Shown: positions 1 through 32,136 of the stretch, one piece after another | Layout of the letters: every line of letters begins with the position of its first letter | Position numbering within the stretch: position 1 is the first letter of the stretch | Position numbers and translations under genes: made by a program | The notes under the pieces: model-generated | What the model was told of the DNA's origin: nothing | Databases searched by the model: none | The model's input: the letters and a program-made list of their open reading frames with translations, nothing else | Origin: Saprospiraceae bacterium | Lineage (GTDB): Bacteria > Bacteroidota > Bacteroidia > Chitinophagales > Saprospiraceae | Assembly: GCA_026993525.1 (NCBI GenBank) | Contig: JALWSS010000171.1 | Coordinates: forward strand, 11,256 to 43,391 | Reading direction: 5' to 3' | DNA: 32,136 nucleotides

Positions 1-2076
1 AACTGTCGGGGCCGCTGGTGGCATCGCTGGTGCTGCTGTGAGATATGGCACCCACCCATTGCCATTCCACCACATCGCCCGAAGTGATGGTGATGTGCTG
101 CGGTTCAAAGTAATTGTCTTTGATCAGAACCACGTGCGTCTGTGAGCTGCCGGTGCTGGCCGTCAGGTTGCTCAGGCTGCACGGTATGGTGCAGTTGGTG
201 GTGGTCAGGCTGGTGCTGGCATTGCAGGTGGGGTCCTGTACGTCCTCCACCAAAATGGTGTGGCTCTGGCCGTCGCCGGCTACGTCCACCGTCACCGTGG
301 TGGGGCCGCTGGCACTGTAAGTGTACGGACTGCCGGGGCTCAGCACCCCGTCTATTTTTACGTTGAAACCCTGGGTGCCGGCACCTACGGCCGTCACCGT
401 AACATCCACCGGCACTTCATCATTGGCGTTGCAGGGGCCGCTCTCTTCGGCACTCACCGTAAGCTGGCAGGTGGGGGCGTTGCAGTTGGGCGTCACAATG
501 CTCGTCGTCGCTGCGCAAGTGGGATCGTCGAGGTCTTCCACTTTGATGGTGTGGCTCTGGCCGTCGCCCGTCACCAGCACCGTGGCCGTGTTGTTTCCCG
601 AAGGATCATAGGCAAAGGTGTCAACCGGAACCCCGTCAACCAGCACACGGTAGCCGTTGAAGCCGCCGCCCTGCTCGTCGAAGCTGAGGCTCACCTGCAC
701 CATGCCGTTGGTGCAATTGGCCTGCACCGTCACCGTGCCGCTCATGCCCGCTCCGCCGGGGCCGCCGTGCGGAATGCAGTAGTAGGGGTGGATGCCCGCA
801 CTCAGCACCGGTGAGGTGAACGTGGAACCCGGTGGCAACACCGTACTGTTCCAACTGTCGGGGCCGCTGGTGGCATCGCTGGTGCTGCTGTGAGATATGG
901 CACCCACCCATTGCCATTCCACCACATCGCCCGAAGTGATGGTGATGTGCTGCGGTTCAAAGTAATTGTCTTTGATCAGCACCACGTGCGTCTGCGAGCT
1001 GCCGGTGCTGGCCGTCAGGTTGCTCAGGCTGCACGGTATGGTGCAGTTGGTGGTGGTCAGGCTGGTGCTGGCATTGCAGGTGGGGTCCTGCACGTCCTCC
1101 ACCAAAATGGTGTGGCTCTGGCCGTCGCCGGCTACGTCCACCGTCACCGTGGTGGGGCCGCTGGCATTGTAAGTGTACGGACTGCCGGGGCTCAGCACCC
1201 CGTCTATTTTTACGTTGAAACCCTGGGTGCCGGCACCTACGGCCGTCACCGTCACATCCACCGGCACTTCATCATTGGCGTTGCAGGGGCCGCTCTCTTC
1301 GGCACTCACCGTAAGCTGGCAGGTGGGGGCGTTGCAGTTGGGCGTCACAATGCTCGTCGTCGCTGCGCAAGTGGGATCGTCGAGGTCTTCCACTTTGATG
1401 GTGTGGCTCTGGCCGTCGCCCGTCACCAGCACCGTGGCCGTGTTGTTTCCCGAAGGATCATAGGCAAAGGTGTCAACCGGAACCCCGTCAACCAGCACAC
1501 GGTAGCCGTTGAAGCCGCCGCCCTGCTCGTCGAAGCTGAGGCTCACCTGCACCATGCCGTTGGTGCAATTGGCCTGCACCGTCACCGTGCCGCTCATGCC
1601 CGCTCCGCCGGGGCCGCCGTGCGGAATGCAGTAGTAGGGGTGGATGCCCGCACTCAGCACCGGTGAGGTGAACGTGGAACCCGGTGGCAACACCGTACTG
1701 TTCCAACTGTCGGGGCCGCTGGTGGCATCGCTGGTGCTGCTGTGAGATATGGCACCCACCCATTGCCATTCCACCACATCGCCCGAAGTGATGGTGATGT
1801 GCTGCGGTTCAAAGTAATTGTCTTTGATCAGAACCACGTGCGTCTGTGAGCTGCCGGTGCTGGCCGTCAGGTTGCTCAGGCTGCACGGTATGGTGCAGTT
1901 GGTGGTGGTCAGGCTGGTGCTGGCATTGCAGGTGGGGTCCTGTACGTCCTCCACCAAAATGGTGTGGCTCTGGCCGTCGCCGGCTACGTCCACCGTCACC
2001 GTGGTGGGGCCGCTGGCATTGTAAGTGTACGGACTGCCGGGGCTCAGCACCCCGTCTATTTTTACGTTGAAGCCCT
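1..2076. repeat. Near-identical 852-bp tandem repeat inside the cupredoxin gene
   Basis: The marker agatatggcaccc recurs at 41, 893 and 1745, giving an exact period of 852 bp (284 codons, frame preserved). Copies differ at only a few bases. For example, near 130, 982 and 1834 the triplet is aga, agc, aga, and near 240, 1092 and 1944 tgtacg alternates with tgcacg. The third copy stays near-identical only to about 2076, then passes into an older diverged unit (about 2077-2600) that encodes the same modules. The pattern indicates recent amplification or gene conversion. The true copy number cannot be judged because the array runs off the window. Confidence 0.93.
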
Positions 2077-3331
2077 GGGTGCCGGGGTTGATGGCGGTAA
2101 CGGTTACATCCACAGGTACCTGATCATTGGCGTTGCAGGGGCCATTCTCAACGGCGGTAACGGTGAGCTGGCATTGTGGTGCGGCATTGCAATTGGGCGC
2201 CAGAATATTGGTAGCAACTTCACAGGAAGGCACATCCACATCCTGAATTTTCACTTCGTGCAATTGCCCGTCACCGGGAATGGTAGCTGTAACGGTCTGC
2301 TGCCCGGTGCCCTGGTAGGCGTGGGGGCTGCCGGGCTGCACCACTCCGTCAATCAGGACATTGTATCCGCCTGAGTTGGCCTGAGTGGTATTGAAGGTGA
2401 TCTCGATCTGGATGTTGTTGCCCGCAGGGCAATTGGCCACAATGGTTCCGCTCATGCCCACCCCACCGGGGCCACCATGTGGAATACAATAGTATCCATG
2501 CACGCCGGGGTTGTTGATGGTCACATCGTAAGTAAAGCCGGCATTCTGCACACCACTGTTCCAACTGTCGGGGCCTGAAGTGGCATCGCTGGTGCTGCTG
2601 TGGCCGCTGTCATCCCAACTGAAGTGCACCACATCGCCAATGACAATGGTGGTGGTAACGGGTGAAAACACATTGTTGCCATTCAACCCGACGATGACGG
2701 TGTGGGTGACACCGCCGGTGAAATTCACATCTATGGCGCTAAGAAAACAAGAGGTCCCGCAATCGTCCACCGTAAAACTCACCTCCTCATTGCAGGTGGA
2801 TATCTGGGTGGACTGTACCAGTACCGTGTGCGTCAATCCATCCCCCGGCACATCGTAGTTCACCGTCACGGGGTTGGCCTGGTCAATGTCGAAAGGGCTT
2901 CCGGGCACCAGGTTACCATCAACATATATGTCCACCTTTTTTGCATTGTTGTACAAGTCATACACGGTGATTGTCAAGGGTATTTCTCCGTTGGCATTGC
3001 AACTGCCCTGGCCTATGGTGATACTGAATTCGCATATTTCGATGGCTATCTTCAGGGTGTCGGTGCAACCATCCTGGGTCCAGATGGCCAATTTGACGTT
3101 GTATTTGTCAGGAGCAGGAAAAGTATGCAGGGGGTTCTGCTGGTTGCTGGTGGTGCCATCGTCAAAATCCCAGGTCCAGGAAATAATGGGATCGTTGGGA
3201 GCAGAAGTGGAAAGGTCTGTAAATTGAATGGTCAGGTCGGTATCGTCAAAAGTCCAGTCAGCGACACAACTCTGACTGAGCAGATTCCAACAAAACAGTA
3301 ACAGCGGTGCAAGAAGTAGATGTTTCTTCAT
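1..3331 (-). CDS. Giant secreted protein with PKD and tandem cupredoxin modules (3' end outside window)
   Basis: The frame is open from the ATG at 3331 to the window edge (at least 1110 residues), so the C-terminus is missing. Visible in order: signal peptide (about 1-22, MKKHLLLAPLLLF), a PKD domain (about 25-105, with the typical WDFDDG turn near residue 54), a Cys-bearing beta-sandwich (about 105-200), then repeated units. Each unit has one plastocyanin-like domain and two Cys-paired beta-sandwich modules. Cupredoxin domains lie near residues 205-298, 497-585, 781-869 and from 1065 on. Each complete one keeps a type-1 copper ligand set: His in SHSSTSD or GHSSTSD, then Cys and His in YYCIPH, then Met in GMSGT. 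The His-to-Met spacing is 8 residues, longer than the 5 of plastocyanin. By family it is an extracellular copper-binding or adhesive protein; a T9SS sorting domain at the missing end is likely but unseen. High confidence in architecture, low in function. Confidence 0.85.
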   Translation of the reverse strand, partial: MKKHLLLAPLLLFCWNLLSQSCVADWTFDDTDLTIQFTDLSTSAPNDPIISWTWDFDDGTTSNQQNPLHTFPAPDKYNVKLAIWTQDGCTDTLKIAIEICEFSITIGQGSCNANGEIPLTITVYDLYNNAKKVDIYVDGNLVPGSPFDIDQANPVTVNYDVPGDGLTHTVLVQSTQISTCNEEVSFTVDDCGTSCFLSAIDVNFTGGVTHTVIVGLNGNNVFSPVTTTIVIGDVVHFSWDDSGHSSTSDATSGPDSWNSGVQNAGFTYDVTINNPGVHGYYCIPHGGPGGVGMSGTIVANCPAGNNIQIEITFNTTQANSGGYNVLIDGVVQPGSPHAYQGTGQQTVTATIPGDGQLHEVKIQDVDVPSCEVATNILAPNCNAAPQCQLTVTAVENGPCNANDQVPVDVTVTAINPGTQGFNVKIDGVLSPGSPYTYNASGPTTVTVDVAGDGQSHTILVEDVQDPTCNASTSLTTTNCTIPCSLSNLTASTGSSQTHVVLIKDNYFEPQHITITSGDVVEWQWVGAISHSSTSDATSGPDSWNSTVLPPGSTFTSPVLSAGIHPYYCIPHGGPGGAGMSGTVTVQANCTNGMVQVSLSFDEQGGGFNGYRVLVDGVPVDTFAYDPSGNNTATVLVTGDGQSHTIKVEDLDDPTCAATTSIVTPNCNAPTCQLTVSAEESGPCNANDEVPVDVTVTAVGAGTQGFNVKIDGVLSPGSPYTYNASGPTTVTVDVAGDGQSHTILVEDVQDPTCNASTSLTTTNCTIPCSLSNLTASTGSSQTHVVLIKDNYFEPQHITITSGDVVEWQWVGAISHSSTSDATSGPDSWNSTVLPPGSTFTSPVLSAGIHPYYCIPHGGPGGAGMSGTVTVQANCTNGMVQVSLSFDEQGGGFNGYRVLVDGVPVDTFAYDPSGNNTATVLVTGDGQSHTIKVEDLDDPTCAATTSIVTPNCNAPTCQLTVSAEESGPCNANDEVPVDVTVTAVGAGTQGFNVKIDGVLSPGSPYTYSASGPTTVTVDVAGDGQSHTILVEDVQDPTCNASTSLTTTNCTIPCSLSNLTASTGSSQTHVVLIKDNYFEPQHITITSGDVVEWQWVGAISHSSTSDATSGPDS

Positions 3332-3696
3332 GAACGATGCGGGGTGTAACAAACGGTCAAAAGATTGGTTTCTGCGGATTAAGGATTGATAAAACTATTG
3401 AGCGGCTTCGTTTTTTTGTGAAGCACAAGTTCTGAATGAGCAATTTAGTGCCCTGAACAAGATATACAGTGTCCTGCATTCTACAATACTCCGGATAAGC
3501 GCAGCTGAACAGGAAGATTACACAGCTGAACCGGAACAAAGCGACATTTTCCGCCTTCAGCTATGCCAATTTCCTCTTTGGAACATCCTTCTACCGGCTC
3601 GCAATTCCATTCATTACCTTTGATTTTGCTTTTCGGATGCAGTAATTGAGAGCCACTGGCCATTCTGAAAAGCATCCACAATTCCAGTTGTATATC
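3332..3696. other. Divergent intergenic region
   Basis: This 365-bp stretch lies between the secreted giant gene (leftward) and the YceI gene (rightward). A plus-strand TACCTTTG at 3615-3622 matches the Bacteroidota -7 element TAnnTTTG and could start the YceI operon, but no TTTG lies about 20 nt upstream of it. I see no RNA gene and no convincing coding sequence. A 74-codon minus-strand frame (3481-3705) has no recognisable family and overlaps the YceI start. Confidence 0.5.
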
Positions 3697-4251
3697 ATGA
3701 TTCACGCCCTATTCTGTTTTACCATGCTGTCGGTCGCTTGCGCAATTCCCTTAAAAGCTACCGGGCAGGTTTATTTGACATTCACCGGCGAAGTAAAGTT
3801 CAAATCCGATGCTCCGCTGGAGCTGATCAGCGCAACCAGCAAACAGCTCCGGGGTGCCATAGACACCGGGAAGCGAACATTTGCCTTTTCCATCGAAATG
3901 AACACCTTTCAGGGGTTCAACAGTCCATTGCAACGAGAACATTTCAACGAGAACTACCTGGAAAGCCCCAGGTACCCGAAAGCAACCTTTACCGGAAAGA
4001 TCATTGAAGATGTTGACCTTAGTCAACCAGGCACTTACGAGGTAAGGGCTAAAGGAACCCTGAGCATACACGGAATATCGAGAGAGCGAATCATAAAAAG
4101 CCAGGTGCGGGTGGATGAAGACGGCATCCATATAGAAAGTTACTTCACCGTCCTTTTAGAAGAACATGACATTTCTATCCCAAAGATCGTGTACCAGAAA
4201 ATTGCCGAAGAAATAGAGGTTTGGATAAGTGCAACACTTAACCCACAATGA
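3697..4251 (+). CDS. YceI-family periplasmic lipid-binding-like protein
   Basis: This 184-residue protein begins with a secretion signal (MIHALFCFTMLSVACA) followed by the YceI beta-barrel fold. Recognisable segments are VYLTFTGEVKFKSDAPLE, the FAFSIEMNTFQGF strand, the HFNENYLESPRYPKATFTG signature and GTLSIHGISRERI near the middle. YceI proteins bind polyisoprenoids or similar amphiphiles in the periplasm or are secreted. The start at 3697 is chosen over an in-frame ATG at 3646 because only the shorter form begins with a signal peptide. The stop overlaps the start of the sensor kinase by ATGA, so the two are translationally coupled. This suggests the protein serves the same signalling operon, but no ligand can be inferred. 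Confidence 0.85.
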   Translation: MIHALFCFTMLSVACAIPLKATGQVYLTFTGEVKFKSDAPLELISATSKQLRGAIDTGKRTFAFSIEMNTFQGFNSPLQREHFNENYLESPRYPKATFTGKIIEDVDLSQPGTYEVRAKGTLSIHGISRERIIKSQVRVDEDGIHIESYFTVLLEEHDISIPKIVYQKIAEEIEVWISATLNPQ

Positions 4252-7145
4252 GCGGAAAAAAACTTGCATCCATAATGATGTTCAACCTGGCCGGTCTGCT
4301 CCTGATGGCGCAGACACCCTGGTTCCGTTATTATCCGCTCGAAGAACGACACCCCGGTGCCATTCCGAAAATTATTTACGAAGACCCCGAAGGGCCGGTA
4401 TGGGTGGGTTCTACCCAGGGCCTGTTCCTCTTTGACGGGGAAGGGTTTCACCCTTATGAAAAGCCGGACAGCACCGGCAACTGGGTAACCGCCATTTACA
4501 AAGACCTCTCCGGTCTTCTATGGGTGGGTTTTTCCGACGGCTACATTTATCATTTGGAGGGCGAGGCGCTGGAACCCTGGCAACCTGAGGAGGGCTTGCC
4601 CAAAGTTGCCATAACGGGATTCGTGCAAGATGCCACCGGTAAACTGTGGATTTCAACCTATGGTGAAGGGCTCTATTACCGCGACAACGGCAGACTTTAC
4701 AACATCAACACCGATGATGGCCTTCTGGCAAATGACATCTACAGCATGACCGTGGATAAATTGGGGCGGGTGTGGGTCGGCACTGATGGGGGCATCAATA
4801 TCTGCCTGGCCAATGAAGACCAAAAACAGCTTTCCAGCCTCACCACTGATGACGGCCTGCCGGATGATATTGTCAAGAAATTGCTTGCCGACAAAAAGGG
4901 AAATATCTGGATAGGCATGTACGACCACGGGGTGTGCTACTACCATGTTGATGAAGGCAAATTCAGCTACCCCATACAGAACTGGAGCTTCGGCGAAGTG
5001 AATGCACTTACCCTTTTCGAAGGAATTGATCTTTGGATCGGAACCAATGGCCATGGGCTGATAAGGCTTGCATTAGAATCCGGCATTTTAGAGCAACTGC
5101 CAGGCTGGGAACAGGAAAAAATATCAGCACTGCTGAAAGATAAAGAAGGTAATTTGTGGGCTGTCAGCAATGGAAAGAGCCTGGCCATTGCCAACCGGCA
5201 ATTTGAATTCATCAATTTAATGGGGGTTGAGGTACAGGCCATTTGCCACGATCAGGCCGGGAAGCATTGGGTAGGCACCAAAAATGGATTGTTTGAGTTG
5301 CAAAAAGGTGAAAACAACACCTGGGTGCTTCGGCCAAAGTTGCCGAAGGAAGTAAATATCATCAGCCTGTATGCCGATAAATATTCAAATATATGGGCCG
5401 GCACTTTTGACAACGGCCTGTATTGTCTGAATACCGAAAGTGGCAAGCTGCGCCACCTGGATGAATCGGACGGACTGACGAACAGCAATGTGCTTTCCAT
5501 CGCAGGGCTGAACAACAAGCTTTGGCTGGCAACACTGGGCGGGGTAAATGAGCTGACCTTCAATGGCAACCCGGCTGCCGGTGCAAGCCTGACCATAAAG
5601 AATTACAACCAGGAAAGCGGCCTGGGAACCAATTTTATCTACAAAGTATTTGTCGATTCGAAAGGCAGAACCTGGTTCGGAACCGATGGGAAGGGACTGA
5701 GCGTTCTTGAAGACGGAATCATCAAAAACTACCCCTCGGCCAGCGTCTTCAATGAGCAAACCGACAGCCTGGAGCAAATAAAACTGCATGCTGTTTATTC
5801 CATCACCGAAGATAACAGCGGAAGCATCTGGTTCAGCACCGACCGCAAAGGCGTTTTTGCTTTCGACGGGGCAAACTTCAGGCACCTGCCCCTCAAGGAA
5901 GGAATCAGCGAGTTGGAAATATCCGCACTTGCTGCAAGCTCCAATGGTGATATTCTTATCATACATCACAAAGGCATCGGCCTGTTGAATCCGGAAACCG
6001 GGCACCTGATCTACTATAACGAAAGTGTAGGCGCCGGTGATCTCGAATCACACCTGAACGCCGTTTGTACCGGCTCAGCAGGCAGAGTGTTGATCGGCGG
6101 ACAAGGAAAAATCATTCGATTCGTATCGCTGAATGAAAAGCTGGAAATACACCCCAGAATACAACTCACAGGAGTCTCCGTGTTTTTGGAACCGATTGAC
6201 TTCAGAACTACCAACAATTTCGGGTACAAACAAAACAACCTCATTTTCAACTACCTGGGGATATGGTACACCGATCCTTCCTGTATCAAATACCGCTACA
6301 AACTGGAAGGATATGATCTGGCCTGGAGAGAGTCACGCGACCGGCAGGCAGTGTACTCCAACCTGCAACCGGGGAAGTACACATTTATGATTACCGGCAC
6401 AGAAAACGAAGCCTGGAGTGACGAACCCGTCATCACCTATGAATTCAGCATCGCAAAACCGCTCTGGCAGTGCTGGTGGTTCATAGTTTTATGCTCGATT
6501 GCAGGTTTTGGGTTGTTCTATGGTTATGTCAAATTGCGCGACCAAAGGGTGCAAAGGGTCAACCTTCTGGAAAAGGAGATGATCACCAGCCAACTCAATG
6601 CCTTAAAGGCACAGATCAATCCGCACTTCCTCTTTAACAGCTTCAACACGCTCATTACCATCATTGACGAAGACCCCGAAATGGCGGTGGAATATGTGGA
6701 GAAATTGTCAGATTTCTACCGGTCAATCCTGCAATTGAGAGACAAAGAAGTCATCACCGTGGAGGAAGAAACCGAGTTGTTGAAAAACTATTATTACCTT
6801 CTTCAAAAACGATTTGGAGACAACCTGAAACTGGATATTCAACTGAATGGCACCCAGGGATATGTGGTGCCGCTTACCTTTCAGGTATTGCTGGAAAATG
6901 CCATTAAACACAACGTAATATCCAAATCAAAGCCACTGCTGGTACAAGTAAGCAAAGCAGAAAACGGATACATCCGGATTGCCAATAATATTCAACCGAA
7001 AAAATTGAGGGAACCATCAACACAGTTTGGATTGCAAAGCCTTGAAAAACGGTATGAATTATTGGCAAATAAACAGATACGAATTCAAACGAACCAAAAA
7101 GAATTTATCATTGACATTCCCATTCTGGAAAGTGTCTCAAACTGA
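4248..7145 (+). CDS. Propeller-type LytS/YehU-family sensor histidine kinase
   Basis: This 965-residue membrane sensor starts with a signal/anchor segment (about 1-22) and a large periplasmic part. That part has about a dozen Reg_prop blades with motifs such as VWVGSTQGLF, LWISTYGEGL, VWVGTDGGIN, IWAGTFDNGL and IWFSTDRKGV (residues about 25-630), followed by a Y_Y_Y domain (about 660-735, YRYKLEGYDLAW). One transmembrane helix (about 742-762) leads to a short coil and a LytS-type kinase core. His793 lies in QINPHFLFNS, with the HATPase N-box LENAIKHN at 882-889 and a degenerate G-box FGLQSLEKR. The kinase should autophosphorylate and pass phosphate to the LytTR regulator 54 bp downstream. Unlike SusR-type hybrids it carries no receiver or AraC domain. 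The ATGA overlap with the YceI gene indicates an operon. The ligand is unknown. Confidence 0.93.
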   Translation: MSGKKLASIMMFNLAGLLLMAQTPWFRYYPLEERHPGAIPKIIYEDPEGPVWVGSTQGLFLFDGEGFHPYEKPDSTGNWVTAIYKDLSGLLWVGFSDGYIYHLEGEALEPWQPEEGLPKVAITGFVQDATGKLWISTYGEGLYYRDNGRLYNINTDDGLLANDIYSMTVDKLGRVWVGTDGGINICLANEDQKQLSSLTTDDGLPDDIVKKLLADKKGNIWIGMYDHGVCYYHVDEGKFSYPIQNWSFGEVNALTLFEGIDLWIGTNGHGLIRLALESGILEQLPGWEQEKISALLKDKEGNLWAVSNGKSLAIANRQFEFINLMGVEVQAICHDQAGKHWVGTKNGLFELQKGENNTWVLRPKLPKEVNIISLYADKYSNIWAGTFDNGLYCLNTESGKLRHLDESDGLTNSNVLSIAGLNNKLWLATLGGVNELTFNGNPAAGASLTIKNYNQESGLGTNFIYKVFVDSKGRTWFGTDGKGLSVLEDGIIKNYPSASVFNEQTDSLEQIKLHAVYSITEDNSGSIWFSTDRKGVFAFDGANFRHLPLKEGISELEISALAASSNGDILIIHHKGIGLLNPETGHLIYYNESVGAGDLESHLNAVCTGSAGRVLIGGQGKIIRFVSLNEKLEIHPRIQLTGVSVFLEPIDFRTTNNFGYKQNNLIFNYLGIWYTDPSCIKYRYKLEGYDLAWRESRDRQAVYSNLQPGKYTFMITGTENEAWSDEPVITYEFSIAKPLWQCWWFIVLCSIAGFGLFYGYVKLRDQRVQRVNLLEKEMITSQLNALKAQINPHFLFNSFNTLITIIDEDPEMAVEYVEKLSDFYRSILQLRDKEVITVEEETELLKNYYYLLQKRFGDNLKLDIQLNGTQGYVVPLTFQVLLENAIKHNVISKSKPLLVQVSKAENGYIRIANNIQPKKLREPSTQFGLQSLEKRYELLANKQIRIQTNQKEFIIDIPILESVSN

Positions 7146-7199
7146 TATTCCGATGCTGACTGATCCTGAACCTGAACACCTAACTTCAAAATTTAAAGT

Positions 7200-7949
7200 A
7201 TGAAAGTGTTATTGATCGAAGACGAAGCCGCTGCCTCAAGAAGACTGGCAAAACTCGTTAAAGAGATTGAGCCGAAGGCCGAAGTCATCAATGAAGTTGA
7301 CAGCATCGAGTCAGCCATTGTTTGGTTTTCTGAAAATGAGTCACCTGATCTGGTGTTGATGGATATACACCTGGCCGATGGCTCAAGTTTTGAGATTTTC
7401 AACCACATCGAAATGAAATGCCCGGTCATTTTCATTACAGCCTATGACCAATACGCAATTGAAGCCTTCCGTGTGAATGCAGTGGATTACCTCTTGAAAC
7501 CCATCAAAAAAGCAGAGTTGAAGGCTGCCTTTGAAAAGTACAAGAAGCTGCAATCGCCAATCAACATAGACTACAAGGCCATCGGCGACGCACTCAGCAC
7601 CGACAAGTACAACCGCAGGTTCCTGATCCGCATCGGCCAAACCATCAAAGTTGTGGAATTGAGGCAGGCAGCCTATTTCTACACGGAAGATAAAATAACT
7701 TTCATCGTCACAAAGGACGGGAAACGCTACCCCCTGGATTTATCCCTTGAAAAGCTTGAAGAGCTATGCGATCCGAGAACCTTTTTCAGGATCAACCGGC
7801 AATTCATCGTGAACATCGAAAACATCAAAGAGATGTATGCCTTTTCCAAATCCAGGGTAAAACTCATCCTTGACCCCCCAACAGACCAAACTACCATCGT
7901 CAGCACCGAGCGATCGCCTGTTTTTAAAAGATGGCTGACCGGAGAGTGA
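7200..7949 (+). CDS. LytTR-family response regulator
   Basis: This 249-residue cytoplasmic regulator has an N-terminal receiver domain (1-118) with the acidic pocket E7/D8, phospho-acceptor Asp55 (VLMDIHL), Thr80 and Lys100 (YLLKP). A C-terminal LytTR DNA-binding domain (about 140-249) shows the characteristic FFRINRQFIVNIENI. It follows the propeller kinase by 54 bp on the same strand, so the two form a LytS/LytR-type pair. LytTR regulators usually bind direct repeats upstream of their targets; no such site is evident here. Complete, with no anomalies. Confidence 0.95.
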   Translation: MKVLLIEDEAAASRRLAKLVKEIEPKAEVINEVDSIESAIVWFSENESPDLVLMDIHLADGSSFEIFNHIEMKCPVIFITAYDQYAIEAFRVNAVDYLLKPIKKAELKAAFEKYKKLQSPINIDYKAIGDALSTDKYNRRFLIRIGQTIKVVELRQAAYFYTEDKITFIVTKDGKRYPLDLSLEKLEELCDPRTFFRINRQFIVNIENIKEMYAFSKSRVKLILDPPTDQTTIVSTERSPVFKRWLTGE

Positions 7950-8125
7950 CATTCGTCATCTGACGCAACCTTTGCGGTTTCAAACTTGTACTGCCTTTTG
8001 AATCAAGCTATTCTTAAACGGAAGTGGTTTGTTCGGCGATCTTTGAGCCGATGCCAAACGCCTTCTCAACACGGGAGATTTCATAATGCTTTTGCGCAAA
8101 CTACTCCGTGTAAAGAATAACAGCT

Positions 8126-8224
8126 ATGAATAACAAAGTTTTCAAATTCATTTTAGTTTGTATCTTGTGCATCGCACTGGTGTACGGGCTGGTTTGGCTT
8201 GTACAGAATTTCATCATTCACTAA
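8126..8224 (+). CDS. Small single-pass membrane protein, 32 aa
   Basis: A short frame, ATG at 8126 and TAA at 8222-8224, encodes 32 residues: a basic start (MNNKVFKF), a hydrophobic helix ILVCILCIALVYGLVWLV and a short polar tail. It sits 12 bp before the DUF2892 gene on the same strand, so the two small membrane proteins are probably co-transcribed. It belongs to no family I recognise. Its reality rests on the clean membrane-helix composition and the tight spacing. Confidence 0.5.
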   Translation: MNNKVFKFILVCILCIALVYGLVWLVQNFIIH

Positions 8225-8236
8225 AACTCACTTGCT

Positions 8237-8446
8237 ATGAAAAAGAACATGGGTTCTACTGATCGCATCATCCGGGTTATCCTGGCAATTGTTTTCGCAG
8301 CACTTTATTTCACCAATACAGTGACAGGCACACTGGGCATCGTGCTGCTGGTTTTGGCAGCGGTTTTTCTGCTGACCAGTCTTGTGTCCTTCTGCCCACT
8401 CTACGCACCTTTTGGAATCAGCACCTGCCCGAAAAAGGATGCCTGA
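8237..8446 (+). CDS. DUF2892 (YgaP-like) small membrane protein
   Basis: This 69-residue protein has the DUF2892 pattern: an N-terminal MGSTDRIIRVILAI, two hydrophobic helices (about 12-30 and 33-52), and the C-terminal Cys-containing SFCPLYAPFGISTC. In other bacteria this fold is the membrane part of YgaP-type rhodanese proteins; here there is no rhodanese domain. It follows the 32-aa membrane protein by 12 bp and is closed by a strong hairpin at 8461-8492. Function is unknown beyond membrane location; the two conserved Cys suggest a redox or sulfur link by family analogy only. Confidence 0.85.
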   Translation: MKKNMGSTDRIIRVILAIVFAALYFTNTVTGTLGIVLLVLAAVFLLTSLVSFCPLYAPFGISTCPKKDA

Positions 8447-8460
8447 CATCCATACCCAAT

Positions 8461-8498
8461 TCATCCGGGGGATTGTCATTTACCCCGGGTGAATTTTG
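8461..8498 (+). terminator. Intrinsic-terminator-like hairpin after the DUF2892 gene
   Basis: Arms TCATCCGGGG (8461-8470) and CCCCGGGTGA (8483-8492) pair over 10 bp with one G-T pair and a 12-nt loop, followed by ATTTTG. The position, just 14 bp after the stop, fits transcription termination. Confidence 0.7.
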
Positions 8499-8526
8499 TT
8501 CCTTCCCGTATTTCAGTTTAGCTTTC
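8495..8526 (+). promoter_or_regulatory. Probable Bacteroidota promoter for the rhomboid gene
   Basis: TTTG at 8495-8498, a 20-nt spacer, then TAGCTTTC at 8519-8526 (7 of 8 match to TAnnTTTG). It would give a leader of about 60 nt before the ATG at 8595 and lies directly behind the upstream terminator. Confidence 0.5.
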
Positions 8527-8594
8527 GCTTTTTGACAATTCACCTACTTTTATGCCCCAGGCACACCGCGTGCCTGTATTGCTAAACTGAACCG

Positions 8595-9326
8595 ATGTTT
8601 CCAATAAAAGACACCATACCGTCCAGTACTTTCCCGGTGATGAACTGGGTGCTGATAGGTTTTAACATCTTTGTATTTTTCATACAAGCCTCCATCCCTC
8701 CTGAACACATAGAGGCTTTTTTGAGAACCTGGGCACTGGTGCCGGCCAGGTATTCCGGTCATTACGGAGAACCGGGGCTTTTCGATTATTTCCCTTTCTT
8801 CACCAACATGTTTCTGCATGGTTCCACCGCGCATTTGATCGGTAATATGTGGACATTGTACATCTTTGGTGACAATGTGGAGGACCGGATGGGTAAATGG
8901 CGGTACTTGCTTTTTTACATATTGTGTGGAGTGGCAGCGAGCTACACCCACTACCTGTTGAATTCCGGTTCACAAATTCCGGCGCTGGGTGCATCAGGAG
9001 CCATTTCAGGGGTGATGGGAGCCTATATGCTGATGTTTCCCCAAAGCAGGATAATTTTTCTCATTCCCATTTTCTTCCTGCCATATTTCTTTGAAATGTC
9101 GGCATTCATATACCTTGCGTTTTGGTTTGCAGCACAACTCTTAAGCGGAACTGCCTCCCTCTTCGCAAACCCCAATGGACCCGGAATTGCATTTTGGGCA
9201 CATGTTGGAGGATTTGCTGCCGGTGTATTGTTTTTCAAGTTATTTGATCGTGGTCCTTCAACAATTGGACGAAGCGGTTTTAGCAAGGACAGACACCGAT
9301 ACATGGATTACTATTCGAATTATTGA
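8595..9326 (+). CDS. Rhomboid-family intramembrane serine protease
   Basis: This 243-residue polytopic protein shows the rhomboid hallmarks: HLIGNMW (His80, Asn84), the nucleophile Ser134 in GASGAISG, and the partner His203 in HVGG. The extended loop after the first helix contains the FTNMFLHGS segment. Six transmembrane helices are expected, with a short basic soluble tail rich in Ser, Arg and Tyr. The enzyme cleaves transmembrane helices within the bilayer; substrates are not predictable. It lies 32 bp upstream of a second membrane-anchored serine protease on the same strand, and the pair may be co-transcribed from the promoter at 8495-8526. Confidence 0.93.
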   Translation: MFPIKDTIPSSTFPVMNWVLIGFNIFVFFIQASIPPEHIEAFLRTWALVPARYSGHYGEPGLFDYFPFFTNMFLHGSTAHLIGNMWTLYIFGDNVEDRMGKWRYLLFYILCGVAASYTHYLLNSGSQIPALGASGAISGVMGAYMLMFPQSRIIFLIPIFFLPYFFEMSAFIYLAFWFAAQLLSGTASLFANPNGPGIAFWAHVGGFAAGVLFFKLFDRGPSTIGRSGFSKDRHRYMDYYSNY

Positions 9327-9358
9327 TTCTCTTACAACTCAAAACTCACACATCAGCT

Positions 9359-10174
9359 ATGGATGTTTTATGGATAATTTTTCTGCTTATTTCCCTGCAA
9401 CCCGTAATTACCCGGAAAATGCTGGAATCCGGCAGGATGAGAATGATAGAAAGAATTGAACGGGAAAGAAACTCCAGGGTAATATTGCTTGTGCACAGAC
9501 AGGAGCAAATGAGCTTGCTGGGGTTTCCTCTGGTCAAGTTCATCAACATGGAGGACAGCGAGGAGATATTGAGGGTTCTGGAAATGACCGAACCTGAAAA
9601 AGACATTGACCTGGTGCTTCACACTCCCGGTGGGTTGGTGCTTGCTGCCGTTCAGATTGCCAGGGCGATAAACCGGAGAAAAGGCAAAGTAAGGGTGGTT
9701 GTACCGCACTACGCCATGAGCGGAGGAACGCTCATCGCCCTTGCGGCTGATGAAATCATACTCAGCAAAAACGCAGTACTCGGCCCGGTAGATCCTCAAC
9801 TCGGAGAATATCCCGCCCCCAGCCTGGTGAAGTTGCTGAAGGACAAGAACATCAATCACATAGATGATGCAACGTTTATCAAAGCTGATATAGCCACCAA
9901 GGCCATCAATCAGCTGAAAGACACCATTGCCACATTATTGCGAAGAACCCAACCTGAAGAAAAGGCAAATGAATTGGCTAAATTGCTGACAGAGGGGCAT
10001 TGGACGCACGATTTCCCTATCACTTGTGACTATGCAAAATCCATTGGCCTGAACGTTACCGATGAAATACCACCTGCATTTCTCGATCTGCTGAGCATGT
10101 ATCCACAACCCGTTAAAACACAGAGAAGTGTAGAGTACAGCAATAATTTCCGGCACATGAATGGACGCAGATAG
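9359..10174 (+). CDS. Membrane-anchored ClpP-fold serine protease (SDH_sah/SppA-like)
   Basis: This 271-residue protein begins with a membrane helix (about 3-17) followed by a ClpP/crotonase-fold domain of the SDH_sah type. Key parts are LVLHTPGG (oxyanion Gly91-Gly92), the nucleophile Ser121 in HYAMSGGTLIALAAD, and the downstream AVLGPVDPQLG. A basic dyad residue such as Lys or His in the C-terminal half is expected by family but I cannot assign it. The start at 9359 removes 12 residues from an upstream in-frame ATG at 9323 and puts the hydrophobic helix at the N-terminus. It directly follows the rhomboid gene and ends inside a hairpin shared with the convergent gene. It is probably a membrane protein quality-control or signal-peptide-digesting protease. 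Confidence 0.85.
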   Translation: MDVLWIIFLLISLQPVITRKMLESGRMRMIERIERERNSRVILLVHRQEQMSLLGFPLVKFINMEDSEEILRVLEMTEPEKDIDLVLHTPGGLVLAAVQIARAINRRKGKVRVVVPHYAMSGGTLIALAADEIILSKNAVLGPVDPQLGEYPAPSLVKLLKDKNINHIDDATFIKADIATKAINQLKDTIATLLRRTQPEEKANELAKLLTEGHWTHDFPITCDYAKSIGLNVTDEIPPAFLDLLSMYPQPVKTQRSVEYSNNFRHMNGRR

Positions 10175-10203
10175 TGCCAGGCCAACATTCCGGCACTATC
10201 TGC
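10167..10203. terminator. Bidirectional hairpin overlapping two convergent stop codons
   Basis: Perfect 12-bp arms GCAGATAGTGCC (10167-10178) and GGCACTATCTGC (10192-10203) enclose a 13-nt loop. The stop codon of the plus-strand protease (10172-10174) lies in one arm and that of the minus-strand gene (10196-10198) in the other. A short T-rich run (TCTTTT) follows on the plus strand; there is no clear one on the minus strand. Confidence 0.65.
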
Positions 10204-10558
10204 TCTTTTCCAGGAAGTATTGTACCAGCTTAAACTGGAAAGCTGCCACATTTGAATTTCTGACCGGTGCATTGAGTAAAGTAAGAGCAAACCCAAACTC
10301 ACTCAGCCGGAAGTCTTTGAACAAATCGCCATTGAAAGTTGTGTAAACCGGTACAAAATGCTGTTCGACCGGGATTTCCATTGTGCAACATACCTCAATG
10401 GCTTTTTTCACGGCAATACTTATTTCTCCCGGTGTTAATCCTTCATCCAGCAGATCGCTCGCCAAAGAGCGCTTGTGATAGTACTGCCACGCATCAAGCC
10501 ACTCTGCCGGGGCCTGGTGCCTCTCCTGGAAAAGCCGGTACCTTGTAATCTTCATCAT
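10196..10558 (-). CDS. Small protein with DinD-like C-terminal half
   Basis: This 120-residue soluble protein has no signal peptide. The second half (about residues 45-118) has the order of motifs seen in DNA-damage-inducible DinD/BRO-like proteins: an AVKKAIEVC helix, EQHFVPV, then KDFRLSEFGFALTLLN and a late VAAFQFKLVQYF. The match is by eye and moderate, and the N-terminal DNA-binding part of DinD seems absent or reduced. It starts 12 bp after the end of a 2-TM protein gene on the same strand, so it is probably the last gene of the operon that contains the GldN paralogue. Its stop lies in the shared hairpin at 10192-10203. Confidence 0.55.
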   Translation of the reverse strand: MMKITRYRLFQERHQAPAEWLDAWQYYHKRSLASDLLDEGLTPGEISIAVKKAIEVCCTMEIPVEQHFVPVYTTFNGDLFKDFRLSEFGFALTLLNAPVRNSNVAAFQFKLVQYFLEKSR

Positions 10559-10570
10559 TGGTACATTATA

Positions 10571-10825
10571 TTATTCAACATCTACCCAATATTGCTTCCT
10601 CCACCGTTCATAGTTTTTCTTAAGCCTCCTCACTTGTAATGATAAAGCCAAAAAGAAAACTCCATTCAACAGCAGGAATGCGGCCACCAGATAGGCCAGA
10701 AAATCCGGAAAAAAGAAAATTAAAATTGACATTATCACCAGGTTGATCCCTATCAAAAGATAAATCCACCAAGGTGAAAACAAATGTCCGGTCAGGTTGT
10801 CATAAAATTCTATTCTTTTGAACAT
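10571..10825 (-). CDS. Two-helix small membrane protein, unknown
   Basis: This 84-residue protein has two hydrophobic segments (about 19-41, WWIYLLIGINLVIMSILIFF, and 44-63) and a basic, aromatic C-terminus (RRLKKNYERWRKQYW) likely on the cytoplasmic side. I recognise no family. It lies 39 bp downstream of the GldN-like gene and 12 bp upstream of the DinD-like gene, all on the minus strand, which suggests one transcript. Confidence 0.6.
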   Translation of the reverse strand: MFKRIEFYDNLTGHLFSPWWIYLLIGINLVIMSILIFFFPDFLAYLVAAFLLLNGVFFLALSLQVRRLKKNYERWRKQYWVDVE

Positions 10826-10864
10826 GGCTCTAACATTTTTTGCGCCTGCATCGGCCTGACTGCA

Positions 10865-11683
10865 TCAGTACGACCACAGGTCTTGTTCAAAATTGAATAT
10901 TTCGTCCTTAATCTTTTGCCCTTCCAACAGTGCATCCGTGCCACTGGCATAATCTTCAATACGCCTGTCATAAACGTTACTTTCTTTGATTACCACCGAA
11001 TCGAAAAAACGCATTTCCAGCCAATCCTCCCAGGTCAGTGTACTGGCATCGTTCCAGGGGTTGAACACCTTGTGTTTAGCCAGCACTTTTCTGGCATCCG
11101 GATAATAAATCCAGAAAAGTGGCTTGTAATACTTGAGATTTCCAAGGTCATCTGTCACCTCTACGATTGGTGCAATTCCAAGGATCCTCACCTTCAATTG
11201 CGAGTATTTACTATCTACCCACCAGATTTCTTTCAATCTGAACAGGTACACATCTTCAGGATTCAAATCGTTTGTAACAATTTCGAGATGCTCCTCATAC
11301 GTTTCGGGATCAAAAGTCAAAACAGTATCTCTGGAAGCAATCAATTCGCCAATCTCTTCAGAGGAAAGTTCCTTTGAAAATTTGTCATCTTCCGTGCTAT
11401 AGGCTTTGATGTTTCCGTTCTTCACCTCATCCATCAATATTTTGAAAAATGGTTCAGGCGGATAACGAAACGGAAGATTTTTTAACGTCCGAATATCTAC
11501 CAGCTCCCAGACACGCTTTTGCCAAAAAACATCCCTTTCGTCAGTGTAAGGATAATGCAGCATCGGATGCGAGGCAACCAATGACCTTTCAGTGAAATCA
11601 TCCAAAGGCTTGTTGGTCTGCGCATGCAATGCAGCATTCGCAATCAAGGTCAAAGAGCCAAAAATCCACAGTATCTTTTTCAT
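10865..11683 (-). CDS. GldN/PorN-family gliding and type IX secretion protein (paralogue)
   Basis: This 272-residue periplasmic protein has a signal peptide (1-21, ending in HAQ) and the GldN family pattern: RDVFWQKRVWELVDIRTLKN near the N-terminus, PFRYPPEPFFKILMDEV, then KEIWWVDSKYSQLKVRILGI, PLFWIYYPDARKVLAKHKVF and WEDWLEMRFF. GldN/PorN forms the periplasmic ring with GldK/PorK in the type IX secretion machine. The gene is not next to gldK, gldL or gldM; its upstream neighbour (26 bp) is a J protein and downstream are small unknown genes. It may therefore be a GldO-like second copy or a relocated sole copy; the window cannot tell which. The family call is firm. Confidence 0.88.
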   Translation of the reverse strand: MKKILWIFGSLTLIANAALHAQTNKPLDDFTERSLVASHPMLHYPYTDERDVFWQKRVWELVDIRTLKNLPFRYPPEPFFKILMDEVKNGNIKAYSTEDDKFSKELSSEEIGELIASRDTVLTFDPETYEEHLEIVTNDLNPEDVYLFRLKEIWWVDSKYSQLKVRILGIAPIVEVTDDLGNLKYYKPLFWIYYPDARKVLAKHKVFNPWNDASTLTWEDWLEMRFFDSVVIKESNVYDRRIEDYASGTDALLEGQKIKDEIFNFEQDLWSY

Positions 11684-11709
11684 GGAAGATTTAATTTTTG
11701 ACTCTATTT

Positions 11710-12696
11710 CTAAACGGCGCCTGCCTTTTTGCGACTGGCACCCAGTTCCCTGATTTTTTCAAAAAGTTTAATTTGTTCTTCGCTCAGATCATTTGGGATC
11801 ATTACTTCAATTCTGACAAGCAAATCACCGTACTTACCTTTGTGGCCATATACAGGCATCCCCTTTCCTTTCAGGCGCAGTACCTTGCCGGATGATGTTC
11901 CTTTTGGCACTTTTACGCGCACATGGCCCGTCATGGTGGGTACATCAATTGCCCCCCCCAACACGGCTGTAAACAGATCTATTTTCGCATTGTATATCAG
12001 GTTGTCGCCCTCCCGTTTGAACCTGGGGTCAGGCAACACCTTCAAAACAATATAGAGGTCGCCATCAGGGCCGCCATTGGCACCGGGCATACCCTTTCCT
12101 TTAATGCGGAGTTTTTGGCCATCATAGGCGCCAGGCTTGATTTCCATGCGAAGTTTCTGGCCATTTAGTTCAAAAGTCCTTTTGCTACCCTGATATGCCT
12201 CCAGGAGTGTCACTTCCATTTCCGCCTGGATATCGCGCCCTTTCATGGCCCGGCTTCTTCTTCTGCCAGTACCTTTGGAAGAGAACTGAGAGAAGACATC
12301 ATCTGTCTGCCCTCCGCCACTGCCGAAGAACATTTCAAAGAAATCAGAGAATCCTCCCGATTTTCCGCCACCGAAAAACTGAGAGGGGTCGCCCTCGAAA
12401 TAATAGGTACGAGACCCGCCCGGGCCACCTTGCCCCGCTTGTTGTGAGAAATCAAACCCGCCCTTTTCATAGGCTTCCCAGTTAGCCCCAAGGGTGTCGT
12501 ACTTTTTGCGTTTTTCCGGGTCTCCAAGTACCTGGTACGCCTCATTCACTTCTTTGAATTTCTCCTCAGCCACCTTGTTGCCCTGATTTTTGTCAGGGTG
12601 ATATTTATTCGCCAGTTTCCGGTATGCCTTTTTTATTTCCTTATCGCTGGCGTTTTTGTCAACTCCCAGTACGGCATAATAATCTTTGTATTGCAT
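11710..12696 (-). CDS. Class B J-domain co-chaperone (CbpA/DnaJ-like)
   Basis: This 328-residue protein has an N-terminal J domain (1-70) with the HPD motif at 33-35 (KYHPDKN), a Gly/Phe-rich linker (about 75-140), and two substrate-binding C-terminal beta domains ([16 protein letters not shown] and [11 protein letters not shown]). There is no CxxCxGxG zinc-finger region, so it is the CbpA/DnaJ2 type rather than canonical DnaJ. It should stimulate DnaK ATPase and deliver clients. The start at 12696 is supported by a GGA purine run just upstream (AAAGGAA-ATG) and by homology; an in-frame upstream codon would add 12 residues outside the J domain. It lies between the HPF/sigma-like gene and the gldN paralogue on the same strand. 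Confidence 0.93.
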
Positions 12697-12866
12697 TTCC
12701 TTTTTTTTAGTCAAAAAAATTAAAACCCACAACCCGAATGAAGAAATTCACGTACATCCGCCACGGCGTGGTTTGCGACAGATCCGTCACCAACTTCCGG
12801 TTTGGATGGGTAGTTTGGGTCCCGGAACAAGCCGATGCCGCCCAAACCACTTCTTTTTGAGTACAT

Positions 12867-13979
12867 TCAATGCCTGGAAACATTGACGCTCCCAAAGGCT
12901 GCACGAAGCTCTTTTTTCAAATCTGATTCAACCCTTTGAACAATATCCTCAATCTCACTTGTCTTCTTGCCCTTTACCACTGCAATTTCCTCAACACTCA
13001 ACTTTCCGTGAATATACAAATCGAATACACCACTGTCTTCCAATGGCAAATGGTGCATAAGGGCATTTAATTTTTCATTTATAACATCTTCCTTATTCTC
13101 CCTGCCTTTCTCGTTATCCAGGGCCTCCAATATTTTTTCTTCATCATCTACCGCCAAATTGATATCGTCTGTGGTATAATCATCCAGGTGGTAGCTAATA
13201 TCATCCAGTTCTTCCAGCATTACCAGATCCCCATCCCCATCTGTTGAGAACTCTTCTTCCATTGATTTCACTTCCTTTCTTTCGAGCTCTTCAACGCTGG
13301 TAAATTTTGCATCTTCAATCCACTCATCGGATTTCAGAACAGATTCCAGTACCTCATCTGCAGCCTTAAAGACCCAGAGGTCCATGGACATTTGGCCATT
13401 GTCAAATTCCTTGAAGTGTTCAAACAAATACGCTTTGACACGGTCAAAAACATTCTTCGACTTCACCTTTCCTTCGGGTATCAAACCTTTTGCTTCAAAG
13501 AGCTTAATTCTTCTCCTTACATACCGTTTCACCGACGGCAATAACTGTGTGATCAAATAGTCAAATTCATTTTGCAGGTTATTTTGATGAAGATGAGCCA
13601 ATGACTTTTGGGCTGCCAGCAGTTGCCTTTTTGCCCTTTTGGCTTTTTTCACCAGGTGCTCTTTTCGTTCCTGAGCCCGCTCCTTTTTCAGTGCCCGGAG
13701 AAAAGAACGAAATACTTCGGCAGCCAATTTTTCCAGGCTTCTGCCATGGCCATCGGCATACACAATGCTGCCATCTTTGAGCCGGACACTATAAGAAATA
13801 TGGTAACCACTCTTTTCACTCCCATTGAGATGAATTTCCAGCTTGACCTTTTTTGAGTACCGTTTGAAAAAATCCGATACCCTGCCTGCCTGTCTTTCAA
13901 AAACCTGAACAAGGTTTGCCGGAAGTTTAGTGTTCTCCTTTCTGGTATCGTTTAAGTTGTACATCATGGCAGATTTCAT
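12867..13979 (-). CDS. Putative HPF/RaiA-like plus sigma-factor-like fusion protein
   Basis: This 370-residue soluble protein has no exact match I can name. Residues about 43-108 resemble the hibernation factor HPF/RaiA fold: VKLEIHLNGS, IVYADGHGRSLEKLAAEVF and then a basic helix. Residues about 138-215 (FDYLITQLLPSVKRYVRRR, then LWVFKAADEVLESVL) resemble sigma region 2. An acidic, Asp/Glu-rich linker spans about 225-295. Residues about 303-357 closely follow the sigma region 4 helix-turn-helix pattern: ALMHHLPLEDSGVFDLYI, GKLSVEEIAVVKG, EIEDIVQRVESDLKKEL. If right, it links ribosome binding to transcription control. It lies 170 bp upstream of the J-protein gene on the same strand, a stress-response setting. 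The sigma-4 part is the most convincing, the HPF part moderate. Confidence 0.6.
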   Translation of the reverse strand: MKSAMMYNLNDTRKENTKLPANLVQVFERQAGRVSDFFKRYSKKVKLEIHLNGSEKSGYHISYSVRLKDGSIVYADGHGRSLEKLAAEVFRSFLRALKKERAQERKEHLVKKAKRAKRQLLAAQKSLAHLHQNNLQNEFDYLITQLLPSVKRYVRRRIKLFEAKGLIPEGKVKSKNVFDRVKAYLFEHFKEFDNGQMSMDLWVFKAADEVLESVLKSDEWIEDAKFTSVEELERKEVKSMEEEFSTDGDGDLVMLEELDDISYHLDDYTTDDINLAVDDEEKILEALDNEKGRENKEDVINEKLNALMHHLPLEDSGVFDLYIHGKLSVEEIAVVKGKKTSEIEDIVQRVESDLKKELRAAFGSVNVSRH

Positions 13980-14344
13980 TTTAAATGAAGCTAGTTGAAA
14001 TAATGCAATGTTCTCGTTCCGTCACCATCAACTGTGGTACCAACCGGGCAATGCTGACATTTTGTTTGCGAAGTGATAAACAGCACCGCCATTTTGACAT
14101 AAGCGCCTAAGAATCAGTTGCCAATGTGGCAATATCAACGCGCAAAACTTTGAAGAATAATAAAGCTGTTCGAGGGATTTCAGGGGGCCGGCCCGACTTC
14201 ATACACTCACCAAATCAACAATGGTGTTGCAATCAATTTTTGAATTCCGGCCGACTATCCATTTACAGCTATTTGCATTTAAAAACAGTATGAATTATAT
14301 TTGGCTCCAACCCAAACAAGTAGCGCTCCAAATCCGGAACACAA
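13980..14344. other. Divergent intergenic region with one clear promoter
   Basis: This 365-bp region separates the HPF/sigma-like gene (leftward) from the HhH gene (rightward). It contains the plus-strand promoter at 14272-14303 and a perfect small inverted repeat TTGCCA-atg-TGGCAA at 14118-14132 that could be a regulator site for either gene. No leftward TAnnTTTG element was found. Confidence 0.5.
14272..14303 (+). promoter_or_regulatory. Bacteroidota promoter for the HhH gene
   Basis: TTTG at 14272-14275, a 20-nt spacer and a perfect TATATTTG (TAnnTTTG) at 14296-14303. The predicted start of transcription is about 35 nt before the ATG at 14345. Confidence 0.7.
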
Positions 14345-15334
14345 ATGAGAACACCACCCTTATTCCAAAGCTATTCGTTTACGAGGAGCGAACGTCTGGC
14401 CCTCGTCATCATCGCCATCCTTTCAACTTTCATTTGCATCCTTCCCGGATTGTACAGGATCTACAAATCCCATTTTACCGAAGGGAAGCAAGCCCTTGAC
14501 ACCGCCTGGATGGAAGCCATCAAAGAAGAGCCCGTAACTGATGATTCAGATCACACAAATCTCCCTGAACAAAACCCCGCCAACAAGCAATCCGGGGTGC
14601 TTATGTTTCATTTCGATCCCAACAAGGCACCTTTCGAGGATTTGGTAAGACTCGGAATCAGAGAGAAGGTAGCTCACACCATCATCAACTACCGGAGCAA
14701 AGGGGGTAAATTCCGGAGAAAAGAAGATCTCAAAAAGATATACGGTCTGTCCATTCACGAATACACAAGGTTGGCTGATTGGATACAAATTGAGAATACC
14801 GGAAAGGTGGATGCCACCGACGTGAAAGAAACGATGATGGCTGAAAAGGGACCAGGTCCGGATTCATCCTATTCGGCTAAACCCAGGTACTCAAAGCAAC
14901 CCTTTATGCGCAAATCGAAATGGGAAAATCCGGAGATTGACATCAACCGGGCCAGCGCAGAGGAATGGCAGGCGTTGCGGGGCATAGGTCCTGCCTACTC
15001 AAAACGCATCGTGAACTTCAGGGAAAAACTCGGAGGCTTTTACTCGATCGAGCAGGTTGGAGAAACCTATGGCGTTCCTGATTCGGTTTTTCAAAAGATC
15101 AAACCAAACCTCAGGCTTTCTCCGATTTTCAGAAGAATTGACCTGAATGAGGCTGATCTCACAAGCCTGCAACATCATCCCTACATTAGTTACAAGGAAG
15201 CGAAGGTGCTGTTAGCCTACGTTCAGCAACATGCCCCCGTGACAGATTTGGCACAACTCAGAGATGCGATGTTAAAAATATTTACAAAAGAAAGGTGGGA
15301 AAAACTGGAACCATATCTCAACCTCCACAATTAG
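14345..15334 (+). CDS. ComEA-like helix-hairpin-helix protein
   Basis: This 329-residue protein has one N-terminal transmembrane helix (about 18-37) after a short cytoplasmic stretch, a polar linker and three ComEA-type helix-hairpin-helix modules. They lie near 85-150 (FHFDPNKAPFEDLVRLGI), 198-255 (EIDINRASAEEWQALRGIGP, the best one) and 263-325 (RIDLNEADLTSL). ComEA-type HhH domains bind DNA non-specifically. The first and third modules look degenerate at the GIG hairpin and may serve structure. The protein would be exported and membrane-tethered, possibly in DNA uptake, but competence genes are not nearby. Its stop overlaps the convergent XRE gene by 17 bp. Confidence 0.88.
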   Translation: MRTPPLFQSYSFTRSERLALVIIAILSTFICILPGLYRIYKSHFTEGKQALDTAWMEAIKEEPVTDDSDHTNLPEQNPANKQSGVLMFHFDPNKAPFEDLVRLGIREKVAHTIINYRSKGGKFRRKEDLKKIYGLSIHEYTRLADWIQIENTGKVDATDVKETMMAEKGPGPDSSYSAKPRYSKQPFMRKSKWENPEIDINRASAEEWQALRGIGPAYSKRIVNFREKLGGFYSIEQVGETYGVPDSVFQKIKPNLRLSPIFRRIDLNEADLTSLQHHPYISYKEAKVLLAYVQQHAPVTDLAQLRDAMLKIFTKERWEKLEPYLNLHN

Positions 15335-15851
15335 TCTCATGGTGGGACTGACACTTGCATTTGATCTTTTCCAATAAACCTTTGTGTGAGTTGAGTAACT
15401 CCTCAGAAAGTGAATACAATTGTTCAAAATGATCCTGCATAAACTTCAACTCCTCTGGTACTTCCTCCATGTTCTTGAGCTTAAGTTTAAACATGAACCG
15501 GATTCCCTTGATGGCATTCTCAAAATCATCTGTTTCAGTAAGGTATGACTTGAGAATATCCTCAACCGAAACGGGGTTTCCATTGCCATTCCTTTGGGTA
15601 GCACTGATGTATGCCTCTTCTGTTCTCAGGTTGGAATGTGTAAGATCATAAACGGAGACTTTGAACAGATGGGCCATTTTGACCAGGTTGCAGATCTTGG
15701 GTTCTGCAGTTCCGTTTTCATAGGAGGCTATGTTGCCCCGGTTGAGGCCTATTTTCTCGGCCAATTCTTCCTGGCTCCATCTCATCCTTTTGCGCAACGC
15801 GCGCAAATTGTCAGGCAGACAGTATGTCGAAATGTCATTTCCGGATTCCAT
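15318..15851 (-). CDS. XRE-family transcriptional regulator
   Basis: This 177-residue regulator carries an N-terminal XRE/Cro helix-turn-helix (about 14-72: LRALRKRMRWSQEELAEKIG, then NRGNIASYENGTAEPK). A helical C-terminal part (about 95-170) ends in a Cys/His-rich tail (KCKCQSHHETNC) that could bind a metal. The start at 15851 is preferred because an AAAGGG purine run precedes it; an in-frame ATG at 15893 would add 14 residues. The gene overlaps the 3' end of the HhH gene by 17 bp. Targets are unknown. Confidence 0.85.
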   Translation of the reverse strand: MESGNDISTYCLPDNLRALRKRMRWSQEELAEKIGLNRGNIASYENGTAEPKICNLVKMAHLFKVSVYDLTHSNLRTEEAYISATQRNGNGNPVSVEDILKSYLTETDDFENAIKGIRFMFKLKLKNMEEVPEELKFMQDHFEQLYSLSEELLNSHKGLLEKIKCKCQSHHETNCGG

Positions 15852-16042
15852 CCTACATCCCTTTTGATTCCGATTCTCGAGTAAATCTGGCATTTTGTAG
15901 ATACTTTTTACAGAAAAAAGCGATCCAAAGCCAACTTTGAGCCTTGTGTTAACGTCTTTGACCTAAAAAAGGTTTAAACCTGGCGCATTCTTGTTAATGA
16001 ATTATTAAAATTGTCAAGATAGCATCTAAATTGCTAATAGAA

Positions 16043-16074
16043 TTTGCAGACAACACTAACATCCACTAATTTTG
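16043..16074 (+). promoter_or_regulatory. Bacteroidota promoter for the ECF sigma gene
   Basis: TTTG at 16043-16046, a 20-nt spacer, then TAATTTTG (perfect TAnnTTTG) at 16067-16074, about 45 bp before the ATG at 16119. Confidence 0.7.
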
Positions 16075-16118
16075 TAAAAAATAATTACAATTCAATCACC
16101 TGACTAAAATTCACCTCC

Positions 16119-16631
16119 ATGGAAACTAACATCCATCAACTTTTGCAAAGCGTCAGCCCCTCGTTGCGAGCATTTTCTTTGAAGCTCACGGGCAATGAGG
16201 TGGATGCCAACGATCTTTACCAGGACACTGCTTACCGCATCATGTCGAATGCGGAAAAATACCAGGCCAACACCAACTTCAAGGCCTGGGCCGTGACCAT
16301 CATGCGAAACATCTTCATCAACAACTACCGCAAGAAAGTTCGCCGTGGCACCATTCTCGATCAAACGCCTAATAACTACTACATCAACTCAGGCGACCGA
16401 ACCATCGAGAATGACGGGGAAACACAAATGGCTTACAAAGAGTTGTTGAGGATGGTAAATACTTTGCCGGACGAATTCAAACAACCTTTCTGGATGGCCT
16501 ACAAAGGCTACAAGTACGATGAAATTGCGGAACAACTCGATGCCCCCCTGGGCACCATCAAAAGCCGCATTTTCTTCGCCCGCAGAAAGCTGCAGAAGAT
16601 GTATGAAGAAAAAGCGAAAGTTCGTGCTTAA
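16119..16631 (+). CDS. ECF-type RNA polymerase sigma factor
   Basis: This 170-residue sigma-70 family factor has region 2 (about 8-80: DANDLYQDTAYRIM, then FKAWAVTIMRNIFINNYRK) and region 4 (about 108-162: LPDEFKQPFWMAYKGYKYDE and then LGTIKSRIFFARRKLQKMY). Region 3 is absent, as in ECF factors. No anti-sigma gene flanks it: the next gene is a transporter behind a strong terminator and the upstream gene is divergent. It is therefore a stand-alone ECF factor of the kind common in Bacteroidota, possibly controlled at the level of its own promoter. Confidence 0.94.
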   Translation: METNIHQLLQSVSPSLRAFSLKLTGNEVDANDLYQDTAYRIMSNAEKYQANTNFKAWAVTIMRNIFINNYRKKVRRGTILDQTPNNYYINSGDRTIENDGETQMAYKELLRMVNTLPDEFKQPFWMAYKGYKYDEIAEQLDAPLGTIKSRIFFARRKLQKMYEEKAKVRA

Positions 16632-16669
16632 CTTTTTTTGAAAATTTTTGAACTCCAAAGAACAAAATT

Positions 16670-16699
16670 GCCCTGGTTTCCGACCAGGGTATTTTTTTT
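16670..16699 (+). terminator. Intrinsic terminator after the ECF sigma gene
   Basis: Stem CCCTGGT (16671-16677) with ACCAGGG (16683-16689), a 5-nt loop, and an eight-T tract at 16692-16699. A textbook terminator placed 40 bp after the stop. Confidence 0.85.
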
Positions 16700-16784
16700 G
16701 CGGTTCTTTTTACTGGTCATCGCTGCGCAATGGAGTGCAGCGGTGGCCATTTCTTTTTAAAACGCCTTTTGAACATTGAAAACC

Positions 16785-18080
16785 ATGAACAGGAACAATC
16801 GTACTTCCTTGCTTGTGCTGGCAGCTTTTGCCATCATCTACATCGTATGGGGATCCACCTATCTGGCCAACTGGTATGCCATCCATGAGATTCCGCCCTT
16901 TCTGATGTCGGGGTCAAGGTTTTTGGTAGCCGGGGCACTGTTACTGCTTGCCGGCCTCATCATTGAAAAACAACTGCCCACCCGCATTCAACTGAAGAAT
17001 GCTGCCTGGGTGGGATTCCTGCTGCTCGCGGCAGGCACGGGGCTGCTGGTCTGGTCTGAACAGTTCATCAGCTCAGGCATGGTGGCCCTGATGACCGCCC
17101 TGCAGCCCCTGTTGGTGGTGCTGCTCATGTGGATGATGAAAGGCAAAAGACCAGGTTTGCAAACGATTCTGGGCACTGCACTGGGCATGGTGGGAATGGT
17201 GTTTCTGGTGGGCCAGGACCAGTTCGTTTCCGACACAGCATCGCTCTTTGGAATTGCTGCAATCTTCCTGGCAATCCTGTCATGGGGCTATGCCAGTATC
17301 AAGGTGGCGGAAATGGACCTGCCCCGGTCCAGGCTGCTCAGTGCCGGGCTTCAAATGCTTTTCGGTGGATTCATGCTGGTCGTTTTCAGTGTGTTGACCG
17401 GTGAGGCAGGTTCTTTTGATTTGGCTGCGTTGAGTGCCAGGGGGTTCTGGAGCTGGATTTACCTGATCGTATTTGGAAGCATCCTGGCTTTCTCTGCCTT
17501 CAACTACCTGCTGGTGAAGTCCACCCCTGAAAAGGTGGCCACTGCCAACTATGTCAATCCGGTCGTAGCCCTGCTTTTGGGGTGGGGCCTCAACGATGAG
17601 CTGATCACCAACCAGTCGCTGATCGCCGCAGCATTCATGCTCACGGGCGTGGTCTTCATCAACACCCGCATCAGGCGCCGGAAGTACGCCATCGAAAGCC
17701 CGCACCCCCTGGCTTCGTTGGCCAATGAGCTGGAAGGCGCCACCACCGAGGTGCACATTTTACCCGAAGGGGAGAAGGAAATGGTGGCGAGGATCTGGGA
17801 GGGCATAACCCATAAAAGCCAGACCCAGCCTTACCTGGAATACCTCAGGGAATCACTGGTTCCACAATTTCGGGGCGTTCAGGGCAACCTGGGTCTGACC
17901 CTGGCCCACAAAGCAGAAGGCGACCACAACCGCATTTTCTTTGTTTCTTACTGGAAGGATTACGAGGCTGTAAAACAGTACGCCGGCAATGACTACCAGC
18001 GAGCCATCATTTACCCGAAGGAGAAGGAATACCTGTCGGATTACCAGCAGGAGGTCCGGCACCGCTGTATCAAGGTTTGA
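16785..18080 (+). CDS. EamA/DMT transporter fused to an ABM-like C-terminal domain
   Basis: This 431-residue protein has ten predicted membrane helices in two EamA repeats (about 8-295; first repeat FAIIYIVWGSTYLANWYAI, second IFLAILSWGYASI), the drug/metabolite exporter fold. After a basic stop-transfer (RIRRRKYA) comes a soluble domain (about 328-431) that resembles antibiotic-biosynthesis-monooxygenase/IsdG-like ferredoxin folds: VARIWEGITHKSQTQPYLEY, GNLGLTLAHK, FFVSYWKDYEAVKQYAGNDY, AIIYPKEKEYL. The fusion is in one frame with no sign of frameshift. The ATG at 16785 is preferred over a TTG nine bases upstream. The reading ends convergently, overlapping the lipoprotein gene by 11 bp. Confidence 0.9.
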   Translation: MNRNNRTSLLVLAAFAIIYIVWGSTYLANWYAIHEIPPFLMSGSRFLVAGALLLLAGLIIEKQLPTRIQLKNAAWVGFLLLAAGTGLLVWSEQFISSGMVALMTALQPLLVVLLMWMMKGKRPGLQTILGTALGMVGMVFLVGQDQFVSDTASLFGIAAIFLAILSWGYASIKVAEMDLPRSRLLSAGLQMLFGGFMLVVFSVLTGEAGSFDLAALSARGFWSWIYLIVFGSILAFSAFNYLLVKSTPEKVATANYVNPVVALLLGWGLNDELITNQSLIAAAFMLTGVVFINTRIRRRKYAIESPHPLASLANELEGATTEVHILPEGEKEMVARIWEGITHKSQTQPYLEYLRESLVPQFRGVQGNLGLTLAHKAEGDHNRIFFVSYWKDYEAVKQYAGNDYQRAIIYPKEKEYLSDYQQEVRHRCIKV

Positions 18081-18786
18081 TGATCTGCTGGATGAAGCCC
18101 ACGCTCAATTCGGTATCGCCTACCGGCAACCTGAGTCTGAAACTTTTCGCTTCGTCAATACGGTCAAAAACGACTTTGCCCATGACCTTGTAACCTGGAG
18201 GTAAGGTGGTTTTGCGAAGCGAAAAATCTTCCCAGAACCTTTGTTCGGGAGGGACGACAGTGGCCACCACCGGCGGCACCACCGGACTGATGTCTATGTA
18301 AGTGAAAGGCACCACATTCACATCGTCGTCGTCGCTGGCTGAGGAGCCGTCATCATTGTCAGAAGCAGCGATGGCAATGGCTCCGGCCACCACGGCAGTG
18401 CCGGCGATGAGGGCCGCTGTTTTGGAGTTGGCCTCCTGGCGGTTTCGCTTGATTTCCACATTCAGGATCTCGGATTCAGGGTCCAATGCGTAGCGGGTGT
18501 GGGTGGTGGCGCCGGTGTTGGCTTCCAGGTAGAAGTTTTCCGGTGAGACCAGCACCGTGTCATTGCCCAGGTTGGTGATTTCCACATCGAATATGAGGTA
18601 TTTTTTGGTGTAGGTGTCAAAAAACACCCTGGCCTCATAGCCACCCGAGCGGTTGACCACGACCTGCTTTCCATAGTTCCACTCGTTGGGCTGTTTTTCT
18701 TCCGCCTGCATTCTGACGATGGGAGCGGGTGCGCAGGCCGTAAAAAGGAGAATTGCGACGAGAAAGATTCCGAAGATTGTTTTCAT
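18070..18786 (-). CDS. Lipoprotein of unknown function
   Basis: This 238-residue protein begins with a lipoprotein signal and lipobox (LLFTAC, Cys about 18). The mature part has a beta-rich region (about 40-125), a hydrophobic Ala-rich stretch (AALIAGTAVVAGAIAIAA), an acidic Asp/Ser run (SDNDDGSSASDDDD), and a C-terminal beta domain about 75 residues long (PPGYKVMGKVVFDRIDEAKS). The internal hydrophobic stretch may be a second membrane contact. The start at 18786 rather than further upstream is set by the lipobox. I recognise no named family. The 3' end overlaps the transporter gene on the opposite strand by 11 bp. Confidence 0.75.
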   Translation of the reverse strand: MKTIFGIFLVAILLFTACAPAPIVRMQAEEKQPNEWNYGKQVVVNRSGGYEARVFFDTYTKKYLIFDVEITNLGNDTVLVSPENFYLEANTGATTHTRYALDPESEILNVEIKRNRQEANSKTAALIAGTAVVAGAIAIAASDNDDGSSASDDDDVNVVPFTYIDISPVVPPVVATVVPPEQRFWEDFSLRKTTLPPGYKVMGKVVFDRIDEAKSFRLRLPVGDTELSVGFIQQIIKP

Positions 18787-18897
18787 AGTTGTATGATTTA
18801 CAGGTGAGGACTTTTTTTCCGGAACGGCAACACAAATAAAAGCGCTGTTTGCCAAGAGCCTGAAAACAGCGCTTTTAACGATTCTTTACGAAGAAGT

Positions 18898-19953
18898 TTA
18901 ATCCAATCCAATGATCCTTCGGTTCAATGCCTCATCTGCTTCGCCTCCGGCAAAATCGTCAAAGGCCTTTTCCGTCACCTTGATCATGTGCCGGCGGATG
19001 AACCCGGCCCCTTCCCGGGCACCTTGTTCGGCGTCCTTGATGGCGCACTCCCACTCCAGCACAGCCCAGCCGTCGTAATCGTACCGGGCCAGTTTGCTGA
19101 AAATGGACTTGAAATCCACCTGCCCGTCGCCCAAAGAGCGAAAGCGGCCCGGCCGGTCAATCCAGTCCTGATACCCGCCGTACACACCACTCCTGCCCGT
19201 CGGATTGAATTCCGCATCCTTCACATGGAACATCTTGATGAACTCGTGGTAAATGTCAATGTAGGCCAGGTAGTCCAGTTGTTGCAAGACGAAATGGCTT
19301 GGATCGTAAAGGATATTTACGCGTGGGTGGTGGTTGGTGGCTTCCAGGAAGCGCTCAAAGGTGGCCCCGTCATGGAGGTCCTCTCCCGGGTGGATTTCGT
19401 AGCAGAGGTCCACACCCACTTCGTCAAAGGCATCGAGGATGGGCAGCCAGCGCCTGGCAAGTTCCCTGAAGCCGGTTTCCACCAGGCCTTTGGGGCGCTG
19501 GGGCCAGGGGTACACGGTGTGCCACAGCAGCGCCCCGCTGAAAGTTGCATGCACATTGATGCCGAGATTGCGGCTTGCCCGGGCCGCCCATTTGAGTTGT
19601 TGCACAGCCCACTTGGTGCGGCCTGCCGGGTTGTTGCGGAGCGCAGGCGGAGCGAAGACATCAAAGCCGATGTCATAAGCCGGATGCACGGCCACCAGTT
19701 GCCCCTGCAAGTGCGTTGACAGCTCGGTGATTTGCACGCCGCAGGCTTCAACCTGGCCTTTCAGCTCGTCGCAATACTGCTTGCTCTCTGCGGCTTTCTG
19801 CAGGTCAATCAGGCGACTTTCCCAGGTGGGTATCTGCACGCCGATGTACCCCAGGTCAGCGGCCCATTTGCAGATGCTTTCCAATGAATTGAACGGGGTT
19901 TCATCCCCCATGAATTGCGCCAGAAAAATGGCGGGTCCCTTTATGTTTTTCAT
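18898..19953 (-). CDS. Sugar phosphate isomerase/epimerase-like TIM-barrel protein
   Basis: This 351-residue cytoplasmic protein belongs to the xylose-isomerase-like TIM-barrel superfamily. Candidate metal ligands at the usual strand ends are Glu in CYEIHPGED, Asp/His in LYDPSHF, His in MFHVKDAEF, and Glu near the end in AVLEWECAIKD. This pattern is shared with sugar isomerases and epimerases; the exact substrate cannot be inferred. It is divergent from the HGSNAT-like gene with a 118-bp gap. The start at 19953 gives the expected N-terminus (MKNIKGPAIFLAQF); 16 extra codons upstream look non-coding. Confidence 0.9.
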   Translation of the reverse strand: MKNIKGPAIFLAQFMGDETPFNSLESICKWAADLGYIGVQIPTWESRLIDLQKAAESKQYCDELKGQVEACGVQITELSTHLQGQLVAVHPAYDIGFDVFAPPALRNNPAGRTKWAVQQLKWAARASRNLGINVHATFSGALLWHTVYPWPQRPKGLVETGFRELARRWLPILDAFDEVGVDLCYEIHPGEDLHDGATFERFLEATNHHPRVNILYDPSHFVLQQLDYLAYIDIYHEFIKMFHVKDAEFNPTGRSGVYGGYQDWIDRPGRFRSLGDGQVDFKSIFSKLARYDYDGWAVLEWECAIKDAEQGAREGAGFIRRHMIKVTEKAFDDFAGGEADEALNRRIIGLD

Positions 19954-20071
19954 CTGTACCCAGTTTTTGTCAGAAATGTAAATCAAGTGGTGAGTCACCA
20001 ATAACGGAATTATTTTGAAGAAGAAAAATTGACTACATTGACGGCTTCTTTCTTACCAAACCAACAGCGAA

Positions 20072-21166
20072 ATGGATACCAGCAAACGAATGCTCTCCCT
20101 CGATGTGTTCCGGGGGTTGACGATTGCCCTGATGATTTTGGTAAACTGCCCGGGCAACTGGGAGACCACCTACCGGGCCCTGCTCCACGCCGAATGGCAC
20201 GGCAACACACCCACCGATGAAGTGTTCCCGTTTTTTCTTTTTATCGTCGGAATAGCCATCACCTTTTCATTGACCAGGCGAAAGCTGGCCGGCGAAAATG
20301 TGTACCGCAAAATCCTGATCCGAACCCTCTGGATCGTTGGAATCGGGGTGTTTCTGAATGGGGCTCCTGACTTTGACCTGGCCACCTGGCGCATACCAGG
20401 TGTACTCACCCGCATTGGCATTGTTTACGGCATCTGCGCCGTCATTTTCATGAACACCAATGCCCGCCAACAACTCTGGATAGCCCTCGGCTGCCTGCTG
20501 TTGTACTGGGGGCTGGAGATGTTGGTTCCCGTTCCGGGCCAGGGTTACGCCAGCCTCGAGCCCGGCAAAGACCTGGGGGCCTGGCTGGACAGAACCATCT
20601 TCGGCAACCACCTGTGGAGCCAGTCAAAAACCTGGGACCCGGAAGGGCTCCTCAGCACCATTCCGAGCCTGGCAACCTGTATTGGCGGCATGCTCGCCGG
20701 CACCTGGATACGGCTGAAAAACATTGACAAATGGCCCAAATGGACGGCCGTGTTTGCCGTTGGGTTCCTGCTCTTTCTCATGGGCCTGCTGTGGGGCGAG
20801 GTATTCCCCATCAACAAAAAACTATGGACCAGCAGCTATGTGCTCTACCACACCGGCCTGGCACTGCTGACACTGGGCACCGTCTGGTGGTTGGTAGATG
20901 TGAAAAACTACCGCTGGTGGACCTCACCCTTCGTCTGGTTCGGTATGAACCCGCTCTTCATCTACATTCTGCACGAAGTGATTGCCATCACCCTTCAGGC
21001 CATTCCGGCAGGGAGCTCTTCGGCCTACCACTGGGCTTATGAAAACCTCTTCGCCTCCTGGCTGGGGCCTTACAATGCCTCCCTCGCCTTCGCAATCAGC
21101 ATGGTGCTCATCAACCTCGCCGTTGCCTGGTGGCTGTACAAAAGGCGAATTTTTATAAAGGTGTGA
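20072..21166 (+). CDS. HGSNAT-like membrane acyltransferase (DUF5009 type)
   Basis: This 364-residue polytopic protein has about ten helices. It opens with the COG4299/DUF5009 signature RMLSLDVFRGLTIALMILVN and shows FPFFLFIVGIAITFSL, IPGVLTRIGIVYGI and the late WFGMNPLFIYILHEV. The family includes the lysosomal heparan-alpha-glucosaminide N-acetyltransferase, which moves acetyl groups across a membrane; bacterial members probably acetylate cell-envelope sugars. Divergent from a TIM-barrel sugar enzyme, which hints at carbohydrate metabolism. The region after its stop is a repeat-rich gap. Confidence 0.9.
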   Translation: MDTSKRMLSLDVFRGLTIALMILVNCPGNWETTYRALLHAEWHGNTPTDEVFPFFLFIVGIAITFSLTRRKLAGENVYRKILIRTLWIVGIGVFLNGAPDFDLATWRIPGVLTRIGIVYGICAVIFMNTNARQQLWIALGCLLLYWGLEMLVPVPGQGYASLEPGKDLGAWLDRTIFGNHLWSQSKTWDPEGLLSTIPSLATCIGGMLAGTWIRLKNIDKWPKWTAVFAVGFLLFLMGLLWGEVFPINKKLWTSSYVLYHTGLALLTLGTVWWLVDVKNYRWWTSPFVWFGMNPLFIYILHEVIAITLQAIPAGSSSAYHWAYENLFASWLGPYNASLAFAISMVLINLAVAWWLYKRRIFIKV

Positions 21167-21180
21167 GGAATTGAGTCCCA

Positions 21181-21240
21181 TCCCGAAATTCTTCGGGATC
21201 GGGAGAGGAATCGAAGAATTGATCCCGACTTTCGTCGGGA
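21181..21240. repeat. Two TCCCGA...TCGGGA hairpins
   Basis: TCCCGAA (21181-21187) pairs with TTCGGGA (21192-21198) around a 4-nt loop. TCCCGAC (21223-21229) pairs with GTCGGGA (21234-21240) around a 4-nt loop. Each is followed by a related purine-rich tract (gaggaa...gaattga). They belong to the same hairpin family as those in the broken tRNA copies at 31647-32009. Confidence 0.85.
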
Positions 21241-21242
21241 GA

Positions 21243-21326
21243 GGAACTGAGGAATTGAAGAACTGAAGAACTGAGGAACTGAGGAACTGAGGAACTGAGG
21301 AACTGAGGAATTGAGGAACTGAGGAA
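21243..21326. repeat. Octamer tandem array (GGAACTGA), left part
   Basis: Ten consecutive 8-bp units, mostly GGAACTGA with GGAATTGA and AGAACTGA variants, from 21243 to 21322, then a partial GGAA (21323-21326). The array resumes at 21511 after a 184-bp insertion-like segment. Confidence 0.9.
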
Positions 21327-21510
21327 TGAGTGCACTGCAAAAACCCCCATTTTCGAAGGAGATCATGTTTTTGTGAGGTTTTTAATTGGTTTTTTAGGTT
21401 TTTGAGATACGTTGTTGATTGTAATTCACAAGGTTAAACATTCAATTATTGGTCAATCATTCATCAACTTTCTGTCGTAATTGGAAATACCACTTTTTGC
21501 AGTGGACTCA
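21327..21510. mobile_element. Candidate MITE-like element with 17-bp terminal inverted repeats
   Basis: TGAGTGCACTGCAAAAA (21327-21343) and TTTTTGCAGTGGACTCA (21494-21510) are inverted repeats with one mismatch, bounding 184 bp of AT-rich, non-coding DNA with several T-runs. GGAA is present immediately outside each end (21323-21326 and 21511-21514) and could be a target duplication, though the octamer array it sits in makes that match easy by chance. No transposase is present. Confidence 0.5.
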
Positions 21511-21535
21511 GGAATTGAGGAACTGAGGAACTGAG
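21511..21535. repeat. Octamer tandem array, right part
   Basis: Three more units (GGAATTGA, GGAACTGA, GGAACTGA) continue the array beyond the TIR element, directly joined to the GC-rich inverted repeat. Confidence 0.8.
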
Positions 21536-21585
21536 CCTGTCCGGCCCGTCTGGCCGCCGGACAGGCTGGCGCCAGGCCAGACGGG
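21536..21585. repeat. Interlocked GC-rich inverted repeat
   Basis: Arm A CCTGTCCGGC (21536-21545) pairs with GCCGGACAGG (21556-21565). Arm B CCCGTCTGGCC (21545-21555) pairs with GGCCAGACGGG (21575-21585). A palindrome CTGGCGCCAG occupies 21566-21575. The A-B-A'-B' order permits either two alternative hairpins or a pseudoknot. The 50 bp are far more GC-rich than the surroundings. Confidence 0.8.
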
Positions 21586-21626
21586 GAGCCGGCTGGATTT
21601 TCAATGATTTGGAATCGCACTCCCTC

Positions 21627-21709
21627 AACAATTCAACAATTTCAACAATTCAACAATTCAACAATTTCAACAATTCAACAATTCAACAATTCAACAATTC
21701 AACAATTTC
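21627..21709. repeat. Octamer/nonamer tandem array (AACAATTC)
   Basis: Ten units of AACAATTC (8 bp) or AACAATTTC (9 bp) in the order 8-9-8-8-9-8-8-8-8-9, ending 15 bp before the ATG of the DinB-like gene. The array must lie in that gene's promoter or leader. Confidence 0.88.
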
Positions 21710-21724
21710 AGAAATCACCACGAC

Positions 21725-22336
21725 ATGAAATCCTTGAAACATCTCTTTCTCTTTTTGTTTTTCGTCGCAATGACGAGCGCAACACACACCGCCATGGCAC
21801 AATCCAATGAAAGCGAACTACCCTACCGCACCATTCCTGACTACCCAGGCTCCTACACCCCGGAAAACGTAGCTGCCCGGATGATTGACGGCCTCGGGTT
21901 TCGCTACTACTGGGCCACAGAAGGCTTGCGACAGGAAGACCTCGATTTCCGGCCCAGTGAAGAGGCTCGCTCCTCTTTCGAAACACTGATCCACATTTAC
22001 GGACTGTCCAGGGTCATCCGCAACGCCGTGGAGCAAAAACCCAATGCCAGCGGAAATGACATCACCCCGGAAGACTATGAAGGTCTCCGGAAGGCCACCC
22101 TCGAAAACCTCCGGGCGGCCAGCGAACTTCTGAAATCAGGGAAAGTAAAGCTGGAGGAATGCAAGCTAAGTTTCCAAAGAGGAGACCGCACCCGGGAGTA
22201 CCCTTTCTGGAACAACATCAACGGCCCCATCGCCGATGCCATCTGGCATTGCGGCCAGGTGGTCTCCTTCCGGCGCAGTTCGGGAAATCCGTTCAATTCG
22301 AAAGTGAGTGTGCTTGCGGGAACGGTTAGAGAGTAG
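21725..22336 (+). CDS. Secreted DinB-superfamily protein
   Basis: This 203-residue protein has a signal peptide (about 1-25, ending AMAQ) and a DinB-like four-helix bundle. Key features are MIDGLGFRYYWATEGL, His in IHIYGLSRVI, and the late ADAIWHCGQVVSFRRSSGNP, which carries the usual metal-binding His. DinB-fold proteins are metal-dependent, often thiol-linked enzymes; export is typical of many Bacteroidota members. The leader region is an AACAATTC repeat array, so its expression could vary with array length. Confidence 0.85.
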   Translation: MKSLKHLFLFLFFVAMTSATHTAMAQSNESELPYRTIPDYPGSYTPENVAARMIDGLGFRYYWATEGLRQEDLDFRPSEEARSSFETLIHIYGLSRVIRNAVEQKPNASGNDITPEDYEGLRKATLENLRAASELLKSGKVKLEECKLSFQRGDRTREYPFWNNINGPIADAIWHCGQVVSFRRSSGNPFNSKVSVLAGTVRE

Positions 22337-22477
22337 TGAGGATTATGGAGGATTATGAAGGATGTTGTCGGTTGTCGGTTAACAGTTGTCAGTTAGTTGG
22401 AATACGCAGTTCAACTCTGATCAAAACTCTGTTAACTCTGTGGTTAAAAGAACCTGTCACCAGCGAGGTTCCTGACC

Positions 22478-23821
22478 TCAAATCCCCACCTGCTCCGGAT
22501 TGGGCAGGACGAGGCCTTCGGGGCTGAGGGCGTGCAATTCCATGGGTTGGATGGTGTTGAGTAGGGTTTCATCGAGGGGTACATCCACACGGATGTAGTT
22601 GTCGGTGAAACCGGACATGCGGCCGGGGTTTGTGCTTTTTTCGAAGAGAACCGGGCGTTGCGAGCCGATGTGCTGTTCGTAGAAATGGCGGCGCTTTTTC
22701 TCAGAAAGGATGGTCAGCATCTCGTTGCGCTCACGGCGTATGTGCATGGGTACGGGGTCGGGCATTTCAGCCGCCGGGGTGTTGGGCCTCTCTGAATAGG
22801 TGAACACGTGGAAATAGCTCACATCCAGCTCGTTGAGGAAGCGATAAGTTTCCTGAAAGTCTTCGTCCGTCTCACCGGGAAAGCCCACGATAACATCCAC
22901 ACCGATGCAGCAGTGTGGCATCACCTCTTTGATCCACGCCACCCTTTCGGCGTACAGCTCCCGGCGATAGCGCCGGCGCATGGCCTGCAACTGCTTGTTG
23001 TTGCCGCTCTGCAGGGGCATGTGAAAGTGCGGCATAAACCGCTTCGAGTTTGCAACGAAAGAAATGATCTCTTCTGTGCAAAGGTTGGGTTCAATGGAGG
23101 AGATGCGGTAGCGGTCCACGCCTTCCACCTCGTCGAGGGCTTTGATGAGGTCAATGAAAAGGGCCTGTTTCTTTGGTTTGGTGCCCTCGATCACCTCGGT
23201 TCCGTTTCCGAAATCACCGATGTTCACCCCAGTCAGAACGATTTCTTTTGCGCCCAGCTTCGCAATGCTTTGGGCGTTGGCAACCACGCTCTCCACGGTG
23301 TCGCTCCTGCTTCGGCCCCTGGCCAATGGGATGGTGCAGAAAGAGCACTTGTAATCACAGCCATCCTGAACCTTCAGAAAGGAGCGGGTGCGGTCGCCGA
23401 AGGAGAATGCATGGTTGAAAGTGTTGGCCGTCTTGACTTCTCCGGCCTGCACCATGGCCTTGCCGGGGGCTTTTTCTATTTGTTCCACAAATTCCAGAAT
23501 GCGAAACTTCTCGGCAGCGCCCAGCACCAGATCAACGCCCGGAATTGCAGCAATCTCGCGGGGCTTCAGCTGGGCATAACAACCAATGACCACCACTTTC
23601 GACTCCGGTGTTTTCCGAAGGGCACGCCTGACGATCTGCCGGCACTTCCGGTCGGCAAAATCCGTCACCGAGCAAGTGTTGATGACGTGGATATCCGCCC
23701 CCTGGCCAAAGGGCAGCTCCGCATAGCCCGCCTCCTCGAACAACCTGCCGATGCTGGAGGTTTCGGAGTAGTTGAGCTTGCAGCCCAGTGTGTAAAACGA
23801 TACCGTTTTGGGTGTGGCCAT
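22478..23821 (-). CDS. mtaB: tRNA t6A37 methylthiotransferase MtaB
   Basis: This 447-residue radical-SAM methylthiotransferase has an N-terminal UPF0004 domain (1-125: FYTLGCKLNYSET, NTCSVTD and VVIGCYAQ supply the three Cys of the auxiliary cluster), a radical-SAM domain with CDYKCSFC (near residue 150), and a C-terminal TRAM-like region. It converts t6A to ms2t6A at position 37 of ANN-decoding tRNAs. The GCKLNYSET form fits MtaB rather than MiaB (GCQMN) or RimO. The start at 23821 gives the family N-terminus (MATPKTVSFYTLGC); 26 upstream codons lie beyond the probable transcription start. Confidence 0.93.
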   Translation of the reverse strand: MATPKTVSFYTLGCKLNYSETSSIGRLFEEAGYAELPFGQGADIHVINTCSVTDFADRKCRQIVRRALRKTPESKVVVIGCYAQLKPREIAAIPGVDLVLGAAEKFRILEFVEQIEKAPGKAMVQAGEVKTANTFNHAFSFGDRTRSFLKVQDGCDYKCSFCTIPLARGRSRSDTVESVVANAQSIAKLGAKEIVLTGVNIGDFGNGTEVIEGTKPKKQALFIDLIKALDEVEGVDRYRISSIEPNLCTEEIISFVANSKRFMPHFHMPLQSGNNKQLQAMRRRYRRELYAERVAWIKEVMPHCCIGVDVIVGFPGETDEDFQETYRFLNELDVSYFHVFTYSERPNTPAAEMPDPVPMHIRRERNEMLTILSEKKRRHFYEQHIGSQRPVLFEKSTNPGRMSGFTDNYIRVDVPLDETLLNTIQPMELHALSPEGLVLPNPEQVGI

Positions 23822-23847
23822 TGAACGCTGTTTGAATTTTGCGGCTG

Positions 23848-23855
23848 CAAAGATA
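23848..23855 (-). promoter_or_regulatory. Promoter -7 element for mtaB
   Basis: On the minus strand TATCTTTG is a perfect TAnnTTTG, about 27 nt before the mtaB ATG. No clear TTTG is found 20 nt upstream; that position falls within the hairpin at 23870-23901. Confidence 0.45.
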
Positions 23856-23869
23856 GCATAATGCAACAA

Positions 23870-23901
23870 CGGTGATGAAGGGCCCGTTCGCTTCATCACC
23901 G
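23870..23901. repeat. Perfect 11-bp hairpin upstream of mtaB
   Basis: CGGTGATGAAG (23870-23880) pairs with CTTCATCACCG (23891-23901) around a 10-nt loop. It covers the expected -33 region of the mtaB promoter, so it may be an operator; without a T-run it is a poor terminator. Confidence 0.55.
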
Positions 23902-24095
23902 CTGTTCATCAATGATTTCCAACCTGTTATACCCAAGTCGAAGTAGTTTGGGAAAATTTCTGCCTTGAACTTCAACAGGGGTTGAGAGTTTGGCTCCCGA
24001 ATCCTGTCGTTTTGAGCATATTTGTCAGAACCGGATCGCTTGCAGCACAATTTGTTTTCCGCTTGCTTTCAACAACTCTTTCCGGATTTGCGGGA

Positions 24096-24680
24096 TTATT
24101 CAGGAGTGTCGCAGAGTTCGAACCGGGGGATTCGGTCTTCCGGCATATAGTGCCTGGCTATTTGGGTGATCTCTTTTGCCCATTGGTCGTAGTAGGAGCT
24201 TTGTGAAAGGAGGCTGACATCCTCCAACTCAATCAGTTCTTTTTCAATGTACTTCTCAACATCGGCCAACATGCCGGTGCCAGATGCTTCGTCCAGGAGT
24301 CCCCCGGCAAGCAATGGCGCAACCACCTGCCGGGCAATTCTCCCAGCCTCCTCCATGCTCAATTGATTGACATCTGTGCCTTTGTACCAGGTGTCAGTTT
24401 TAAAGCGCTTCAACTGAGCCCGGTGGTCTTTCCCGGTGAGCAGTTCTGCTGTCCGGCCGTGTTTTGAAATGAGTCGCTTTGCCAGGTCTGCTTGCGGTTC
24501 ACCGGCATCTGACCAGACCACCGCTATCACGGTTCCCGGCCGGTTCAACCAGGCTTCTTTTATGGCCGGGTGGCTTTGCAGTTGCACCAATATGGGCCGT
24601 GAACGACTGCCACAGCCAATGTCCGGGGCTGCACCGCAAACCAGGTTGACAGAAAAGAAATTCACCCCTTCTTTGGTCAT
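24096..24680 (-). CDS. Unrecognised cytoplasmic protein with NLVCGAAPDIGCGSR motif
   Basis: This 194-residue protein starts MTKEGVNFFSVNLVCGAAPD, where a Cys pair (C-x6-C) and an Arg-rich SRSRP look like a conserved active or metal site. Then follow a beta strand VIAVVWSD, a helical middle with LLTGKDHRAQLKRF and WYKGTDVNQLSMEEAGRIA, and an acidic C-terminal helix region with a further Cys (ELCDTPE). I recall no named family. The start at 24680 is preferred over an upstream in-frame codon because the conserved-looking segment begins there. It is downstream of the T9SS-sorted gene and of merA on the same strand; a link with metal handling is only a guess. Confidence 0.65.
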   Translation of the reverse strand: MTKEGVNFFSVNLVCGAAPDIGCGSRSRPILVQLQSHPAIKEAWLNRPGTVIAVVWSDAGEPQADLAKRLISKHGRTAELLTGKDHRAQLKRFKTDTWYKGTDVNQLSMEEAGRIARQVVAPLLAGGLLDEASGTGMLADVEKYIEKELIELEDVSLLSQSSYYDQWAKEITQIARHYMPEDRIPRFELCDTPE

Positions 24681-24862
24681 TGTTGATTCTGTTTTCTGAA
24701 ATGCACTAAAAAACAGCAAGGCCTCAGCAAGCAATAATACATTACCGCCAAGCACCTGATACCTCGTGGCAAGCTTCGTTTTTACGAACTGAGCGTACTG
24801 CAGAAAGTACCTTCAACCGTTGTTTCAGAAACAAGAACGGGACTTGAGAGGGGGTTCCCAAC

Positions 24863-25549
24863 TCAAAGTTTCACCACTTGCTGCCTGTAAACCACCCTCT
24901 CATTTGCGACGATGGAGAAAAAGTAAATACCGGTAGCCATGCCGGTCAGGTCTGCCTGCCACTTACCGGTGCTTGTCAATCCTCTTTGCAGCACTTTTCC
25001 TGACAAATCCTGGATCAGAATTTCCCATTCAGCGATATCGGGTGTTTCCACCGTGAGCTGGTCAGTTGCAGGGTTAGGGCCAAAGGAAAACCGAATGTTT
25101 TCAAACTGTTCGTTGGCAGCCGTTAGGCCATCTTCCACGTGGTAAATAACCGTGACGGTATCTGCCACAGACGGTTCATCAGCTTTGTAAATTCGGACCA
25201 CACATTCGCCGGTGGCCTCCACCTCCCAAAAACCGGTGACAAATGTCAAAGATCCCTCTTCGCCGGGGGCAATGATCCCCAAAGACCCGCCTGAAGGAAT
25301 GTAATTGTAGCAATGTTCGTTTGTGCAGAAGTTGGTTGTCCAGCCGCTGGGGAAAGTATTGGTCAACATCTCAAACTTGACAGAGATTGGAGCATCTCCA
25401 TCGTTCTGAACGTAGATGTAATCCGCCACCCACGCATCGAATGGATACTCCCCATAGATGGTATCCGAAGGCGTAACGACCAGGTCCTGTGCGTTTAATT
25501 GCAAGGTCATGAAAATGAGAATGAGAATGAGGGTAAAAAACTGTTTCAT
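24863..25549 (-). CDS. Secreted protein with T9SS type A sorting domain
   Basis: This 228-residue protein has a signal peptide (about 1-20, ending NAQ), an Ig-like beta domain (about 22-145) with a Cys pair in FCTNEHCYN and another Cys in GECVVRI, and a T9SS C-terminal domain (about 155-228: FGPNPATDQLTVE, IQDLSGKVL, GIYFFSI and the terminal VVYRQQVVKL). It should be exported across the outer membrane and anchored or released. It lies 27 bp downstream of merA on the same strand; the short gap suggests co-transcription with the mercury genes. Confidence 0.88.
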   Translation of the reverse strand: MKQFFTLILILIFMTLQLNAQDLVVTPSDTIYGEYPFDAWVADYIYVQNDGDAPISVKFEMLTNTFPSGWTTNFCTNEHCYNYIPSGGSLGIIAPGEEGSLTFVTGFWEVEATGECVVRIYKADEPSVADTVTVIYHVEDGLTAANEQFENIRFSFGPNPATDQLTVETPDIAEWEILIQDLSGKVLQRGLTSTGKWQADLTGMATGIYFFSIVANERVVYRQQVVKL

Positions 25550-25576
25550 GATTTAGTGTATTATAGGTGGAAAAAT

Positions 25577-27280
25577 TCAGCTTGCGCAGCAGCTCAACTT
25601 CGATACGTCTTTGCCGAAGGTAATGGCCGCCAATTTAATTGATTCTCCAAGTGTCAGGTAAGGATAAAGATTGTCAGCCAGTTCCTTAACCGTGATACCA
25701 TATTTAATAGCCATACTCAATTGTTGGATGAGTTCGCCCCCTTCGGGTGCCACCACCCGGGCACCGATGAGCCGGTCGGTTTCCGGGTTGCGGATGAGCT
25801 TCACAAATCCCCTGGTATCCTGGGCAGCGATGGCACGAGGCACTTCAGTAAGCGGAAGCTTGCTCACTTCAAAAGGAATGCCCCCGGCCTCAGCCTGGGC
25901 CTCGTCAAGACCCACACCGGCTACCTGCGGGTCGGTAAACACCACCCATGGCAAAGCCCTGTAATCCACTTTGTTATCCGCACTGGTAAAAGCATTCTCA
26001 ACAGCGGTTTTGCCTTCGAGAGCGGCCGTGTAAACATAGGCCGGCGTGTTGGCGACGTCGCCGGCGGCAAAAATGTGCGGGACACTGGATTTCATCCCTT
26101 CATCCACCATGATGTGACCCCGGTCGTCAAGTTGCACACCGGTATTCCCGAGGCCCATCTCACCCGTATTCGGACGGATACCGGTGGCCACCACCACGAT
26201 ACCCGGTTCCTCGATCTGCGTCGTAGAACCGCCGGGGCATTTGCAATGGATGATGGTTTTGCCTTTGTGTTTTTCAAACTTAATGGCCCTGAAGTTGGGC
26301 AGCACTTCAATGCCTTCGCTTCGCAACTGGGTTTCAAGCACTTCGCTGATGTCAGGTGTCTGAGCGCGCAAAACCCGGTCTGTAAATTCGATGATTCGCA
26401 CCTGACTGCCCAAACGACGGTAGGCCATGGCTATTTCCAGCCCGATGTAGCCGGCACCCATAATGGTCATACTGCGGGGCTGTGCTTCCAGGTCAAACAA
26501 GGAAGCATTGGTGTAATAGCCCACTTCATCCAGCCCTTCAATGGACGGGATGTTCGTGGTGGCCCCGGTGGCAATGAGAAACTTCAACCCTTTGTAACGC
26601 ACTTTTCCATTTACAACGATGGTGTGTGCGTCCTCAAAAACAGCCCGTCCTTCCACCATTGTCAGGTAATTGAAATCGCTGACCACATCCATGTACTTCT
26701 TCTGTTGCAAGGTGGCCACGAGCTTTTTCTTGTCCTGAATAACCTGCCTGAAATCCACCTCCACACCTTTCGGTTTCACGCCGGCAAAATTGGAATGTCT
26801 GGCATGGTGAGCCGCTTCGGCAGCGCGGATGAGGTTTTTCGAAGGAACACAACCCACGTTGACACAGGTGCCGCCGAATGGCAGCCCGTCGTTGACCATG
26901 AGGGTGCCAAGACCCAGCTCTTCCGCCTTGATGGCCGCCGAGAAGGCCGCCGAGCCACCTCCGATGATGACAAGGTCAAACTGTGAAGGATGGACTTTTT
27001 CCGAAGGGGGATTTGCCCCGGATGAGCTCACCACCCTATAGTTGCCCTGGTTGATGGTTCCAACTATTGCATCTTTACTGACTTGTGAGGGATCAAAACG
27101 AAACAGACCTTTTCCTTCGGTAAATGACACGCGCTTTTCATAGATCCCTTTCATGCCTTCGAAGCGACGCTCTATGCCGGTGGCACAATGATCGCACGTC
27201 ATGCCACTGATCTCCACTTCCAAAGTTTCCAGGTCATTGGGAATGGACGCTTCTTTCTTTCCTCTTTTAAAAAAACTCAT
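25577..27280 (-). CDS. merA: Mercuric reductase MerA with N-terminal HMA domain
   Basis: This 567-residue flavoenzyme reduces Hg(II) to Hg(0) with NADPH. An N-terminal HMA domain (about 20-85) has GMTCDHC (Cys29, Cys32). The pyridine-nucleotide-disulfide reductase core has the FAD motif VIIGGGSAAF (near 105), the redox pair Cys139/Cys144 in GGTCVNVGCVPSK, an NAD(P) motif GAGYIGLEIA, and the dimerisation domain. The C-terminus ends LSCCAS, the vicinal Cys564/Cys565 pair diagnostic of MerA. The start overlaps the merP stop by ATGA. No merB lyase is present, so organomercury resistance is not indicated. Confidence 0.96.
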   Translation of the reverse strand: MSFFKRGKKEASIPNDLETLEVEISGMTCDHCATGIERRFEGMKGIYEKRVSFTEGKGLFRFDPSQVSKDAIVGTINQGNYRVVSSSGANPPSEKVHPSQFDLVIIGGGSAAFSAAIKAEELGLGTLMVNDGLPFGGTCVNVGCVPSKNLIRAAEAAHHARHSNFAGVKPKGVEVDFRQVIQDKKKLVATLQQKKYMDVVSDFNYLTMVEGRAVFEDAHTIVVNGKVRYKGLKFLIATGATTNIPSIEGLDEVGYYTNASLFDLEAQPRSMTIMGAGYIGLEIAMAYRRLGSQVRIIEFTDRVLRAQTPDISEVLETQLRSEGIEVLPNFRAIKFEKHKGKTIIHCKCPGGSTTQIEEPGIVVVATGIRPNTGEMGLGNTGVQLDDRGHIMVDEGMKSSVPHIFAAGDVANTPAYVYTAALEGKTAVENAFTSADNKVDYRALPWVVFTDPQVAGVGLDEAQAEAGGIPFEVSKLPLTEVPRAIAAQDTRGFVKLIRNPETDRLIGARVVAPEGGELIQQLSMAIKYGITVKELADNLYPYLTLGESIKLAAITFGKDVSKLSCCAS

Positions 27281-27624
27281 TGTGATCCCTTTTTGCTTTT
27301 CTGATCCCCGGTTTTCATTACCTGAGCTTTGTAGCCTGCCCCTTCAATGGTTTTGATGATCTTTTTTTCATCCAGGCGCCTGGGATCAAACTTGACTACA
27401 GCAATATCACCGGGAAATTCCACATCTTCCTCCAACACCCCATCGAGTTTTTGCAATGCTGTTGAAATGTGGTTGGCGCAGCCACCGCATGTCATGCCGG
27501 TAACTTTGAACTTCACAGTTTTAGCACTGCCGGTTTCTCCGGTAAGCTCATTGGATTTGACCTGGGCATTGGCTACAGCCCAGGTGCCCAACAGGATTGC
27601 CAGCAAGAAAAATATCCTTTTCAT
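27277..27624 (-). CDS. merP: Periplasmic MerP-like mercury-binding protein
   Basis: This 115-residue protein has a signal peptide (1-20, ending ANA) and one HMA domain (about 36-103) with the metal-binding Cys46 and Cys49 in GMTCGGC. A basic C-terminal tail (KSKKGSQ) follows. It should carry Hg(II) to the MerT-type transporter. It overlaps merA by four bases (ATGA) and follows the merTP fusion by 49 bp. Because the transporter already carries an HMA domain, this is a second mercury-binding protein in the operon. Confidence 0.9.
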   Translation of the reverse strand: MKRIFFLLAILLGTWAVANAQVKSNELTGETGSAKTVKFKVTGMTCGGCANHISTALQKLDGVLEEDVEFPGDIAVVKFDPRRLDEKKIIKTIEGAGYKAQVMKTGDQKSKKGSQ

Positions 27625-27673
27625 GACTTTAAAAGTTTAGGTTTATGCGTGCACCGCAATGGTCCACTCAGAT

Positions 27674-28294
27674 TTATTGGTTTTCCGCCAACTGATACCC
27701 CGTCACTTTGTAGCCGGTGTCATCAATAGCGGACTTGATTTCGTCAACATTGGCCCTGGTCTTGTCAAAACTGACCACGGCTTTTCCTTCCTCGTAACTT
27801 GCTTCCACGTCCACAATGCCCGGTAGCTCGTTGACGGCGTGTTTCACATGCTCTTCGCAACCGGTGCAGGTCATCCCAGACACTTCAAAGACAGCTTTTT
27901 CCACGTTGGCCTCGCTCACCATGATCACTTCCTTGTTCTCCTTCGGATAAAAAACAGAGGAGTAATGTGGAAAGGCCAGCATCAACAGGGCAAACACGGT
28001 GACAATGCCGAGGAAGGTCTTTGTTTGCATGAAAGGTGTTTTGCCCTCCTCTTCGCAATCGCAGTCCATTTTGGAGGTTTTGGGTTTCAGTTTTTGGTAC
28101 CATGCAAAGCCCAGCACTGCCAGGGTCACCCCTGCCATGTACGGTCTTGCCGGCTCCATCCACGAAAAGGTAGATGCCACGCCGCTGCTCCCGGCTATCA
28201 AAGCCAGCACCGGTGTGATACAACACAAGGAGGCAGCAATGGCGGTCAGCAATCCCGCTCCTGCCCATTTTCCGGATGAATCATTCGTTGCCAT
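27674..28294 (-). CDS. merT: MerTP fusion mercury transporter
   Basis: This 206-residue protein has a MerT-like membrane part: LTAIAASLCCITPVLAL with the Cys24-Cys25 pair in the first helix, a second helix near 53-67, a loop with CDC (Cys78, Cys80) and a third helix near 93-108. It is followed by a C-terminal HMA domain (about 131-203) with GMTCTGC (Cys143, Cys146). The fusion form is common in Bacteroidota and moves Hg(II) to the cytoplasm for MerA. The start is 2 bp from the operator at 28297-28318, so the transcript either begins almost at the ATG or comes from arsR read-through. Confidence 0.92.
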   Translation of the reverse strand: MATNDSSGKWAGAGLLTAIAASLCCITPVLALIAGSSGVASTFSWMEPARPYMAGVTLAVLGFAWYQKLKPKTSKMDCDCEEEGKTPFMQTKTFLGIVTVFALLMLAFPHYSSVFYPKENKEVIMVSEANVEKAVFEVSGMTCTGCEEHVKHAVNELPGIVDVEASYEEGKAVVSFDKTRANVDEIKSAIDDTGYKVTGYQLAENQ

Positions 28295-28296
28295 AA

Positions 28297-28318
28297 TGTT
28301 TAAGGTTTTACTTAAGTA
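28297..28318 (-). promoter_or_regulatory. Second ArsR-type operator, before merTP
   Basis: TGTTTAAG (28297-28304), 6 nt, CTTAAGTA (28311-28318). The left half is identical and the right half 6 of 8 identical to the operator before arsR. It sits between the arsR stop and the merTP start, giving the transporter its own control point. No good TAnnTTTG was found here. Confidence 0.6.
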
Positions 28319-28333
28319 ATTGGTGCAAAAAAA

Positions 28334-28741
28334 TCAACTGTTGGCCAGGGCCAGTTCACGACTCAGTGTTCTGCCATGAATGGGTATCCACTCAAAAAGT
28401 GCATTCAACAAGGGTTTGGCCGTTGCCGTAAGGCGATAGTAAATGGTCACTCCCTCAGGATTGGTAACGACCAGGTCACCTTCCCGCAGTTTTTTCAGGT
28501 GCTGCGAAACCGCCGGAACGGTCATTTCGAGGATTTCCGCCAGGTCGCAAACACAGAGCTGCTGCTCTTTGGCAAGCAGTAGCAGAATCTTCATCCTCAC
28601 TGCATTGCCGGTCAGTTTTAACGTATCGGCAAAATCGTGCAATTCAGCATTCATGTGCTGAACCTCGTTCTTGCACCTGTGAATCTGCCCTTCGTCCCGG
28701 CAGGTTCTTACACAAGTATTGTTGCGGCGTTTGCTTTTCAT
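28334..28741 (-). CDS. ArsR/SmtB-family metal-responsive repressor of the mercury operon
   Basis: This 135-residue winged-helix repressor has an N-terminal Cys-containing extension (TCVRTC and HRC: Cys10, Cys14, Cys23) and the ArsR core (about 34-125) with QLCVCDLAEIL (Cys63, Cys65), the metal-sensing alpha-3 motif, then AVSQHLKKLREGDLV recognition helix and beta wing. It probably releases DNA on binding Hg(II) or a similar thiophilic metal; a MerR-type regulator is absent. The start at 28741 is favoured because the promoter -7 element ends only 5 bp upstream, so a longer form from 28765 would begin before transcription. Confidence 0.88.
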   Translation of the reverse strand: MKSKRRNNTCVRTCRDEGQIHRCKNEVQHMNAELHDFADTLKLTGNAVRMKILLLLAKEQQLCVCDLAEILEMTVPAVSQHLKKLREGDLVVTNPEGVTIYYRLTATAKPLLNALFEWIPIHGRTLSRELALANS

Positions 28742-28746
28742 AAGGC

Positions 28747-28787
28747 CAAAGGTAGGTATTGCCATTGTTTAAGCAAATCCTTAAACA
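28747..28787 (-). promoter_or_regulatory. arsR promoter with operator over the -33 element
   Basis: Minus strand: TTTG (28777-28774), a 19-nt spacer, then TACCTTTG (28754-28747). A perfect 8-bp inverted repeat TGTTTAAG (28766-28773) / CTTAAACA (28780-28787) has the -33 TTTG in its 6-nt centre, so a bound repressor would block it. Transcription would begin at or next to the ATG at 28741, giving a leaderless or nearly leaderless message. Confidence 0.75.
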
Positions 28788-28924
28788 GTCTTTCGAAAAA
28801 AGTGTTTCAGGCCACATGTCCCAATTGCGACGAAAAACTAAAATCACAGGTAAGCCGATGTGCAGGATTTGTGGAGAGATACCAAACCGGCTTAAGATTA
28901 GCTCAAAACTCCTCTCTACCCCTC

Positions 28925-29821
28925 TCAACCATTCCTCTTCAGGGTCAGCGCTTCCAGTTCACTTTTGAGGGCATTGAAAGTGGCATCGCTGACGGGTACC
29001 TGGGGCAGGCGTACCTCACGCCGGCAGAGCCCCAGCAGTTCCATTGCGGCTTTAATTCCCGGCGGGTTACCGTCGGCGTATAGCCAGGGGTGTACATCCA
29101 GTAAGAGGTTGTTGTAATGCCGGGCTGCGTTGTAGTCACCCTCCAGGGCATTGCGCACCAGGGATGAGAATTCAAACGGAAAAGCATTGGCAATGACAGA
29201 AATGACCCCGTCGGCGCCGGCGCCAATGAGCGGCAGGGTCAGTTGGTCGTCACCGGAGAGGACCAGAAACCCCTCCGGCCGGTCTTTCATGATTTTCATG
29301 GCCTGCACCAGGTTACCGGAAGCTTCTTTCACAGCGATGAACCTGTCGGAAGCATGGGCCAGGCGCAGGGTGGTTTCAGCCGTTACATTGCACGCAGTGC
29401 GAGAGGGAACATTGTAAATGATAATGGGCAGTGGAGATGCTTCCGCAATCTTCATGTAATGCCGGAAGATGCCCTCCTGTGCGGGTTTGATGTAAGCCGG
29501 GCTGCTGGACATGACCGCATCGAAGCCTTCAAGATTGTACTCCGCAAAGCGGTTGATGACCTTCCCGGTCCAGTTACCACCGAACATGCCCGCCACCAGG
29601 GGCACCCGGCCGTTGTTTTTTTCCTTCGTAAAATCAAAAACGTCCTTGCACTCTTCCGGGGTGAGTGTGGTGGCCTCTCCGGTGGTTCCGAGGCTGACGA
29701 TAAAATCCACGCCTCCGTCAATGACGTGCCCGATGATACGCCCCAATCCGTCAAAGTCTATCTCACCATTGACGAAGGGTGTTACGAGTGCTACACCGGT
29801 TCCTTTCAGCAGGTTTTCCAT
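28925..29821 (-). CDS. dapA: 4-hydroxy-tetrahydrodipicolinate synthase DapA
   Basis: This 298-residue TIM-barrel lyase condenses pyruvate with aspartate semialdehyde in the lysine and diaminopimelate pathway. The Schiff-base Lys165 lies in AVKEASGN, with the GTTGEA motif (Thr47-Thr48) and the catalytic Tyr136 and Arg141 in IIIYNVPSR. Length matches the family. It follows the DUF6913-like gene by 11 bp and accA by one further gene, so these three form one leftward operon. Confidence 0.96.
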   Translation of the reverse strand: MENLLKGTGVALVTPFVNGEIDFDGLGRIIGHVIDGGVDFIVSLGTTGEATTLTPEECKDVFDFTKEKNNGRVPLVAGMFGGNWTGKVINRFAEYNLEGFDAVMSSSPAYIKPAQEGIFRHYMKIAEASPLPIIIYNVPSRTACNVTAETTLRLAHASDRFIAVKEASGNLVQAMKIMKDRPEGFLVLSGDDQLTLPLIGAGADGVISVIANAFPFEFSSLVRNALEGDYNAARHYNNLLLDVHPWLYADGNPPGIKAAMELLGLCRREVRLPQVPVSDATFNALKSELEALTLKRNG

Positions 29822-29832
29822 CTTCCGGGCTT

Positions 29833-30411
29833 TTAGGAAGCAAGGGATTTGGTTGGTTCCAATTGTTTTTTGCGCTCAGGACCCTGGCTGGGGTTGAGTC
29901 TTTCAAGGTAATACATCATCAGGTCAGCAAAAGCCCTGGCATCTGCTTTGTCGGGCACCACCATCAGGTCGCAAACCTGGTGAGCCTCCACATAAGGGCC
30001 GACCCTGAACCTGGCTGCAGAAAGGGCCATGATGTAATCGAGAACGGGCTCGGATTTCTGAGAAAAGTAGAAGAGAAGGTCAAAAGACCGGGCCATGAAG
30101 TCGGCAACATGATCAGCCTTCGGCCGGAAAGCCCAGTCCAGTTCTTTGATTCCGAAAACAGGGTAAGCGGCAGGTGAATCCACTGATTTGGTTTTGCCAG
30201 CAAATACCAGCAGTTCCACTTCTTTGTTTTGCTTCTTCAGCCTGTCGGCCAATGCCAGTGCGGCTTTCAGGTGGGCTTCATCAGTGGCGTTGACCAGTAA
30301 GCCGATTTTTCTGGCCTCGTTAAGACCAATCGAACTTCGGATGATTTTGCGCTTCCGGTGCGCGCGCTTCAGAAACCATTTATTCAGCCGGATGCGTGCT
30401 TGTTCAAACAT
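29833..30411 (-). CDS. DUF6913-like conserved Bacteroidota protein
   Basis: This 192-residue soluble protein has a basic N-terminus (RLNKWFLKRAHRKRKIIRSS) and then an alternating alpha/beta region with IGLLVNATDEAHLKAALALA and FDLLFYFSQKSEPVLDYIMA, typical of a Bacteroidota family often found beside dapA. Function is unknown. The ATG at 30411 is preferred because AGAAGG lies just upstream; a TTG 30 bp earlier is the other option. Gaps are 45 bp to accA and 11 bp to dapA, so it is part of that operon. Confidence 0.75.
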   Translation of the reverse strand: MFEQARIRLNKWFLKRAHRKRKIIRSSIGLNEARKIGLLVNATDEAHLKAALALADRLKKQNKEVELLVFAGKTKSVDSPAAYPVFGIKELDWAFRPKADHVADFMARSFDLLFYFSQKSEPVLDYIMALSAARFRVGPYVEAHQVCDLMVVPDKADARAFADLMMYYLERLNPSQGPERKKQLEPTKSLAS

Positions 30412-30456
30412 GTCCCTTCTGGTTGTCTTCAGTGTTGCCAACAGGCAACTGGTATG

Positions 30457-31443
30457 TTATGCAGACTCTTCCTCAACTTCTTCATCCTCTGGTACGGTGT
30501 CGTAAACACCCATGGAACTGTATTTGTTGATGCGGTTCATCACCAGTTCATCCGCCGGTATGGGTGTGAGGGTGCCAAGTGTTTTCACGATGTGGTTCTT
30601 CAAAATTTCGGCCATGGCCTCCGGATCAGAGTGTGCCCCTCCCAGCGGCTCTTTGATGATGCCATCGATCAGCCCGAAAGAGAGCATGTCCCTGGCGGTC
30701 AGTTTCAGCGCCTCAGCCGCTTTTTCCTTGTAATCCCAGCTGCGCCACAGAATGGAAGAGCAGGATTCCGGAGAGATCACCGAATACCAGGTGTTTTCCA
30801 GCATGTACACCTTGTCGCCCAGACCGATTCCGATGGCTCCACCCGAAGCTCCCTCACCAATCACCACACACACGATGGGCACTTTGAGTTGTGCCATCTC
30901 GAAAAGATTGCGGGCAATGGCCTCGGCCTGCCCCCTCTCTTCCGCCTCGATACCGGGATAAGCACCCGGCGTGTCAATCAAAGTGACCACCGGGAATCCG
31001 AAGCGCTCTGCCAGCTTCATCAATCGCAGCGCCTTGCGGTAACCTTCCGGGTTGGCCATGCCGAAGTTGCGGTACTGGCGGGTCTTGGTATTGGTGCCCT
31101 TCTGGTGTCCCATGATCACGATGGTCTGCCCTTCAAAAGTGGCCAGCCCCCCCACGATGGCCTTGTCATCGCCGTAGTGCCGGTCGCCAAAGAGCTCGAC
31201 GAACCGGTCACACATTTGCTCAATGTAAAACAAGGTATATGGCCGCTCCGGGTGCCGGGAAAGTTGCACCCGTTGCCAGGCAGTAAGGTTGTTGTATATC
31301 TCTTCACGCTTCCTGCGGATCTTCTCCTCCAACTCCTCCACCATAACCGTCACGTCGAGGTCTCCTTCTTCGCCAACTTGCTTGATCTTTTCAAGTTGTT
31401 CGTACAAACTCTCGAGCGGCTTCTCAAAATCCAGGAAAACCAT
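30457..31443 (-). CDS. accA: Acetyl-CoA carboxylase carboxyltransferase subunit alpha
   Basis: This 328-residue subunit, with AccD, transfers carboxyl from biotin to acetyl-CoA in fatty-acid synthesis. Family signs are [20 protein letters not shown] at the start, the crotonase-like core with [35 protein letters not shown] and the [12 protein letters not shown] segment. The start at 31443 gives the usual length; 63 upstream codons are in frame but lie in the promoter region. The first gene of the accA-DUF6913-dapA operon. The acidic C-terminal tail ([11 protein letters not shown]) is unremarkable. Confidence 0.96.
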
Positions 31444-31498
31444 AGTCCCATTGATTGGGCCGTTCCGGAAAACGGCTTTGTTCAAAGTTGTCGAACCA

Positions 31499-31506
31499 CA
31501 AAGGTA
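31499..31506 (-). promoter_or_regulatory. -7 element for accA
   Basis: On the minus strand TACCTTTG is a perfect TAnnTTTG, about 56 bp upstream of the accA ATG. A partial -33 (CTTG) is 23 nt away. It diverges from the tRNA promoter at 31568. Confidence 0.5.
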
Positions 31507-31567
31507 GCATTCCCCGGCACCACCGCCGGCAAGTCCAAAAATTTTTTCAGAATTTTTGATAATCCTT

Positions 31568-31599
31568 TTTGTCAAAATTGAAAAAGGGCTATACATTTG
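31568..31599 (+). promoter_or_regulatory. Strong promoter reading into the tRNA-Asp array
   Basis: TTTG (31568-31571), a 20-nt spacer and TACATTTG (31592-31599, perfect TAnnTTTG), followed by GCGCCCGC as often seen at stable-RNA promoters of this phylum. The intact tRNA starts 172 bp after the -7 element, while the first broken copy starts only 36 bp after it. The broken copy is therefore in the position an original tRNA gene would occupy. Confidence 0.75.
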
Positions 31600-31634
31600 C
31601 GCCCGCATCGCAAAAGAGTGACGAGGAATCAATT

Positions 31635-31677
31635 GGTCTGGTAGTTTCCCGAAACAAGTTCGGGATTAGAATACCTG
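31635..31677 (+). pseudogene. Broken tRNA-Asp copy with hairpin in the D loop
   Basis: GGTCTGGTAGTT and TTAGAATACCTG match the tRNA-Asp 5' half exactly, but the D-loop bases CAGTTGG are replaced by TCCCGAA-acaag-TTCGGGA (31647-31665). Sequence after CCTG is unrelated, so no anticodon or 3' half remains. Confidence 0.85.
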
Positions 31678-31690
31678 ATTTATGATAATT

Positions 31691-31757
31691 GGTCTGGTAG
31701 TTCAGTTGGTTAGAATACCTGTCCCGAGTACTCGGGAGGGTCGCAGCTTCGAACTAC
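31691..31757 (+). pseudogene. Broken tRNA-Asp copy with hairpin in the anticodon arm
   Basis: The first 31 bases (GGTCTGG ... CCTG) equal the intact tRNA. The anticodon loop and its 3' strand are replaced by the perfect palindrome TCCCGAGTACTCGGGA (31722-31737). GGGTCGC then matches, followed by a diverged T arm (AGCTTCGAACTAC) and no acceptor 3' strand. Confidence 0.88.
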
Positions 31758-31770
31758 TTCTTTGATATAC

Positions 31771-31847
31771 GGTCTGGTAGTTCAGTTGGTTAGAATACCT
31801 GCCTGTCACGCAGGGGGTCGCGGGTTCGAGTCCCGTCCAGACCGCCA
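31771..31847 (+). tRNA. tRNA-Asp (anticodon GTC)
   Basis: A full 77-base cloverleaf with encoded CCA: acceptor GGTCTGG/CCAGACC, D arm GTTC-AGTTGGTTA-GAAT (with one wobble pair), anticodon stem CCTGC/GCAGG with loop CTGTCAC (GTC at 31805-31807), variable GGGTC, T arm GCGGG-TTCGAGT-CCCGT, discriminator G and CCA. It should charge with aspartate and read GAC/GAU. It is the only intact member of a run of tRNA-Asp-derived segments. Confidence 0.97.
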
Positions 31848-31853
31848 ACTTTA

Positions 31854-31888
31854 AGCCCATCAGGAACATTGCCTGGTGGGCTTTTTTT
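31854..31888 (+). terminator. Terminator after tRNA-Asp, with an alternative pairing arm
   Basis: AGCCCATCAGG (31854-31864) pairs with CCTGGTGGGCT (31872-31882) with one G-T pair, followed by a run of seven T. A second perfect complement of the left arm, CTGATGGGCTT, lies at 31904-31914. The whole structure is repeated 174 bp downstream. Confidence 0.85.
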
Positions 31889-31937
31889 GTATCTACTGAT
31901 TTTCTGATGGGCTTATCATTCTGATTCTAATCGAAGC

Positions 31938-32021
31938 GGTAAGGTTCAGTTGGTTAGAATACCTGTCCCGAGTACTCGGGAGGGTCGCGGGTTTCCCGAG
32001 TACTCGGGATCCAGACCGCCA
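31938..32021 (+). pseudogene. Broken tRNA-Asp copy with hairpins in anticodon arm and T loop
   Basis: GGTA...GTTCAGTTGGTTAGAATACCTG is tRNA-like but has lost the 5' acceptor strand. TCCCGAGTACTCGGGA replaces the anticodon loop region (31966-31981) and a second identical copy replaces T-loop bases CGAGTCCCG (31994-32009). TCCAGACCGCCA and the terminator follow intact. Confidence 0.88.
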
Positions 32022-32111
32022 ACTTTAAGCCCATCAGGAACATTGCCTGGTGGGCTTTTTTTGTATCTACTGATTTTCTGATGGGCTTATCATTCTGATT
32101 CTAATCGAAGC

Positions 32112-32136
32112 GGTAAGGTTCAGTTGGTTAGAATAC
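32112..32136 (+). pseudogene. Start of a further broken tRNA-Asp copy, cut by window end
   Basis: GGTAAGGTTCAGTTGGTTAG and onward repeats the start of the copy at 31938, offset 174 bp. The remainder is outside the window. Confidence 0.7.

Follow-up and report, generated by a model that had tools for sequence, protein, structure and literature searches.

The last 500 bases of the 32,136-nucleotide stretch of Saprospiraceae DNA analysed here (the window) contain one intact tRNA-Asp gene, three broken copies of it and the first part of another, and palindromic hairpins occupy the places of tRNA loops and arms in the broken copies. We consider it fairly probable that the window captures a portion of an array derived from a free-standing, homing-type GIY-YIG element which copies itself into tRNA genes and is accompanied by a cognate hairpin, the element in this case being one that targets tRNA-Asp. 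Mobility, cleavage and hairpin recognition are properties that we infer for these nucleases.

The features of the array are collected in the table below. In remnant 1, the left junction lies after base 12 and the right junction at base 20 of the tRNA, and the gap is filled by a 19-nt hairpin (TCCCGAAACAAGTTCGGGA), followed by TTAGAATACCTG. Remnant 2 shows the palindrome TCCCGAGTACTCGGGA where the anticodon arm belongs, and the same palindrome occurs twice in remnant 3, once for the anticodon arm and once for the T loop, the latter with its left junction at 56 and its right junction at 66. Sequence comparison showed that the tRNA bases flanking the hairpins are exact in the remnants. A sequence-only reading of this DNA had described at least four broken tRNA-Asp copies around one intact gene, with D loop, anticodon arm and T loop all replaced by palindromes across the set; its coordinates and sequences proved correct, counting three copies and a cut fourth, and the replacement of all three parts was confirmed in the sequence. 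The frequency of the palindrome in the window is far beyond chance, as illustrated by three matches to TCCCGANNNNTCGGGA with at most one mismatch versus 0.04 expected. When the folding of single-stranded DNA was compared with that of shuffled sequences, remnant 3 proved much more stable than the shuffles (z value of -5.6, with its two palindromes pairing with each other), and values of -2.9, -1.6 and -1.8 were obtained for remnant 1, remnant 2 and the intact tRNA-Asp gene, respectively. No intron was detected in the window by Rfam at the gathering threshold, and the intact tRNA-Asp is uninterrupted.

Table. Features of the tRNA-Asp array at the end of the window and of its conserved neighbour (window coordinates; base numbers refer to the tRNA).
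Feature	Position	Strand	Description
accA	30457..31443	-	Pfam PF03255; synteny; outside the element
tRNA-Asp remnant 1	31635..31677	+	bases 1-12, hairpin 31647-31665, bases 20-31; D-loop region replaced
tRNA-Asp remnant 2	31691..31757	+	bases 1-31 exact, hairpin 31722-31737, GGGTCGC, degraded 3' part
Intact tRNA-Asp (GTC)	31771..31847	+	ARAGORN; Rfam RF00005, 69.6 bits; 77 nt
Terminator-like hairpin and T run, 3' of intact tRNA	31853..31888	+	stem 31853-31883, 12 pairs; consensus match
tRNA-Asp remnant 3	31944..32021	+	bases 10-31, hairpin 31966-31981, GGGTCGCGGGTT, hairpin 31994-32009, 3' acceptor strand TCCAGACCGCCA
Second copy of terminator-like hairpin, 3' of remnant 3	32027..32062	+	within a 127-nt direct repeat, 100% (family D1)
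Start of remnant 4	32118..32136	+	bases 10-28; ends at contig end

Two further parts of the window were recorded on the side. Two TCCCGA hairpins, one of them nested (TCCCGAAATTCTTCGGGATCGGGA), followed by a run of short tandem repeats of the GAGGAACT type, lie at 21170-21340 between two reading frames. The minus strand of 25577-28765 codes for an HMA and pyridine-nucleotide oxidoreductase protein resembling mercuric reductase, an HMA protein, a MerT-like transporter with an HMA domain and an ArsR-type regulator, all assigned via Pfam.

The window ends with the end of contig C171. Contig C80, read backwards, opens with TTGGTTAGAATAC and shares a 13-nt overlap and an identical block of 115 nt with this contig end; on contig C80, tRNA-Asp remnants lie on both sides of a small GIY-YIG gene. 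The array of the window most likely continues into contig C80 and thereby to the nuclease gene. Searching the genome with PF01541 revealed eight places, consisting of five small stand-alone genes and three larger reading frames. All five small genes are located in arrays of tRNA remnants (three of tRNA-Arg, one of tRNA-Asp and one of fMet), and one of the three tRNA-Arg nuclease genes contains an internal stop. At the tRNA-Arg locus of contig C229 (L062), three tandem nuclease copies are arranged around the tRNA, the first with a stop and the other two in near-identical units. The larger GIY-YIG frames on contigs C48 and C70 are free of tRNA pieces within 1.5 kb on each side. A weak GIY-YIG match in a 494-aa frame on contig C145 (L046) lies about 1.2 kb from tRNA-Pro remnants and was counted neither way, and the notion that the larger GIY-YIG genes are all remote from tRNA arrays was dropped on its account. 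This weak match is also the only GIY-YIG match on the contigs with tRNA-Pro, tRNA-Met and tRNA-Cys remnants, and no small nuclease gene was found in the assembled surroundings of these remnants. The idea of a palindromic element lodging in tRNA stem-loops, as put forward from the sequence, was right about the palindromes in the loops but missed the GIY-YIG nuclease gene belonging to the arrays.

Three of the nuclease proteins were tested and consist of GIY-YIG domains of 80-87 residues, which matched PF01541 with E-values of 9e-20, 1e-18 and 1e-19. The best structure matches were the UPF0213 proteins 1zg2 (6.8e-14) and 1ywl (5.3e-12), with SLX1 coming next. The residues Y10, Y21, G23, R31, H35 and E67, whose Tyr, Tyr, Gly, Arg, His and Glu positions we take to be those of the active site, are invariant in all rows of the clade that have a letter there (85-87 of 87), and they are likewise invariant on the side of the nuclease tree that is not associated with tRNA genes.

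In the relatives, accA is the conserved neighbour which marks the tRNA-Asp site, and it adjoins tRNA-Asp across the genus. We searched 13 other genomes of the same genus, two of which gave no full accA match, and compared 11 loci. A single clean tRNA-Asp is present at the accA site in five of them (L206, L207, L210, L214 and L215) and remnants are present in another five (L208, L209, L211, L212 and L213), while the contig is too short to judge in one (L205). Of the loci with remnants, L208 has an open nuclease gene, and L211 has a nuclease copy with a frame disrupted close to the start. Both empty and occupied alleles of this site are present in the genus, and the arrays come and go between its species.

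A profile of three of the nuclease proteins was applied to 84,980 species genomes, yielding 172 confirmed matches, the best 80 of which were kept and represent 79 distinct loci. Among these best 79 of 172, which were retrieved by a query taken from tRNA-associated genes, 60 have an intact tRNA no more than 200 bp away and 63 have one within 1 kb, compared to 2.2% and 5.3% of random windows in the same loci. In the same best 79 of 172, the nearest tRNA lies on the nuclease strand in 62 of the 63 loci, and a piece of the same tRNA is found nearby in 51 of them; where the tRNA is upstream, a far-side piece of it is present in 23/34 and reaches the 3' end in 18/23, and where it is downstream, a far-side piece is present in 21/29 and begins at base 1-2 in 19/21. 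An intact tRNA with a far-side piece is the anatomy expected of a unit that enters a tRNA gene and restores it, and the nuclease gene would accordingly sit at its target gene, the tRNA. The best 79 of 172 also include 16 loci with no tRNA within 1 kb, nine of which end no more than 600 bp from a contig end. Host phyla include Bacteroidota, Nitrospirota, Planctomycetota, Chloroflexota, Myxococcota, Acidobacteriota and many candidate phyla. A phage search with protein P0003 and a plasmid search with protein P0001 produced only matches of less than 60% identity, in 22 and 9 records, respectively.

Because a tRNA was found within 1 kb in only 8 of the 29 loci of a PF01541 sample of the phylum (29 among the best 30 loci), the tRNA association belongs to this clade and not to GIY-YIG proteins at large; an association of GIY-YIG genes in general with tRNA genes is thereby ruled out. 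One of the other 21 sample loci (L181) shows remnants only, and the remaining 20 are without trace and all belong to the other clade. Rfam at the gathering threshold detected no tRNA in 20 of those 21 loci (all but L196). The nuclease tree contains 107 of 111 rows, four having been dropped for internal stops or shortness, and is of the 'quick' kind, based on 85 columns and with 48 of its 104 inner branches drawn open. One of its branches (SH-aLRT 99) separates 20 rows without tRNA trace from 87 rows which include all 71 tRNA-associated rows, defined by a tRNA within 500 bp. The tRNA isotype changes 32 times on the tree versus at least 48 times in 300 shuffles, and tRNA association changes 16 times versus at least 25 times in shuffles. 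The subclades of the nuclease keep largely to one kind of tRNA.

Hairpins and broken tRNA genes are also found elsewhere in the present genome. The exact 16-mer TCCCGAGTACTCGGGA occurs in eight copies, and all eight are located in remnants of tRNA-Asp or tRNA-Pro. Because the general pattern of TCCCGA, 2-10 nt and TCGGGA is matched 628 times in the genome versus three times for a reversed-pattern control, this type of hairpin is also a dispersed repeat; other types are represented by 24 TCCGCC-type and 54 CCTGCC-type hairpins. Regarding a scatter of palindromes without bias to tRNA loops, which the sequence-only reading had set against its own proposal, the outcome is divided, since hairpins of the general type are indeed scattered, but the exact 16-mer keeps to tRNA remnants here. 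Among 296 genomes of the phylum, the exact 16-mer is present in four, namely the present one and three others, and none of these three has it beside tRNA pieces, which rules it out as a general marker of tRNA arrays. A link between the genome-wide number of TCCCGA hairpins and the nuclease class was likewise rejected, as the counts of 22 genomes overlap by eye.

We scanned 31 stretches around the tRNA genes of the genome for broken copies. Hairpins stand for one strand of the D stem in a tRNA-Met copy, for one strand of the T stem in a tRNA-Cys copy, for the anticodon arm in a tRNA-Pro copy and for the T loop in an fMet copy, and tRNA-Arg copies have hairpins inserted into D and T loops. The remaining stretches contain intact tRNA genes and at most short weak matches, except for a 58-base piece of tRNA-His which is cut by the start of contig C145. 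The tRNA-Pro remnants on contigs C134 and C145 (L004 and L005) bear the tRNA-Asp hairpin followed by GGGTCGC, which is tRNA-Asp sequence, where tRNA-Pro itself has GGGCCGC; by their sequence, they look as if the hairpin and the adjoining bases had moved jointly from an Asp remnant. ARAGORN reports two hairpin-bearing remnants as tRNA genes, L064 as undetermined and L067 as a second tRNA-Cys, so annotation pipelines may list such remnants as extra tRNAs.

Examination of 116 loci revealed 63 insertions in tRNA pieces; they come from 44 loci and reduce to 57 sites in 39 genomes. The search needed a net gain of at least 6 nt, and the anticodon-arm swaps of the window and of the tRNA-Pro array (L066 and L075) stand outside the 63. 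Inverted-repeat arms of at least 5 nt were present at 47 of the 57 sites, compared to a mean of 10.9 and a maximum of 21 in 1000 shuffled runs, and arms of at least 6 nt at 33 of the 57 (shuffled mean 3.0, maximum 9). In 43 of the 47 palindromic sites, the replaced stretch touches one of the three loops (D, anticodon or T; null 34.1, P about 2e-4), and a stricter count of left junctions located at a loop gave 30 of 47 (null 20.7, P 0.005), which makes the bias towards loops statistically significant, though of moderate size. Two sites are hit repeatedly by pure insertions, namely GTTC|GA in the T loop (L062, L093, L095, L106, L116 and L153, plus L099, whose palindrome is weak) and TA|GA, with which the D loop ends (L062, L093, L094 and L102). 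Because of this recurrence, the loop bias may reflect conserved sequence as much as structure. The earlier proposal of an element which targets tRNA stem-loops is therefore retained as far as the touching of loops is concerned, but the sites look at least as much chosen by sequence as by structure. Because the boundaries of the remnants vary, there is no single cut site. Two simpler rules were discarded: destruction of a cut site by the hairpin is not universal, as some pieces retain an intact T loop (e.g., L171 and L157), and mimicry of an RNA arm by the hairpin is at odds with the loss of one stem strand in some copies.

The kind of hairpin follows the lineage of the nuclease. We defined three classes by our own regular expressions (TCCCG..CGGGA, TCCGC..GCGGA and CCYGC..GCRGG), which allowed us to classify 26 of 40 loci with insertions, leaving 14 loci without a classifiable hairpin outside the tree test. 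On the nuclease tree, the class of these 26 loci changes twice, which is the minimum for three classes, compared to a mean of 12.5 and a minimum of 8 changes in 1000 shuffles. For Bacteroidota alone (19 rows), two class changes were obtained versus at least three in the shuffles (0 of 2000), and a wider set of 43 loci, whose labels were transferred by hand, showed six class changes versus at least 13 in shuffles. The three arrays in the present genome carry three different hairpin classes, each in accordance with the class of the same nuclease clade elsewhere. The host background does not explain the match of classes, because the present genome contains all three together with the matching clades, and neither does the kind of tRNA, because tRNA-Val is found with a different class in each of two clades, and a single class is common to Arg, Leu and Asn. 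As a separate observation, the 15-mer CCCGATTGCATCGGG adjoins tRNA-Ala nucleases at L126, L131 and L133, which are two Chloroflexota records and one Nitrospirae record.

Other explanations were weighed against this evidence. We judge it unlikely that ordinary dispersed palindromes of the REP kind landed by chance in redundant tRNA copies, with the GIY-YIG genes being uninvolved and located near tRNA genes only because integration there is common. Spare tRNA copies would be free to decay, and the hairpins of all three types counted in the genome agree with such a process, but the hairpins recur at certain positions and are bordered by exact tRNA bases, and their class tracks the nuclease tree, within Bacteroidota alone as well as in the three matching arrays of a single genome. 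Functional RNAs, which would act as decoys resembling tRNA or as signals in the processing of the nuclease mRNA and would be kept since the hairpin replaces a cloverleaf arm, appear distinctly improbable. Such a function would fit the copies of L209 and L212, which retain the acceptor and the T arm and have only the anticodon arm or the D loop replaced, and two tRNA-Pro remnants which still match the tRNA model (29.5 and 25 bits); it is at odds with the loss of one stem strand elsewhere (D stem in L064, T stem in L067), with the many remnants that are only 5' or 3' pieces and with the five genomes of the genus lacking remnants at this site.

Palindromic repeats beside Y1 enzymes are a known REP system, as far as the cited part of the source goes (PMC3733652), and the genome contains two Y1_Tnp genes, so one may think of hairpins mobilised by IS200/IS605-type Y1 (RAYT) transposases with the GIY-YIG gene as a secondary feature. 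We rate this as very improbable: neither Y1_Tnp gene is flanked by any of the three hairpin classes within 1.5 kb on each side, apart from a single loose match about 1 kb away, and the same part of the source depicts the CGTC repeat class as seemingly devoid of a dedicated transposase (PMC3733652). An artefact of assembly at the contig end is barely credible. No exact 16-mer in the genome is more than about 540 bases away from a contig end (C80, C134, C145 and C171), but short reads yield contig ends at repeats anyway, and the arrangement is also found inside long contigs of other genomes, e.g., in L134 and L156. Because arrays recur at the same site in separately assembled genomes of the genus, an artefact is strongly disfavoured.

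We therefore return to the tRNA-invading GIY-YIG element as the preferred reading, for which the following course may be envisaged. The nuclease would cut a tRNA gene at conserved loops, the proposed sites being GTTC|GA (T loop), TA|GA (D-loop end) and the anticodon arm. Repair of the break would copy in a unit consisting of the nuclease gene and part of the tRNA, and this copying would restore a working tRNA and leave a broken copy behind. Such a course, with cutting of tRNA genes at conserved loops and copying of the unit during repair, is probable for the chromosomal enzymes by analogy with the phage enzyme SegB. The hairpin would be the recognition element of the nuclease itself or an element mobilised by it, with the TCCCGAGTRCTCGGGA hairpin as the candidate partner of the Asp-clade nuclease, and it may lodge at the cut sites of spare copies, by which the presumed cut site would be destroyed in several pieces. 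Most simply, the hairpin is either the cognate site of the enzyme or its passenger.

Several known systems are similar in parts. The proteins described here resemble the site-specific single-strand GIY-YIG nucleases (Ssn) in their UPF0213-type sequence, with 1zg2 and 1ywl as best matches, UPF0213 presumably denoting the Ssn type of GIY-YIG protein. Ssn enzymes reportedly recognise a cognate repeat with many copies in the genome (NTS in Neisseria), and the study on them is said to describe no tRNA-gene arrays. A possible counterpart here is a hairpin whose class tracks the nuclease clade and which the nuclease may recognise.

Of the published systems considered here, the nearest is SegB, a free-standing GIY-YIG homing endonuclease of phage T6/T4, which has in common with the present elements a small free-standing GIY-YIG nuclease beside tRNA genes. 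According to the part of the source used here, SegB cuts inside tRNA genes, prefers the T-loop sequence read backwards (RAWTSGAAC) and is required if a tRNA segment is to be amplified in tandem (PMC13096335). Against PHROG, only weak homing-endonuclease matches were obtained, for 2 of 3 proteins. SegB, as portrayed in the same part of the source, was studied in phages, whereas the present elements reside in bacterial chromosomes of many phyla, and they differ from it by clades that keep largely to one kind of tRNA, by far-side fragments of the same tRNA and by clade-specific hairpins in these fragments.

REP/RAYT systems share the short dispersed palindromes, sometimes located beside an enzyme thought to move them, in the portion of the paper referred to (PMC3733652). 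Unlike these, the present hairpins are located inside tRNA pieces and track a GIY-YIG nuclease, not a Y1 transposase. The CGTC-REPs, including dRS3 of Neisseria, appear in that portion as a class of palindromes seemingly without dedicated transposase (PMC3733652), and a GIY-YIG nuclease of the present kind would be a candidate enzyme for them. Group I introns of tRNA genes with homing endonucleases likewise combine a homing nuclease with a tRNA gene as a target, as described in the cited part of the source (PMC3984707). In contrast to these introns, the intact tRNA is uninterrupted here, and the nuclease gene is located outside of it.

Among the matches listed from a collection of 5.39 million open papers, we recognised neither an account of tRNA-invading GIY-YIG elements in bacterial chromosomes nor one of hairpin-bearing tRNA remnants beside such nucleases. 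The element is filed here with the free-standing homing nucleases at tRNA genes, and it may be a kind of its own. We tentatively put forward, as a possibility we hold at somewhat less than even, that it represents an undescribed bacterial mobile element, i.e., a tRNA-gene invader made up of a single-domain GIY-YIG nuclease and its own cognate DNA hairpin, which would restore the tRNA it enters, leave hairpin-scarred pieces behind, have diversified into tRNA-specific lineages in more than a dozen phyla and act as source or mover of dispersed palindromes without a known enzyme. The arrays account for some assembly breaks and for spurious tRNA calls, such as extra Cys and undetermined tRNAs. If the proposal is true, it would place the UPF0213-type GIY-YIG proteins in a biological context, supply an enzyme candidate for those dispersed palindromic repeats which have none, and carry homing at tRNA genes beyond phages into the chromosomes of bacteria from many phyla.
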